DNA of 64,000 nt, taken from contig WGLW01000014.1 of the NCBI GenBank assembly GCA_016125405.1, positions 1 to 64,000 of the forward strand, read 5' to 3'. The first letter of the stretch is position 1. Every line of letters begins with the position of its first letter. The translations under genes and the position numbers were made by a program. This stretch comes from Alphaproteobacteria bacterium. Lineage in GTDB: Bacteria > Pseudomonadota > Alphaproteobacteria > Caulobacterales > Hyphomonadaceae. Below, piece after piece: positions 1 through 64,000 of the stretch. The notes under the pieces are model-generated. The model searched no databases. It was not told the DNA's origin and worked only from the letters and a program-made list of their open reading frames with translations.

Positions 1-139
1 CGCCCGGAATGGCGGCGAGGTCAGACAGGTCGAACTGGTCCCGGCCCACGGCCTGGAGTCGAACCTTGGCCGGCGCAAGGCGCATGAGTTCGGCCGCGAG
101 CTGGCCGGTCCGCCCGATGACGAGGATGTTTGCCGACAT
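1..139 (-). CDS. rmlD: dTDP-4-dehydrorhamnose reductase, N-terminus only (cut by window edge)
   Basis: Reading leftward from an ATG at 139, the frame stays open to base 1 and encodes 46 residues. They begin with MSANILVIGRTGQLAAEL, a Rossmann NAD(P)-binding start of the form ILVxGRTGQLxxEL, and continue with VGRDQFDLSD. That combination is characteristic of RmlD/RfbD, which reduces dTDP-4-keto-rhamnose in the last step of dTDP-L-rhamnose synthesis. The catalytic YxxxK region lies outside the window. The gene begins 11 bases after the stop of the upstream protease gene on the same strand, so co-transcription is possible. The family call rests on the N-terminus only. Confidence 0.75.
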   Translation of the reverse strand, partial: MSANILVIGRTGQLAAELMRLAPAKVRLQAVGRDQFDLSDLAAIPG

Positions 140-150
140 GGACCCAGCGG

Positions 151-2433
151 TTACCACGCATGACGCAGGCTGAGCCAGACGGCTGTCGCCGGCGGCGCGC
201 TTGCGATGTGATTGGGCTCCAGCGACAGGGCGGCGGCGGCCTCGAACGATGTCGTGGGATCCAGCTGGCGGCGCCAGGCGGTCTCAAGATCGAGTTCGCG
301 CCCGCTCGGCGTCAGCGAGGCTGTGCGCTGTTCAAAGATCAGTGCGCCGGTCTTCGTCACTTCGATGGGGCCGCTGAAGGAGATCGAACCGCCTTCGGCG
401 CGCCGCGGCTGGGCGAGGGTGAAGGACGCGGCGCCGCCGGCGAAGCCATGCTGGGCGCTGAGCGACCAGGCGCTGGTCCACAGACCGGTTGCCTCGATCC
501 TGTCGACTGCCACGGACGCGGCCTCGAAGGCGGACGAGAGCCGCCATGCGCCAAACTCGCGCGTGCTCTCAAGCGACACGGCCGAAAGATGGGAACTGTC
601 CTGGCCATCTCCGAACCGGCTTTGCAACGAGCCGCCGAGCGCGGTGCGCTCGTCGCTCATGGCGGAGAAGCCGAGGCGCATCGCCCAGCCCGGTCCGCTG
701 CGGCCGATCCCGACGCCCGACGACGAGCGGCCCGCGCCGCTGGCCGAGCGCAGGTCGAGCGTAACGGGGCCAAAGGCATGGCTGACGCTGGCCCAGCTGG
801 CGCCGCTGTCCAGCGTTGCGGGGCCGGAGGGGTCGTCCATGAGGGTGAGGCCCGGCGCCAGGCGATCCGGTCCGCCGCCACGGCCGACCGCGACTTCGCC
901 GCCGCCGAAATTGTATCGCGCCGTAAAGGTCGGATCCGGCGGCTGCGCCCAGGGGCGGGCCGGATCGTAGGGCAGGGCGGGCGGCGTGAACCAGGAGAAG
1001 GACGCCGTCCCAAGGTCGACCGAATAGGCCTGGGCGCGCGCATAACGTGCACGCGTGTCGAAATCGGTGAAGTGGGCGCTCGATGCCGCAAGACGGCTGT
1101 CGGTGATGCGGAAGCCCCGCTTTAGAACGTCCTGGAACACAAGGCCATTGAAGGCGCCGGACGCGGCGGCCCAGTCGCCCAGCGCGCCGCTGGCGGGGCC
1201 AAGCGCGGTGCTGAGCGGCACCTCGGCGCCGTTCAGCGAAAGCGATGTCGTTCCAATCGGCGAGAAGGCGCGCTGAAGGTTCAGCAGGCCGACGCCGGAA
1301 ACCGCATCGGGCCCGGCGCCCGCAGCGACGCCTTCAACCGGATCGACGGCCGGATCGACATAGTCGTCCGCCGTCATCAGCAGCGCCTGAAGCGCCGTGG
1401 CGGGTGAAATGTTGGGAAAGAGCTGCAGCATGAGCGCCAGCGCGCCGGACACGTGCGGGGCCGCGATCGAGGTGCCGGAGACGGCGTAGTATTTGTTGTC
1501 GAGGCCTGCCGAAATGATGTTCTCGCCCGGCGCCAGGAGGTAGTAGTTCATGGTCGGGCCGGCGCGGTTCGAAAAATCGGTGATTTTTCCCGCGTTCGAT
1601 ATGGCGCCGACGGCGACGACGAGGCCGAGCGACTGGGACTGTCCGGCGATGTAGGCCGGCTCGGTCGGCTGTTTGGCCTTCGCTGGATCCTTGACGCCCA
1701 GATTGCCCGCGGCGACGACCACCAGGACGCCGTGGGCGGCGGCGTTGCGCACCGCGTTCTCCAGCGTCTGGTCCGCGCTGATGTCGCCGCCGAGCGACAT
1801 GTTGATCACCCGGGCGCCATGGCTGACGGCATAGTTGATCGCTGTCGCAAGCGAACTGTCGGCAAATGAGCATCCGCCGTCCGGACTGGTGTCCTGGCAA
1901 CTGTTCTGCGTATCGGCCCGGATAGAAAGAATGTTTGCGTTGAACGCCACGCCGTGGATGCCGTTGTTGTCTTTTTTTGCAGCGATGGTGCTGGAGACCA
2001 GCGTGCCATGCCCGTCCGGATCGGTGTCCGATGCGGATCGGCCTGACGCCAGCACGTCATAGGTTCCCGATATCTGGCCCGAGAGTTCGGTGATGGTCGT
2101 CGAAACATCGGTATCGATGACGGCAACCGTGACGCCCTGTCCGGTGGCGCCGGCGGCGTAGGCCGAGGAAGCGTGGATCTGCGCGAGGCCGCTGCGGTCC
2201 GTGCCGACGAAACCGGAGCCGAAATATTCCGGCGTCTCGAAAAAGGAAGCCGGCGGTGGAGGCGGTGGTGGCGGCGGCGGAGGGGGCGGCGGCTCCGGCG
2301 GGGGAGGCAGGATCGGCGATGGCGGCATCGTTCCGCCGCCGCCGCCTCCGCCGCCACATGCGGCGAGGCCGGCCGCGGCGAGCGAAACGAGCAGGCCAGC
2401 GCGGACGGCGCGCAGGAGAGGTGCAGGTTTCAT
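151..2433 (-). CDS. Subtilisin-family (S8) serine protease, lipoprotein signal and barrel-like C-terminal region
   Basis: The protein has 760 residues. The start at 2433 is chosen because it begins a lipoprotein signal peptide ending in LAAC at Cys26; a longer frame upstream adds only low-complexity residues. Cys26 is followed by a run of Gly and a long Pro-rich linker (about residues 37-61). The S8 domain covers roughly 70-400, with Asp107 (AVIDTD), His142 (DGHGT) and Ser322 (SGTSIAAPH), so the catalytic triad is complete. The remaining 350 residues alternate polar and hydrophobic positions and end in LSLRHAW, with a terminal aromatic residue as in outer-membrane barrels, so an autotransporter-like layout is possible. 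Substrate is unknown. The protease family is sure; the surface location is inferred. Confidence 0.85.
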   Translation of the reverse strand: MKPAPLLRAVRAGLLVSLAAAGLAACGGGGGGGGTMPPSPILPPPPEPPPPPPPPPPPPPPASFFETPEYFGSGFVGTDRSGLAQIHASSAYAAGATGQGVTVAVIDTDVSTTITELSGQISGTYDVLASGRSASDTDPDGHGTLVSSTIAAKKDNNGIHGVAFNANILSIRADTQNSCQDTSPDGGCSFADSSLATAINYAVSHGARVINMSLGGDISADQTLENAVRNAAAHGVLVVVAAGNLGVKDPAKAKQPTEPAYIAGQSQSLGLVVAVGAISNAGKITDFSNRAGPTMNYYLLAPGENIISAGLDNKYYAVSGTSIAAPHVSGALALMLQLFPNISPATALQALLMTADDYVDPAVDPVEGVAAGAGPDAVSGVGLLNLQRAFSPIGTTSLSLNGAEVPLSTALGPASGALGDWAAASGAFNGLVFQDVLKRGFRITDSRLAASSAHFTDFDTRARYARAQAYSVDLGTASFSWFTPPALPYDPARPWAQPPDPTFTARYNFGGGEVAVGRGGGPDRLAPGLTLMDDPSGPATLDSGASWASVSHAFGPVTLDLRSASGAGRSSSGVGIGRSGPGWAMRLGFSAMSDERTALGGSLQSRFGDGQDSSHLSAVSLESTREFGAWRLSSAFEAASVAVDRIEATGLWTSAWSLSAQHGFAGGAASFTLAQPRRAEGGSISFSGPIEVTKTGALIFEQRTASLTPSGRELDLETAWRRQLDPTTSFEAAAALSLEPNHIASAPPATAVWLSLRHAW

Positions 2434-2750
2434 CGGCGGATGTGAAGCCCCCCATGGGGAAGGCGGCAAAGGCCGAGAGGCCGGCGAAGCGGCGGCTCGA
2501 GATCCGCGTCTTGTCGAGGTCGCGCCCATCTCTCACCTCCCCGGGGAGAAATCCCCGATTGTCTTTTCAACCATGTTCGCGCGGTGGCGACGCCCAGACA
2601 AGGCGAAGCATCAGTGCGCCAATGGCCCTACAGAGTGGCGGGTCGATTGAAGCGACCAAAGATTGACACGTTCTTCACGTTCGCCGCGGCGCTCTTTCCA
2701 AGCCCCGGCCGCCGCCTATGCTTATCAAAGGGCAAGCCGAGGGACGGATC

Positions 2751-4313
2751 ATGGCGCGCGCCTTTGCAACGCTGCTTCCGGCGCTCGTTCTCGCGGCTTT
2801 GGTTTCATCGTGCGGGGGAGGCGGGTCGGGATCTTCGACGCCATCACCGCCACCACCGCCGGCCGGCGGCGCGAACCAGCCGCCGAACTTCACGTCAGCC
2901 GCGACCGTTTCTGTTCAGGAAAACACCATCGGCGTTTTCTATCGCGCTACGGCGACCGATCCGCAGGGCGACGCGATTACATATTCCATCAGCGGCGGCG
3001 CCGATCAGACGCGCTTTGCGATGAATTCCGTGACCCACGAATTGCGGTTCGTTGCCGCGCCAGATTTCGAGGCGCCGGCGGACGCCAATTCGGACAACGT
3101 CTACGAACTCCAGGTCACCGCTTCGGACGGTTCGCTATCGTCGACGCTCAACCTTGCCGTAACCGTCACCAACGTCGCGAGCGGATTTCACGTACGCCGC
3201 GTCGCATCGGGTCTCAACGCGCCGATCTATCTTGCCGGATTCCCGGACGGATCGGGGCGCGTCGCCGTTGTCGAACGCGGCGGGCGCATTCGGCTGCTGA
3301 ATCCTGCAACCGGCGCAGTCGGATCGACGCCGTTCCTCGATATTTCCGCGCAGATATCGAATGACGGCGAAAAGGGCCTGCTTGCCGTAGCGTTTTCGCC
3401 GAACTTCATCGCGGACGACACATTCTACGTCCACATGAACCCGTCGGCGTCCAACATCACCGAGATTCGCGAATACCATACGATGGCGGCGTCGATCGAT
3501 CAGGCGGACCCATCCTCGGCGAGAACGATCATCCAGATCCCGCAACCGGCGACGACCAACCACAAGGGCGGGTTCCTGGCGTTCGACAAATCGGGGCGCC
3601 TGCTGGTCGGCCTGGGCGATGGGGGCGGGGGCGGCGATCCGTCCGGGAATGCGCAGAACAGCTCCTCGCTGCTCGGCAAGCTTCTGCGGCTCGATGTATC
3701 GACCGACGCGTTTCCCTCCGACTCGACGCGCAACTACGCCATCCCGCCGGGCAACCCGTTTGCAACCAGCGGAGGCGCGCCGGAGATTTATGCGCTGGGA
3801 TTGCGCAATCCCTTCCGCGGCAGCGTCGATCCGCTGTCGGGCGACATATGGATTGGCGATGTGGGCCAGGATGCAATCGAGGAAGTCGACCTGATCCCGG
3901 TTGCAGCGACGGCGCTGCAGAATTTCGGCTGGAACCGCCGCGAAGGCACGCAGCCCTACAATGGCGGAGCCGACGATCCGTCCTTCATCCTGCCGGTGAC
4001 CGAGTATGCCCATGGAAGCGGACCAACGCAGGGCAATACGGTGATCGGCGGCGTTGTCTATCGCGGACCGATCGAGGACCTGCAGGGCCAGTACCTGTTC
4101 GGCGATTTTATCGACGGCAATCTGTGGTCTGTTCCGTCTGGCGTTCTGGTTCCCGGCTCAACGCTGCCGAGCAGCTCCTACACGCTTCGCAATGCCGATT
4201 TCACGCCGGACGCGGGGACGGTCAACCAGATCGTCGCCTTCGGAACCGACATCGCCAACAACGTCTATCTTGTCGGTCTTGATGGCGAGATCTTCCGGCT
4301 GGAGGCGCCGTGA
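2751..4313 (+). CDS. PQQ-dependent sugar dehydrogenase-like lipoprotein with a cadherin-like domain
   Basis: The protein has 520 residues. The ATG at 2751 is preferred over an in-frame ATG at 2718 because it opens a signal peptide ending in the lipobox VSSC, followed by GGGGSGSS and a Pro-rich linker. About residues 45-140 resemble a cadherin-like repeat (DPQGDAITYSIS, then YELQVTASDGS). From about 150 onward the protein matches the glucose/sorbosone dehydrogenase propeller family: GFPDGSGRVAVVERGGRIRL, DPSGNAQN, YALGLRNPFR and GDVGQDAIEEVDLI. Such enzymes oxidise sugars or sugar alcohols using PQQ at the cell surface or in the periplasm. The cofactor and substrate are inferred. It converges on virB11 with 9 bases between the stops. 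Confidence 0.85.
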   Translation: MARAFATLLPALVLAALVSSCGGGGSGSSTPSPPPPPAGGANQPPNFTSAATVSVQENTIGVFYRATATDPQGDAITYSISGGADQTRFAMNSVTHELRFVAAPDFEAPADANSDNVYELQVTASDGSLSSTLNLAVTVTNVASGFHVRRVASGLNAPIYLAGFPDGSGRVAVVERGGRIRLLNPATGAVGSTPFLDISAQISNDGEKGLLAVAFSPNFIADDTFYVHMNPSASNITEIREYHTMAASIDQADPSSARTIIQIPQPATTNHKGGFLAFDKSGRLLVGLGDGGGGGDPSGNAQNSSSLLGKLLRLDVSTDAFPSDSTRNYAIPPGNPFATSGGAPEIYALGLRNPFRGSVDPLSGDIWIGDVGQDAIEEVDLIPVAATALQNFGWNRREGTQPYNGGADDPSFILPVTEYAHGSGPTQGNTVIGGVVYRGPIEDLQGQYLFGDFIDGNLWSVPSGVLVPGSTLPSSSYTLRNADFTPDAGTVNQIVAFGTDIANNVYLVGLDGEIFRLEAP

Positions 4314-4322
4314 CGGGCGCTG

Positions 4323-5300
4323 CTAGCGGCGCCGGAAGGTGACGGACGACACTGTGCGCCGGCCCTGCACCCGCGACAGCTGGACGATGATGTCTATGAC
4401 CGATTCGGCATAGGCAATGACGTCGGCGCGCGTGAGCGTGAGGCCCGCCTGCAAGGTCATGAAGGCGATCTGCTCCAGTGCGCCGGCGGGGCTGTCCGCG
4501 TGGACGGTGGTCAGCGATCCTGGATGTCCGGTGTTGACCGCGCGCAGGAAGGTGAACGCCTCCGGGCCGCGTATCTCGCCCACCAGCAGGCGGTCGGGGC
4601 GCATGCGCAGGCTCGCGCGCAGCAGCTCGTCAACGCCGACCTGCGCCTCGCCAAGTTCGCTTTTCACGGCGACCAGTCCAACTGCGTTCGGGTGCCAGAG
4701 GCGGACCTCAGGCGTATCCTCGATCACGACGAGGCGGTCGCTTTCGGGGATCTCCTTGAGCAGCGCATTGAGGAAGGTCGTCTTGCCCGTGGCGGTTCCG
4801 CCGGAGATCACGATGTTCTTTCCGGCCTTCACCGCAGCGGAAAAGAAGGCGGGCATGTCGCCGCCGTCGAGAAGGCTTCCGAGCGCCCTGTCCGTTTCCG
4901 ACGACTGATCCTCGCCCGGCCGCAGGATGCCGGCGAAGGCGCCTGCCGCCTGGTAGTCTGCCAGTTTGAGGTCCGGAACGACATGCTTGCGGATCGCGAT
5001 CGCCGTGTGCTCGCGGGTCGCCGGCGGACCGACCACCTGGACGCGGGAGCCGTCGGGCAGCGTCGCTGCGAGGAGAGGGTGCTCGCGGCTGACGCCCTGG
5101 TGGGTCGAGGCCGCGATCTGCTGGGCGAGGCGCTGAAGCATGACGTCGGTTACGTCCGGTGCATCGGCGCGCTGAAGGCCAGCGGGGCTGTCGGTCCAGA
5201 CTTCGCCCGGCCGGTTAACAAGGATGTCGGTTACGTCCGGTGCTTCAAGCCAGCGGACGAGCGGCGCCAGGTACGTCCTGAGATAGACGCCGCCGCTCAA
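4323..5300 (-). CDS. virB11: VirB11-type secretion ATPase
   Basis: This is a 325-residue traffic ATPase of type IV secretion, which normally forms a hexamer at the inner membrane and powers pilus assembly and substrate transfer. Walker A is GGTATGKTT at 167-175, the Asp box is VVIEDTPE, Walker B is LLVGEIRG near 238-245, and the His box is GHPGSLTTVHADS near 258-270. All are intact. The start is TTG at 5300 and overlaps the virB10 stop by four bases, indicating translational coupling. It is the last gene of the leftward virB operon. Confidence 0.95.
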   Translation of the reverse strand: MSGGVYLRTYLAPLVRWLEAPDVTDILVNRPGEVWTDSPAGLQRADAPDVTDVMLQRLAQQIAASTHQGVSREHPLLAATLPDGSRVQVVGPPATREHTAIAIRKHVVPDLKLADYQAAGAFAGILRPGEDQSSETDRALGSLLDGGDMPAFFSAAVKAGKNIVISGGTATGKTTFLNALLKEIPESDRLVVIEDTPEVRLWHPNAVGLVAVKSELGEAQVGVDELLRASLRMRPDRLLVGEIRGPEAFTFLRAVNTGHPGSLTTVHADSPAGALEQIAFMTLQAGLTLTRADVIAYAESVIDIIVQLSRVQGRRTVSSVTFRRR

Positions 5301-6538
5301 TTCGGCGCCCCGGGCGCGGTTGCAACGGTGGTCGCCTGCGCGGGAAGCGCGGGTGTTGGGCTAGCGGACGGCGAGGCGACCTGAGCTGTGGCCGCGTCCT
5401 CTTGTGTGGCGGGCGCCGGAGCGGGGCCGCCAGCTGGACCGACGTCCGAGAAATCCATGTCCTGGCTGACGAAGACGCGCACGGGCGATCCCTGCGGAAC
5501 GGTTACGGTCGGCGCGATGTTCTGGTCTGTCGACAAGGCCTGGCTCGCCGCATCGCTTCCGGACCGGGTGGAGGCGATGACGATTGCCGTATCATTGGCC
5601 TGCGTGGCGGCGTTGGCGCCCAGATTGAGCAGGGTCAGCAGCATCGCGCCGCCGAAGCGCTGAAGGAAGTGCCGGTTGACGTCGCCGTTGAGGCCGCCGC
5701 GGCCGAGGCCGTCGGTGGCCGGCGAGGCGAGGTCGATGGTTGCGCCATCCGGGCGGATGAGGCGGATCCAGATCACGAAGGCCCGGCTCTGGCCGAGCGC
5801 AACGCCGGAATTGTACTGGCCGATCAGTCGGCTGCCCCGCGGAATGAGAACAAGACTGCCGTCAAACCCCCGGATGTCGCGGCTCACCACGGCGCGGACA
5901 TAGCCGGGCAGATCGGAGTTGAGCGCGGTCTCGAGCACGGCGGGAATGATCGCGCCTTCGACGACGGTGTGAGCGAGGTCCAGCCTGGATGTGGCGCGCA
6001 CCGGCTTGTTGCCGCCCAGTCCGAGACGCATGGCGAAGCGTTCGTCGCCCTTGAGATTGGCGTTGGCTGCGCCGCCGACGGACCCGGCGACGGCGCCTGC
6101 ATCAAGCGGGGCGCCTTTTTCGTCGCCCTTCGGCGCCCCGGGCGCCTGATAGGCGCCGAGATCGACCACGAGGGCCGGTGCGCGAAGATGGTCAAGTTCG
6201 CTCTGGCTTGGACCTGCGGGCGCTGGCGGTTGCGCCGCCTGCACGACGGGCGCGGGAGGCGGCGGCGGTGGAGGCGAGGCCGGCAGGACGATCGGCGGCG
6301 GCGCCGTATACGCAGGCGCAGGCGCGGTTACGGGCGCCGGCGCCGGATGGCTGGCGGCGATCTTTGCCTCTTCCCGCGCGGCCCGGTTGGCGGAGAGCTG
6401 CAGGAAGACCACGGTTCCAAGGCCGAGCGCGCCAAGGACGCCCGCGACCAGCGGCCAGAGAGACGGCGAGGTCGCGACGCGGGGCGTGGCGTCCGGATCG
6501 TGCGCGGGATCGAACCCGGTCTGTGGAAACTCCGCCAT
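5297..6538 (-). CDS. virB10: VirB10/TrbI-family T4SS core protein
   Basis: The protein has 413 residues. It starts with a short cytoplasmic segment, a single membrane helix at about 28-50 and a long Pro/Ala-rich periplasmic linker (about 60-125). The conserved C-terminal VirB10 domain follows, with EGAIIPAVLET, YVRAVVSRDI and GSRLIGQYNSG. In known systems VirB10 spans the envelope and forms the outer-membrane core complex with VirB9 and VirB7. The ATG at 6538 lies 3 bases after the virB9 stop. The Ala/Pro tail after the conserved domain is low complexity. Confidence 0.93.
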   Translation of the reverse strand: MAEFPQTGFDPAHDPDATPRVATSPSLWPLVAGVLGALGLGTVVFLQLSANRAAREEAKIAASHPAPAPVTAPAPAYTAPPPIVLPASPPPPPPPAPVVQAAQPPAPAGPSQSELDHLRAPALVVDLGAYQAPGAPKGDEKGAPLDAGAVAGSVGGAANANLKGDERFAMRLGLGGNKPVRATSRLDLAHTVVEGAIIPAVLETALNSDLPGYVRAVVSRDIRGFDGSLVLIPRGSRLIGQYNSGVALGQSRAFVIWIRLIRPDGATIDLASPATDGLGRGGLNGDVNRHFLQRFGGAMLLTLLNLGANAATQANDTAIVIASTRSGSDAASQALSTDQNIAPTVTVPQGSPVRVFVSQDMDFSDVGPAGGPAPAPATQEDAATAQVASPSASPTPALPAQATTVATAPGAPN

Positions 6539-6541
6539 TGC

Positions 6542-7342
6542 TCAGTGATCCCTGCCTGGCGCTTTGGGCCCCCGCGCGTTGTCAGTCCAGCCGGTGTTGC
6601 GAACCTCGAGCTTCGCTTTGCCATAGCGGAGCACGAAGGTCTGGGCCGTGAAATCGGCGATGGTGTATTTGCCGGAGGTGCGCGTGTTGGCCATTTCCTC
6701 CTTGCCGTCTGTTCCGATGAAGAAGACGGCCGGCGTGTCGCGCCCTTCCGCAAACTGGAAGTAGGTCGCCTCGCCATTGTCGAACACCTTGGCTGGCTCG
6801 ATCGTCTTCGCACCCTTGTAGGAATAGGCGAAGTTGAGCGCCCCTGCCGGAACGTCCGGTGCGGCCGTCTGCGCGGGCGCGGCTGTGGCTGCGGGCTTCG
6901 CCGCCTTCGGATAGAGGAAGCGGACGCGAAGCATCGCGCCGGGATCGTTGACGCTGTCGGACGCACTGGTGGTGAGCAGGAAGGTGTAGATCCGCTTGTT
7001 CGTCACCACCGTCATGCTGGTGGGATTGCCCTTCGCCATCGGCTTGAGGAAGAGCAGGGTAGCCTTGCGGTTGGGCGTCGCCTGCCAGGACAGGCTGTCG
7101 CCAAGGGCGACGTTTTCTATGCGCTCTTCCGGGTCGAATTCGATCGGAAGTTCGAAGCCCAGATGGGCGGTCAGCTGCACCACCTGGTTGGGATCGTACA
7201 TGACTTCGCGGATGCGCGGATCGCCAGGCCCCGGCGTAGGGATCACCGTGGCGTGGGATTTCTGCGCCCATGCAGGGCTTGCCGCGGCAAGGGCGGCGCC
7301 CGCCAGCGTCAGCGCGACAGCGGCGATGTGAACCTTCATCAT
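6542..7342 (-). CDS. virB9: VirB9/TrbG-family T4SS core protein
   Basis: The protein has 266 residues with a signal peptide ending ASPAWA near residue 26. The mature part has the VirB9 signatures DPRIREVMYDPNQVVQL, an N-terminal beta-domain and a C-terminal FNYAYSYKG-like segment (FAYSYKGAK), followed by PAKVFDNGEATYFQF. It is a periplasmic/outer-membrane partner of VirB10. Two adjacent ATGs lie at 7342 and 7339, and the gene overlaps the virB6 stop by four bases. No VirB8 gene lies between virB6 and virB9, where one is often found. Confidence 0.92.
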   Translation of the reverse strand: MMKVHIAAVALTLAGAALAAASPAWAQKSHATVIPTPGPGDPRIREVMYDPNQVVQLTAHLGFELPIEFDPEERIENVALGDSLSWQATPNRKATLLFLKPMAKGNPTSMTVVTNKRIYTFLLTTSASDSVNDPGAMLRVRFLYPKAAKPAATAAPAQTAAPDVPAGALNFAYSYKGAKTIEPAKVFDNGEATYFQFAEGRDTPAVFFIGTDGKEEMANTRTSGKYTIADFTAQTFVLRYGKAKLEVRNTGWTDNARGPKAPGRDH

Positions 7343-8493
7343 GCCTTGTCTCCGGGACGGGCCAGGGGGCGAGGGCTGCGGTTGTAGGCCTGCCCGAGCC
7401 GGTCGATCGAAACCAGCGCCGGGGCGCCTACGGCGTCGGCGACCTCGCCCGGGCGTGAACGGAAGTCGTCGCGCGCCGTGAAACGGGTCTCGAAATCGCG
7501 CCCGTGGTCGAGCATGGCGATCCGGGCGGCAATCTGCTCGGCGCGTTCTCCCGGCGCAAGGCCTCTTGGCGGTTCAGGCGCAGCAAGACGCGGCATGCTG
7601 GGCATATCCTCGCGCCGGCTCCGCGAGCCGAAGCCGCGCGCGATGCCGCCCACGGCGACCAGACCCATCAGCATCACCACGGCGAGGACCAACACGATCA
7701 GCGCGATGGTGATGACGGGCGCCATGTCGAAGACGCCGCGGCTGGCGTTGCCGACCAGAAGTTCGAGAAAAGGTGTGAGGATCATCAGGCTGACCGCGCC
7801 GAAGACGTTCACGGCCAGAGGCGTGAGGGCGAAGGCGAGCGTCGTGCGGAACCATCCCTCGGCGAGTCCGCGGGTCGCATCGAACAGGAACATACCGATG
7901 AAGAACGGGCCGACGGCGAGGAGAAAGGCCAGAACGATCTTGGCGGCGACGATCAATCCCAGGATCGAAAGCAGCAGCACGATTGCCGAGAGCCACAGCA
8001 GGCCTGAGCCCAGCATCGGGCCGCCCTGCAGGATGTTCGCCGAGGCGGAAGCCATGCCGCCATAGGCGCCCGCGGAATCCGAAAGCGCCTTGAAAGCCAC
8101 TTCCAGCCCGCCCATGACGTCGCCGTTGAAGTCGCCCTGCCGTCCGAGCGGGCCGAGCATGGCCTGCATGATCTCGGCGGGCCCATCGAACAAAAGGTTG
8201 AAGAAGACGGTCTGGTAGGCCGCCCAGGATGTGAGGAAAGCGAAGATCAGGCCGATCTTCAGGGCGGCGAAGGGCAGCTGCGTCACCCGGAGGCCGCCGC
8301 GTCCGAGAAGCAGCTGGTAGCCGAGGAGCGCGATGTAGATGGTCAGGAGGCCGGTGAAGATCGCGGCGAACCATGTGTTGGGTCCGACGAGGTCGCGGTA
8401 GGTGTCCTGCACCAGAACGCGGATATGGCAATCGACTGTGTCGATCACGCCGTGAACCATGCCCGCGTCAGGCGCCACCGGACAGAGACCCAT
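7339..8493 (-). CDS. virB6: VirB6/TrbL-family polytopic membrane protein
   Basis: The protein has 384 residues. It contains several hydrophobic helices, including a cluster around 170-215 with ILLLSILGLIVAAKIVLAFLL followed by the segment AVGPFFIGMFLFDATRGLAEGW, which is typical of VirB6. The last 100 residues are polar and lack membrane segments. VirB6 is the inner-membrane channel component of type IV secretion. The ATG at 8493 overlaps the virB4 stop by one base (TGATG), and the 3' end overlaps virB9. Confidence 0.9.
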   Translation of the reverse strand: MGLCPVAPDAGMVHGVIDTVDCHIRVLVQDTYRDLVGPNTWFAAIFTGLLTIYIALLGYQLLLGRGGLRVTQLPFAALKIGLIFAFLTSWAAYQTVFFNLLFDGPAEIMQAMLGPLGRQGDFNGDVMGGLEVAFKALSDSAGAYGGMASASANILQGGPMLGSGLLWLSAIVLLLSILGLIVAAKIVLAFLLAVGPFFIGMFLFDATRGLAEGWFRTTLAFALTPLAVNVFGAVSLMILTPFLELLVGNASRGVFDMAPVITIALIVLVLAVVMLMGLVAVGGIARGFGSRSRREDMPSMPRLAAPEPPRGLAPGERAEQIAARIAMLDHGRDFETRFTARDDFRSRPGEVADAVGAPALVSIDRLGQAYNRSPRPLARPGDKA

Positions 8494-10868
8494 CAGCGCC
8501 CTCCCGCCGCGACGAGGCGCGGCATCCAGGCTTCGGGGCTGTCGCCGACTTCGGCGCGAATGTCGTCCAGCAGACGGACCGTGCGTTCCCGGCCCGAAAG
8601 AACGGTCAGCAGATCGTTCTGGCCGTTGAGGTTGAGCCGCGCCACGACGCTCTCCGATCCATGCTTCACCAGGAAACAGCGCGACGTGTCGGGCAGGGTG
8701 CGGATGAGGTCGAATTCGTGGCCGGACAGGCCGAACCCGTTCCGGTATTCGCCCTCCTGCGCCTTGGCGTTGGGAAGGAATATCTGCGTCGCCGACTGCT
8801 CGATGACCGCCGAGGCGATGCGGCTTTCAAGAGCGTCTCCGGTCGACTGCGTGGCGAAGCCGACAATGCCATTGCGCTTCCGGATGGTCTTTTCCCAGTC
8901 GCGGATGCGGGCGACGAAAACGTCGTCGTCCAGCGCCTTCCAGCCTTCATCCACGACGATGATCGATGGCTGGCCGTTGAGACGCTCTTCGACGCGGTGA
9001 AAGAGGTACATCATTGTGGGCGTCCGCGTCACCGGATCGTCCAGCAGATGGGTCATGTCGAAGCCCACGATGCGGGCGTTGAGGTCGGTATGGTCCGTCT
9101 CGTTGTCGAACAGCCAGGCGCGATCGCCGTCGCCGATCCACGGATTGAGACGGGACGCCAGATCGCCTGGCGTCGGCTTGCGCCCGCCAAGAAAAAGCTC
9201 GCGGAAGTAGCGCAGGCGACGGAAGTCGCGGTCCTGGTCAAAATTGGCGCTGACAGCCGCCGAGATCGTGGCGGCGTCCTCCGCCGTCAGGATTTCACCG
9301 TTGGCCGTCACGAGCTTCGCCGTCCAGGCCTGCAGGAAGCGGCGGTTTGCCGGCGTGTCGGAAAGCTGAAGCGGATTGAAAGCCGTGCGTATGCCCGGCC
9401 GGATCAGGTCGTAACGGCCGCCCATGGCGCGGAGGAAGATTTCCGCCCCGCGGTCCTTGTCGAAGAAGACCACGCGCGGCTCGAAGCGCTCCGATTGCGC
9501 AATCAGGAAGTTCATCACCACGGTCTTGCCGGCGCCCGAGGGGCCGATGACCAGGAAATTGCCGAGGTCGCCCTTGTGGAAGTTGAAGTAGTAGGGCGAA
9601 GCCGCGGTCGTCTCCAGAACGGTGACGGCGGGTCCCCAGTGATTGTCGTGCGGGCGGCCGACTGGATGGTTGTGAAGACTGGCCAGGCCGGCGAAGTTGG
9701 ATGACGAAACCAGCGACCGTCGCGGAATGAAATTGCCGTTGCCGGGAAACTGTGCCCAGAAACTGGGTTCGAGCGCCACATCCTCGCGCACGCCGATGGC
9801 GCCGATCTCGGTCAGGGCTGCCTGTACGTCGGCGACGGCGGAATCGAGCGCCAGGAAATCGTTGGCCTTCACCATCACCGTGAAATGGTGCTCGCCGAAG
9901 ACGGCGCGGCCGGCGGCGACGTCATCCTTGGCCTGGACCAGATCCCGGCGCAGCGACAGCGCTTCATCGTCGGCCGCGCGCATGCGGCGCAAGGCGAGGT
10001 TCATGCGGTTGAGCGCCGGCTGGCGGTCAACGAAGGAGAAGCTCTGGGAAATGACCAGCTCGTGCGGTGTGCGCAACAGCCCGTCGAGCTGGCCTGCCGA
10101 GGAATGCGGCGGGTATTCGCGGATCGACAGCATCGCCCCGAGCGTGCGCGCCGAACGCGCATTGCCCGAAAACTCGAGGGCGTCCCGTCCGAAGCTGATG
10201 CGGCGATCGACGACGGCGCGGCGAAGATCGGTCTTCACATACGGGACCGGACGCAGATCCCCGTCGAATATGAAGGCGAGAAACTCCAGCGGCTCGGAGA
10301 ACATCTCGCCGTTCGCTTCATAAAGTCCGAGCAGACGGGCGCCGTAGGGCGACAGGGCCGCGAGCAGGTTGTCGCGCGCGGCGTCAAGATCGCGGCGGTC
10401 GCGGGCGCGCGAGACCGCGTCCCAGGTCTTCGCCCGGTTGGCGCCCATGAAGCTGGCCCTGCCGATGGCGGGCTTGCGGGTCAGGGTGAGGAAGATCTCG
10501 TTGACGAAGAGCCGCTGGCCGAGAAGCTTTTCGCGCCAGGCGCCGTTCAGCGTTTCGACAAAGCGGCTGCCGAACACGCCGGGCATGTCCGGCCGCACCA
10601 GATGGCGCACCACATAGGCGCCGACGCTGAGCCGCGAGGAGGCGATGCCCCTGAGCACCGTGTCGCGGACATTCTTGCGATAGTTCAGCTCCTGCGTATC
10701 CGCGGTCTCGAAGGCGAGGCCGGCGAGATGGATGACCTGCACCTGCTGGCCATCGCGCGTGGCGAGGGTGACATCGTCGAGGTGCCGGGCGTAGGGCAGC
10801 ATGTCGCCCGCCGGTCGCTCGCGTCGCGCCTGCCGCTTGCTCAAGCCGCGGTGTTTGGTCTTCGTCAT
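8493..10868 (-). CDS. virB4: VirB4-family secretion ATPase
   Basis: The protein has 791 residues, the usual VirB4 size. Walker A is GPSGAGKT near residue 442, and Walker B is IIVVDEGWKAL near 635-645. The N-terminal CagE/VirB4 domain precedes them. VirB4 is the largest T4SS ATPase and acts at the inner membrane in pilin handling and substrate transfer. The start at 10868 (MTKTKHRG) is chosen because it overlaps the virB3 stop in an ATGA arrangement. The upstream in-frame extension would run inside virB3. Confidence 0.95.
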   Translation of the reverse strand: MTKTKHRGLSKRQARRERPAGDMLPYARHLDDVTLATRDGQQVQVIHLAGLAFETADTQELNYRKNVRDTVLRGIASSRLSVGAYVVRHLVRPDMPGVFGSRFVETLNGAWREKLLGQRLFVNEIFLTLTRKPAIGRASFMGANRAKTWDAVSRARDRRDLDAARDNLLAALSPYGARLLGLYEANGEMFSEPLEFLAFIFDGDLRPVPYVKTDLRRAVVDRRISFGRDALEFSGNARSARTLGAMLSIREYPPHSSAGQLDGLLRTPHELVISQSFSFVDRQPALNRMNLALRRMRAADDEALSLRRDLVQAKDDVAAGRAVFGEHHFTVMVKANDFLALDSAVADVQAALTEIGAIGVREDVALEPSFWAQFPGNGNFIPRRSLVSSSNFAGLASLHNHPVGRPHDNHWGPAVTVLETTAASPYYFNFHKGDLGNFLVIGPSGAGKTVVMNFLIAQSERFEPRVVFFDKDRGAEIFLRAMGGRYDLIRPGIRTAFNPLQLSDTPANRRFLQAWTAKLVTANGEILTAEDAATISAAVSANFDQDRDFRRLRYFRELFLGGRKPTPGDLASRLNPWIGDGDRAWLFDNETDHTDLNARIVGFDMTHLLDDPVTRTPTMMYLFHRVEERLNGQPSIIVVDEGWKALDDDVFVARIRDWEKTIRKRNGIVGFATQSTGDALESRIASAVIEQSATQIFLPNAKAQEGEYRNGFGLSGHEFDLIRTLPDTSRCFLVKHGSESVVARLNLNGQNDLLTVLSGRERTVRLLDDIRAEVGDSPEAWMPRLVAAGGR

Positions 10869-11149
10869 GGCGAATAGGAATTGCAGCGCCAGTAGGCATG
10901 ATTGGGAACGCGCGGACAGCGGCTGACCTTCTGAAGCCAGAGGTCGAGCCATCGCGGTTCGCGCAGGCACATGAGATAGCCAAACCCGTGCAACACGAGC
11001 GCGGTCACGATGGCCCAGAAAGAGCGGGTGATCAGGAAGACCTCGGTGGTCACCACGAGGTTCAGAACGAAGAAGGAGTAGCTGACGCCAGCGAACATCT
11101 GCGGCCGGGTGAGGGCCGAAAAGACGATATCGCGTTCCAGCATGGCCAT
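10865..11149 (-). CDS. virB3: VirB3-family T4SS membrane protein
   Basis: The protein has 94 residues starting MAMLERDIVFSALTRPQMFAG, with two hydrophobic segments and the VirB3-like ending GYLMCLREPRWLDLWLQK. VirB3 is a small inner-membrane protein that works with VirB4. The ATG at 11149 follows the virB2 stop by four bases; an upstream in-frame start would overlap virB2 extensively. It is coupled to virB4 by a four-base overlap. Confidence 0.88.
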   Translation of the reverse strand: MAMLERDIVFSALTRPQMFAGVSYSFFVLNLVVTTEVFLITRSFWAIVTALVLHGFGYLMCLREPRWLDLWLQKVSRCPRVPNHAYWRCNSYSP

Positions 11150-11153
11150 CAGT

Positions 11154-11465
11154 CTACCCCGCAAGCTGGGCGGCGCGCTGGATCCCCGCAACAATCACCG
11201 TCGCCCCGAAGAGGATGAAACATCCGAGGATGACGGTGATGCCGTGTTTCCAGTTCATGCGGCCGGTCAGCATCATGAATCCAACAATCGCCACGGCAAT
11301 GACGGCTACGGCCGTGGCGACGTTTCCAAGAAGGGTGCCCTCGACCCAGTTAACTGCAGCCAGGATTGGGCCGGACCCCGATGGCGCGGTCGCAGTCTGC
11401 GCGGCCGCTTCGGCCACGGCCGAAAGCGCCAGGATGACCGGTGCTGTAAATGTCCGCCAGTTCAT
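11154..11465 (-). CDS. virB2: VirB2/TrbC-family pilin
   Basis: The protein has 103 residues with a signal peptide (cleavage near AEAAAQ) and two hydrophobic helices separated by a short charged loop (TGRMNWKHG), which is the VirB2 layout. It would be the major pilus or channel-lining subunit. The start at 11465 is preferred because GGTGG lies eight bases upstream; an ATG at 11480 has no such site. It is the first gene of the operon. A 108-base gap separates it from the lipoprotein gene upstream. Confidence 0.9.
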   Translation of the reverse strand: MNWRTFTAPVILALSAVAEAAAQTATAPSGSGPILAAVNWVEGTLLGNVATAVAVIAVAIVGFMMLTGRMNWKHGITVILGCFILFGATVIVAGIQRAAQLAG

Positions 11466-11573
11466 GAATGAATCCACCATAGGAGGCTGTCTCGAGATCG
11501 CCCGGCGATCAGGAGGGGCTGCGCCTACGCTAGACGTCCGCCTGTGTGAAGTCGAGGATTGCAGTGCGTTGCA

Positions 11574-12764
11574 TCAGCGGGCGACGCCCTGCTCATCGAT
11601 GACCGCCGACATGCTTCCCACCGGCTGTCCGTTCTTCCGGTAACTCGCCCGGAAGAGGTAGTTGCCCGCAGAAAGATCGAGCGGGATCCGGTAACGCGGA
11701 TCGCCAATCGGGGGAGTACCGGGGCCGCCTGTATTCGGCAGGTTGAGCGGCTTCCAGCTTCCGCCGTTGTTGTCGGAGTATTCAACGACGATCTGGTCAA
11801 TGGCGGTCGCGAAGAACGGACTGACGCTGGGCAGCGGATTCGAGTCGAGTGGGATGAACCGAGCGGCTGCGACGGTGAAATTCATGTCCTCGCCCTCCAC
11901 CACCCAAGGCGTCGTGCGGCAGTTCGGATCGGTCGGGCCGGGGTTCGCCGCGTCCATGCACCAGAGCGTATTGTAGTACCGCACCGTGCCGCTGGTCGCG
12001 CCTAGCCATGCCTGCTGGTTGTCGGCCGTGCCATTGATGATCGAGTTGACCACGACGACTTCGACATTCGGCCAGACGCGCAGCACCCGGTGCACGTGGG
12101 AGAACGTCGCGTTCATGATGTAGACCGGGCTGGACTTCGTATCGACGCCGGCGTCGCCGAAGTTCTTGCCGCTGACATCGCGGATGTAGATCGGGCCGCT
12201 GTCGAGTTCGACGCCGATGAAATCCGTGTTGCGCTCCTTGTAGGTCGGGTCCGGGTCCTGCATGCCGTCGCCGACGACGCGCTGGATGTAGGTGGAGCCG
12301 TTGGTCGGGCGGCCATTGTCGCCGAGCTTGATCGCGGCGCCGTAGATGCTGCCGCCGCCGTCGAACTGATTGTACCGGTAGTTGTAGATTGCCGTGTCGC
12401 CGCTCGCCTGCAGGGTCAGGCCGTATTTCATCTGGTGGATCGAGACGTTGCGGATAGAAGTGCTCTGGTCACCCTCGACGACGTAATTGGATCCAGGCGC
12501 AGGCCCCATGTCCTGATCGGCGACAACTTTCTGCGCGCCGCCTGGCGCGAACGGATCATACGCCTGTTCCTGAACTCTCAGGAATTGCGTGCCGTCGGGG
12601 TCGCTCTCCATGAAGAGAGTAGGGTGCGGCGCCGAGCTGTTTGCAGGGGCGAGCGACGGCGGAGGCGGAGAGGTCGATGAGGCTGCTGGCGCGGCTGTGC
12701 CGCCTCCGCCGCCGCAAGCTGAAAGCAGAAGCATCGCACAGCCGACAAGGCCGACGGCTGGCAT
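11574..12764 (-). CDS. Lipoprotein with a probable parallel beta-helix fold
   Basis: The protein has 396 residues. The ATG at 12764 has GAGGGA just upstream and opens a signal peptide with lipobox LSAC, followed by GGGGG and a Ser/Pro-rich linker. The body has short repeating segments of the right-handed beta-helix kind (IRNVSIHQMKYGLTLQASG, IYIRDVSGKNFGDAGV, VYIMNATFSHVHRV, VVVVNSIINGTA). The last 100 residues look like a separate beta-sandwich. I recognise no catalytic motif. It is just upstream of virB2 on the same strand, so a link with the secretion system is possible but unproven. Confidence 0.72.
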   Translation of the reverse strand: MPAVGLVGCAMLLLSACGGGGGTAAPAASSTSPPPPSLAPANSSAPHPTLFMESDPDGTQFLRVQEQAYDPFAPGGAQKVVADQDMGPAPGSNYVVEGDQSTSIRNVSIHQMKYGLTLQASGDTAIYNYRYNQFDGGGSIYGAAIKLGDNGRPTNGSTYIQRVVGDGMQDPDPTYKERNTDFIGVELDSGPIYIRDVSGKNFGDAGVDTKSSPVYIMNATFSHVHRVLRVWPNVEVVVVNSIINGTADNQQAWLGATSGTVRYYNTLWCMDAANPGPTDPNCRTTPWVVEGEDMNFTVAAARFIPLDSNPLPSVSPFFATAIDQIVVEYSDNNGGSWKPLNLPNTGGPGTPPIGDPRYRIPLDLSAGNYLFRASYRKNGQPVGSMSAVIDEQGVAR

Positions 12765-13002
12765 CCGTCCCTCAATCTTCAAAGCGCACTCCTGCGCCCC
12801 CACTCCGACCCCGTTTGTGGAATGCGTGATCCCGGCCAGAACCCGACTTGAAACGACCACGTCGCGCACTAGGCAAGACGCACTCTAAATGTGACGGAGT
12901 CGGGGCAAAGCGCCAGCCGCGCGTTGAAATGCCGCGCGGCGCGTTGGCTGGTCGAAGATCAGGCGCCGAGCTGTGTGAGACATCGGAAGAGCAAGTGACG
13001 CA

Positions 13003-14163
13003 TCATAGATTAGCGTCCAGCAGGTTCGCCACGCGGATCAGTTCGGCCATGGCGAGCGCAATGTGATAGAGCGAACTCGCTGGCGCGGGCTGGTCGATGA
13101 AACTGCCGTCCGGATTGCGGCGGTCGCGCCAGAGCCCTTTCACTGGCAGATCGCAATAGGTCATCAGCATATCGAACGCCTGTACGACGCGGGCGGCGGC
13201 GACGGGATCGCGGTTCGCCTCGACGCGGATGATGTTGGCCTTGATCCGTTCGGCATGCGGCCAGAGCCGCGATGTGCGCGTGCGGACGCCGCCCTCGGCC
13301 CAGACTTCGTCGAATGTGACGCCGGTCGCCGGATCGACGCCGAAGGTTTCGCCGTGGTCGTAGATGGCGCTGGCCTCGGCCGAAACGTCATGGCCGCCGG
13401 CGCGCTGGTAGCGATCGAGCAGCCACGACCATTCGAACTGATGGCCTGGCTCGGTGATGCGGCCTTCATCGCCGGGCGCCGGATTCCATGCGTCGTCGAA
13501 ATACTCCAGCAGCACGCCCGCGCGCTGGTTCAGGAGTTTTGCGCTGAACAGGTTGGCGATGTCTCCTGCGCGCTTCAGGTGCTGCTGGTCGCCGGTCGCT
13601 TCGTGGAGGGCCAGCAATGCCTCCATCATGTGCATGTGCGGGTTCTGTCGCCGGGGCGGCGCCGGCGTCAGGTCGCCTTCGAGAAACCCGCCAGCCGGAT
13701 GCGACCAGTTGGCGTAAGTCCAGTCCAGGAGGCCGGTCGCCGCCGCGAGGCAATCGTCGCGCTTGAGCGCCGCCCCCGCGTGGGCCAGCGCGAAGACGAC
13801 GAAGGCGACGTCGTAGAGATCCCGGCTCGTGTTCTTCGGCTGGCCGGTTTCATCAAGCGAAAAGATCGTGCCGCCGCCGGGATGAAAGGCATGTCGCAAC
13901 AGCGCCTCGGCGCCGGCGGCCGCAACCTCGCGCCAGGGTCCGTCCCAACCGATCCGCCCTGCCGTGGCGTAGACGAACGTCTGCCGGGCCTGAACGCGTA
14001 TGCGTCGCGACATCGGAACCGGCGTTCCATCGAGAGTCATCTGCTCGTGAAAGAGACCGTTGGCGCGGTCGAAACCTGTTTCCCACCACAGCGGAAGCGC
14101 GTGATCGCACAGCCAGGCCTTCGCCTGCGACGTGCGATCCCGGATCTGGCTTATGGCGGACAT
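13003..14163 (-). CDS. AGE-family (N-acylglucosamine 2-epimerase-like) sugar epimerase/isomerase
   Basis: The protein has 386 residues with an all-helical (alpha/alpha) barrel signature. Family motifs are ARQTFVYATAGRIGW, NPHMHMMEALLALHEATGD, EPGHQFEWSWLLDRY and RLWPHAERIKA; the His residues in HQFEW and WPHAERIKA are the ones usually placed in the active site. Members epimerise N-acetylglucosamine/mannosamine or isomerise mannose/fructose and their phosphates; the sequence does not say which. The start at 14163 (MSAISQ) is favoured over one seven codons upstream because a GGGGC stretch precedes it. It stands alone between a lipoprotein and a regulator. Confidence 0.85.
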   Translation of the reverse strand: MSAISQIRDRTSQAKAWLCDHALPLWWETGFDRANGLFHEQMTLDGTPVPMSRRIRVQARQTFVYATAGRIGWDGPWREVAAAGAEALLRHAFHPGGGTIFSLDETGQPKNTSRDLYDVAFVVFALAHAGAALKRDDCLAAATGLLDWTYANWSHPAGGFLEGDLTPAPPRRQNPHMHMMEALLALHEATGDQQHLKRAGDIANLFSAKLLNQRAGVLLEYFDDAWNPAPGDEGRITEPGHQFEWSWLLDRYQRAGGHDVSAEASAIYDHGETFGVDPATGVTFDEVWAEGGVRTRTSRLWPHAERIKANIIRVEANRDPVAAARVVQAFDMLMTYCDLPVKGLWRDRRNPDGSFIDQPAPASSLYHIALAMAELIRVANLLDANL

Positions 14164-14217
14164 CGGACAGGCCCCGGATTTCATTTGCCTGAATCGCGCA
14201 GCCGCATCGATATGCGG

Positions 14218-15021
14218 CTAGACCCAGCCCTTTTCGCGGACTGCGGTGAGGTAGGTTCGGCTGACGGGCGCCTCTATGCCGGACTTGAGCTTCAGGACCA
14301 GCTTGCCGTTGGCGCGCGACGTGTCGGCAAGCCCGTCGCGGGCGACCCACCACGACCGATGTGTCTGCAGTCCCTCAACGGATGCGAGTTCACGCACCGC
14401 ATCGGCGAGACGCATCAGGATCAGTTCTTCGCCGCCGCTGGTGTGGACGCGGAGGTAATGGTCCTCGGACTGCACGGCGTAAAGCGTCGAGGCGCGCAGG
14501 CGGACGGGCAGGCGATCGAGGAAAGGCGAGGGGCCGGCAGGCGGCGCCGGCGCTGCGACGGCGGGATCGAAAAGGCCCGAGCGCCGTCCAAAGGCGCGGA
14601 AGCCGAGCACCACGCCGAAGCTGACGATCATGGCGATCAGCCAGATATAGAAGAGGAAGCGGGGTATCTGCCCCGGTGTGATCGGCTGGTGCAAAACCAC
14701 CGCCTGTTCGAGCGCCAAGGCGGGGAAAACCGCCAGCGTCATCAGGACGGACAGGATGCCGAGGAAGCCCCAGAGCGGCAAAGGCGGGCCGAAGCGACGC
14801 AATAGCCAGGCTAATCCTTCTCCGGCGACGCCCCCCCAGACGATCAACGAGATCCAGTAGGCCAGCGCCAGCGGCAGGGGCACGCCAGCCACGGAGCCGA
14901 AGGGGCTCAGGACCGCCATGAGGACGCCGACGCCGGCGAGGATGGCGATGTCGCGGGCCTGCTGCTTCCAGTCGATGGCGATGCGCAAGTCGTTTCGGTC
15001 CCTGGATGGCCTGCGGTTCAC
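14218..15021 (-). CDS. Membrane-anchored LytTR-family transcription regulator
   Basis: The protein has up to 267 residues. Four hydrophobic helices occupy about 25-145. The LytTR DNA-binding domain covers roughly 170-265, with RLRASTLYAVQSEDHYLRVHT and the ending GIEAPVSRTYLTAVRE. The GTG at 15021 has no good ribosome site; a TTG at 14988 lies ten bases after AGGGA and would give 256 residues starting at LRIAIDW, so the true start may be 14988. It is divergent from a DUF2306 membrane gene, with three TTCGCGAA-type repeats between them, and probably controls that pair. Confidence 0.85.
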   Translation of the reverse strand: MNRRPSRDRNDLRIAIDWKQQARDIAILAGVGVLMAVLSPFGSVAGVPLPLALAYWISLIVWGGVAGEGLAWLLRRFGPPLPLWGFLGILSVLMTLAVFPALALEQAVVLHQPITPGQIPRFLFYIWLIAMIVSFGVVLGFRAFGRRSGLFDPAVAAPAPPAGPSPFLDRLPVRLRASTLYAVQSEDHYLRVHTSGGEELILMRLADAVRELASVEGLQTHRSWWVARDGLADTSRANGKLVLKLKSGIEAPVSRTYLTAVREKGWV

Positions 15022-15023
15022 GC

Positions 15024-15075
15024 TTCGCGAACGACACTAGCTGCGTTTCGCGAAGGAAGTCAGCCGTTTCGTGAA
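15024..15075. promoter_or_regulatory. Three direct repeats, probable LytTR operator
   Basis: TTCGCGAA occurs at 15024-15031 and 15047-15054, and TTCGTGAA at 15068-15075. The starts are 23 and 21 bases apart, about two helical turns, so all three face the same side of the DNA. LytTR regulators commonly bind pairs of about 9-bp direct repeats at this spacing. The site lies between the LytTR gene and the divergent DUF2306 gene. The repeats are seen; their function is inferred. Confidence 0.6.
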
Positions 15076-15253
15076 GTCGAGGCTGCGAAGCGCCCGCCGG
15101 CGCGGCATGTCTGGGCCGTCGGCGGAAAGGACGTTCCGACCGGCGCCGGGCCTCCTCCCCAAAACGCCTGCACCGGAAAGATCCGGGCAGGCGACCCGGC
15201 CAAACCCCGTCCATCCGCCGAACCGTCCCAACGAGGCCAATCAGGAGCCTGAC

Positions 15254-15847
15254 ATGACCGCTGGAACCGCATCCTCCCCCGCCATGCCGCCGAACAGCGG
15301 AGGCGCCTCCCGTCCCGGCATCCTGTCACGCCGGGAGGCCGTCACACGCACGGTGGTATTCGGCCTGATCGGCCTCGTTCTGGTTTATATTTTCTCACAG
15401 GTCTACGGCATGATGCTGGTCGCGCGGCATCTTGAGGGCGCTCACTTCCGCGTCGACCTGCGGCCCCTGCTCAACACGCCAGCCGTGGTCCGGGTCCACG
15501 TTGCAGCGGCGATCTCGTCCTTCGTGCTCGGCTTCGCCATCATGCTGCAGCGCAAGGGCTCGCGGCTGCACCGCAAGCTGGGCTGGGGCTGGAGCGCGAC
15601 GATGGCGACGACGGCGCTGTCGTCGTTCTTCATTCTGGAGGACGGCCAGTTCGTCTGGATCCACGCGCTGTCGGCCTGGACCATCCTGCTGCTGCCGATG
15701 GCGCTGGTCGCGGCGAGGGCTCACAGGCGGAAGATCCACGCCCGTCTCATGACCACGCTGTTCCTCGGCGGCATGATTGCGGCCGGTCTCTTCACCTTCC
15801 TGCCGGGACGGCTGATGTGGCGGCTGTTCTTCGGGGTCGAGGTCTAG
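15254..15847 (+). CDS. DUF2306-type multi-pass membrane protein
   Basis: The protein has 197 residues. The ATG at 15254 has CAGGAG just upstream; an in-frame start at 15071 would overlap the operator repeats. It has four to five hydrophobic helices (about 35-55, 78-100, 112-132, 137-155, 163-182), with conserved-looking GSRLHRKLGW and KIHARLMTTLF segments as in DUF2306 membrane proteins. No enzymatic role is known for that family. It lies opposite a LytTR regulator and is probably its target. Confidence 0.75.
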   Translation: MTAGTASSPAMPPNSGGASRPGILSRREAVTRTVVFGLIGLVLVYIFSQVYGMMLVARHLEGAHFRVDLRPLLNTPAVVRVHVAAAISSFVLGFAIMLQRKGSRLHRKLGWGWSATMATTALSSFFILEDGQFVWIHALSAWTILLLPMALVAARAHRRKIHARLMTTLFLGGMIAAGLFTFLPGRLMWRLFFGVEV

Positions 15848-15953
15848 CCGCATCGGTTTCGCGAGGATTTCGGCAGAAGCGTAACAAGAATTTAGACGCG
15901 AGGGCGGGCGAAGCATCGTATCCACGGCGCTTCGCTTCCCGGCGTCTGGCTCC

Positions 15954-17225
15954 ATGACTCTCTATCGTAACGTCGCGTCCCTCGTCCTGGCGATCATGCT
16001 GCTTCAGGGCGCCTCGGGCATTCTCAATGTCACCACGCCGCTGGCGCTGGATTTCATGGGCGCGAGTTCCCTTGGCGTCGGCCTCGTCTGGTCGATGTTC
16101 TATGCGGGCTACATGCTCGGGGCGTGGTTTTCGCCAGACGCTGTGCGCTCGGTCGGGCATATCCGGGCCTATTCCGCCGCCGCCGCGATCTACTGCGCCG
16201 GCATTCTCTCGATGGCGCTCGTCTTCCAGCCCGTCGGCTGGGCCGTGCTGAGGCTGGCGCAGGGCGCGGCCTCGGCCGTCATGTTCACGGCGGCGGAGAG
16301 TTGGATCGCCGATTCCACACCCCGCGAGAAGCGCGGCGGCGTGATGGGCATGTACCAGGTGCTGATCAAGCTCGCTCTTTCCGGCGGGCCTCTGCTCGTC
16401 GCCGACCACGCGCCCGGCGACCTCAAGCCCTACATCTGGGCCGGCATCCTGATGACGCTGTCGGCGGCGCCGCTGTGCGCCACGCGGCGAGCCCAGCCCG
16501 TTCTGCCGGACAAGACGGGATTTTCCGTCGGCAAGCTGTTCGCCATCCCGCCCACGGCGCTTGCGGCTGCCGCGGTCGCCGGGCTCGCCAACAGCGGTGT
16601 CACCTCGCAGCTGCCGCTCTACGCCAAGGCGCTGCATCCGGAGGGTGCGCAGCTGGCGGCGACGGTGATCACGATTGCGGTCTGGACTGGAGGCACCGTG
16701 ACCCAGTGGCCGGCGGGGCTGGTGTCTGACCGGTTCGACCGGCGGCTGGTCGTGGCGGCGCTCGGCGCGGTGGCTTCGGGCGCCTCGATCGCCCTCTATC
16801 TGGGCAGCCGCCATTTTTCCTGGCCGCTCGTGATCGCGCTTGGCGCCGTCTGGGGCGGCGGAGCGCTGTCCTTCTATTCGGTGGCGGCGGCGCATGCGAC
16901 GGACAGGTGCGAGCCGGGCCAGATCGCGCAGGTTCTGTCCGGGATGCTGTTCGTCTGGGCGGCGGGATCGGTGATCGGTCCGGTCCTGACGGGGCTGGCG
17001 GCGGATTCATCGCTTGGCCAGCCCGGGATTTTCCTCGTTGTCTCCGGGGCCTATTTCGCCCTGACGGCCATAAATCTGTGGCGGGCTATCGTCACGGATC
17101 GCCCAGGGCGGGCACAGCGGACCCCCTATCTGCCGGTTGCCGGGTTGAGCGTTGTCGAAGGCGCCATCGCCGAGCAGGAGCCCCAGGTGACGGAAGACGC
17201 CGGAATGCCTGCGCAACCGGTCTGA
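15954..17225 (+). CDS. MFS transporter (YcaD-like)
   Basis: The protein has 423 residues and about twelve hydrophobic helices in two halves. The motif [21 protein letters not shown] between helices 4 and 5 and [12 protein letters not shown] between helices 8 and 9 are typical of the YcaD/CynX-like branch. It probably moves a small molecule across the inner membrane by proton coupling; no substrate can be read from sequence. No clear ribosome site precedes the ATG at 15954. It ends 98 bases before sucC. Confidence 0.85.
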
Positions 17226-17323
17226 AAAGCCGCAAGGCGCAGCGTTGCGTTGGGGCGCCGGTTGCGTTAAGCGCGAGCCTCGCGGGGCCGGAGGACCGGC
17301 CCTCCCGCCAGGGGCGAAACTCA

Positions 17324-18520
<1,197 letters not shown>

Positions 18521-18524
18521 CGAC

Positions 18525-18902
18525 ATGCGCCTCTCGCAGGCCATCTTGATCATTGGCGGTCTGACCGCCGGCTGTCTTGCGGCGCTGGCGCCGGCTGCCG
18601 CCCAGGCTGACGACGCCGCCTTTTACGATGCGGCCTATGCGCGCTGCACGAAGGAACTCACGGCCGCGATCAAGCCGCCGAAAGGCCAGGTGCTGACCTT
18701 CGCCGCCAAGGAAGCGACGCTCGGCGTCTATGGCGACGAGTACGGATTTTCGTTCAACGCCGGATCCATCTCGATGGGCCCCAAGGGCGCGCCCGTGGCC
18801 AGCGAGCACGTCGGCTCGTGCTGGGGCGTGCCGGGCCGCCGGTCGCTCCATCTCGTCGTGCTCAACGGCAAGCCTGTTTCCGAAACCCTGATCAGTTTCT
18901 AG
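18525..18902 (+). CDS. Small secreted protein of unknown function between sucC and sucD
   Basis: The protein has 125 residues with a clear signal peptide of about 28 residues (cleavage near AAQA/DD) and a mature domain of about 97 residues. The mature part has two Cys residues (YARCTKEL and GSCWGV) that could form a disulfide, and a beta-rich middle ([22 protein letters not shown]). I do not recognise a family. It lies 4 bases after sucC and 9 before sucD, so it should be translated from the same message. A periplasmic product inside a cytosolic enzyme operon is odd. Confidence 0.75.
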
Positions 18903-18911
18903 GAAGTCCCG

Positions 18912-19823
18912 ATGTCCATTCTCGTCGACAAGAACACCAAGGTCCTGACGCAGGGCATGACCGGGAAGACCGGGACCTTCCATACCGAGCAGGGCATCGC
19001 CTACGGCACGCAGATGGTCGGCGGCGTCACCCCCGGCAAGGGCGGGACCAAATGGCAGGGCACGCTGCCGGACGGCTCGAAGGTCGAACGGCCGCTGTTC
19101 AACACCGTCGCCGAGGCGCGGGACGCAACCGGGGCCAACGCCACGGTGATCTACGTCCCGCCGAAATTCTGCGCCGCCGCCATCGAAGAGGCGATCGACG
19201 CCGAGATCCCGCTGATCGTCACCATCACCGAGGGCGTGCCGGTGCTCGACATGGTGCGGGTCAAGGAAAAGCTGCTGAAATCGAAATCGCGGCTTGTGGG
19301 CCCGAACTGCCCGGGCGTGATCACGCCGGGCGAGTGCAAGATCGGCATCATGCCGGGGCACATTCACAAGCGCGGCTCGGTTGGCGTTGTTTCGCGCTCC
19401 GGCACGCTTACCTATGAAGCCGTGTTCCAGACCACGAATGAAGGGCTCGGACAGTCCTCCTGCGTGGGCATCGGCGGCGACCCTGTGAAGGGCACCGACT
19501 TTATCGAGGTGCTCGAATTGTTCCTCAAGGACGACGAAACCAAGTCGATTGTGATGATCGGCGAAATCGGCGGCTCGGGCGAGGAAGACGCGGCCCAGTT
19601 CCTCAAGGATGAGGCCAAGCGCGGCCGCAAGAAACCGATGGTCGGCTTCATCGCCGGCCGCACGGCGCCCAAGGGACGGACAATGGGCCATGCCGGCGCC
19701 ATCGTTTCGGGCGGCAAGGGCGGGGCGGAAGACAAGATCGAGGCGATGCAGTCCGCCGGGATTGTGGTCAGCCCAAGCCCGGCGCGCCTCGGAACGACCA
19801 TGAGCGAGGTGCTGAAGCGTTAG
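18912..19823 (+). CDS. sucD: Succinyl-CoA synthetase (ADP-forming) alpha subunit
   Basis: The 303-residue protein has an N-terminal CoA-binding Rossmann domain ([29 protein letters not shown]) and a ligase domain with the phosphohistidine segment [14 protein letters not shown]. It carries the active-site His and forms the enzyme with SucC. Standard family length. The gene is preceded by AGGAAGT, which acts as ribosome site. Confidence 0.97.
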
Positions 19824-20009
19824 GACTGTCTTTGCGAAATGAATCGTTCGCAACGATGCGCTAACGGTTAACTGTGATAAAGCGGTCCCGCCCGATCAAC
19901 CGGCATGAGTCGGCGGCCCGGGGCTGGAATGTCGAGACGATCCGGGCGGCTGGACGAGGCCACTTAAAGCAATGTTCGTCCAACCGGTCCGCATGAAGGA
20001 CGGTTGATC

Positions 20010-23000
20010 ATGACGATCAAGGCGACGGCCGACGAGGCGCGCAGCACGGACAACGAGGCGATGCTCGACACCGCGTTCCTCTACGGAGGCAACGCCGCGT
20101 GGATCGAGCAGCTCTATGCTCAGTATCTCGACAATCCATCGTCGGTGGACGAGAGCTGGCGGACTTTCTTCACGCAGGTCGCCGACAATGCGGACTCAGC
20201 CCGCAAGGCGGCGCGCGGCCCGGACTGGAAGAACCCGGCCTGGCCCAAGCCCGCCAACGGCGAACTGGTCTCGGCGCTCGACGGCAACTGGGGCGCGGTC
20301 GAAGGCGCCCTGAAGACCAAGATCGAGGCGCGCACGGCGACGAGCGGCGCAGGCGCATCCACCGAAGAGGTGCATCAGCAGGTGCAGGATTCGATCAAGG
20401 CGCTGATGATGATCCGCGCCTATCGCATCCGCGGACACCTCGCTGCGAACCTCGACCCGCTCGGCCTTGAAAGCGGCCGCGAGGCGCAGCCGGAACTCGA
20501 TCCGGCCACCTACGGGTTTGGCGCGGCGGACATGGACCGGCGCATCTTCATCGACTACGTGCTCGGCCTCGAATACGCGACGCCGCGCCAGATGGTGGAG
20601 ATCCTGCAACGGACCTACTGCGGCACCTTCGCGGTCGAGTTCATGCACATCTCGAACCCGGAAGAGAAATCCTGGCTTCAGTCGCGCATCGAGGGCGAGG
20701 ACAAGGAAATCTCGTTCACGCCAGAGGGCAAGCGCGCCATCCTGCAGAAGCTGGCCGAGGGCGAGGCTTTCGAACGCTTCCTGCACAAGCGCTACCCCGG
20801 CACCAAACGCTTCGGCCTGGACGGCGGCGAGGCGCTGGTCCCCGCGATGGAGCAGATCATCAAGCGCGGTGGCGCGCTGGGCGTCGATGACATCGTCATC
20901 GGCATGCCGCACCGCGGCCGTCTCAACGTTCTCGCGGCGGTGATGGGCAAAGCCTATTACAAGATCTTCTTCGAGTTCGGCGGCGGCAACACCCAGGGCG
21001 CCGGCGAGTTCGGCTCGGGCGACGTGAAGTACCACCTTGGCGCCTCTTCCGACCGCACGTTCGACAATCACACCGTTCACCTGTCGCTGACCGCCAACCC
21101 CTCCCACCTCGAGGCGGTTGACCCGGTCGTGCTCGGCAAGGCGCGTGCGAAGCAGTCGTTCGACCTTCAGGAAGACCGGCGCGCGACGCGCGCGAAAGTG
21201 CTGCCGCTGCTGTTGCACGGCGATGCGGCGTTCGCCGGGCAGGGCGTGGTCTCGGAATGCTTCGCGCTGTCGGGCCTGTCTGGGTACCGCACCGGCGGGG
21301 CGATCCATTTCATCGTCAACAACCAGATCGGCTTCACCACCTCGCCGAGCTTCTCGCGCTCCTCGCCCTATCCCTCCGATGTGGCTTTGCAGGTCCAGGC
21401 GCCGATCTTCCACGTCAATGGCGACGACCCTGAAGCGGTGGTGCACGCCGCCAAGGTGGCCATCGAATACCGCCAGAAGTTCTGCAAGGACGTGGTCATC
21501 GACATGTTCTGCTACCGTCGCTACGGCCACAACGAAGGCGACGATCCGACCATGACGCAGCCGATCATGTATGCGCGGATCAAGCAGCAGCCGACCACGC
21601 GCGAGCTCTATTCCAAACGGCTGGTCGAAGAAGGCGTGATCGACGACGCCGGCGTCGAGAAGATGCTGGCCGATCTCGAGGCATTCCTCGACGCCGAGTT
21701 CGAGAAGGGCAAGACCTACAAGGCCCAGGGCGCAGACTGGCTGGACGGCAAATGGTCTGGCCTCGGCCTGCCGATGGACGACGAGCAGCGCGGCCTTACG
21801 GGCGTGCCGGTCGCCAAGCTGCAGGATCTCGGCAAGAAGATCACCGAGGTTCCCGAAGGCTTCAACATCCACAAGACCGTCGCCCGGACCATCGCCAACC
21901 GCCGCCAGATGGCGGAAACCGGCCAGGGCGTCGACTGGGGCATGGCCGAGCATCTGGCGTTCGCAACGCTGGTGGACGAAGGCTTCCCGGTGCGGCTGTC
22001 CGGCCAGGATTCCGGACGCGGCACCTTCACCCAGCGCCACAGCCACCTGATCGATCAGGTGACGGAAGAGCGCTACACGCCGCTCAACAACATCAGCGAG
22101 GAGCAGGCCAACTACGAGGTCATCGACTCGCTGCTCTCGGAATATGCGGTGCTGGGTTATGAGTACGGCTATTCGCTGACGGCGCCCAACACGCTGGTGG
22201 CGTGGGAAGCCCAGTTCGGCGACTTCGCCAACGGCGCGCAGATCATGTTCGACCAGTTCATCTCGGCCGGCGAACGCAAGTGGCTGCGCATGTCCGGCCT
22301 CGTTTGCCTGCTGCCGCATGGCTATGAGGGGCAGGGCCCGGAACACTCCTCCGCGCGTCTCGAACGCTTCCTGCAGATGTGCGCGCAGGACAACATGCAG
22401 GTCGCCAACTGCTCGACGCCGGCGAACTACTTCCACATCCTGCGCCGCCAGATCCACCGCGACTTCCGCAAGCCGCTGATCATCATGACGCCGAAATCGC
22501 TGCTGCGGCACAAACGGGCGATCTCGACGCTGGAGGAAATGGGCCAGGGCTCCACCTTCCACCGCGTTCTCTGGGACGACGCCGAAATGGAAGGCCGCGG
22601 CGGCGAGGTGAAGCTGAAGCCGGACGACAAGATCCGCCGCGTGATCCTGTGCTCGGGCAAGGTCTATTACGACCTCTTCGAGGAGCGTGAGAAACGCAAG
22701 GCCGACGACATCTACATCCTGCGGATCGAGCAGCTCTATCCGTTCCCTGTCGCCTCCGTTCTCAAGGAACTTGGACGCTTTCCCCAGGCCGAAACGGTGT
22801 GGTGCCAGGAAGAGCCGAAGAATATGGGCGCCTGGACGTTCGTCGAACCGCAGATCGAAAAGACGCTCGAGCGGCTCGACACGGTTCACAAGCGGCCGCG
22901 TTATGCCGGACGTCCGGCGTCCGCCTCCACGGCGGCCGGCACGATGGCGCTGCACAACAAGGAACTGGCCGCCTTCCTCGAAACGGCGTTCGAGGCCTAG
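20010..23000 (+). CDS. sucA: 2-oxoglutarate dehydrogenase E1 component
   Basis: The 996-residue protein is a full-length thiamine diphosphate enzyme that decarboxylates 2-oxoglutarate and passes the succinyl group to the lipoyl arm of SucB. The N-terminal segment TAFLYGGNAAWIEQLYAQYL is the E2-binding region; IGMPHRGRLNVLA and GDAAFAGQGVVSE are cofactor/active-site motifs; the C-terminal part has YEYGYSL and PVASVLKELGRFP. ATG at 20010 follows AAGGACGG; a TTG at 20004 is less likely. A 186-base gap after sucD holds no clear terminator. Confidence 0.97.
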   Translation: MTIKATADEARSTDNEAMLDTAFLYGGNAAWIEQLYAQYLDNPSSVDESWRTFFTQVADNADSARKAARGPDWKNPAWPKPANGELVSALDGNWGAVEGALKTKIEARTATSGAGASTEEVHQQVQDSIKALMMIRAYRIRGHLAANLDPLGLESGREAQPELDPATYGFGAADMDRRIFIDYVLGLEYATPRQMVEILQRTYCGTFAVEFMHISNPEEKSWLQSRIEGEDKEISFTPEGKRAILQKLAEGEAFERFLHKRYPGTKRFGLDGGEALVPAMEQIIKRGGALGVDDIVIGMPHRGRLNVLAAVMGKAYYKIFFEFGGGNTQGAGEFGSGDVKYHLGASSDRTFDNHTVHLSLTANPSHLEAVDPVVLGKARAKQSFDLQEDRRATRAKVLPLLLHGDAAFAGQGVVSECFALSGLSGYRTGGAIHFIVNNQIGFTTSPSFSRSSPYPSDVALQVQAPIFHVNGDDPEAVVHAAKVAIEYRQKFCKDVVIDMFCYRRYGHNEGDDPTMTQPIMYARIKQQPTTRELYSKRLVEEGVIDDAGVEKMLADLEAFLDAEFEKGKTYKAQGADWLDGKWSGLGLPMDDEQRGLTGVPVAKLQDLGKKITEVPEGFNIHKTVARTIANRRQMAETGQGVDWGMAEHLAFATLVDEGFPVRLSGQDSGRGTFTQRHSHLIDQVTEERYTPLNNISEEQANYEVIDSLLSEYAVLGYEYGYSLTAPNTLVAWEAQFGDFANGAQIMFDQFISAGERKWLRMSGLVCLLPHGYEGQGPEHSSARLERFLQMCAQDNMQVANCSTPANYFHILRRQIHRDFRKPLIIMTPKSLLRHKRAISTLEEMGQGSTFHRVLWDDAEMEGRGGEVKLKPDDKIRRVILCSGKVYYDLFEEREKRKADDIYILRIEQLYPFPVASVLKELGRFPQAETVWCQEEPKNMGAWTFVEPQIEKTLERLDTVHKRPRYAGRPASASTAAGTMALHNKELAAFLETAFEA

Positions 23001-23009
23001 AGGGCGGAC

Positions 23010-24569
23010 ATGACCGACATCACGGTCCCGGTTCTGGGCGAGAGCGTCAAGGAAGCGACGGTCGGGTCGTGGCTGAAGAAGCCCGGCGAGCACGTCGACC
23101 GCGACGAGCCGCTGGTCGAACTGGAAACCGACAAGGTTTCGGTTGAAGTGTCCGCCACCGAGGCGGGCGTGCTTTCCGAAATCCTTGCGAAGGAAGGCGA
23201 TACGGTCCAGATCGGGGCCTTGCTGGGCCGCATCGGCGCCAACGGCGCAAGCGCCCCGGCGCCGCAGTCGAGGGCGTCAGAACCAAAGACCAAACCATCC
23301 GCCTCGGCGACGCCGGCGGCGGCAGATACGGGATCGGGAAAGACCATGGATATCAAGGTGCCGGCGATGGGCGAAAGCGTCACCGAGGGGACGCTCGCCA
23401 ACTGGCTGGTCAAGCCGGGCCAGCAGGTGGCGCAGGACGATCCGATCGCGGAGATCGAGACCGACAAGGTCGCCATCGAGGTGCCGGCGCCGGCCGCCGG
23501 CGTCATTTCCGACCAGCTGGTCAAGGAAGGCGAGACCGTCTCCATCGGCACCATCATCGCGCGCATGAATGCCGGCGCCTCCGGAGCCAAGCCGGCTGCT
23601 TCGGCCGCCCCCGCTGCATCGACGCCTGCGCCCGCCGCGAAGGCGAACGGCCCGGTCTCCGAAAAGGCGACGGACAAGGTCGCCCCCTCGGTCCAGCGCA
23701 TCGCCACCGAAGCGGGTGTCGCTGCTTCGCAGATTCCCGGCACCGGCCGCGGCGGCCGCGCCACCAAGGGTGACGCCCTGAAGTATGTCGCCGAGACGGC
23801 TTCGGCGCCGGCCTCGCAGGCATCGCGTCCTGCGCCTGCCGTTGAGGCGCGAGCGCCGCGCGAGCTGGGTCCGCGTGAGGAGCGTCAGAAGATGACGCGT
23901 CTGCGCCAGACCATCGCGCGCCGCCTGAAGGAAGCCCAGAACACGGCGGCGATGCTGACGACGTTCAACGACGTCGACATGTCCGTCGTGATGGAGCTTC
24001 GCAAGAAGTACAAGGACTCCTTCGAGAAGAAACACGGCGTGAAGCTTGGCTTCATGGGCTTCTTCACCAAGGCCTGCGTTGCGGCGCTGAAGGAAATCCC
24101 GAACGTCAACGCCGAGATCGACGGCGCCGACATCATCTACAAGAACTTCTACAATATCGGCGTGGCCGTCGGCACCGACAAAGGTCTGGTTGTGCCGGTA
24201 GTGCGCGACGCCGACGTGATGAGCCTGGCGGAGATCGAAGCGGAGATCGGACGCCTCGGCGGTCTTGCGCGCGACGGCGGTCTCGGCCTCGACGACCTGC
24301 AGGGCGGCACGTTCACGATCACCAATGGCGGCGTCTATGGGTCGCTGATGTCGACGCCGATCCTCAACCCGCCACAGTCGGGCGTGCTGGGGATGCACCG
24401 GATCGAGAACCGGCCCGTGGCGATTGCGAGCAAGGTCGAGATCCGCCCGATGATGTACCTCGCGCTGTCATACGATCACCGGATCGTCGACGGCAAAGAG
24501 GCCGTGACCTTCCTGGTCCGCGTCAAGGAAGCGCTGGAAGACCCCGAGCGCTTGCTGCTCGATATTTGA
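23010..24569 (+). CDS. sucB: Dihydrolipoyl succinyltransferase (E2) with two lipoyl domains
   Basis: The 519-residue protein is about 100 residues longer than the common SucB of about 400-420. The extra length is a second lipoyl domain. Domain one spans about 1-76 with lipoyl Lys42 (ETDKVSVEV), domain two about 113-186 with Lys153 (ETDKVAIEV). Ala/Pro linkers follow each. The E3-binding domain is near 225-260 ([13 protein letters not shown]), and the catalytic domain ends with SYDHRIVDG containing His490 and Asp494. It is the core of the 2-oxoglutarate dehydrogenase complex. It starts 9 bases after sucA. Confidence 0.96.
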
Positions 24570-24647
24570 CTCGGGGCGTCGCCGCGCCCGAATACGATTC
24601 GCCGGTCGCCTCCGGGCGCACCGACGTAATGAACGGAAAGACCCAAC

Positions 24648-26048
24648 ATGGCTGAGAGCTACGACGTCGTCATCATCGGGGCGGGACCCGGCGGCTACAA
24701 TTGCGCCATCCGCTGCGGCCAGCTGGGACTGAAGACGGCGATCATCGAGAAGGGTGCGACGCTGGGCGGCACCTGCCTCAATGTCGGCTGCATCCCTTCC
24801 AAGGCCATGCTGCACGCTTCGGAACTTTACGAGACGGCCTCGAAGGAGTTCGCCGGCCTCGGCATCGAGGTCTCGGGCCTCAAGCTCAATCTCGACCAGA
24901 TGCTGAAGCAGAAGGCCGAGGCGGTGTCCGGCCTTACCAACGGCGTCGCCTTCCTGATGAAGAAGCACAAGGTGACGGTCTACACCGGGACCGGCCGCAT
25001 CGACGGGCCTGGCAAGGTCGTGGTGAAGGGCGAAGGCGGCGAGACGAAACTCGAAGCGAAGAACATCGTCATCGCAACCGGTTCGGAGCCGACGCCGCTG
25101 CCGGGCGTCGAGATCGACGAGGAGCGCATCGTCTCGTCGACGGGCGCGCTGTCGCTGAAGGCCGTTCCGAAGAAGATGATCCTGATCGGCGCCGGCATCA
25201 TCGGGCTGGAGCTGGGCTCGGTGTGGCGCCGGCTCGGGGCCGAGGTGACGGTGGTCGAATATCTTGACCGCATCCTGCCTGGCGCCGATGGCGAAATCGC
25301 CAAGCAGGCCCAGCGTCTGTTCCAGAAACAGGGCCTCGAATTCCGCCTCGGCATGAAGGTGACCGGCGTCGAGAAGCAGAAGTCGAAGCTGAAACTGTCG
25401 ATGGAGCCCGCGAAAGGCGGCGCCGCGGAAACGCTGGACGCGGATGTCGTGCTGGTTGCGATCGGCCGCCGGCCCTACACCCAGGGCCTGGGTCTCGAGA
25501 CGGTGGGCGTCGTTCCAGACAAGCGCGGCGTCATCGCCAACGACCATTACCGCACCACGGCGCCGGGCGTCTGGGTGATCGGGGACACGACCTCCGGTCC
25601 CATGCTGGCGCACAAGGCGGAGGACGAAGCCGTCGCGTGCGCCGAACTGATCGCGGGCAAGGCCGGGCACGTCGACTACGGCATCATTCCGGGCGTGGTC
25701 TACACCAAGCCGGAGATCGCCTGGGTCGGCAAGACCGAGGAGGAGCTGAAGGCCGAGGGCGTGAAGTACAAGGCCGGCAAGTTCCCGTTCACCGCGAATT
25801 CGCGTGCGAGGACCAATCACGAGACGGACGGCTTCGTGAAAATCCTCGCCGATGCGGAAACCGATCGCGTGCTGGGCGCTCACCTGATGGGTGTGGGCGT
25901 CGGCGAGATGGTGGCGGAGATCTGCGTGGCGATGGAGTTCGGCGCGTCATCTGAAGACATCGCGCGCACCTGCCATGCCCACCCGACGCTGACCGAGGCG
26001 GTGCGCCAGGCCGCCATGTCAGTCGAAGGCTGGACCATGCAGATGTGA
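24648..26048 (+). CDS. lpdA: Dihydrolipoyl dehydrogenase (E3)
   Basis: The 466-residue flavoprotein reoxidises the lipoyl arms of E2 and passes electrons to NAD. It has the N-terminal FAD motif GAGPGGYNCA, the redox disulfide Cys43/Cys48 in GGTCLNVGCIPSK, a second nucleotide motif GAGIIGLELG, and the dimer-interface His445/Glu450 pair in HAHPTLTEA. Length is normal. It follows sucB by 78 bases and completes the complex. Confidence 0.97.
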   Translation: MAESYDVVIIGAGPGGYNCAIRCGQLGLKTAIIEKGATLGGTCLNVGCIPSKAMLHASELYETASKEFAGLGIEVSGLKLNLDQMLKQKAEAVSGLTNGVAFLMKKHKVTVYTGTGRIDGPGKVVVKGEGGETKLEAKNIVIATGSEPTPLPGVEIDEERIVSSTGALSLKAVPKKMILIGAGIIGLELGSVWRRLGAEVTVVEYLDRILPGADGEIAKQAQRLFQKQGLEFRLGMKVTGVEKQKSKLKLSMEPAKGGAAETLDADVVLVAIGRRPYTQGLGLETVGVVPDKRGVIANDHYRTTAPGVWVIGDTTSGPMLAHKAEDEAVACAELIAGKAGHVDYGIIPGVVYTKPEIAWVGKTEEELKAEGVKYKAGKFPFTANSRARTNHETDGFVKILADAETDRVLGAHLMGVGVGEMVAEICVAMEFGASSEDIARTCHAHPTLTEAVRQAAMSVEGWTMQM

Positions 26049-26096
26049 CGCGGCACATTAATTGCGGGCCGGCGGGGGCCCAGCGGAGGGGACGCC

Positions 26097-27008
26097 TTGA
26101 ACACGCTCGCCAGTCTGACCGGGGAACTGGCCCTGGCGCGAGAGGCGGTCGCGGGTCGCCTGCGGGGCGTTGATCCCGACGACATACCGGCCCAGCGCAA
26201 GGCCTATGACGCGTTCGCGGAAAATGATCCGCTGCCGGAAGGCGCGGGACAATCGACCATCGATCTTGGCGGGGTGAGCTCGCTTGGCGTCCTGCCCGAG
26301 GGCGCGAGCGGCGAGCGGGTCATCCTCTGGATGCATGGCGGCGGCTATGTCGTCGGCTCGTCCGTCTCCCACCGCGGGCTTGGCTCGCAGGTTGCGGCGG
26401 CCGCGGGTTGCGCCGTGGTGCTGCCCGACTATCGCCTGGCGCCCGAACATGTTTATCCCGCCGCGATCGAGGATTGCGTTGCGGTCTACCATGCCGTGCT
26501 GGCCGAGGGCGTGGCGCCGGAGCAGATTGTGCTGGCGGGCGATTCCGCCGGCGGCGCGCTCGCGGTGTCCACGGCGCTGCGGCTGAAGAAGGAAGGCGCC
26601 GCGACGCCGGCCGGCTTGATGCTGCTCAGCCCGTGGGTCGACCTTTCATGCGAGGGATGGAGCTACGACGCCAAGTCGCGGCGCGATCCGTTCCTCACGG
26701 CCTCGTCGCTTCAGGCCCGCGCAAAGCAGTATCTCGGCGCCGCCTCGCATGACGATCCCGGCATTGACCTGCTCAACGCCGACCTGCGCGGGCTGCCGCC
26801 GACGATCATCCAGACGGGCGAAGCCGAAGTAGTGCTCTCCGATTCAACCACGCTCGCCGAGCGGATCGGCGCTGCGGGCGCGCCCGTCACGCTGGAGATC
26901 TGGCCGGAGATGTTTCACGTGTTCCAGGCGCGTTATCCGATGCTGACGCAGGCGCGCCAGGCGATCACGCGTCTCGGCGCCTGGGCCGGCGCACACCTGC
27001 GCTCCTGA
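26097..27008 (+). CDS. Alpha/beta hydrolase, hormone-sensitive-lipase-like
   Basis: The 303-residue protein has the oxyanion-hole motif HGGGY (His80-Tyr84) and the nucleophile elbow GDSAGG with Ser150. A C-terminal EMFHVF supplies the likely catalytic His, and EAEVVLSDS the likely Asp region. This is the bacterial HSL-like carboxylesterase family, acting on short acyl esters; the natural substrate is unknown. The TTG start at 26097 is supported by GGAGGGG six bases upstream. It follows lpdA by 48 bases but need not be related in function. Confidence 0.87.
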   Translation: MNTLASLTGELALAREAVAGRLRGVDPDDIPAQRKAYDAFAENDPLPEGAGQSTIDLGGVSSLGVLPEGASGERVILWMHGGGYVVGSSVSHRGLGSQVAAAAGCAVVLPDYRLAPEHVYPAAIEDCVAVYHAVLAEGVAPEQIVLAGDSAGGALAVSTALRLKKEGAATPAGLMLLSPWVDLSCEGWSYDAKSRRDPFLTASSLQARAKQYLGAASHDDPGIDLLNADLRGLPPTIIQTGEAEVVLSDSTTLAERIGAAGAPVTLEIWPEMFHVFQARYPMLTQARQAITRLGAWAGAHLRS

Positions 27009-27052
27009 CGCGCAACCGCCGGCGCCCTCGCAAGCGAGGCTTGCAAGGCGGA

Positions 27053-27553
27053 TCAGGCGGCGAGTTTGGTCGATGGAAGGACAGGCGGAGCGCGCGCGGC
27101 GAAGGCGGCGGGCTGCGCGGGACGTGGCGCGAAGGCGATCACGGTCGCTGACGCGGACGCGATGCTTGTGGCACGCGGAACAGCGGCCCGAGCGCGCTGG
27201 AGACGCCGGAGGCGCTTGGCCACGCGGCGGTCGATGAAGAGACAGTCGACATGGATCTGCCGGTAGCGCCGGATGAATGCGCCCTGACGCTTCGGACAGG
27301 CCGGAAGCACGCGCGGACAATACACGGGACGTCCGGCGAGCCGGCGCACCCTGCGGGCGATGGCCCAGGCCAGTTCGGCCTCCGCCTCGGCGAGGAAGGG
27401 CCCGATGAGGTCCAGGTCTCCGTCTGCGAAGCGCCGATTGACCGCCCGTTTGGCGCACAGGTCGAAGACGATGTGGAGCATCCAGAGCCGCAGCCAGAGA
27501 CACATCCACACCAGCCAGTCGGCCCGAAGCCAGGAAGGCGGTGCAAGGTTCAT
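27053..27553 (-). CDS. Hypothetical protein with Trp-rich N-terminus
   Basis: A 166-residue frame starts at an ATG at 27553 and reads MNLAPPSWLRADWLVWMCLW, followed by a hydrophobic stretch, then an Arg-rich middle (ARRVRRLAGRPVYCPRV, RLRRLQRARA) and an Ala/Pro-rich tail. I recognise no family. The composition is compatible with a real small basic protein with one membrane segment near residues 12-32. The ribosome site is weak, the frame continues open far upstream through repeat DNA, and neighbours on the left are convergent. Treat as a plausible gene rather than a firm one. Confidence 0.45.
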   Translation of the reverse strand: MNLAPPSWLRADWLVWMCLWLRLWMLHIVFDLCAKRAVNRRFADGDLDLIGPFLAEAEAELAWAIARRVRRLAGRPVYCPRVLPACPKRQGAFIRRYRQIHVDCLFIDRRVAKRLRRLQRARAAVPRATSIASASATVIAFAPRPAQPAAFAARAPPVLPSTKLAA

Positions 27554-27656
27554 GGGGGCAGTGTCCGCCCGTCCGCAGGGGTGGGGGACAACTTTCTTTT
27601 CGGGCCCCGTGGTTGCTGGGGCTTTCAGTGTTCGAGTGGAGGATAGAGCGGCTGGA

Positions 27657-27736
27657 CCCCGGCTTTCGCCGGGGCGGGCGGTGAAACGGGAGCCGCCCAG
27701 TTTTGGATCCCGGATAACGCTTCGCGTTTCCGGGAT
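27657..27736. repeat. REP-like hairpins (pair 1)
   Basis: CCCCGGC/GCCGGGG forms a stem at 27657-27663 and 27668-27674. A longer, nested hairpin lies at 27707-27736: outer arms ATCCCGGA and TCCGGGAT, inner arms AACGC and GCGTT. Part of it recurs near 27951-27963 (GTTTCCGGGATGAC), which suggests a dispersed intergenic family. Function is unknown; such palindromes are usually extragenic repeats. Confidence 0.7.
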
Positions 27737-27798
27737 GACAGGCGAGAGGGCGGTCCCCCCTCCTGATCTTCCGGGTTGAAGCGACTGTGAGCGTTGCG

Positions 27799-27883
27799 CC
27801 TCCCCCGTTCGGGGGAGGGAGATCATGCCGCCGTTGAAAGTCTTGCCACAGCGCCGCTCTCCTCCTCCCCCGAACGGGGGAGG
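27799..27883. repeat. REP-like hairpins (pair 2, mirrored copies)
   Basis: Two copies of one 20-base palindrome lie 45 bases apart in opposite orientation: 27799-27818 (CCTCCCCC, loop GTTC, GGGGGAGG) and 27864-27883 (same arms, loop GAAC). The whole 27554-28011 gap holds no convincing gene; it contains these repeats and flanking low-complexity DNA only. Confidence 0.7.
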
Positions 27884-28011
27884 CGCGACAGATAACGACG
27901 CCCGCCACGACGAAGATCGGGAGGGGGGCAATCTCGCGGCATCGACCGGCGTTTCCGGGATGACAGGCGGGGATGAAAGGCGGGCTGGGAGCGCCGGCGC
28001 ACCGGAAATAA

Positions 28012-28060
28012 TTAGTTGACTAGGAAACCATCGAGAATTATTTGTTTCCTGGTCAACTAA
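28012..28060. promoter_or_regulatory. Long inverted repeat, probable MarR operator
   Basis: The left arm TTAGTTGACTAGGAAAC (28012-28028) and right arm GTTTCCTGGTCAACTAA (28044-28060) are reverse complements at 16 of 17 positions, with a 15-base AT-rich centre. It ends nine bases before the MarR start codon. The AT-rich composition stands out from the surroundings. MarR dimers bind such palindromes, so autoregulation is the natural reading. Confidence 0.7.
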
Positions 28061-28069
28061 AGGGCGGCC

Positions 28070-28531
28070 ATGCGCGCGACCGACACACCAGCGGACTTGG
28101 AAGCTCATCTCGGTTACTGGCTGCGGCTCGTCTCCAACTCTGTCTCTCATGGCTTTGCCCGTAAGCTCGAAAGCCACGGCGTTACAGTGGCGGAGTGGGT
28201 GGTCTTGAGGATGCTTTGGGATGCCGGAGCAATCGCACCCTCCCAACTTGCGGAACGTATCGGCATGACAAAGGGGGCGATCACCAAACTCGCCGACCGC
28301 CTTTTGAAAAAGAGACTTATCGACCGGGTGTCGAATGCCGATGACAAGCGCGCCCAGACCCTTTCGCTCAAAGCCTCTGGCCGCAGCATCGTTCCGCGTT
28401 TGGCGGCGCTCGCAGACGCGAATGAGGCGGAGTGCTTTGACGCCCTTTCGACCAACGAGCGTCGCCTGCTGGAAAGACTGCTCCGCAAGGTCGCCCTGGC
28501 GCGCGACCTGACGGGCGCTCCGACGGACTGA
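28070..28531 (+). CDS. MarR-family transcription regulator
   Basis: The 153-residue protein has the MarR winged-helix layout: an N-terminal dimerisation helix (LEAHLGYWLRLVSN), recognition region PSQLAERIGMTKGAITKLADRL, a wing with NADDKRAQTLSL, and a C-terminal dimerisation helix. Such proteins usually repress themselves and a neighbour and release DNA on binding a small ligand. A near-perfect inverted repeat lies just upstream. The DUF1398 gene follows after 30 bases and is probably co-transcribed. Codon use is a little less GC-rich than the neighbours. Confidence 0.9.
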   Translation: MRATDTPADLEAHLGYWLRLVSNSVSHGFARKLESHGVTVAEWVVLRMLWDAGAIAPSQLAERIGMTKGAITKLADRLLKKRLIDRVSNADDKRAQTLSLKASGRSIVPRLAALADANEAECFDALSTNERRLLERLLRKVALARDLTGAPTD

Positions 28532-28561
28532 AGGCAATAACGCCGAACGAAGGTGATGACG

Positions 28562-28963
28562 ATGAATGCGCAACTGGTCGAGACAGCCCGGCAGTGCCTG
28601 GGCGCCGCCTACGACGGAACAGCGAGCTTTCCCCAGATTGTCGGCAATCTGATGGCTGCAGGCTTCGAGGGATACACCGTCGATTACCGGCGCAACACGA
28701 CCGCCTATTTCACGCCCGGCGGCGAAAGCGTCGTTCTGGACAATCCCGTCCCGGACGCGCCTGTCGCCGCAAGCTTCGACCGCGAAGCGGTGGCCGAGCA
28801 GATAAGATGGGCGCAGGCCAATCCGCCCGGCTATTCCTATGTGGCCTTCTGCAAGAACGTGAAGGCGCTGGGGTGCGCCGGCTACATCGTCTCTTTCCTG
28901 GGCCGTCGCGTTCTCTATTACGGCCGCACCGCAGAGACTCACGTTGAACACTTTCCGCAATAA
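28562..28963 (+). CDS. DUF1398 (YbcV-like) family protein
   Basis: The protein has 133 residues. ATG at 28562 is chosen because GAAGG lies eight bases upstream; GTG at 28553 and ATG at 28556 are too close to that site. The sequence has the family pattern: an N-terminal helix, GFEGYTVDYRRNTTAYF, an AIRWAQ-like helix (EQIRWAQANPPGYSYVAFCKNV) and the ending GCAGYIVSFLGRRVLYYGR. The function of DUF1398 is unknown. It lies directly after a marR gene and probably under its control. Confidence 0.75.
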   Translation: MNAQLVETARQCLGAAYDGTASFPQIVGNLMAAGFEGYTVDYRRNTTAYFTPGGESVVLDNPVPDAPVAASFDREAVAEQIRWAQANPPGYSYVAFCKNVKALGCAGYIVSFLGRRVLYYGRTAETHVEHFPQ

Positions 28964-29100
28964 GGCGGATCAGCCAGGCTTGGTGCAACGAGCGCGTGAC
29001 TTGGGGCCAATCTTGACCGCTGCGCCAGAATTGACGCGCGGCCAGTTTCGCCGCCGGTCGATGCAGCGGCGCGGGCGCCCCTCGCCAGACAGGTAGGCGT

Positions 29101-30477
29101 CTATTCCGCCAGTTTTGGCGGCGGGGTGTCGCGTGCGATCAGGCCGGCAAAGGCGATGGTGGTGCGGTCTTCGAGGTGGGGGCCGATGACCTGTAGCGAT
29201 AGAGGCAGGCCGCCCTTGCCGAGACCCATCGGGACGGCGGTCGCGGGCAGGTTGGCGACGGTGGCGATGCCGGCCCAGGCGAGCTGGTCGCCATAGCGGG
29301 TCTCCTCGCCGTCGATGATCAGCGAGCGCTTGCGCCAGTCGGGCTCGGCGGTGTGCGGGAAAGCGGTCGTGCCGAAGGCCGGCGCCAGCACCACGTCGAA
29401 ATGGCGGAAGAAGTCGGCCCACTGGCGGCGGATGCGGAACTGGTCGTCGAACCGGTCGAGCAGTTCGTGGGCGGTGATGGGCTCGCGGCCGGTGGGCGCG
29501 CGTCGCGTCGTCACCGTGTGCAGGATCGACTGGTAGGTCCGCCACGAGGCCGATAGGTCCGGCAGCAGGCTGGAAGTGCGGGCGACGGTTGCGCCTTCGC
29601 GCGTGAGGTGGTCGGCGACATCATCGAGCAGGTGACGGATCTCGCCGTCGACGCCGGCGGCGGGATGGTTGTCGATGACGAAGACGCGGAAGCCGCCGAG
29701 CCGGTCGCGGCGGGGCGGAGCGAGGGCCAGCTTGTTGGCCCATGCGTCGGCGTCGGGACCGGCCAGAACGCCGAGCGCGAGATCGAGGTCCTCGGCCGAG
29801 CGGGCCAGCGGGCCGAGCACGCCGAGCGGGGGACCCGCGCCGACATATCCGCCCGGCGAATGGCCGCCCTGCGGGATCAGGTTCCAGGTCGACTTGTGGC
29901 CGAAGACGCCGCAGAAGGCCGCCGGAATGCGGATCGATCCGCCGATGTCCGAGCCCAGCTCCAGCGCGGAAAAGCCCATCGCCAGCGCCGCCGCCGCGCC
30001 GCCGGAGGAGCCGCCGGGCGAGCGGGTGAGGTCATAGGGGTTGTTGGTGCGCCCGTAGATCGGGTTGTCCGACTGCCAGTCGGCCAGCACGGGCGGCACG
30101 TTGGTCTTGCCGAGCACGACGGCGCCGGCCTGTTTCAGACGCTGCACCGACAGCGCATCCTGGTGCGCCCTGTGCTCGCGATGCGCCTCGACGCCCCAGG
30201 TGGTGGGGTGGTCGCGCAGATCGTAGCTCTCTTTCACCGTCATCGGCACGCCGAGCAGCGGCCTGGTCTCGCCGCGGGCGATGGCCTCGTCGGCGGCGCG
30301 GGCGTCGGCGAGGGCGCGCTTGAAGTCGCGGACGATGACGGCGTTGATCTGGCCGTCCAGCGCTTCGATGCGGGCGATGGAGGCTTCGGCCAGTTCGACG
30401 GCGCTGACGGATTTCTTTCGCAGCCCGGCGACGAGCTGGGTTGCGGTGGTGCGGGCCAGATCGGGGTGCGTGCTCAT
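29101..30477 (-). CDS. Amidase-signature family hydrolase
   Basis: The 458-residue protein has the complete amidase triad: Lys82 (GVPMTVKES), cis-Ser157 (SPGGSSGG) and nucleophile Ser181 (GSDIGGSIRIPA). The family includes GatA, fatty-acid amide hydrolases and nitrile-pathway amidases. Lack of gatB/gatC neighbours argues for a stand-alone amidase rather than the tRNA amidotransferase subunit. Substrate unknown. The 28964-29100 gap downstream holds nothing recognisable. Confidence 0.9.
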   Translation of the reverse strand: MSTHPDLARTTATQLVAGLRKKSVSAVELAEASIARIEALDGQINAVIVRDFKRALADARAADEAIARGETRPLLGVPMTVKESYDLRDHPTTWGVEAHREHRAHQDALSVQRLKQAGAVVLGKTNVPPVLADWQSDNPIYGRTNNPYDLTRSPGGSSGGAAAALAMGFSALELGSDIGGSIRIPAAFCGVFGHKSTWNLIPQGGHSPGGYVGAGPPLGVLGPLARSAEDLDLALGVLAGPDADAWANKLALAPPRRDRLGGFRVFVIDNHPAAGVDGEIRHLLDDVADHLTREGATVARTSSLLPDLSASWRTYQSILHTVTTRRAPTGREPITAHELLDRFDDQFRIRRQWADFFRHFDVVLAPAFGTTAFPHTAEPDWRKRSLIIDGEETRYGDQLAWAGIATVANLPATAVPMGLGKGGLPLSLQVIGPHLEDRTTIAFAGLIARDTPPPKLAE

Positions 30478-30562
30478 GAGGGCAATCTAGCGCGGTGGAC
30501 AGCGCGCGCCAGTGCGGAGATGGCGGCCGTGCGGGCGCCGTCGCGTCATATCTGTGACGCGC

Positions 30563-31492
30563 CTAGGCGCGCGGGTGCGCTTCGGCGTGGACCTGTTTGA
30601 GGCGGGCGGCGTCGACGCCGGTGTAGATCTGCGTGGTCGACAGGCTGGCGTGGCCGAGCAGGGCCTGGATCGAGCGCAGGTCGCCGCCATGGGCCAGCAG
30701 GTGCGTGGCGAAGGAGTGGCGCAGGGCGTGAGGCGTTGCGGTTTCCGGCAGGCCGAGTTCGGCGCGCACACGCTCCATCAGGCGCTGGACGAGACGGGGA
30801 TTGAGCGGCCCGCCGCGCAGGCCGCGGAACAAAGGCTCGCTCGCCAGCTTCGGATAGGGGCAAAGGCCGGCATAGACGTCGACCGCCTGGCGCACCACGC
30901 CGATCAGCGGAACCATGCGCACCTTCTGTCCCTTGCCGGTGATGCGCAGGGCTTCGGGTGCAGGAACATCGCGGCCGGTGAGCGACAGCGCCTCCGAGAG
31001 ACGAAGCCCCGCGCCGTAGAGCAGCGACAGGATCGCCGCGTCGCGCGCCAGCACCCATTCGGGCTGTTCAATGACGCCGCCTTCCGAGGCCGCATCGATG
31101 GCGCCGTCGGCAGCGTCCTCGGTGAGCGGGCGGGGCAGGCGGTGCGGCCGGCGCGGCGCCTCGAACATCATCGCCCTGGCGTTGGCGGCGTCGAGCTTGC
31201 GGTCGAGGAAGCGGAAGAAAGTGCGCAGCGAGGATGCGGCGCGGGCGCGCGAGGACGCCGCGAGGTTGTCGGTGCTGCGGCGATGGGCGAGCCAGGCGAT
31301 GACGTCGTGGCGGGACAGTTTCGCGAGGTCCGAGACGCGCGGTTCGCCGCCGAGATGGGTGGTCATGAAATTTAGGAAGTGGGCCATGTCGCGCGTATAG
31401 GCCTCCACCGTCTTGTCGGCGGAGCGGCGCTCGGAGGTGAGCCACTGGTTGAACTCGGCCAGGGCTTCGGGGGCGCTGAGGTCGCGGGTCAT
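30563..31492 (-). CDS. xerC: Tyrosine recombinase XerC
   Basis: The 309-residue protein has an N-terminal SAM-like core-binding domain (about 5-100) and a catalytic domain with Arg164 (AGLRLSEAL), Lys187 (TGKGQK), His255/Arg258 (HALRHSFATH), His281 (LGHASLSTTQIY) and nucleophile Tyr290. XerC and XerD resolve chromosome dimers at dif. Length and lack of nearby phage genes favour the housekeeping recombinase; XerC rather than XerD is judged from general resemblance and from priA close by. Confidence 0.88.
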   Translation of the reverse strand: MTRDLSAPEALAEFNQWLTSERRSADKTVEAYTRDMAHFLNFMTTHLGGEPRVSDLAKLSRHDVIAWLAHRRSTDNLAASSRARAASSLRTFFRFLDRKLDAANARAMMFEAPRRPHRLPRPLTEDAADGAIDAASEGGVIEQPEWVLARDAAILSLLYGAGLRLSEALSLTGRDVPAPEALRITGKGQKVRMVPLIGVVRQAVDVYAGLCPYPKLASEPLFRGLRGGPLNPRLVQRLMERVRAELGLPETATPHALRHSFATHLLAHGGDLRSIQALLGHASLSTTQIYTGVDAARLKQVHAEAHPRA

Positions 31493-31593
31493 GGACCGGA
31501 GTGTGGCGCGCGGCCGTTAAGGCGGCGTTGCGCCCGCGCGGAACGGACGCCGGGGCGGCCCGTTCAGTCTCAAGGTTGAATGGAGGCGCCGCA

Positions 31594-32124
31594 TTGCCGT
31601 GTCGTAACGTTGTGTTTTTGTGCGCCTTTGCGGGGCTCGCCGCCTGTGACGGCAACACCGATCCCAACAACAAGCCCGCCACCGAACTGAGCCCCCCGCC
31701 GGACAATTCGGCGGCCGCCCACATGGTGACGCCGCCTCCCGGCGCGCCCAACGTGAAACCCGCTGCCGCGAGCGCGCCTTCAGAGCCGGCCGAGACGCCC
31801 GCCGGGCCGCCGCCGGGCTTCGCAGGACGCTGGGCCAGCACCGAAGGCGCCTGCAAGGATCCGGAAAAGGTTTACCGGTTTTCCGCCCGCCGCATCGAGA
31901 TGGGCGCGCAGCGGGGCTGCGCCGTCATCTCCATCGGCGAGGAGCACCCGACGGGCCGCTCGATGATCTACCATGTCGAAGGCGCGTGCATCGGCGAGAA
32001 GCGCTCGGAGAACCAGTCGATCACCTTCCGCTTCGGAGCGTCGGACACGATCATGCAGGTGCAGGTGGACGACGATCCGCCTGAGCGCGTGGTGCGATGC
32101 CCGCCCGAGGACGCCCCGGACTAA
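31594..32124 (+). CDS. Small lipoprotein of unknown function
   Basis: The protein has 176 residues. The TTG at 31594 is chosen because GGAGG lies seven bases upstream and because it opens a compact signal peptide ending in LAAC. A Pro/Ala-rich linker (about 25-70) follows, then a folded part with GFAGRWASTEGACKDPEKVYRFS, beta-rich and containing four Cys residues that may form disulfides. I recognise no named family; the GRWA...C start recalls small lipocalin-like/META-type beta domains. It is divergent from xerC and lies 61 bases before priA. Confidence 0.7.
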   Translation: MPCRNVVFLCAFAGLAACDGNTDPNNKPATELSPPPDNSAAAHMVTPPPGAPNVKPAAASAPSEPAETPAGPPPGFAGRWASTEGACKDPEKVYRFSARRIEMGAQRGCAVISIGEEHPTGRSMIYHVEGACIGEKRSENQSITFRFGASDTIMQVQVDDDPPERVVRCPPEDAPD

Positions 32125-32185
32125 CCGCTCCAGGCCGCCATCCGCCACGGTTGCCGGCCCGGCGGGGCCGGGCCATTCTGCGTTC

Positions 32186-34357
32186 ATGCTTTTCCCCCAG
32201 CGAATCGTCTCGGTGCTGCTGCCGCAGCCATTGCCGGAACCGTTCGACTACCTCCTGCCGGACGGGCTGGAGGCGTCGCCGGGGGATTTCGTCGTTGTGC
32301 CGCTGGGGCCGCGCGAACTGATCGGCGTGGTGTGGGCGGTGAAGGCAGGCCCGCCCTCGCGGCCGCTGAAGGCGGTGATCGAGACCATCCCCGCCGCGCC
32401 CAACCTGCCCGAGGCGACCCGGACGTTCATCGACCGCGCATCGAAATATGTCTGCACGCCGCCGGGCAACCTGCTGGCGATGACCATGCGCTCGCGCGAG
32501 GCGCTGGAAGACGCGCCGACCGAGAGGCTGGTGGTGGCGAGCGGCGAGGCGCCGGGGCGGCTGACGCCCGCGCGCGAGAAGGTGCTGGCCGAGGCCGGCG
32601 CTCCGGTTGCGCCCGCGGACCTTGCGCGGGCCGCCGGTGTCTCGTCCGGCGTCGTGAAGGGGCTGGTGGATGCGGGCGCGCTGACGATTGTGGAGCGCAC
32701 GCTCGATCCGCCGTTCGAGCTGCCGGATGCGGACCGCACCGGCAAGCCGCTGACGGCGGACCAGCAGGCGGCGGCGGCCATGCTGTCGGATTTTGTCCGC
32801 GAGCGCGCCTATCGTCCGGCGCTGCTCGACGGGATCACCGGCTCGGGCAAGACGGAAGTCTATTTCGAGGCCATCGCCGCGGCGCTGCGCGACGATCCCG
32901 AAGCGCAGGTGCTGGTGCTGCTGCCGGAGATCGCGCTGACGCAGGCGGTGATGCAGCGCTTCGAGGATCGTTTCGGCGCCGTGCCGGCCGAGTGGCACTC
33001 CGCGGCGGGATCGAAGGCGCGCAGGCGGGCGTGGCGCGAGGTGGCGGCAGGGCGCGCGCGCATCGTCGTCGGCGCGCGCTCGGCGCTGTTCCTGCCGTTC
33101 CACAACCTGCGCTTGATCGTCGTCGATGAAGAACACGACGGCTCCTACAAGCAGGAGGAGGGCGTCATCTACCAGGCGCGCGATCTGGCCGTCTTGCGCG
33201 CGCATATCGGCGCGTGCCCGGTGATCCTCGCGTCGGCGACGCCGTCGCTGGAGACGCTGGCGAATGCAAAGTCCGGCCGCTATGCGCACCTCAAGCTGAA
33301 GGCGCGGCCGGGAACGGCGCGTCTGCCCGACATCCTGCTCGCCGACATGCGATTGCATCCGCCGGAAAAGGACCGCTGGATTTCGCCGCCGCTGGTTGCG
33401 GCGATGGAGGAGACGCTGGCGGCGGGCGAGCAGACGCTGCTCTATCTCAACCGCCGGGGCTATGCGCCGCTGGTGCTGTGCAAGGCGTGCGGCGAGCGGC
33501 TGAAGGCGCCGGACACGAATTCCTGGCTTACCGAGCATCGCTACAGCGGCATGCTGGTGTGCCATCTCACCGGCTTCACCATGCGCAAGCCGTCGCACTG
33601 CCCAAGCTGCGGCGCGGAAGGATCGCTGGCGGGCGTCGGGCCGGGCGTCGAGCGGCTGGCGGAGGAAACGCGTCAGCGCTTTCCCTCGGCGCGGGTGGAG
33701 GTGTTTTCCTCCGACACGGCGTCGACGCCGGAGGCGTTGCTCGATCTGGTGACGCGCATGGAGGAGGGGGCGATCGACATTCTCATCGGCACGCAGATCG
33801 CCGCCAAGGGTCACAACTTTCCGAAGCTGACGCTGGTCGGCGCCATTGATGCGGATTCCGGATTGAAAGGCGGCGACCTGCGCGCCGGCGAGCGCACCTT
33901 CCAGCTGCTGCAACAGGTGGCGGGACGCGCGGGCCGGGCCGACCGTCCGGGCCGGGCGATGATCCAGACCTATTCGCCGGAAAGCCCGGCCATCGCCTTG
34001 CTGGCGGCGGGCGACCGCGACGCCTTCATGGAGAGCGAACTCGAAAGCCGCGAACTGATGGGCTTTCCGCCTTTTGGCCGTCTGGGCTCGGTGATCCTCG
34101 CGGCGGGCAGTTCGGAACAGGCGGACGAATGGGCGCGGGCGTTCGGCGCCGCGCAGCCCAACGCCTCCGGCGTCGAGGTGTGGGGCCCGGCGCCGGCGCC
34201 CATCACCGTGCTGCGCGGACGCCACCGGCGGCGGTTTCTCGTGCGCTCGGAGCGCAATGTCGATCTCTCGGCGTTTCTGTCGGCGTGGAAATCCCGCGTG
34301 AAACTGCCGCCTAGCGTCCGCGTCGCGCTGGACGTCGAGCCTTACAGTTTCATGTGA
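32186..34357 (+). CDS. priA: Primosomal protein N' (replication restart helicase PriA)
   Basis: The 723-residue protein begins with the 3'-DNA-binding domain (RIVSVLLPQPLPEPFDYLLP). Walker A is GITGSGKTEV and the DEAH-type box is VVDEEHDGSY. The C-terminal helicase half has GTQIAAKGHNFP and QVAGRAGRADRPG. PriA reloads the replisome at stalled forks. Aligned by spacing with E. coli PriA, the first zinc site is intact (Cys432, 435, 472, 475) but the second has Ala441, Thr444 and Thr462 in place of Cys, with only Cys459 kept. The ATG at 32186 matches the conserved N-terminus. Confidence 0.95.
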   Translation: MLFPQRIVSVLLPQPLPEPFDYLLPDGLEASPGDFVVVPLGPRELIGVVWAVKAGPPSRPLKAVIETIPAAPNLPEATRTFIDRASKYVCTPPGNLLAMTMRSREALEDAPTERLVVASGEAPGRLTPAREKVLAEAGAPVAPADLARAAGVSSGVVKGLVDAGALTIVERTLDPPFELPDADRTGKPLTADQQAAAAMLSDFVRERAYRPALLDGITGSGKTEVYFEAIAAALRDDPEAQVLVLLPEIALTQAVMQRFEDRFGAVPAEWHSAAGSKARRRAWREVAAGRARIVVGARSALFLPFHNLRLIVVDEEHDGSYKQEEGVIYQARDLAVLRAHIGACPVILASATPSLETLANAKSGRYAHLKLKARPGTARLPDILLADMRLHPPEKDRWISPPLVAAMEETLAAGEQTLLYLNRRGYAPLVLCKACGERLKAPDTNSWLTEHRYSGMLVCHLTGFTMRKPSHCPSCGAEGSLAGVGPGVERLAEETRQRFPSARVEVFSSDTASTPEALLDLVTRMEEGAIDILIGTQIAAKGHNFPKLTLVGAIDADSGLKGGDLRAGERTFQLLQQVAGRAGRADRPGRAMIQTYSPESPAIALLAAGDRDAFMESELESRELMGFPPFGRLGSVILAAGSSEQADEWARAFGAAQPNASGVEVWGPAPAPITVLRGRHRRRFLVRSERNVDLSAFLSAWKSRVKLPPSVRVALDVEPYSFM

Positions 34358-34366
34358 CGCAAACGT

Positions 34367-34404
34367 CCGGCGCGGACCTCGCAGGTTTGCGGGGTCCGCG
34401 CCGG
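34367..34404. terminator. Hairpin between convergent genes
   Basis: Perfect 12-base arms CCGGCGCGGACC (34367-34378) and GGTCCGCGCCGG (34393-34404) lie between the priA stop and the stop of the leftward gene at 34424. No T-run follows on either side. Its position between convergent stops suggests a bidirectional transcription barrier. Confidence 0.5.
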
Positions 34405-34423
34405 TTCAGCGTCCGCCCGGGGG

Positions 34424-35272
34424 TCAGCGGATGCGTTTGGCGTCCAGGAAAGCGAGGGCGAGTTCCTCGCCGCCGGGGTTCTGCTCCTTGAAGAGCGCGC
34501 TCAGGCGTGTCTCCGGACCATCGGCGCCGGCGATGGCGCGCTGTTCCGCCTTGTAGGCGCCATCGAGGTCGCCCCGCGCGATGAAGGGATCGATGGCGGC
34601 GAGGAACGCCTTGCCCTGCGCCGTGTGCTCGCGGCAGGCCTGTTCGATCGCAGCGCCGACCTTCGCCTTGTCGAACGTGTAGCGCACCTTCGAGAAGTCA
34701 TACTGGTATCGGCCGTCGGACTTCACGTAGGACTGGTCGAAGATCTCGACGTTGAGGTCCGCGCTGTCGGAAGCGCGCACCCAGCTCGGCTGGAGATCGC
34801 GGAATTCGAACCGCCACGCGGAGCCGTAGTGCGCGACGCTGTGCGGCGGCGGGCAAAATGCGGCGATCTTCGCGTCGACGAAATCGTCGAACGCCTTTTG
34901 CGCCGCCCAGCTCTTGCGGATGACGGGATTGGCCTGCGCGCGGTTGTAGGCGATGTCCTCGGGGGTTGCGGGTCCGTAGGGTTCGGCGGCGGGCGCGGCG
35001 GCAGGCCTTGCCGCCTCGGCTTTGTCGTTGGCGCCCTTCTGCGCCAGCATCATGGCGATCTGGGCCTCGCTGAACGGCGCGAGCGTTTTGGCCAGCTGCG
35101 CGCGGGCCATGTCGCGGGCCGCCGGATCGACATCCTTCACGAGGAGGTCGATGGCGCGCACCTGGTCGGGGCGCAGCGGCGGCGTCTGCGCATGTCCGCT
35201 GAGCGGGATCAGGCAGACGAGGCAGACCGATATCGCGGCGACAAGAGAGTGCAGGGGAAGTTCGGCTTTCAT
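34424..35272 (-). CDS. Hypothetical periplasmic protein
   Basis: The protein has 282 residues with a signal peptide (about 1-28, cleavage near GHAQ/TPP). A helical region follows (about 30-90, LRPDQVRAIDLLVKDVDPAARD and FSEAQIAMMLAQKG), then a Pro/Ala linker, a beta-rich domain with AHYGSAWRFEFRDLQPSW and YQYDFSKVRYTFD, and a helical tail. Two Cys residues (AFCPPP, QACREH) could pair. I recognise no family and no catalytic motif. It lies upstream of nothing obvious and is followed by a hairpin. Confidence 0.75.
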   Translation of the reverse strand: MKAELPLHSLVAAISVCLVCLIPLSGHAQTPPLRPDQVRAIDLLVKDVDPAARDMARAQLAKTLAPFSEAQIAMMLAQKGANDKAEAARPAAAPAAEPYGPATPEDIAYNRAQANPVIRKSWAAQKAFDDFVDAKIAAFCPPPHSVAHYGSAWRFEFRDLQPSWVRASDSADLNVEIFDQSYVKSDGRYQYDFSKVRYTFDKAKVGAAIEQACREHTAQGKAFLAAIDPFIARGDLDGAYKAEQRAIAGADGPETRLSALFKEQNPGGEELALAFLDAKRIR

Positions 35273-35352
35273 GACGTTTCTTTTCTTGTTGTTGCCCGCC
35301 GCGCCGGGATCTGGCCCGGTCGCGGACGGCGGGGAGGAAGCGCTCGTTGCGG

Positions 35353-35892
35353 TCAGGAGGGCATGGACGGGACGAAGGTGATCGTCGGCCCGGCCGGCTT
35401 TTCGCCGGGAGCGAGCGGGGCGGGCGCGGGGACGCCCTTGGGGCCGAGCCAGCGGATGTAGCGGTAGATCGCCCGGAGGTCGCCATCGCTCATCGCCTTG
35501 AGGCTGGGCCAGGGCATGGGCGGGCGGCCTTCGCCGGCATGGGCGAGATCAAGGAACTCGTCCTCGTCCATGGTCGAAAGCGCCAACCGCAGGTTGACCG
35601 GATAGCTGACGCCCCACGGGCCCGCCGCGCCGACCGGCGCGCCCGTGAGCCAGTCGGCTTCGGGGGTCGCGCCGTTGGTTTCGCTGAAGCCGGGCGTATG
35701 ACAGTCGTTGCAGCCGCCGATCTTCACGAGGTAGCGGCCCGCCTCGATGTCGGTGGCGGCGGCGATGCGCGGCGCGGCGGATGCGGCGTCCGTCGCGTTG
35801 GCGGCGCGCCCGCACCCTTGAAGGGTGAGGACAAGCGCGGCGGCCAGGAAGGCCGCCTGCGCGCGAACGATCAGGCAGAGTTGACTGGACAT
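35353..35892 (-). CDS. Single-haem c-type cytochrome lipoprotein
   Basis: The 179-residue protein has a lipobox LQGC at Cys27 and one haem-binding CNDCH at 61-65. Met126 in RPPMPWP is the likely sixth ligand, followed by a helix (KAMSDGDLRAIYRYIRWLG) typical of the cytochrome c C-terminus. It would carry electrons in the periplasm, anchored to a membrane. The partner is unknown. It lies 81 bases from the hypothetical periplasmic protein on the same strand. Confidence 0.87.
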   Translation of the reverse strand: MSSQLCLIVRAQAAFLAAALVLTLQGCGRAANATDAASAAPRIAAATDIEAGRYLVKIGGCNDCHTPGFSETNGATPEADWLTGAPVGAAGPWGVSYPVNLRLALSTMDEDEFLDLAHAGEGRPPMPWPSLKAMSDGDLRAIYRYIRWLGPKGVPAPAPLAPGEKPAGPTITFVPSMPS

Positions 35893-35961
35893 GGTTTTCC
35901 TTTCGCCGGTGTCTCGACCGGTCGGTGTCTGGAGATGGGGGAGGACGTATCCGGCGGGCGG

Positions 35962-36636
35962 TCAGGCCGGCTGGAGTTCGCCGCGGCTGGCGGTCCGGAT
36001 GGCGCTCTTCCATCCGTCGAACGCGCACTGGGTCTGGCTCCAGGCCGGGCGCGCCTTCATGGCCGCAATCCAGCGCTGAACATTCGGCCAGGGCGAATAA
36101 TCGAAGTCGATCAGTTCGCCGAGCGTTGCGGCGCTGACGCCGAGATAGTCGGCCAGCGTGATGTCGTCGCCGCAGACATAGGGTGTTTCGGCGAGCCAGG
36201 CGTCGAGAACGCCCAGCCGCTGGAAGCCGCGCGGTTGCATCAGCTTCGTGTACTCGGCCAGCGTCGCATCCGACATCCGCAGGTGCGGAATGACGCGCGG
36301 ATAGATCAGGGCGTAGCAGACATTGTGCATGAACAGGGTGGCGAACCAGTCCATGCGTTCGTTGACGCGGGCCCGCGCCTTCGGCGCCGGGGGATAGGCG
36401 GGCGAGCCGGCCGCGTCGGCCAGGTATTTCAGGATCGCCGAGCTTTCCGTCAGCACGAAGCCGTCATCGACCAGCACCGGCACGGTCTGGTTCGGGTTCA
36501 GCTCCGCGAACCAGGGCTGGAGGTGTTCCTGCTGGAAGAGGATGACGGGGATGTAGTCGAGGTCGATGCCCGCCTCTGCGGCGAACAGCGTGACAGGGCG
36601 GCAGGTGGTCGAGGAGGGATCGTAGTAGAGGCGCAT
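35962..36636 (-). CDS. Glutathione S-transferase
   Basis: The 224-residue protein has an N-terminal thioredoxin-like domain with the GST features NQTVPVLVDDG (cis-Pro), LTESSAILKYLAD, and an all-helical C-terminal domain with ITLADYLGVSAATLG. The Ser9/Thr10 region (YYDPSSTTCRPV) supplies the likely glutathione-activating residue. The ATG at 36636 follows AAGGGA; the longer open frame upstream runs antisense through the LysR gene. It is divergent from that LysR regulator, and a palindrome lies between them. Confidence 0.9.
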   Translation of the reverse strand: MRLYYDPSSTTCRPVTLFAAEAGIDLDYIPVILFQQEHLQPWFAELNPNQTVPVLVDDGFVLTESSAILKYLADAAGSPAYPPAPKARARVNERMDWFATLFMHNVCYALIYPRVIPHLRMSDATLAEYTKLMQPRGFQRLGVLDAWLAETPYVCGDDITLADYLGVSAATLGELIDFDYSPWPNVQRWIAAMKARPAWSQTQCAFDGWKSAIRTASRGELQPA

Positions 36637-36745
36637 CGTTTTTTCCCTTGTCCGGGTTGTTTTCCGCCCCCGGTTTGGATGTCCAGGGGTCGTTTGGTGC
36701 GCCGGAGGGGTACGGACAGGCGCTGATCCGCTCAATCCGAGATAT

Positions 36746-36771
36746 TGCAGAGCGTTCTGCACAAATGCAGA
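36746..36771. promoter_or_regulatory. Palindrome between GST and LysR genes, probable LysR operator
   Basis: TGCAGA (36746-36751), GCGT, TCTGCA (36756-36761) is a perfect 16-base palindrome, followed after four bases by a third TGCAGA (36766-36771). It fits the T-N11-A type of LysR site and lies in the 144-base divergent promoter region. The third half-site abuts an alternative ATG at 36772. Confidence 0.6.
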
Positions 36772-36780
36772 ATGCGATTC

Positions 36781-37689
36781 ATGGAATGGGGGGATCTCAG
36801 ACACTTCCTGGCGGTGGTGCGCGGCGGCTCGACGCTGGCGGCGGCGAAGCTGCTTGGCGTCAACCAGACCACCGTAGCGCGGCGCATCGCGGCGCTGGAG
36901 CAAGCGCTGGGAGAGACCCTGTTCGAGCGCTCGATGGGCGGCTACCGGCTGACAGGGTTTGGCCGCGAGATGGTCGCGCCGGCCGAGCGCGTTGCGGCCG
37001 AGGTGGAAGCCTTCGAACGGTTGGCCGGGCAACGCAGCAAGACGCGCGACAGCATCCTGCGCGTCACCACCAACGAGACCATCGCCGACCTGCTGGTGAC
37101 GCCGTGGCTGGGCGATTACTCGGAGAAATTTCCCGGCGTGCAGGTGGAGATGATCGTCGAGGACCGCCAGTTCGACCTGGAGCGCGGCGAGGCGGACATT
37201 GCCATTCGCGCCAGCAACACGCGACCCGAGGGCGAACGCCTGGTCGTTCGCAACATCGGCAACTGGGGCATGTGGGCGGTTTATGCAGGACGGTCCTATG
37301 TGGCGCGCTGCGGCAAGCCCTACACTGCTGAAGAACTCGCCGCGCACACGCTGATCGGCGTCGCCGGGCGGCTGGCGAGCCTGGAACCCGAAATCTGGAA
37401 ACAGGCCCGCGCGGCAGGCGCCAGGGTGCACAGCGCGTCCTCGTCGATTCCCAACATCACCGGCACGGTGCGCCGCGGCCACGGCGTCGGCATCCTGCCG
37501 TGCATGGTGGGCGAACTCGATCCTGATCTGGAGCTCTGCTTTACCGTTGACGAATTGCACTACCAGTTGATGCTGATCACCCGGGCCGAGATCCGAAAGC
37601 TGCCCCATGTCCGCGCGTTCAACGATTTCGTGGTGACGCGGAGCGCCGCGCTCAGCCACATCATCGAGGGACGCGTCAAGCGGGCCTGA
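36781..37689 (+). CDS. LysR-family transcription regulator
   Basis: The 302-residue protein has a winged-helix N-terminus (MEWGDLRHFLAVVRGG, AAKLLGVNQTTVARRIAALE, LFERSMGGYRLTGFG) and a periplasmic-binding-like effector domain (RVTTNETIADLLVTPWL, GEADIAIRASN). The ATG at 36781 gives the usual LysR start; a start at 36772 adds three residues. The proteins are usually activators of a divergent gene, here the glutathione S-transferase. The effector is unknown. Confidence 0.9.
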   Translation: MEWGDLRHFLAVVRGGSTLAAAKLLGVNQTTVARRIAALEQALGETLFERSMGGYRLTGFGREMVAPAERVAAEVEAFERLAGQRSKTRDSILRVTTNETIADLLVTPWLGDYSEKFPGVQVEMIVEDRQFDLERGEADIAIRASNTRPEGERLVVRNIGNWGMWAVYAGRSYVARCGKPYTAEELAAHTLIGVAGRLASLEPEIWKQARAAGARVHSASSSIPNITGTVRRGHGVGILPCMVGELDPDLELCFTVDELHYQLMLITRAEIRKLPHVRAFNDFVVTRSAALSHIIEGRVKRA

Positions 37690-37759
37690 CGGGCTGGCAG
37701 GGCGCACTGGAACCGCCTAGGCTTGGCCGACAACGAGAAACGGCGACGGGAGGGTTTCG

Positions 37760-38548
37760 ATGTATCTGCGGCTTCGCCAGATCTGCCTGGTGGCGCGCGA
37801 GCTTGCGCCGGCGGAAAAGGGCCTCATCGACGTGCTGGGGCTGGAGGTCTGCTATCGCGATCCGGGCGTCGGCAAGTACGGCCTGCACAATGCGCTGTTC
37901 GCGGCGGGCGGCACGTTTCTCGAAGTCGTGTCGCCGACGAAGGAGGGCACCGCCGCCGGGCGCTATCTCGACCGGCGCGAGGGCGATGGCGGCTACATGT
38001 TCATCGTCGATTGCGACAACCTCGAACACCGGCGCGCGCATTTCCAGAAAATGGGCCTCCGGCTGGTGGAGGACCTGAAATCCGCCGATGGGGACCTGGT
38101 GGGCGAGGGCATCCACATCCATCCGCGCGACACCGGCGGCTGCCTGCTTTCGGTCGACCGTCATTCCGGCGGCGACGACATGCTGGGCGGGTACAAATGG
38201 GCAGGGCGCGACTGGCGCAGCCATGACCGCTCGAAGACCATGACCGCGATCATCGGCGCCGGCATGCAGTCAGCCGATCCGGAGGCGACGGCGAAGCGCT
38301 GGTCGGACATCCTCGAACGGCCTTACGGACCGGCGCCTCAGAAGGCCGACGGCGACCACTGGCAGATCGATCTCGACAAAGGCTTCGCGCGCTTCGGCCC
38401 GCTGCGGGATGATCGCGGCGAGGGCCTGCGGTCGGTGCACTATGCCTGCAAGGACAAGGCGGCGGTGCTGAAGGCGGCGAAGGCCGCGGGCGCGCCGACG
38501 GGCGAATCCCATGTCGATCTGGTCGGCGTGCGGTTCGTGCTGGTGTGA
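37760..38548 (+). CDS. VOC (glyoxalase-like) family protein
   Basis: The 262-residue protein looks like two linked VOC modules: LRQICLVARELAPAEKGLIDVLGL with FLEVVSP in the first half, and a second half with AIIGAGMQSADPEATAKRWSDIL and LRSVHYACKD. GGGAGGG precedes the ATG at 37760. VOC proteins include dioxygenases, isomerases and resistance proteins; metal ligands are not complete enough for me to choose. It follows the LysR gene by 70 bases and converges on the methyltransferase gene. Confidence 0.78.
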   Translation: MYLRLRQICLVARELAPAEKGLIDVLGLEVCYRDPGVGKYGLHNALFAAGGTFLEVVSPTKEGTAAGRYLDRREGDGGYMFIVDCDNLEHRRAHFQKMGLRLVEDLKSADGDLVGEGIHIHPRDTGGCLLSVDRHSGGDDMLGGYKWAGRDWRSHDRSKTMTAIIGAGMQSADPEATAKRWSDILERPYGPAPQKADGDHWQIDLDKGFARFGPLRDDRGEGLRSVHYACKDKAAVLKAAKAAGAPTGESHVDLVGVRFVLV

Positions 38549-38555
38549 CGGCGTC

Positions 38556-39197
38556 TCAATAACGCAGGACGCGCGCCGTCTTCACCGCTGCGTTCTCGAT
38601 TTCCAGCGACGTCGGCACGGCGTATTCGGCTGCGAGCTCAAGTCCGGCAGGGACGTAGGCGCGGCCCGGATCGCCTGCGAACACCGCGGCGCCGGCGCGA
38701 CGGCAATCCAGCAGGAAGGCGTGGAAGCGCTGCGCCATCTGTTGTTCGTAGAAGACATCGCCCGCCAGCACGACATCGGACTCCGGTGATGCGCCGCCGA
38801 GCAGGTCGCCGCCGGTGAAGTCGATGCGCACGTCGTTCAGTTCGGCGTTGAGCGCGATCGCCGCCTCGCACGTCGGATCGATGTCGTTCGCCGTGACCTG
38901 CGCGGCGCCCGCCAGGACGGCGGCGATGGCGACCAGGCCTGAGCCCGAGGCGAGATCGAGCACGCGCTTGCCTGCGACAGTTGCGGGATGCTCGAGCAGG
39001 AAGCGCGCAAGGCCCTGGCCGCCCGCCCAGGCGAAGGCCCAGAAGGGCGGGGCAAGTTGTCTGTCTGCAAGGTCGGACTCGGTCGCGGTCCACAGCGGCG
39101 TCAATTCGTCGGCCTGATAGAGGCGGATCGGCTCAAGCCCCGGCACGGCGAAGGGCCGCGTGTGGCTGCGGATCAGGTCGAGCCGCGGATCGGTCAT
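38556..39197 (-). CDS. METTL20/ETFB-lysine-type protein methyltransferase
   Basis: The 213-residue Rossmann methyltransferase has the family block PPFWAFAWAGGQGLARFLLEH (51-71), the SAM-binding motif DLASGSGLVAIAA (81-93), NDID at 104-107 and GDPGRAYVP near the end. These match the ETF-beta lysine methyltransferase (METTL20) group rather than ribosomal PrmA, which is longer. Known bacterial members methylate ETF-beta and can also modify L7/L12. The target here is inferred. The ATG overlaps the soxR stop by four bases. Confidence 0.78.
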   Translation of the reverse strand: MTDPRLDLIRSHTRPFAVPGLEPIRLYQADELTPLWTATESDLADRQLAPPFWAFAWAGGQGLARFLLEHPATVAGKRVLDLASGSGLVAIAAVLAGAAQVTANDIDPTCEAAIALNAELNDVRIDFTGGDLLGGASPESDVVLAGDVFYEQQMAQRFHAFLLDCRRAGAAVFAGDPGRAYVPAGLELAAEYAVPTSLEIENAAVKTARVLRY

Positions 39198-39685
39198 CGC
39201 GCGGTGCGGGCGGGCGTGCGCCGGTCGCCGAGCAGGAAGCGCGGGCCGGCGCCGCGGCTGGCGATACGGTCCTGCGGATTATAGAGGCGGCACGTCTTCA
39301 GCGAGAGACAGCCGCAGCCGATGCAGCCGTCGATGGTTTCCCGCGTTCGCGTGAGGGCGGCGATGCGCTGGTCCAGCGTCGTGCGGAAAGAGCGGCTGAT
39401 GGCTTCCCAGTCCTTCGGCGTCGGCGTGCGGCCTTCCGGCAGGCCCCGAAGCAGCGCGCTGATCTCCTCGATGGTGAGTCCGATCTGCTGGGCGATGAGC
39501 ACGAAGGAGAGACGCCGGATGTCGGAGCGCAGGAAGCGGCGCTGTTTTCCGGCGTTGCGGATCGGCGCGACCAGCCCGCGCGTCTCGTAGAAGCGGATGG
39601 CGGACACGCTGAGCCCGGTGCGCGCCGCCAGCTGTCCGATGGTGAGCCGGTCGTTCGGCGTTCGCGGGGCGGGAGCAGGCGCCAT
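39194..39685 (-). CDS. soxR: Redox-sensitive regulator SoxR
   Basis: The 163-residue MerR-family protein has a winged helix (LTIGQLAARTGLSVSAIRFYETRGLV), a coiled dimer helix and the four-Cys [2Fe-2S] site Cys121, 124, 126, 132 in CIGCGCLSLKTC. SoxR senses redox-cycling compounds and activates genes from promoters with a long spacer. The ATG at 39685 fits the usual N-terminus. A SoxR box lies 15 bases upstream and faces a divergent VOC gene. The stop overlaps the methyltransferase start. Confidence 0.96.
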   Translation of the reverse strand: MAPAPAPRTPNDRLTIGQLAARTGLSVSAIRFYETRGLVAPIRNAGKQRRFLRSDIRRLSFVLIAQQIGLTIEEISALLRGLPEGRTPTPKDWEAISRSFRTTLDQRIAALTRTRETIDGCIGCGCLSLKTCRLYNPQDRIASRGAGPRFLLGDRRTPARTAR

Positions 39686-39696
39686 GAAAATAAACC

Positions 39697-39727
39697 TTGA
39701 CCTCAAGTTAGGTTGAGAAAGTAGCGT
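39697..39727 (+). promoter_or_regulatory. SoxR box inside a 19-bp-spacer promoter
   Basis: CCTCAAGTTAGGTTGAGA (39701-39718) has arms CTCAA/TTGAG like the known SoxR operator. It sits between a -35-like TTGACC (39697-39702) and a -10-like TAGCGT (39722-39727). The spacer is 19 bases, the unusual length that MerR-type activators need. The rightward target is the VOC gene starting at 39791. Confidence 0.78.
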
Positions 39728-39790
39728 CGCGCCGGACACACGACAAGGCGACAGGCCGGAGGGCCTGCGCGGCATACGGAGACCTCCCCC

Positions 39791-40198
39791 ATGAGCGCAC
39801 GGCTCGAACACGCCAACATCACCGTCCGGCGGCCCGACAGGACCGCCGAAACTATGCGCGACCTCTTCGGCTGGCGCATCCGCTGGAGCGGCCCGTCGAT
39901 CGGCGGCGGCCGGTCGGTGCATGTCGGCGGCGAGGACAACTACATCGCGCTCTATTCGCCGAAGACGCCGCCGGGCGAGGGCGGGTCGAGCTATGAAGCG
40001 GCAGGCGGCCTCAACCACATCGGCGTCGTGGTCAGCGATTTCGAGGCGACGGAGCGGCGCGTGCTGGCGGCGGGCTTCGAGACCTATTCGCACTCGGATT
40101 ACGAACCGGGCAGGCGGTTCTACTTCCGCGACGGCGACGGCATCGAATTCGAGGTCGTGAGCTACGACATCGTGGCTACTTCCGCTCCACGACCTTGA
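39791..40198 (+). CDS. VOC-family protein, probable SoxR target
   Basis: The 135-residue single-module VOC protein starts RLEHANITVRRPDRTAETMRDLF and has GLNHIGVVVSDFEATERRVLAAGF and YFRDGDGIEFEVVSYD. His8, His in LNHIG and the Glu of EFEVVSY are the usual metal ligands. Related proteins detoxify methylglyoxal or bind antibiotics. A SoxR box and long-spacer promoter lie upstream, so it is probably induced by redox stress. Its last 23 bases overlap the 3' end of the convergent pyruvate kinase gene. Confidence 0.8.
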   Translation: MSARLEHANITVRRPDRTAETMRDLFGWRIRWSGPSIGGGRSVHVGGEDNYIALYSPKTPPGEGGSSYEAAGGLNHIGVVVSDFEATERRVLAAGFETYSHSDYEPGRRFYFRDGDGIEFEVVSYDIVATSAPRP

Positions 40199-41606
40199 TC
40201 GTGTCGGTGGAGTTGTCGCTGGCGTAGGGATAGCCGGCGGTGATGACGAAGCGCTTGAAGCTGGAGGCGGATTCGTGGCGCGTCACCGCGTCGAGGATGT
40301 CGTCGAAGGATTTCGGTTCTTCCGGCTCCAGCTCGCCGTCTATGCCCCAGATCAGCGACAGCTTGCGGGCGGTCGGCAGGTTGGGCGTCAGCGCATGGAT
40401 CGACTGGCGCGGACGAGTGGCGGAGACGCGCGTCGCCGAAGCGCCGGAGCGGGTGAAGACAACCAGCGGACAGTCGAGATCATCCGCCAGTTTCGCGGCG
40501 GCCAGCGCGCAGGCGTCTGCGGTGCTGGTCGGGCTGGGCAGGGTGCGCGGCGCTGTTGCGGAGACGGAGGGGTTTTCCTCGCGGTCGGTTTCGATGGCGC
40601 GGATGATGCGGTCCATGATGGCGACGGCGGCGGTGGGGTGGCGGCCGACGGCGCTCTCCGCCGACAGCATCACGGCGTCTGCGCCCTGGTAGACGGCGGT
40701 GGCGACGTCGTTGGCTTCCGCGCGCGTCGGCACCGGGGCCTCGATCATCGATTCCAGCATGTGGGTGGCGACGATCACCGGTTTGCCTGCCGTGCGCGCG
40801 ACGCGGACGATGCGACGCTGCGCGATCGGGACCTGCTCGGGCGACAGCTCGACGCCAAGGTCGCCGCGCGCGACCATCACGGCGTCGGCCTGGGCGATGA
40901 TGGCGTCGAGATGATCGAGCGCGTGCGGCTTTTCGATCTTGGCGATGAGCGACACGCCCGGCCCGAACTCCTTGCGCGCCATGGCGATGTCGTCGGCGCG
41001 CTGCACGAAGGAGAGGGCGAGATAGTCGACGCCGTGTTCGAGCGCGAAATGGCCGTCGGCGATGTCCTTCTCGGTCAGCGCCGGAATCGGGATCGGCCGG
41101 TTGGGCGCCGCAATGCCCTTGCGGCTGGACAGATGGCCCGGGGCCAGGGGGCGAACGACGCGGTCCTCGCCGTCCACGCGGACGACGATCAGGGTCATCT
41201 TGCCGTCGTCGATCAGCAGGCGGTCGCCAAGCTGAAGAGAAGAGACCAGCTCCGGGTGCGGCACCGGCACGATGGCGGGGTCGTCTGAGGCCGAGGCTGC
41301 GCGCAGCCGCAGTTCGGCGCTGATCCGCACATCGAAGCCGCCGCCGGGCAGGTCGCCCAGCCGCAGCTTCGGTCCCTGCAGGTCAGCCAGCAGCGCGAGC
41401 GGCCGGCCGATGGCGTCTTCCGCTTCGCGCGCCGCGGCGATGCGGGCGGCGTGCTGGGCATGATCGCCATGGCTGAAATTGAGCCGGAAGACATTCACCC
41501 CGGCCTCCAGCAATTCCTCCATCCGGTGCGCGCCGTCGCTGGCCGGCCCGATTGTGGCGAGAATCTTGGTGCGGCGGCGCGGCCGTGCGGGGGGGCTGCT
41601 CGTCAT
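40176..41606 (-). CDS. pyk: Pyruvate kinase
   Basis: The 476-residue protein has all the family motifs: TKILATIGPAS, VFRLNFSHGDH, the metal/phosphate site LIAKIEKPHAL, MVARGDLGVEL, and the C-terminal regulatory domain with VVFTRSGASATRVSATRP. It makes ATP and pyruvate from phosphoenolpyruvate and ADP in glycolysis. The length is standard. Confidence 0.96.
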   Translation of the reverse strand: MTSSPPARPRRRTKILATIGPASDGAHRMEELLEAGVNVFRLNFSHGDHAQHAARIAAAREAEDAIGRPLALLADLQGPKLRLGDLPGGGFDVRISAELRLRAASASDDPAIVPVPHPELVSSLQLGDRLLIDDGKMTLIVVRVDGEDRVVRPLAPGHLSSRKGIAAPNRPIPIPALTEKDIADGHFALEHGVDYLALSFVQRADDIAMARKEFGPGVSLIAKIEKPHALDHLDAIIAQADAVMVARGDLGVELSPEQVPIAQRRIVRVARTAGKPVIVATHMLESMIEAPVPTRAEANDVATAVYQGADAVMLSAESAVGRHPTAAVAIMDRIIRAIETDREENPSVSATAPRTLPSPTSTADACALAAAKLADDLDCPLVVFTRSGASATRVSATRPRQSIHALTPNLPTARKLSLIWGIDGELEPEEPKSFDDILDAVTRHESASSFKRFVITAGYPYASDNSTDTIKVVERK

Positions 41607-41758
41607 GTGCGTCTTTGATCCGAATCTGCAGCGGGCACCTTACCAGCATCTGCGACAATGATTTGTACGCGCCGCCTGTCAGGGCGGTTAACTTCCGCCG
41701 CGCTGCACTTCTTTCTTCGTTTGAGCTGTTCACAGTCATTGGGCTTGTGCGGCCAAAT

Positions 41759-41775
41759 ACTGTATGACATACAGT
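41759..41775. promoter_or_regulatory. Perfect palindrome upstream of padR-like gene
   Basis: ACTGTATG-A-CATACAGT is a perfect 17-base palindrome, 25 bases before the PadR start. An AGTGT/ACACT pair (41773-41777, 41785-41789) overlaps its right end. PadR regulators bind dyads of this general type, so autoregulation is likely. Confidence 0.65.
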
Positions 41776-41800
41776 GTGCGCTAAACACTATGTGGGACAC

Positions 41801-42145
41801 ATGCCAACCGCAACCGACATCATCGAGACGCTGAAAGGCGAGTTACGCAGGGGAACGTTGATTTTGGCGGTACTCGGTGCGCTGCGTTCCGAGAAGTATG
41901 GCTACACGCTGCGGACGGATCTGGCCGGGCAGGGCGTCGAGATCGACGAAGGCGCGCTTTATCCGATGCTCCGCCGGCTCGAGGCGCAGGGGCTGCTGGT
42001 CAGCGAGTGGCGGGAAGACGCCCGGCGCCGGAAACGCTTCTACCGGCTGTCGGACGAGGGCGCGGCGGCGCTGGAGACGCTGGCTGGCGAATGGCGGGCG
42101 CTGAACGCGGCGCTGAACGGAATCCTCAAGGAGACATCGCAATGA
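41801..42145 (+). CDS. PadR-family transcription regulator
   Basis: The 114-residue protein has the short PadR form: ELRRGTLILAVLGALRSEKYGYTL, then EGALYPMLRRLEAQGLLVSEWR and a C-terminal helix. ATG at 41801 is chosen over an in-frame start at 41774, which lies within the palindrome. The stop overlaps the next gene's ATG by four bases, so the two proteins are made together. Confidence 0.9.
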   Translation: MPTATDIIETLKGELRRGTLILAVLGALRSEKYGYTLRTDLAGQGVEIDEGALYPMLRRLEAQGLLVSEWREDARRRKRFYRLSDEGAAALETLAGEWRALNAALNGILKETSQ

Positions 42146-43167
42146 GCGAACGGAACACAGTCGCCGAAGACCTGGTGGACCGGTATCTCGCCGCCGTGGG
42201 CCGTCGCCTGCCGCCGAAACAGGCCGCTGACATCACGGCGGAAATGCGCGAGGCGCTGACCGGACAGCTGGAAGCGCTGGAAGAGCGCAACGGCCGGCCC
42301 GCAAGCCGGGACGAGGCGGCGGCCATACTCAAGGCCTTTGGCAGCCCCATGCTTGTCGCGGCGCGCTATTCGGGCCGGGACTTTCTGATCGGTCCGGAGC
42401 TGTATCCCTATTTCTGGCCGGTGGCGCGGATTGTCGTCGGCATCGTCGCGGCGCTCGCCATTGTGGGAATGCTGGTCGCCGGCGTGGTCAACGGCAAGCC
42501 GATGCAGCACGTGCTGCAGGGGCTGGCGGGCGCATGGAATGGCGGCCTGCTGGCGTTCGGAATTGTCGCGGCCGTCTTCATCGTGATGGAGCAGGCGCGG
42601 GCAGGCGCAAAAATCGAGGCGGCATGGAACCCGAAGACCCTGCCGCGCGACACACGCGAAAAGCCCAAGTCCCTGTTTGAAAGCCTGTGTTCACTGGCCT
42701 GGGACGCCATCTTCATCGCCTGGTGGATTGGCGTGATTCATCTGCCCGCGCAGGTCTCGGGTGCGGCGTGGGACAGCGGCGTGCGGTTCGATTTCGGCCC
42801 GGCATGGGCGCCGGTTCACACACTTGTCCTGGTGCTGGCGGTCATGCAGGCTGGCATTCATGCAGCGGACGTGGTGCATCCGGCCTGGAGCCGTGTGCGG
42901 GGCGCGGCCGCCGCCATCGTCGCCGCAATGGGGCTCGCGGCGACCTCGATCCTGGCGCGGGGCGGCAGCCTGTTCTCGATCACCGGCAGTCCTGATGTCG
43001 CCGATCGCGTGGCCGAGCTGAACGAGTCGTTTGCGACGGTTTCGACCGTGCTGATCTACGGCCTGGCCCTGGGGTTCGGGATCGCGCTGGTCGTGGAGCT
43101 TTGGCGGCTATGGCGCAGCTTCCAGGGCGCCGACGCGGGCGGGGCGGCGGTTTTTCGTACCAAATAG
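42142..43167 (+). CDS. Membrane protein with HAAS-like N-terminal domain
   Basis: The 341-residue protein has a cytoplasmic helical N-terminus (about 1-72: VDRYLAAVGRRLPPKQAADI, EEAAAILKAFGSP-like) of the kind found next to PadR regulators (HAAS/DUF1700-type). About six hydrophobic helices follow from residue 90 to the end. PadR plus HAAS membrane protein pairs are common; the membrane partner is thought to sense or relay an envelope signal. No transport motif is seen. GGAGA precedes the ATG. Confidence 0.7.
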   Translation: MSERNTVAEDLVDRYLAAVGRRLPPKQAADITAEMREALTGQLEALEERNGRPASRDEAAAILKAFGSPMLVAARYSGRDFLIGPELYPYFWPVARIVVGIVAALAIVGMLVAGVVNGKPMQHVLQGLAGAWNGGLLAFGIVAAVFIVMEQARAGAKIEAAWNPKTLPRDTREKPKSLFESLCSLAWDAIFIAWWIGVIHLPAQVSGAAWDSGVRFDFGPAWAPVHTLVLVLAVMQAGIHAADVVHPAWSRVRGAAAAIVAAMGLAATSILARGGSLFSITGSPDVADRVAELNESFATVSTVLIYGLALGFGIALVVELWRLWRSFQGADAGGAAVFRTK

Positions 43168-43297
43168 CCCGCCCGAGACGGTCGCTGGCTGCGCCGCTAA
43201 CGGCAAAGTTATCGTGGCGCCGTGGGGGCAGCGGTTGTTGACGGTGTCAAGGTGAGGCATAATGCCTCCAAATCAAAAATTCGAGGAGCGCCCTCCC

Positions 43298-45355
43298 ATG
43301 ACCCGCAAGACCATTGTTGCCGCCCTCGCCGGCGTTTCCACGCTGGCCCTGCTGACGGTTGGGCTGAGCGCCCTTCCACAGGTCGAGAGCGCGAACGCCA
43401 CGCCGGCCAGCGCCGCCGTCGGCAAGACCGTCGACAACTTCATGCTGGTCGACCAGAACGGCGTCGCCTGGACGCTGCGCTACGACAAGATCGCGCCGGC
43501 CGTGGTGCTGGTGACCTACGCCAACGGCGACAAGACGTCCCGCGATGCGGCCAAGGCGGTCGAGGCGCTGAAGGCGAAGTATCCGACGGTCGAGTTTGCG
43601 CTGATCGACTCCAGCAACGCCGATAACCGGGACTCCATCGCCGCCGAAGCCAAGGCCCAGGGCATCACGGTTCCGCTGCTGGCCGACAACTTCCAGCTGG
43701 TCGGCGGCGCCATGGGCGTGACGCAGACGGGCGAAGCCTATCTGGTCGATCCCAAGACCTGGACGGTTCTCTATCATGGCCCGGTGGACGCCTCGGGCGC
43801 GGCCAAGAAGGCGGACGGCTATCTGGCCGAAGCGCTTGAAGCGCATGTGGCGGGCAAGCCCATCGCCGTGAACGATGTTGCGGTGAAGGGCAAGGAGATC
43901 GCTTTCCCGGACCGCGCCACCAAGGGGCAATGGTCCAAGATCTCCTACGAGAAGGACATCGCGCCGATCCTCGTCAAGAACTGCGTTGATTGCCACGAGC
44001 CGGGCGGGATCGCCCCGTGGCAGATGACCAGCTACGAAATGGTCAAGGGCTTCTCCCCGATGATCCGAGAAGTGCTGCGCACGGACCGGATGCCGCCCTA
44101 CAACGCCGACCCGACGATCGGCCACTTCAAGGAAGACGCCAACCTTTCGGAAGCCGACACCAAGACGCTGATCCACTGGATCGAGGCGGGCAGCCCGCGC
44201 GGCGCCGGCGACGATCCGCTGAAGACGGAAGTGAAGCAGCGCGCCGAATGGCCGCTCGGCAAGCCGGACCTGATCGTCAAGATCCCGGACTACAACGTCC
44301 CGGCGACGGGCGTCGTCGATTACCAGACGCCGGCGATTGCGAGCCCGCTGAAAGAAGGCAAGTGGCTGAAAGCCACCACCTTCAAGGCCGGTTCGCGCCA
44401 GGCCGTGCACCACATTCTCGCCGGCTGGCTGCCGAAGATGCCGGCCAACGGGCAGGGCTTCGAATGGAACCTGTCGATGGGTGGCTACGCTGTCGGGGCC
44501 GAGTCCAACAAGGCGCCGGACGGCTGGGGAACCTACATCCCGCCCGGCGGCGCCATCTCGTTCCAGATGCACTACACGCCGTTTGGCAAGGCGATCACCG
44601 ACCACAGCGAAGTCGGCTTCTACTTCATGGACAAGCCGCCGACCAACATGATGCGGCAGACCGTGCTGCTTGATCCGACGATCGTCATTCCGGCCGGCGA
44701 GGCGCGCCATCACGAGCGCAGCTACATCGTCCTGCCGGCCGCCATCCAGCTCTACGGCGCACAGCCGCACGCCCACTATCGCGGCTATTCCTCGAAGCTG
44801 ACGGTGATCTATCCGGACGGCAAGCAGAAGGTCCTGCTCAACCTGCCGAACTACGACTTCAACTGGCAGCGCGAGTACATTTTCAAGGACCTGATCAACA
44901 TCCCTGCGGGATCGAAGCTGGTCGCCGACTACATCTACGACAACTCGCCGATGAACCAGTCCAACCCTGATCCCAAGAAGACGATCCAGTGGGGCGACCA
45001 GTCGTTCGAGGAGATGCTGTTCACGGCGATCCGCTACCGCTGGGTCGACGAGACCGCTGACCACAAGCGCGACGACCTGCAGGAGAAACTCCAGCAGTCG
45101 GAGATCTTCACGGCCATCGACGACAACATGAATGGCAAGCTGGAGCTCGCGGAACTGAAGAGCGACATGCTTCAGCCGCTGCGTGAGCACTTCGCCGACT
45201 TCGACGTGGACCATGACGGCTCTCTGAGCCCGGCCGAGTTCGGCGGCGCCATGCAGGCAGTGCAGAAGGCCCAGCAGGCCCGCTACGAAGAGCAGCAGAA
45301 ACAGCACCACGAGGAGAACGCCAAGGCCAACGGCGCTCCGCAGAGCAGCCGCTGA
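43298..45355 (+). CDS. Secreted fusion: redoxin-like, cytochrome c, copper-monooxygenase-like and EF-hand domains
   Basis: The protein has 685 residues. GAGGAG precedes the ATG at 43298, which opens a signal peptide (about 1-32). Residues 42-190 resemble a thioredoxin/redoxin fold, but the usual CxxC position reads NGDKTS, so it is probably not redox-active. A single-haem domain follows with CVDCH at 229-233 and Met265 as likely ligand. Residues 320-590 resemble the copper type II monooxygenase (PHM/DBM-like) fold, with candidate ligands His371/372, His425, His491 and His493. Two EF-hand loops lie at 608-619 and 636-647, then a Gln/Lys-rich tail. Substrate unknown. A terminator follows. Confidence 0.8.
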   Translation: MTRKTIVAALAGVSTLALLTVGLSALPQVESANATPASAAVGKTVDNFMLVDQNGVAWTLRYDKIAPAVVLVTYANGDKTSRDAAKAVEALKAKYPTVEFALIDSSNADNRDSIAAEAKAQGITVPLLADNFQLVGGAMGVTQTGEAYLVDPKTWTVLYHGPVDASGAAKKADGYLAEALEAHVAGKPIAVNDVAVKGKEIAFPDRATKGQWSKISYEKDIAPILVKNCVDCHEPGGIAPWQMTSYEMVKGFSPMIREVLRTDRMPPYNADPTIGHFKEDANLSEADTKTLIHWIEAGSPRGAGDDPLKTEVKQRAEWPLGKPDLIVKIPDYNVPATGVVDYQTPAIASPLKEGKWLKATTFKAGSRQAVHHILAGWLPKMPANGQGFEWNLSMGGYAVGAESNKAPDGWGTYIPPGGAISFQMHYTPFGKAITDHSEVGFYFMDKPPTNMMRQTVLLDPTIVIPAGEARHHERSYIVLPAAIQLYGAQPHAHYRGYSSKLTVIYPDGKQKVLLNLPNYDFNWQREYIFKDLINIPAGSKLVADYIYDNSPMNQSNPDPKKTIQWGDQSFEEMLFTAIRYRWVDETADHKRDDLQEKLQQSEIFTAIDDNMNGKLELAELKSDMLQPLREHFADFDVDHDGSLSPAEFGGAMQAVQKAQQARYEEQQKQHHEENAKANGAPQSSR

Positions 45356-45385
45356 TCGACTGGCCAGCCTGAAGACGATCCGCCC

Positions 45386-45422
45386 GGCCGAGCCCCGCAA
45401 GGGGTCCGGCCGATGGCTTTTT
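45386..45422 (+). terminator. Intrinsic terminator after the fusion gene
   Basis: An imperfect hairpin (GGCCG..GCCCC, loop GCAA, GGGG..CCGGCC, 45386-45411) is followed by CTTTTT at 45417-45422. It ends the message of the 43298 gene. The remainder of the gap to 45669 holds no gene that I can support; it should contain the atpH promoter. Confidence 0.65.
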
Positions 45423-45669
45423 ATGGCGCGGCGGGCGGGCTTTTTCGGTCGCTCCGGAGGCCTTGGGCCGGCCTTCCGGAGACCGCGACGAAACGCCCGT
45501 GGCTGCTGGCGTTTTTAGAACTCGGGCGTGTTGTCAGCCATGAAGTTATCGTGATAGCAAACCGCCCAACGACTGACGGTGTTCTGCGGCCAGCCGTCAA
45601 TAGTTCGTTGTTTTCAGGCAATTTTTTGCCCTGAGCCCGGCGCGGCGGGTTCGGGGCTCGGGGCATGAT

Positions 45670-47770
<2,101 letters not shown>

Positions 47771-47811
47771 CCGGCTGACAGGACCTCCAGAGGCTTTTCA
47801 GGGACAGGCCC

Positions 47812-50176
<2,365 letters not shown>

Positions 50177-50204
50177 TTTCCCTGCGAGATTTCTGACAAT
50201 GAGA

Positions 50205-50235
50205 GGCGCCGGTGCGGAAACGCCCGGCGCCTTTT
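50205..50235 (+). terminator. Intrinsic terminator after atpD
   Basis: GGCGCCGG (50205-50212) pairs perfectly with CCGGCGCC (50224-50231) across an 11-base loop and is followed by TTTT (50232-50235). It should end most transcripts of atpHAGD before atpC. Confidence 0.75.
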
Positions 50236-50306
50236 CGCTGCCGCCGTCAGCCGCTAGCCTGACCTGGCTGGCCGGAGCCGGCAGCGCCCGGCAGGGGAGC
50301 GGAAAC

Positions 50307-50900
50307 ATGCGTCGTATCGCACCTGCCGGTGTACTGGCCGGCGTGCTCTCCGGTTTGCTGGGAGTGCTCGGCGCAGGGATGCCTGGGCTCGCGCAATCGC
50401 CCCTGTCTCCGGCGATTTCTCCCGATCTTTCGCCCCAGGATGTCGCAGCGGCGTTCGAGGACGCGGTGGTCGACATCTGCATTCCAGCCGTCATCGAAGC
50501 TCGCCGGCCGGGGTCGCTGGGCCTTGGTACAAGGATTGCGGTCGCCACCGGCGCGGACGCGCGCGGCCAGTCTGGGGCCGAGCCGGGCGATACGGTCTGG
50601 GACGTCGCCGCCGCCCGGGGCGTCGTCCTGATCCACGAGCACGAGGGCCGATGCGTCGTCACCGCCTATGGGCCGCCAGCCGCCGGAACGCTTTCCGAAA
50701 CCGCAGCGCGCGTAACAGGCGCCGGACTGGGCTTCGAGCAACTGGCGGCGACGCCGGGGCGCAGCGTCGACCTGTCGCTGTTGCGCGCTGGCGGAGGCAA
50801 GCGGGTGCAGGTCCTGCTCAACGGGTCCGAGCCCGGCATGCCGGGCCACCGTTCGCGGTTCAGCGTGCTGAAGGCCACAGTCTTCGCTGGTCAGAACTAG
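50307..50900 (+). CDS. Hypothetical secreted protein between atpD and atpC
   Basis: The protein has 197 residues with a signal peptide of about 30 residues (cleavage near GLAQ/SPLS). GGGGAG and GGAAAC precede the ATG at 50307. The mature part has AAFEDAVVDICIPAVIEARRPG and CVVTAYGPPAAG, with two Cys residues, and a beta-rich end (VDLSLLRAGGGKRVQVLLNG). I recognise no family; the layout recalls small periplasmic proteins common in Caulobacterales. It is co-directional with the metallophosphoesterase gene 25 bases on. Confidence 0.72.
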   Translation: MRRIAPAGVLAGVLSGLLGVLGAGMPGLAQSPLSPAISPDLSPQDVAAAFEDAVVDICIPAVIEARRPGSLGLGTRIAVATGADARGQSGAEPGDTVWDVAAARGVVLIHEHEGRCVVTAYGPPAAGTLSETAARVTGAGLGFEQLAATPGRSVDLSLLRAGGGKRVQVLLNGSEPGMPGHRSRFSVLKATVFAGQN

Positions 50901-50925
50901 CGGATAAGCGGGGTCAGAGGCGCGC

Positions 50926-51930
50926 GTGCTGGCAGTCTATTTACTCGCATGGCTAGGAGCGGTCGGCTGGATCGCGGCGGTCGGCTGGGCGGGGTGGCGA
51001 TGGATCGCCAAGCGCTGGAAGCCGGGCGCGTGGGCCTGGACCGCGCTCGCCGTTTCCACGCCGGTCTGGTTTTTCGGCGTCTGGGCGTTCCTCTGGGAGC
51101 CCGAAACACTGGTCGTCCGGCGGATCGCGATCGTCAGCCAGGCCTGGACGGCGCCGCCGTTGCGCATTGGCGTCATCGCCGACATCCACATGGGTGCGCC
51201 GCACATGAGCGTCGGGCGCGTGCGGCGTCTCGTGAAGCGGATGAACTCGGAGCAGGTCGACGTCGACGTTCTGCTGGGAGATTACGTTGGCAGGGACGCG
51301 CCGGCCCGCTCACGCAGCACGGGCGAGCGCGCGGCGATCGCCGCCAGCCTCGATGCGCTCGGCGGGCTGACGGCGCCCTTCGGAACCTACGCGGTGCTGG
51401 GCAATCACGACTGGTGGTATGACGGCCCGCTGGTGGCCGAAGAGCTTGGGGCGGCCGGGATCCACGTTCTGGAAAACCAGAGCCTCCGCGTGCAGCGGCC
51501 GGACAGCGATTTCTGGATCGCCGGACTGATGGACTTTGCCGGACCGCACTCGCCGTCCTACACGCGGTCGCTGGCCGACGTGCCAGATGGCGCATCCGTG
51601 ATCGCGCTGAGCCACCGGCCGGACAAGTTCGCCGCTGCGCCGGGGCGGGTGGCGCTCACACTGGCCGGCCATACCCACTGCGGCCAGGTCCGCATTCCCT
51701 ATCTGGGGCGCTACATGCCGGGTTCCTCGACCGAGTCGAAGCGATGGTCGTGCGGGCTCTACGAGGATCATGGGCGCCGGCTCTATGTCTCCGGCGGGGT
51801 CGGCGTTTCGTTTCTGCCTGTCCGCTTCCTGCAGCCGCCCGAGATTGCGGTTGTGACCATCTACCCCGATCCGGGACAAATCCGCGCGCCGGCGCAGCCC
51901 GCGGAGACTGAGCCCCTGCCGGCCCCTTGA
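50926..51930 (+). CDS. Membrane-anchored metallophosphoesterase
   Basis: The 334-residue protein has two hydrophobic N-terminal helices (about 3-28 and 36-57) and a calcineurin-like phosphoesterase domain. The metal-binding motifs are complete: Asp86/His88 (DIHMG), Asp119 (LLGDYVG), Asn160/His161 (GNHDWW), His in LSHRPD, and GHTHCGQ. Relatives with this layout include YkuE/YaeI-type enzymes acting on lipid or nucleotide phosphates. Substrate unknown. The GTG at 50926 follows CAGAGG. It ends 119 bases before atpC. Confidence 0.88.
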   Translation: MLAVYLLAWLGAVGWIAAVGWAGWRWIAKRWKPGAWAWTALAVSTPVWFFGVWAFLWEPETLVVRRIAIVSQAWTAPPLRIGVIADIHMGAPHMSVGRVRRLVKRMNSEQVDVDVLLGDYVGRDAPARSRSTGERAAIAASLDALGGLTAPFGTYAVLGNHDWWYDGPLVAEELGAAGIHVLENQSLRVQRPDSDFWIAGLMDFAGPHSPSYTRSLADVPDGASVIALSHRPDKFAAAPGRVALTLAGHTHCGQVRIPYLGRYMPGSSTESKRWSCGLYEDHGRRLYVSGGVGVSFLPVRFLQPPEIAVVTIYPDPGQIRAPAQPAETEPLPAP

Positions 51931-52049
51931 ATCCCCGGCGGTTTTCCGCATGAGTTCGGCTGGATGCGATGTTGCCGGGCGAACCGGCCGCGAGTGTCTT
52001 TACAGGGCCGCAGGGCCTGCTAAACGGCGGGCGCAAAGGGAAATTTCCG

Positions 52050-52445
52050 ATGGCCGAGACTTTTCATTTCGCCCTGGTGTCGCCTGAGCGCGAGCTCTTC
52101 TCCGGCGACGTGACGCAGGTCGACGCCCCGGGTTCGGAAGGCGATTTCGGCGTCCTCGCCGATCACGCCCCGTTCATGACGACGCTGAAGCCCGGCGTCG
52201 TGCGCATCTACGAAGATGGCGCCGTGACTCCGGTCTATGTTCGGGGCGGCTTTGCCGATGTGACGCCGGCCGGATTCACCATTCTCGCGGAAGAAGCCCT
52301 GCGCCTGTCGGAAGTGAGCGTGGTCGAAATCGAGGAGCGGATCGTCAACGCCCGCGCCGACGCCAACGATCCCGGCGACGAGGCGCGCCGCAAGGCCGGG
52401 GCTGAGCAACTGGCCTACCTCGAGGCGGTTCGCGCCGCGCTCTAG
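52050..52445 (+). CDS. atpC: ATP synthase F1 epsilon subunit
   Basis: The 131-residue protein starts AETFHFALVSPERELFSGDV and has APGSEGDFGVLADHAPFMTTLKPG, the epsilon beta-sandwich, with a C-terminal helical hairpin. It couples the rotor to c-ring and inhibits idle hydrolysis. ATG at 52050 follows AAAGGG. It is separated from atpD by a terminator and two other genes, so it may have its own promoter. Confidence 0.96.
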   Translation: MAETFHFALVSPERELFSGDVTQVDAPGSEGDFGVLADHAPFMTTLKPGVVRIYEDGAVTPVYVRGGFADVTPAGFTILAEEALRLSEVSVVEIEERIVNARADANDPGDEARRKAGAEQLAYLEAVRAAL

Positions 52446-52468
52446 AGCGCGATCACCTCCATCCGGCT

Positions 52469-53758
52469 CTAGGGCCGGATCTGGCCCGTTCCCCGCACCA
52501 CATATTTGAAGATCGTCAACTGTTCGGCGCCGACAGGTCCGCGCGCATGTATGCGTCCGGTGGCGATTCCGATTTCGGCCCCCATGCCGAACTCCCCGCC
52601 ATCGGCGAACTGCGTCGAGGCGTTGTGCATGACGATCGCCGAATCCACCTCGGCGAGAAACCGCTCCGCTGCAGCGGCGTCTTCGGTCACGATGCTTTCG
52701 GTGTGCTGCGAGCCGTACCGGGCGATATGAGCCATCGCGCCTTCGATCCCGTCGACAACAGCGACGGACAGGATCGGTGCGAGATATTCCGTGGTCCAGT
52801 CCGCCTCGCTCGCGGTTGACATCGGCGCGATGGCGCGTGCGCGGTCGTCTCCGCGCAATTCGCAACCCGCTTCGTCAAGTGCCTTGGCGAGACGCGGCAG
52901 CAGGCGCGGCGCAACGCTCGCATCGATCAGCAGTGTTTCCGCCGAGCCGCACACGCCGGTGCGGCGCAGCTTGGCGTTGACGATGATCGCTTCCGCCTTT
53001 GCGGGGTCGGCCTGCTCGTGGACGTAAACGTGGCACAGGCCTTCGAGATGGCCGATCACCGGCACACGCGCCTCGTTCTGCACGCGCGCCACCAGGCTCT
53101 TGCCGCCGCGCGGAACCAGAACGTCGAGCTTGCCGTCGAGGCCGGTCATCATGTGGCCGACAGCCGCGCGGTCGGCGGTCTGCACGAGCTGGATCGCATC
53201 TTCCGGCAGGCCGGCGTCTGCAAGGCCGGCGCGCAGCGCCCTGGCGATGGCGCGGCTGGAGTTCAGGCTTTCCGAGCCGCCGCGGAGGATCACCGCGTTG
53301 GCGGCCCGCACGCACAGCGCGCCGGCATCCGCCGTCACGTTGGGCCGGCTCTCGTAGATGATGCCGATGACGCCGATCGGTCCGCGCACGCGCGAAATCT
53401 CAAGCCCGTTGGGCCGCGTCCAGGTTGAAAGGACGGTTCCCACCGGATCGGGCAAGGCGGCGACATCCTCGACGCCCGCCGCCATCGCCTCGACCCGCGC
53501 CGGCGTGAGCTCGAGGCGGTCCAGCAGGGCCGGGGTCAGGTTCTTGTCGCGCCCGGCCGCCATGTCCTTTGCGTTGGCGGCGAGAATGTCCGCCTGTGCT
53601 GCGCGAATGCGCGTCGCCATCGACTTCAGCGCTGTCGTGCGCGCCTCAGGCCCGGCCTTGGCCATCAGGGCGGACGCATCGCGCGCCGCCGCACCCATGG
53701 CCAGCATGGTGGCGGCCAGAGTAGCGTCAGATGTGGCAAGGGGCGCGTGGATCGTCAT
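52469..53758 (-). CDS. proA: Glutamate-5-semialdehyde dehydrogenase (gamma-glutamyl phosphate reductase)
   Basis: The 429-residue protein has the ProA motifs GVIGIIYESRPNVTADAG, LVPRGGKSLV, the active-site segment RRTGVCGSAETLL with the nucleophilic Cys, and HNASTQFADGGEFGMGAEIGI. It makes glutamate semialdehyde from the ProB product in proline synthesis. It ends the rightmost leftward operon; the gap to proB is 356 bases. Confidence 0.97.
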   Translation of the reverse strand: MTIHAPLATSDATLAATMLAMGAAARDASALMAKAGPEARTTALKSMATRIRAAQADILAANAKDMAAGRDKNLTPALLDRLELTPARVEAMAAGVEDVAALPDPVGTVLSTWTRPNGLEISRVRGPIGVIGIIYESRPNVTADAGALCVRAANAVILRGGSESLNSSRAIARALRAGLADAGLPEDAIQLVQTADRAAVGHMMTGLDGKLDVLVPRGGKSLVARVQNEARVPVIGHLEGLCHVYVHEQADPAKAEAIIVNAKLRRTGVCGSAETLLIDASVAPRLLPRLAKALDEAGCELRGDDRARAIAPMSTASEADWTTEYLAPILSVAVVDGIEGAMAHIARYGSQHTESIVTEDAAAAERFLAEVDSAIVMHNASTQFADGGEFGMGAEIGIATGRIHARGPVGAEQLTIFKYVVRGTGQIRP

Positions 53759-53888
53759 GCGGCCGTCCTATCAGGGGCAGGCAAGCTGTGGAAGGGCGCG
53801 CAGGTCCGCCGGCTATCGCCTGAGTTGAGCAGGTACGGACTGACGCACTCAATGTGGGGCGCCTTCTTTTGCGGCGCCAGCCTTGCAT
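53727..53888 (-). CDS. Possible small leader ORF overlapping the proA start
   Basis: A 53-codon frame starts at an ATG at 53888, six bases after a full AGGAGG. That is the strongest ribosome site in this gap. It reads MQGWRRKRRRP and ends inside the first codons of proA in another frame (stop at 53727-53729). It could be a real basic peptide or a leader that couples translation to proA; composition alone does not prove coding. No family recognised. Confidence 0.3.
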   Translation of the reverse strand: MQGWRRKRRRPTLSASVRTCSTQAIAGGPARPSTACLPLIGRPHDDPRAPCHI

Positions 53889-53905
53889 GCCTCTCCTCCT
53901 GAAAC

Positions 53906-53934
53906 CGGGCCCGCCATCCTCGATCGCGGGCCCG
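53906..53934. other. Hairpin in the proB-proA gap
   Basis: CGGGCCCGC (53906-53914) pairs with GCGGGCCCG (53926-53934) across 11 bases. A smaller GGCGCC pair lies at 53858-53863 and 53873-53878. Both are in the 356-base untranslated gap between proB and proA, near the strong AGGAGG. They could affect proA expression or act as a transcription barrier. Confidence 0.4.
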
Positions 53935-54114
53935 CAATTTTGACGGACGTGGATTTGTGATGAGTGCAGACACCAGCAGGGTGATGGATCTCGACAGGCG
54001 CGGCGCAGGAATGGCGCGCGTGCTTCGCAGTCTTGTGCGCCGGGCCGACAGGCCGCTTCTGCTTACGCAGAAACTGGACGCGCCGCAGCAGCCTGGCTCG
54101 CGGGGGCCGTTCAA

Positions 54115-56917
<2,803 letters not shown>

Positions 56918-56927
56918 GTGCTGTCGG

Positions 56928-57506
56928 TCAATGGGCCGCGTGTGCGCCGGAGGCCAGCGCCAGCGTATCCGTCGCCGTCCCGGCAGGCCACACATAACGT
57001 TCGCACGGCGAGGTTCGCGCCCGCGCCAGACCGAACAGTTCGGCCGAGCCGGTATGCTCGAATCCCAGCTTGCGCAGCACGCCGCCGGAGGCTGGATTAT
57101 CGACATAGTGCCCGGCTGTGAACACCCTCGCGTCAAGCGTGTCCTGCGCCCAGGCCATCAGTCCCCGAGCAGCCTCGGACGCATAGCCCTCGCCCCAGTA
57201 AGGCAGGCCCAGCCAGTAACCCAGCTCCCAGACATGCCGGCCGGCGCCCGCCACGCGGTTGACGCCGCATGCGCCGATCAGGCCATCGCCCGGCAGGGTG
57301 ATGGCGAAGGGATAATCCTCGCCCTTGGCCCGCGCGGCCGCCTGGGTCGCGATCCAGGCCTCGGCGATGAGCACGGGGTAGGGATGGGGCACGCGCCCGC
57401 ACATCTTGGCCACTTCATAGTCGCCCGCGAGATACGAGACGCGGCGTGCGTCGGTCAGCTCGAACGGGCGCAGGATCAGCCGTTCCGTTTCGATCATGGT
57501 CTTCAT
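56928..57506 (-). CDS. GNAT-family acetyltransferase, RimJ/RimL-like
   Basis: The 192-residue protein begins MKTMIETERLILRPFELTDA, the RimJ/RimL pattern, and has ELGYWLGLPYWGEGYASEAA and NPASGGVLRKLGF. Such enzymes acetylate ribosomal-protein N-termini or small amines; the target here is unknown. GGGGAGAC precedes the ATG at 57506. It is the first gene after the rpmA terminator. Confidence 0.87.
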   Translation of the reverse strand: MKTMIETERLILRPFELTDARRVSYLAGDYEVAKMCGRVPHPYPVLIAEAWIATQAAARAKGEDYPFAITLPGDGLIGACGVNRVAGAGRHVWELGYWLGLPYWGEGYASEAARGLMAWAQDTLDARVFTAGHYVDNPASGGVLRKLGFEHTGSAELFGLARARTSPCERYVWPAGTATDTLALASGAHAAH

Positions 57507-57567
57507 CGTTCGTCTCCCCACATCCGGGATACGCCCCGCTTGCTTTGGGCGCCGGCCAGGAGAGGGC

Positions 57568-57597
57568 AAAAAGAAAGGGGAGGCGGACCGCCTCCCC
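57568..57597 (-). terminator. Intrinsic terminator after rpmA
   Basis: GGGGAGGC (57577-57584) and GCCTCCCC (57590-57597) form a tight hairpin. On the minus strand it is followed by TTTCTTTTT (complement of 57568-57576). It is a textbook terminator for rplU-rpmA. Confidence 0.88.
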
Positions 57598-57658
57598 TGA
57601 CCCGTGTCAGCTTCGGACCGCTTCCCTGTGGAGGCGGTCCGGAAGAAAATCCGTCCGC

Positions 57659-57931
57659 CTATTCGGCCGCCTGCGGCATGTCCGCCGGTACGATCTCGAC
57701 GAACACGCCCTTGGCGCGCTCGCGGAACGAGACCCGGCCGGCTTCAAGCGCGAAAAGCGTGTGATCGCGGCCCATGCCGACATTGTTGCCCGGGTGGAAC
57801 TGCGTTCCGCGCTGGCGAACGATGATGTTGCCCGCGAGGACCTGCTCGCCGCCGAAGCGCTTCACGCCGAGGCGCTTGGAGTTGGAATCGCGACCGTTAC
57901 GCGTGGACCCGCCGGCTTTCTTGTGGGCCAT
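57659..57931 (-). CDS. rpmA: 50S ribosomal protein L27
   Basis: The 90-residue protein starts [20 protein letters not shown] and has [21 protein letters not shown], both invariant L27 features. L27 sits at the peptidyl-transferase centre. It follows rplU by 45 bases and is followed by a terminator. Confidence 0.98.
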
Positions 57932-57976
57932 CGTGGCCTCCTTACTGCCGCTCCCGCCGGGAGCGTTTGTAGAAAC

Positions 57977-58561
57977 CTATTTCGAGAGCTCTTTCGCTTC
58001 CGAGACCAGCTGGTCCTTCGGCACGCGCCCCTTGAACACGTCAGCGTCCAGCTTGGCGAATTGTTCGTCGGTCAGCGCCGCGATCTGGGCGAATGTGGTG
58101 TAGCCTTCGTCGTTCAGCTTGCCCGCCGCGACCTTGCCGACGCCGGTGAGCTTGGTGAGATTGTCGCCGCCCTCGGCCTTCGCGGCGGGGGCAGCTTTCG
58201 CTTCGGCCTTCTTCGGCGCGGCGGCCTTTTTCTCGACGGTCTTGCCGCCCTTGGCCAGGATTTCCGTGATCTTCACCACGGTTTCGGTCTGGCGATGGCC
58301 CTGCTTGCGGCGGTAGGTGTTCCGCTGCTTCTTCTTGAAAATGATGATCTTGGCGGCGCGGCGCTGTTCCACGACTTCGCCGACGACCTGGGCGCCGCCG
58401 ATCATGGGCGCACCCATCTCGACCTTGTCGCCATCGCCGATCATGAGGACATCGCCAAAAACCAGCGTATCGCCAGCGTCGCCAGCGAGCTTCTCGACGA
58501 CAATCACCTCGTCCTGGGCGACCCTGTACTGCTTACCGCCCGTCTTGATGACCGCGAACAT
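57977..58561 (-). CDS. rplU: 50S ribosomal protein L21 with C-terminal helix-hairpin-helix extension
   Basis: Residues 1-103 are a full L21 ([39 protein letters not shown]). An Ala/Lys linker then leads to a helix-hairpin-helix module ([31 protein letters not shown]), giving 194 residues in all. This extension is known from alphaproteobacterial L21. A strong promoter lies upstream at 58693-58721. Confidence 0.96.
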
Positions 58562-58659
58562 GGTTGATCTCTTGGTTGCTAGTCGTGCGTCGTGGTTGTT
58601 GATCTGCTTAGAGCGCTGTTTTCCGGAGGTTTTCCGGCAGCGGCTGCCAAACAGTCGAG

Positions 58660-58683
58660 CCGCCCGCAGCGGGCTGCGGGCGG
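58660..58683 (-). promoter_or_regulatory. GC-rich hairpin in the rplU leader
   Basis: CCGCCCGCAGC (58660-58670) and GCTGCGGGCGG (58673-58683) are perfect reverse complements. The hairpin would form in the untranslated leader of rplU, soon after the promoter. It may act in feedback control by L21, but no such element can be named with confidence. Confidence 0.45.
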
Positions 58684-58692
58684 GGAGCGGGC

Positions 58693-58721
58693 ATATAGAC
58701 GCCATCGCCCCCGTCTGTCAA
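58693..58721 (-). promoter_or_regulatory. Sigma-70-type promoter of rplU-rpmA
   Basis: On the minus strand TTGACA (58716-58721) is followed after 17 bases by CTATAT (58693-58698). Transcription would start near 58685 and leave a leader of about 120 bases. Match and spacing are near consensus. Confidence 0.75.
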
Positions 58722-58854
58722 AGGGATTGGCGGCCAAAAACCGCCTCTCGCCAGATCATTTCGCGCCCAAAACCCGGCAATCAATGGATCGCCGAGTCGC
58801 GATTCCGGCGGACGGCCGGGTTGAGGGCCGGGCGTCCCCGCGATGTCGTGGTTC

Positions 58855-59649
58855 CTAGACGGTATAGCCCAGCAGTCGCCTCAGGCCGGGTGCGGCGTAG
58901 TCGACCAGGCGCTTCTGGGTCTCCGGAAGTGCGTCGGGCAGGTTGGGATGCGCGCCATCCAGGTTTTCGCGGGCTGTCGAGCTCTGCTTTCGGTCGGCCC
59001 CGATCCGCACCCGCTCGCGCCAGTCGGAGGGCGGGGGGTAGATGCCGCAGGCGGCAAAGAGGCTCATGAACCAGGCTTCAGCTTCCGGCGTTTCGAGGCG
59101 TTTGAGGTTGGTGATGATGTCCTCGTAGCGGATGAGGTGGGCAGCCGTACCCATCCAGGCGCAGGCATTGTGGCGGAAAGTTTCTTCGAGATTTGGCGCC
59201 TTGTTGTGGATGCCGAGAATCATGAGGTTGAGGAGATCCTCGGTCTCGATCCCGCCATTCTTGAGATGGCCCACGGACCCGTCGAAATTCTCCGACAGGA
59301 AAAATCGCGCACGGGCCAGCACCCAGTCGTAAGGGTCGCGCACCAGGACAATTTGGCGGACGTTCCTCACGGCGATCGAGCTGTCGTCGTAGAACAACAG
59401 GTGCCCCCAGCTCAGCATCGGCTTTTCCGTCGAAAACGCGACAGGCCCGTGCCGGGCGAGAAACGGCCGCTGGATGAAGATCTCGTGGTACTGCTGCTCG
59501 ACCGGAACGAACATCCGCATGATGTTGCGGATGAGGTGGGTTCCGCACTTTGGCACCGAGTTCAGGAAGACAGGCTGCTTCAGCGGCGTCTGTTCGAACT
59601 CGGCGTTGCGCTCGTTGAGATTGTCCGGACGCATGATCACGCGCGGCAT
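58855..59649 (-). CDS. Sulfotransferase-family protein
   Basis: The 264-residue protein has the PAPS-binding features of sulfotransferases: SVPKCGTHLIRNIM near residue 31 (phosphosulfate loop) and QIVLVRDPYDWVLARARFF near 100. It would transfer a sulfate to an alcohol or amine on a small molecule or glycan. The ATG at 59649 is favoured because GGAGG lies five bases upstream; a start at 59661 is also possible. It lies 115 bases downstream of the TonB-dependent receptor on the same strand. Confidence 0.8.
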   Translation of the reverse strand: MPRVIMRPDNLNERNAEFEQTPLKQPVFLNSVPKCGTHLIRNIMRMFVPVEQQYHEIFIQRPFLARHGPVAFSTEKPMLSWGHLLFYDDSSIAVRNVRQIVLVRDPYDWVLARARFFLSENFDGSVGHLKNGGIETEDLLNLMILGIHNKAPNLEETFRHNACAWMGTAAHLIRYEDIITNLKRLETPEAEAWFMSLFAACGIYPPPSDWRERVRIGADRKQSSTARENLDGAHPNLPDALPETQKRLVDYAAPGLRRLLGYTV

Positions 59650-59711
59650 GGCGGCCTCCATATTCCTCGTTCACCGAGCCTGCCCGGCGTCGAGCAAAGG
59701 CGCCAGACAGT

Positions 59712-59742
59712 GACGGGCGGCGCCTTGCGGCAGCCGCCCGTC
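59712..59742. terminator. Hairpin after the TonB-receptor gene
   Basis: GACGGGCGGC (59712-59721) and GCCGCCCGTC (59733-59742) form a perfect 10-base stem 23 bases past the receptor stop. No T-run follows, so its strength as a terminator is uncertain. Confidence 0.45.
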
Positions 59743-59764
59743 CCCCGGTGTCTGCAGTCCAGGG

Positions 59765-62700
59765 TTAGAACGACTTCTTGAGGTTTACGAACACCGTTCG
59801 CCCGAAGAAATCAAACCCGGCCCCCTGTTGAGAGGTGTTGCTGGGGTCGAAGCCCGCGATGGGAACGTTGCCAACCGTTCCGTATTCGCCGGCGATCGTT
59901 GTCACCTGCGGCGGGTCTTTGTCGAAGAGGTTCGACACCCCGAGGCGCAACGTCATGTTCCCCGGCAGATCCCGGCTGACCGAGATATCGTGGTAATAGA
60001 TATCCGGCGTCGAAAGAACGTAGTGAACCGGATTGCCGAGGTAGGTTTGGGCGCCCGTACCGAAGTGCGCCTCGTTCGAGGTTTTGCCCAGATACCGGAT
60101 CCCGTAGAAGAACGACCATTTGCCGAAGTCATAAGAGACATCGAGATTGCCAACCCAGTCCGGGTTGCCGATCTCGCCGATGAAGTCTCTTGGCTCACTC
60201 GTCGGCAACGTTTTGACCTTGACTTCAAGGCCACGCGTCGCCTGCGCCCGGACGTTGAGGCGGCCGACCGGCAGGTCAACCCGATAGAGGGCCTCAAGAT
60301 CGACGCCCCGGTTCTGCTGGGTGGAGACGTTGATGTAGTCGTCCGTAACGGTCGCGAGGTTGTAGGCGCCCGAACCGGTGGACGGCAGGCGCGTGAAGAG
60401 ATCGCAAAGCGGATCCGTTGAGTGGTGAGTAGAGAGATAACACCCCAGCAGGATGTTCGACTCTCCGAGTCGGGTGACCTCGTTGTCGACCTCGATATCG
60501 ATGTAGTCGATCGAGAACTGCAGGTCTCCAAACGAGCTGGGCAGGGTGGGCGTCAGCACCATTCCCAGCGTCTTCGCCGTCGAGGTTTCCGCCTTCAGCA
60601 GACCCTTGCCGCCGGAAGACGTGATGGTCGGCGTCACGCCCGCGCTGCCATGGTCGCCCGGAACGCCATCGGCGGCGCAGTTATCCGCTTGGATCTGGGG
60701 AATGGCGCCGGAAGCAACCTGGGCCGCCCAGTTCACGCAGGGATCATCCCTCAATGAACCGAAGGACGTCTCTGAAGCCAGATAGAGTTCGAACAGGGCG
60801 GGCGACCGGAACGACGTTCCCTGGGATCCGCGGAAGCGCAGCCAGGGGGTTACCTCCCAGTTGAGGCCCACCTTGTAGGTGTTGCCGCTGCCATAGGACG
60901 AAACATCCGTGTATCGGCCGGATGCGGATAGCGTCAGGTTCTTGATCGCAGGCAGGTCCTTGAGAACCGGAATCGACAACTCGGCGAAGACGGCTTTTGT
61001 CTCGTCGCTGCCGGTCGTGATGCCCGCCTTGCTGTCGCCCCAGGTCGCTCCGTCCTGGGTGGCCTGGGCCGGAACGTCGTTTATGCTGTCCCTCTGGTAA
61101 TTGACGCCGAGCGCGAGACTCAGCGGGCCAGCCGGCAGCTGGACCACGTTGCCGGTCATGTACCCTTCGAACGAGGTTTCCTCGTACGTGGTCTTCCCCT
61201 TGATCGTGCCGAAGAGGAAAGCCTGATCCTCGGCCGATATGTTGCCGGCTAGGAATTGCGGGTCATACCAGTTGACGTTGACGCAAGGCACGCCGCGATA
61301 GTCGGTGACATCGCCGGGCGTGCATATCTCGCCCCCCACGCCCGCATACTGGTACGGCGTGATTGCATCATCCCAGATGATGTCGGTCTTGTAGGTGCCG
61401 CGCGAGTGCGAGTACTGGACCGAGGCATCCCACGTCCAGCCTTTCAGGCCGACAAAGTCAAAGTCACCCTTCGCGCCGCCAAGGAAGCGGAAATAGTCGA
61501 CCTGCGTCGTGTCTCCGGCATGGTCGGTGATGGACGTCGGGCTGAAATAGATCGCGTCGCCGGTCCATCCTTGCGAAATGGCGTTCGGATCGCCGACATA
61601 ATTGCCGTCCGGCACCCCGCTGTAGGCGTACCCGTAGTCGTATACGTACTGGAAGGTCCAGAACTGCCGGTAGCTGTGCAGCTTTGTCGTGCGCCGGTTA
61701 AGCAGCATGTCGGCGTACAGTTGCACGTGGTCGTTCAGATCGTAGTCGCCGCTGCCGTAGATGGTCATGCGCTCAACTTCAGGCGACAGCGACTGCACAT
61801 CCTGGAACGGAGAGTGGAAGTTCTGCGCCGCGTATGATGCCGCCGCGCTGGGGCTATAGTAGGGGTCGTTCGTACCCGTAATGATGTTGTTGTAGCCCAC
61901 CGGATACCATCCGGCCGGCACATGAACGCCGTTTGAAGCGCCCTGAAGGTAGGGCGGCAACACCTGTCCCAGCGATCCGTCGTAGTCGTACTGGTACCTG
62001 TCCGCGGGTGATTTTTGCCACGGGCGGGGCGTGTCGGGACCGTACTCGTAAGTCCAGTTGTGGCCCCACAGCAGGTCGCTTGTGCAGGCAATTTTGCCCG
62101 TCCGCGGATCTTTGACATCCGCCAGCGAACCATCGCTGTTGTAGACATGGGCTGATGCGCAATCGAAGTAATCGCGGTCGCCGCGCTTCAGTTCATTCTG
62201 CTTGTAGTAGTCCGCGGTGAGCCGGAAGTTGCCGCTGCCGAAATCGAAGCCCCACGACCCGTCGATCTGGGTCGTCGCTCCGCCGCCCGCTGTCGGCGCA
62301 GAATAAAAGGCGTTAACGCTCGAATCGTTGCCCTTCTTGGTGATGATGTTGACGACACCGGCGACGGCGTCTGAGCCGTAGATGGATGACGCGCCATCCT
62401 TGAGGATATCGACGCGCTCGACGGCCGACAGCGGGATGACGTTGAGGTCGAACGCGCCAACGGATCCCCGCGTCCCGGCAGGGCCGGCACGCTTGCCGTC
62501 CAGAAGAACCAGCGTGCGATTGGAGCCGAGGCCGCGGAGCGAGATCGACTCGACGCCGGTGCCTCCGTTCTGGACGAAAGCGGTGGACGTGATGGCGGTT
62601 ATTTGAGGCGAGCCTGACGCGACGGTGGAATCGCGAAGGAGCGATGCAACGTCCGAAATCCCCTTGTCGGCGGCGCTATCCGCCGAAATCACCGTCATGG

Positions 62701-62929
62701 GCGAGGAGCTCGTGAACTGGTTCGACTGCAGGCGCGTGCCGGTGACGACGATGACGTTGTCCTTGGATTCCGTCGTGGCGCTGGCGTCTGCCGAATCCGG
62801 CGGCTTGATCTGTTCGACCGTGCTTGGCTGCTGCGCGTCCTGCGCAAAGGCTGGCAGTCCGAGAACTGCCACAACTGTTCCCAGGGCTGCGGATCTCCGC
62901 AGCCGCTTCGCAAAGGTACCTGACCCCAT
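59765..62929 (-). CDS. Large TonB-dependent outer-membrane receptor
   Basis: The protein has 1054 residues. ATG at 62929 follows GGGGAGA and opens a signal peptide ending LPAFAQ; 46 residues of extra open frame upstream are not needed. A short TonB-box region ([10 protein letters not shown]) and plug domain follow ([50 protein letters not shown]). The barrel ends [14 protein letters not shown] with C-terminal Phe. Such large receptors import glycans, oligopeptides or metal chelates. The ligand is unknown. Nothing recognisable is seen in the gap from 62930 to 63310. Confidence 0.95.
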   Translation of the reverse strand: [1054 protein letters not shown]

Positions 62930-63310
62930 ACCGATTGTTCTCCCCAGAGCTGACTTCTCAACGGCTGGGGATGGAATGCCGAACCCTCCCCAAGTCCGTT
63001 CTGAAGTCGCCAGCGAACTCCCAAGCTGCAGGTTGGTCAACGACAATCGAGGCATAGAAGCCCCCAAAGTTTGCCTTCATCGGGCACCATCAGCCAACTT
63101 TTCTCGCTTCTCGATAAATTTGGACCCAGCTACTGGAGTCCGGCGACCGATCCCTATTTCGCGATTAGGCGCCGCAGCCTGATAAGTGGGCGCCGAGCCG
63201 GGGTGCGGAAAAGCATTGGCGGGAGAACTGCTGCAACAGGCGCCGATTCAGCACAGGAAGCGGTCAGATCTTCCCGACTTCCTGGGTGGGACGGCGGCCT
63301 TGGAGGCGCA

Positions 63311-63400
<90 letters not shown>

Positions 63401-63895
63401 GGGGAGCCGCGGGGTATAACACCCGGCTGGGCCAGTGCAAGCGGGCCCGGTCGCCGGCCCAGCGGCATTCGCTGGGAAAGCCCCTGCGACTTTGTCGCCT
63501 CTCCCCGGAGACCTTCTAAAGGCAACCCTCCAATACCGTCGGCGGGTTCGGCCGAGGCTCCTGCGTGGCTCGATGGGTGGCGAGACGCCGTCCGGTTTCC
63601 TGGCGCGGCTGCGCGCATGTCATTCGCGGCGTCACTGGAAGCCGGCGAGTTCTCAACGTCGGGGGAGGCGCGTCCGGCCCCGATCCGGGAGCCCTGAAAT
63701 TGGGCGCCGCACAGCGTCGCGCGTCGCAGTTGGGCGGCGGGTGTGCTGACGCGCCGAAAATAAGGGCAGCCGCCGATAAAGGACGTCCGCTTCGTTGGCT
63801 TTCCTTGTCGAGAGCCTTCGCACAGGCCGATGTCTGTCGCGCGGATCCCTCCACCGCGATTCATTTCTGCGATTCCAGTTTGAGGAAGTACTGCT
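63401..63895. other. Intergenic stretch with no supported feature
   Basis: This 495-base gap between the tRNA and the partial gene at the right edge holds no coding frame I can support and no clear repeat. It should contain the promoter of the rightward gene, but I cannot point to one. Confidence 0.5.
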
Positions 63896-64000
63896 GTGAG
63901 TCTTGGCGACATGGCGACGACACTTGCCCATCCGGGCTTGTGGCTCACTCCAACCACCGAGCAATACGGGTTGCTTGTCGTTTCCATGCTGGGGGCCGGC
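63896..64000 (+). CDS. Start of a membrane protein gene, possibly a microbial rhodopsin (cut by window edge)
   Basis: GAGGA lies about nine bases before a GTG at 63896, and 35 codons are open to the window edge; an ATG at 63911 is an alternative start. The residues HPGLWLTPTTEQYGLLVVS, then MLGAG, look like the polar N-terminus and first helix of bacterial rhodopsins, which often start with a Leu-Thr..Gln-Tyr segment before helix A. The evidence is thin: 35 residues cannot prove the family, and the retinal Lys region is off the window. Confidence 0.4.
   Translation, partial: MSLGDMATTLAHPGLWLTPTTEQYGLLVVSMLGAG

Follow-up and report, generated by a model that had tools for sequence, protein, structure and literature searches.

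The window analysed here is a stretch of 64,000 nucleotides, and on its forward strand it contains an open frame of 685 codons plus stop which encodes an exported protein with redoxin-like, c-type haem, copper and EF-hand regions. The features of the gene and of its conserved neighbours are as follows (all on the + strand; residue numbers refer to the 685-residue protein).

41774..42145, +, PadR-type regulator (PadR E 1.1e-16), first of a conserved upstream pair by synteny
42142..43167, +, HAAS-domain membrane protein (HAAS E 2.3e-6), overlapping the PadR gene by ATGA; present in 12 fetched regions
43298..45355, +, whole gene of the exported redoxin / c-type haem / PHM-fold copper / EF-hand protein
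43298..43402, +, N-terminal export signal and linker, approximately residues 1-35 (MTRKTIVAALAGVSTLALLTVGL..ANATPASAA); residues 1-31 are disordered in the model
43403..43897, +, redoxin-like domain, residues 36-200, thiol-less in this copy (AhpC-TSA matches in relatives; 3u5r fold match)
43520..43531, +, degenerate active-site stretch A-N-G-D, residues 75-78, aligned to the CxxC position of the solved redoxins 2ywi and 3u5r
43910..44263, +, c-type haem domain, residues 205-322 (Cytochrome_CBB3 and Haem_bd matches in relatives)
43982..43996, +, haem attachment motif CVDCH, residues 229-233, invariant in 84/84
44090..44092, +, M265 of RMPP, likely second axial haem ligand, invariant in 84/84 and kept in the distant relative L132
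44261..45067, +, predicted dicopper domain of PHM/DBH fold, residues 322-590 (fold search, DBH profile match, Cu2_monoox_C in relatives)
44408..44413, +, H371-H372, predicted CuH ligands (PHM H107/H108 by motif and fold), invariant
44564..44572, +, Q423-M-H425, the PHM Q170 equivalent and the predicted CuH ligand equivalent to H172; H425 invariant and aligned to the DBH HY histidine
44768..44776, +, H491-A-H493, predicted CuM ligands (PHM H242/H244), invariant and profile-aligned to DBH HTH
44867..44869, +, Q524, PHM Q272 equivalent, aligned to a DBH Gln; Q in 102/102 letters
45011..45016, +, E572-M573, predicted CuM Met ligand (PHM E313-M314), invariant; EM also in L132 (SLDEMC)
45119..45154, +, EF-hand loop 1, DDNMNGKLELAE, residues 608-619, with canonical ligand positions 1, 3, 5, 9 and 12
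45203..45238, +, EF-hand loop 2, DVDHDGSLSPAE, residues 636-647 (EF-hand_1 E 1.9e-7)
45670..52445, +, atpHAGDC, ATP synthase F1 genes, a conserved downstream neighbour by synteny and not part of the enzyme

Domain assignment

A sequence-only reading of this gene had proposed a four-part polypeptide, and all four parts (redoxin-like domain, haem domain, PHM-like copper domain and EF-hand pair) are indeed present in the one frame. When the window protein alone is scanned against Pfam profiles, EF-hand_1, EF-hand_5 and EF-hand_6 exceed their cut-offs, which bears out the calcium-binding loops, while the AhpC-TSA, Haem_bd and Cu2_monoox_C matches are weak; because single-protein matches are weak outside the EF-hands, relatives are needed for the domain calls. 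Weak matches to DUF6033, XopAW and lanmodulin arise from a helix or from the EF-hands and were not accepted as kinship. An open frame of 717 amino acids on the reverse strand (43247-45400) was taken to be a shadow frame of the high GC content, all homology being in the + frame.

The copper domain

An AlphaFold2 model of the window protein built on 67 sequences (pLDDT 90.1, pTM 0.87) was compared with the PDB using Foldseek, which ranked human dopamine beta-hydroxylase (DBH, 4zel) first at E 6e-15, followed by about 30 PHM entries at E 7e-15 to 3e-10, with TM scores of 0.54-0.67 normalized by the length of the PHM target; the DBH and PHM matches used for the domain call have E 6e-15 to 1e-13. 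A profile restricted to the copper domain has a single PDB match, again to dopamine beta-hydroxylase (E 0.0017), and the alignment places H425, the third CuH histidine, and the H491/H493 pair on DBH copper ligands. The Pfam family Cu2_monoox_C (PF03712) is matched at E up to 0.001 by 28 of the 67 relatives (best 1.3e-7), whereas the window protein alone reaches 19.6 bits against a cut-off of 23, and 23.1 when its neighbours in the frame are included.

The six predicted copper ligands (H371, H372, H425, H491, H493 and M573) are invariant in all 84 aligned proteins. The window protein has 18 histidines, and the six which are predicted metal ligands, of copper or of haem, are invariant while none of the other 12 is (Fisher p = 5e-5). 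Since all six copper ligands are invariant across 84 proteins and no non-ligand histidine is, the observation is not a product of chance. The copper domain is thus predicted, from the model and from conservation, to have the fold and ligands of the known PHM/DBH superfamily, and it probably binds copper. Lack of a PHM-like fold or of conserved ligands would have refuted the sequence-only reading; the domain is predicted to have that fold, and its His and Met ligands are invariant in relatives.

Conservation extends beyond the ligands to residues of the second shell. Q423, which lies two residues before the third CuH histidine and is equivalent to PHM Q170, is kept in 99 of 103 proteins, and Q524, the Q272 equivalent, in 102 of 102. 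In PHM, a water network connects Q170, Q272 and H108 with the substrate (PMC6123673). The eukaryotic PHM/DBH disulfide framework is absent from the window protein, whose only cysteines, 229 and 232, belong to the haem motif.

The residues that contact the PHM substrate (R240, N316 and Y318 in PHM numbering) are not kept either: the corresponding positions 489, 575 and 577 are occupied mainly by F/Q/Y/L/V, Y/F and A/S/R, respectively. Because these residues are not kept and the disulfides are absent, the substrate cannot be read across from PHM. This bears directly on the reading of the protein as a strict bacterial counterpart of PHM that amidates or otherwise modifies peptides, a reading which the nearest folds, PHM and DBH, would favour. 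The positions equivalent to R240 and Y318 vary freely, and no recurrent precursor peptide gene occurs among the neighbours (open frames of at least 80 codons). With the carboxylate-binding arginine and the substrate tyrosine of PHM not kept, peptide amidation is unlikely, and we consider this reading very improbable.

The haem domain

The haem domain of the sequence-only reading is confirmed by the CVDCH motif at residues 229-233, of which C229, C232 and H233 are invariant in the 84 aligned relatives, as is M265; M255 is likewise invariant in the close family. Attachment of haem is made plausible by the presence of this CxxCH motif in a protein with a visible signal peptide, and by the presence of Ccm machinery in the genome (CcmF E 6e-97). 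Cytochrome_CBB3 is matched by 10 of 67 relatives and Haem_bd by 3 of 67, at E up to 0.001. A model of the isolated domain has a pLDDT of 86 and obtains no significant Foldseek match, the best being to NorC (E 1.3) and c551 (E 7.4), which may perhaps reflect the modelling of the domain without its haem. The safest name for residues 205-322 is a c-type haem domain, its fold being unconfirmed.

The conserved core and its variable additions

The N-terminal domain is of redoxin descent. AhpC-TSA is matched by 58 of 67 relatives, the family profile matches the solved redoxins 2ywi (E 4e-19) and 3u5r (E 3e-17), and 3u5r (E 7e-11) and 2ywi follow the DBH and PHM entries in the Foldseek ranking of the model. 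The description of this domain as a dead redoxin lacking its CxxC is accurate for the window copy, which has no cysteine in the domain and reads ANGD at residues 75-78, but does not describe the family as a whole. The second redoxin cysteine is retained in 37 of 84 relatives, and the first, which is absent from all other aligned relatives, is kept in L073 as part of C-N-G-C. The cysteine state changes at least nine times on the tree of the haem-PHM core; the redoxin thiols have been lost repeatedly in the family.

The EF-hands are variable in a similar way. Two canonical loops are found in 87 of 103 relatives and are absent from a Steroidobacter/SAR86-type clade in which both redox centres remain, so that calcium is not a core requirement of the family. 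L132, a distant relative of 414 amino acids, has no domains besides haem and PHM, and all of the ligands are retained in it. Taken with the loss of redoxin thiols and EF-hands elsewhere, this identifies haem plus copper as the conserved core, and the redoxin and EF-hand regions as additions.

The case for electron transfer from haem to copper rests chiefly on this pattern of a core with additions. In the alternative, the haem has a sensory or structural role, and substrate oxidation by the copper domain draws on a free or separate reductant (a small molecule or a cupredoxin) with no intramolecular transfer, as the eukaryotic PHM and DBH enzymes use diffusible ascorbate. Against this, the haem domain directly precedes the copper domain in 84 of 84 relatives and in L132, and no loss of its CxxCH or Met is seen, whereas the redoxin thiols and EF-hands are lost. 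We consider a separate reductant unlikely. Electron delivery from haem to copper within the chain would instead account for the invariance of both centres and for the minimal architecture of L132.

Several other architectures were seen. In the genome containing the window, a redoxin plus haem protein of 340 amino acids without a copper domain (L016:9066-10085) may be truncated or may be an alternative family architecture. A stand-alone redoxin relative of 251 amino acids with a GCP motif (L019:8467-9222) adjoins a large TonB-receptor-like gene. At L125 (from 8184 on), the N-termini of a homologue and of the redoxin-only protein beside it are rich in His and Met (MDHSxM/HxxM repeats) and resemble those of copper-handling proteins.

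Family spread and genomic neighbourhood

The genome containing the window (3.86 Mb, 56 contigs) has 12 matches to the protein, including five other full-length paralogues at 46-54% identity, while orthologues of the window copy are 57-62% identical to it. A scan of GTDB genomes gave 547 relatives, and the best 79 loci among them come from Phenylobacterium and other Caulobacteraceae, Hyphomonadaceae, Steroidobacter/Povalibacter, marine gammas and SAR86. The copper domain is present in only 22 of the 299 genomes that were sampled within the order and in 3 of 398 within the phylum, and Cu2_monoox_C matches above the cut-off occur in the own genome and in six of six congeners tested. The family is patchy but locally expanded: each of 14 congeners has 3-11 matches, which fits an enzyme family diversified by substrate. 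The possible occurrence of similar redoxin/cytochrome/copper proteins in Planctomycetes is a lead only. A search for plasmid carriage gave no match.

Two further paralogues are broken at contig ends (L011:9983-11230, L013:8965-10200, L017:9662-9931 and L018:1-420). The two are nearly identical at their N-terminal ends (C41 end, C42 start) and over the first ~70 residues of the C-terminal half (C51 end, C50 end) but differ elsewhere, as if a duplication or gene conversion had taken place recently. In another genome the atp-linked orthologue L123 (G023:C1:3021827-3023718) is split into two overlapping frames within the copper domain, through a frameshift, an assembly error or decay to a pseudogene.

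The window copy falls in a 14-row clade of genomes of the same family (SH-aLRT 96), and in most fetched regions of this clade the gene lies between the HAAS gene, often with PadR, and atpH. The clade and the conserved place beside the ATP synthase operon together indicate that the window copy is a vertically kept core copy. The PadR and HAAS proteins probably regulate, or respond to, the envelope, and they are linked to the enzyme by position only. The paralogues, by contrast, have as neighbours TonB receptors and catabolic genes such as those for AMP-ligases and PQQ or Mo dehydrogenases.

The neighbours were searched for a shared operon partner from which the substrate might be read, and none was found. 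The partners differ between paralogues, are each confined to one lineage and name no pathway; they include D-2-hydroxyacid dehydrogenase, AMP-ligase, PQQ dehydrogenase, a SelD-like fusion, transglutaminase and Mo hydroxylase. One Phenylobacterium-type subgroup (L026, L029, L032, L035, L037, L038, L055 and L068) has the D-2-hydroxyacid dehydrogenase gene closely downstream, often with a TetR-like gene next, and in marine gammas (L087:11933, L088:11915, L089:11927 and L095:5139) the next gene encodes a fusion of a pyridine-nucleotide oxidoreductase with an AIRS/SelD-like protein. Another neighbour, which has a TPDLQGVW motif and belongs to no Pfam family, recurs at L083:1080-2111 and in 17 relatives.

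The conserved PadR-HAAS neighbours and the fixed place by the ATP synthase operon suggest a housekeeping role, and it can be argued from them, and from the redoxin ancestry, that the protein is a copper/haem redox protein with no monooxygenase activity: a periplasmic oxidase, or a defence against peroxide, NO or copper stress, with an envelope role linked to PadR and HAAS in the case of the window copy. The HxxM-rich N-terminus of L125 is consistent with this reading, and has also been counted in favour of a copper monooxygenase. The window copy has, however, lost the redoxin thiols, and the separate CuH and CuM ligand sets, along with the kept Q423 and Q524, match the hydroxylating enzymes. 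A role of this kind is improbable, slightly more so than a separate reductant.

Proposed mechanism

The reading that we prefer, with a probability of about 0.6, is that the protein is a periplasmic, haem-wired dicopper monooxygenase which hydroxylates a C-H bond of a small molecule and has its own haem as the electron source. The protein would be exported, with the Ccm system attaching haem c at C229 and C232. A donor in the periplasm would supply electrons to the haem, and these would move within the chain to CuH (H371/H372/H425) and on to CuM (H491/H493/M573), where O2 would be activated. The C-H bond of the small substrate would then be hydroxylated as in PHM and DBH, with the tethered haem replacing ascorbate. 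The redoxin domain may act as a thiol-less structural or docking module, and the EF-hand pair may form, in most lineages, a calcium-stabilised C-terminal cap.

Comparison with known systems

How electrons travel between the two distant copper sites of PHM and DBH, which are textbook animal enzymes, is still under debate. The window protein has in common with rat PHM (1phm, 1opm, 3mll) the predicted fold, the six copper ligands, the Q170 and Q272 equivalents and the Glu before the Met ligand, but it is only ~15% identical, has neither the disulfides nor the substrate-binding residues, and carries fused haem, redoxin and EF-hand regions. Human DBH (4zel), both the best fold match and the only sequence-profile match of the copper domain, carries an extra N-terminal domain, DOMON; the partner in the bacterial and presumably periplasmic window protein is instead a covalent c-type haem domain with invariant ligands. 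The proposed feeding of a copper oxygenase by haem has a general parallel in cellobiose dehydrogenase and lytic polysaccharide monooxygenase, where a haem domain delivers electrons to the oxygenase, but there the donor is a separate haem b protein and the copper enzyme is mononuclear, while here haem and copper share one chain. The N-terminal domain is like the AhpC/TSA redoxins 2ywi, 3u5r and 2cvb in fold and sequence, and differs from them in lacking the CxxC.

Significance

The superfamily fold and ligands are known; what is new is the combination of a tethered c-type haem, a dead redoxin and EF-hands in one chain of PHM/DBH fold. No paper on this architecture was found in the open-access literature, in agreement with the earlier suggestion that no such four-part enzyme has been characterised, although the search was not exhaustive and work may have appeared elsewhere. 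The PHM-type domain is otherwise known from animal hormone synthesis. The chances are about even that these proteins form a large unrecognised bacterial family of ascorbate-independent C-H hydroxylases of PHM/DBH type, each with its own c-type haem reductase domain, in which Caulobacterales lineages hold up to about ten paralogues of different substrate and one core copy beside the ATP synthase operon.

If this is true, the built-in visible haem of a bacterial PHM-like enzyme would serve as an optical reporter of electron transfer in single turnovers, and the family would provide a soluble, self-contained scaffold for C-H hydroxylation that is rich in natural sequence variation. A function would also be assigned to a family which has no role in the literature searched and which is present at up to about ten copies per 3-5 Mb genome.
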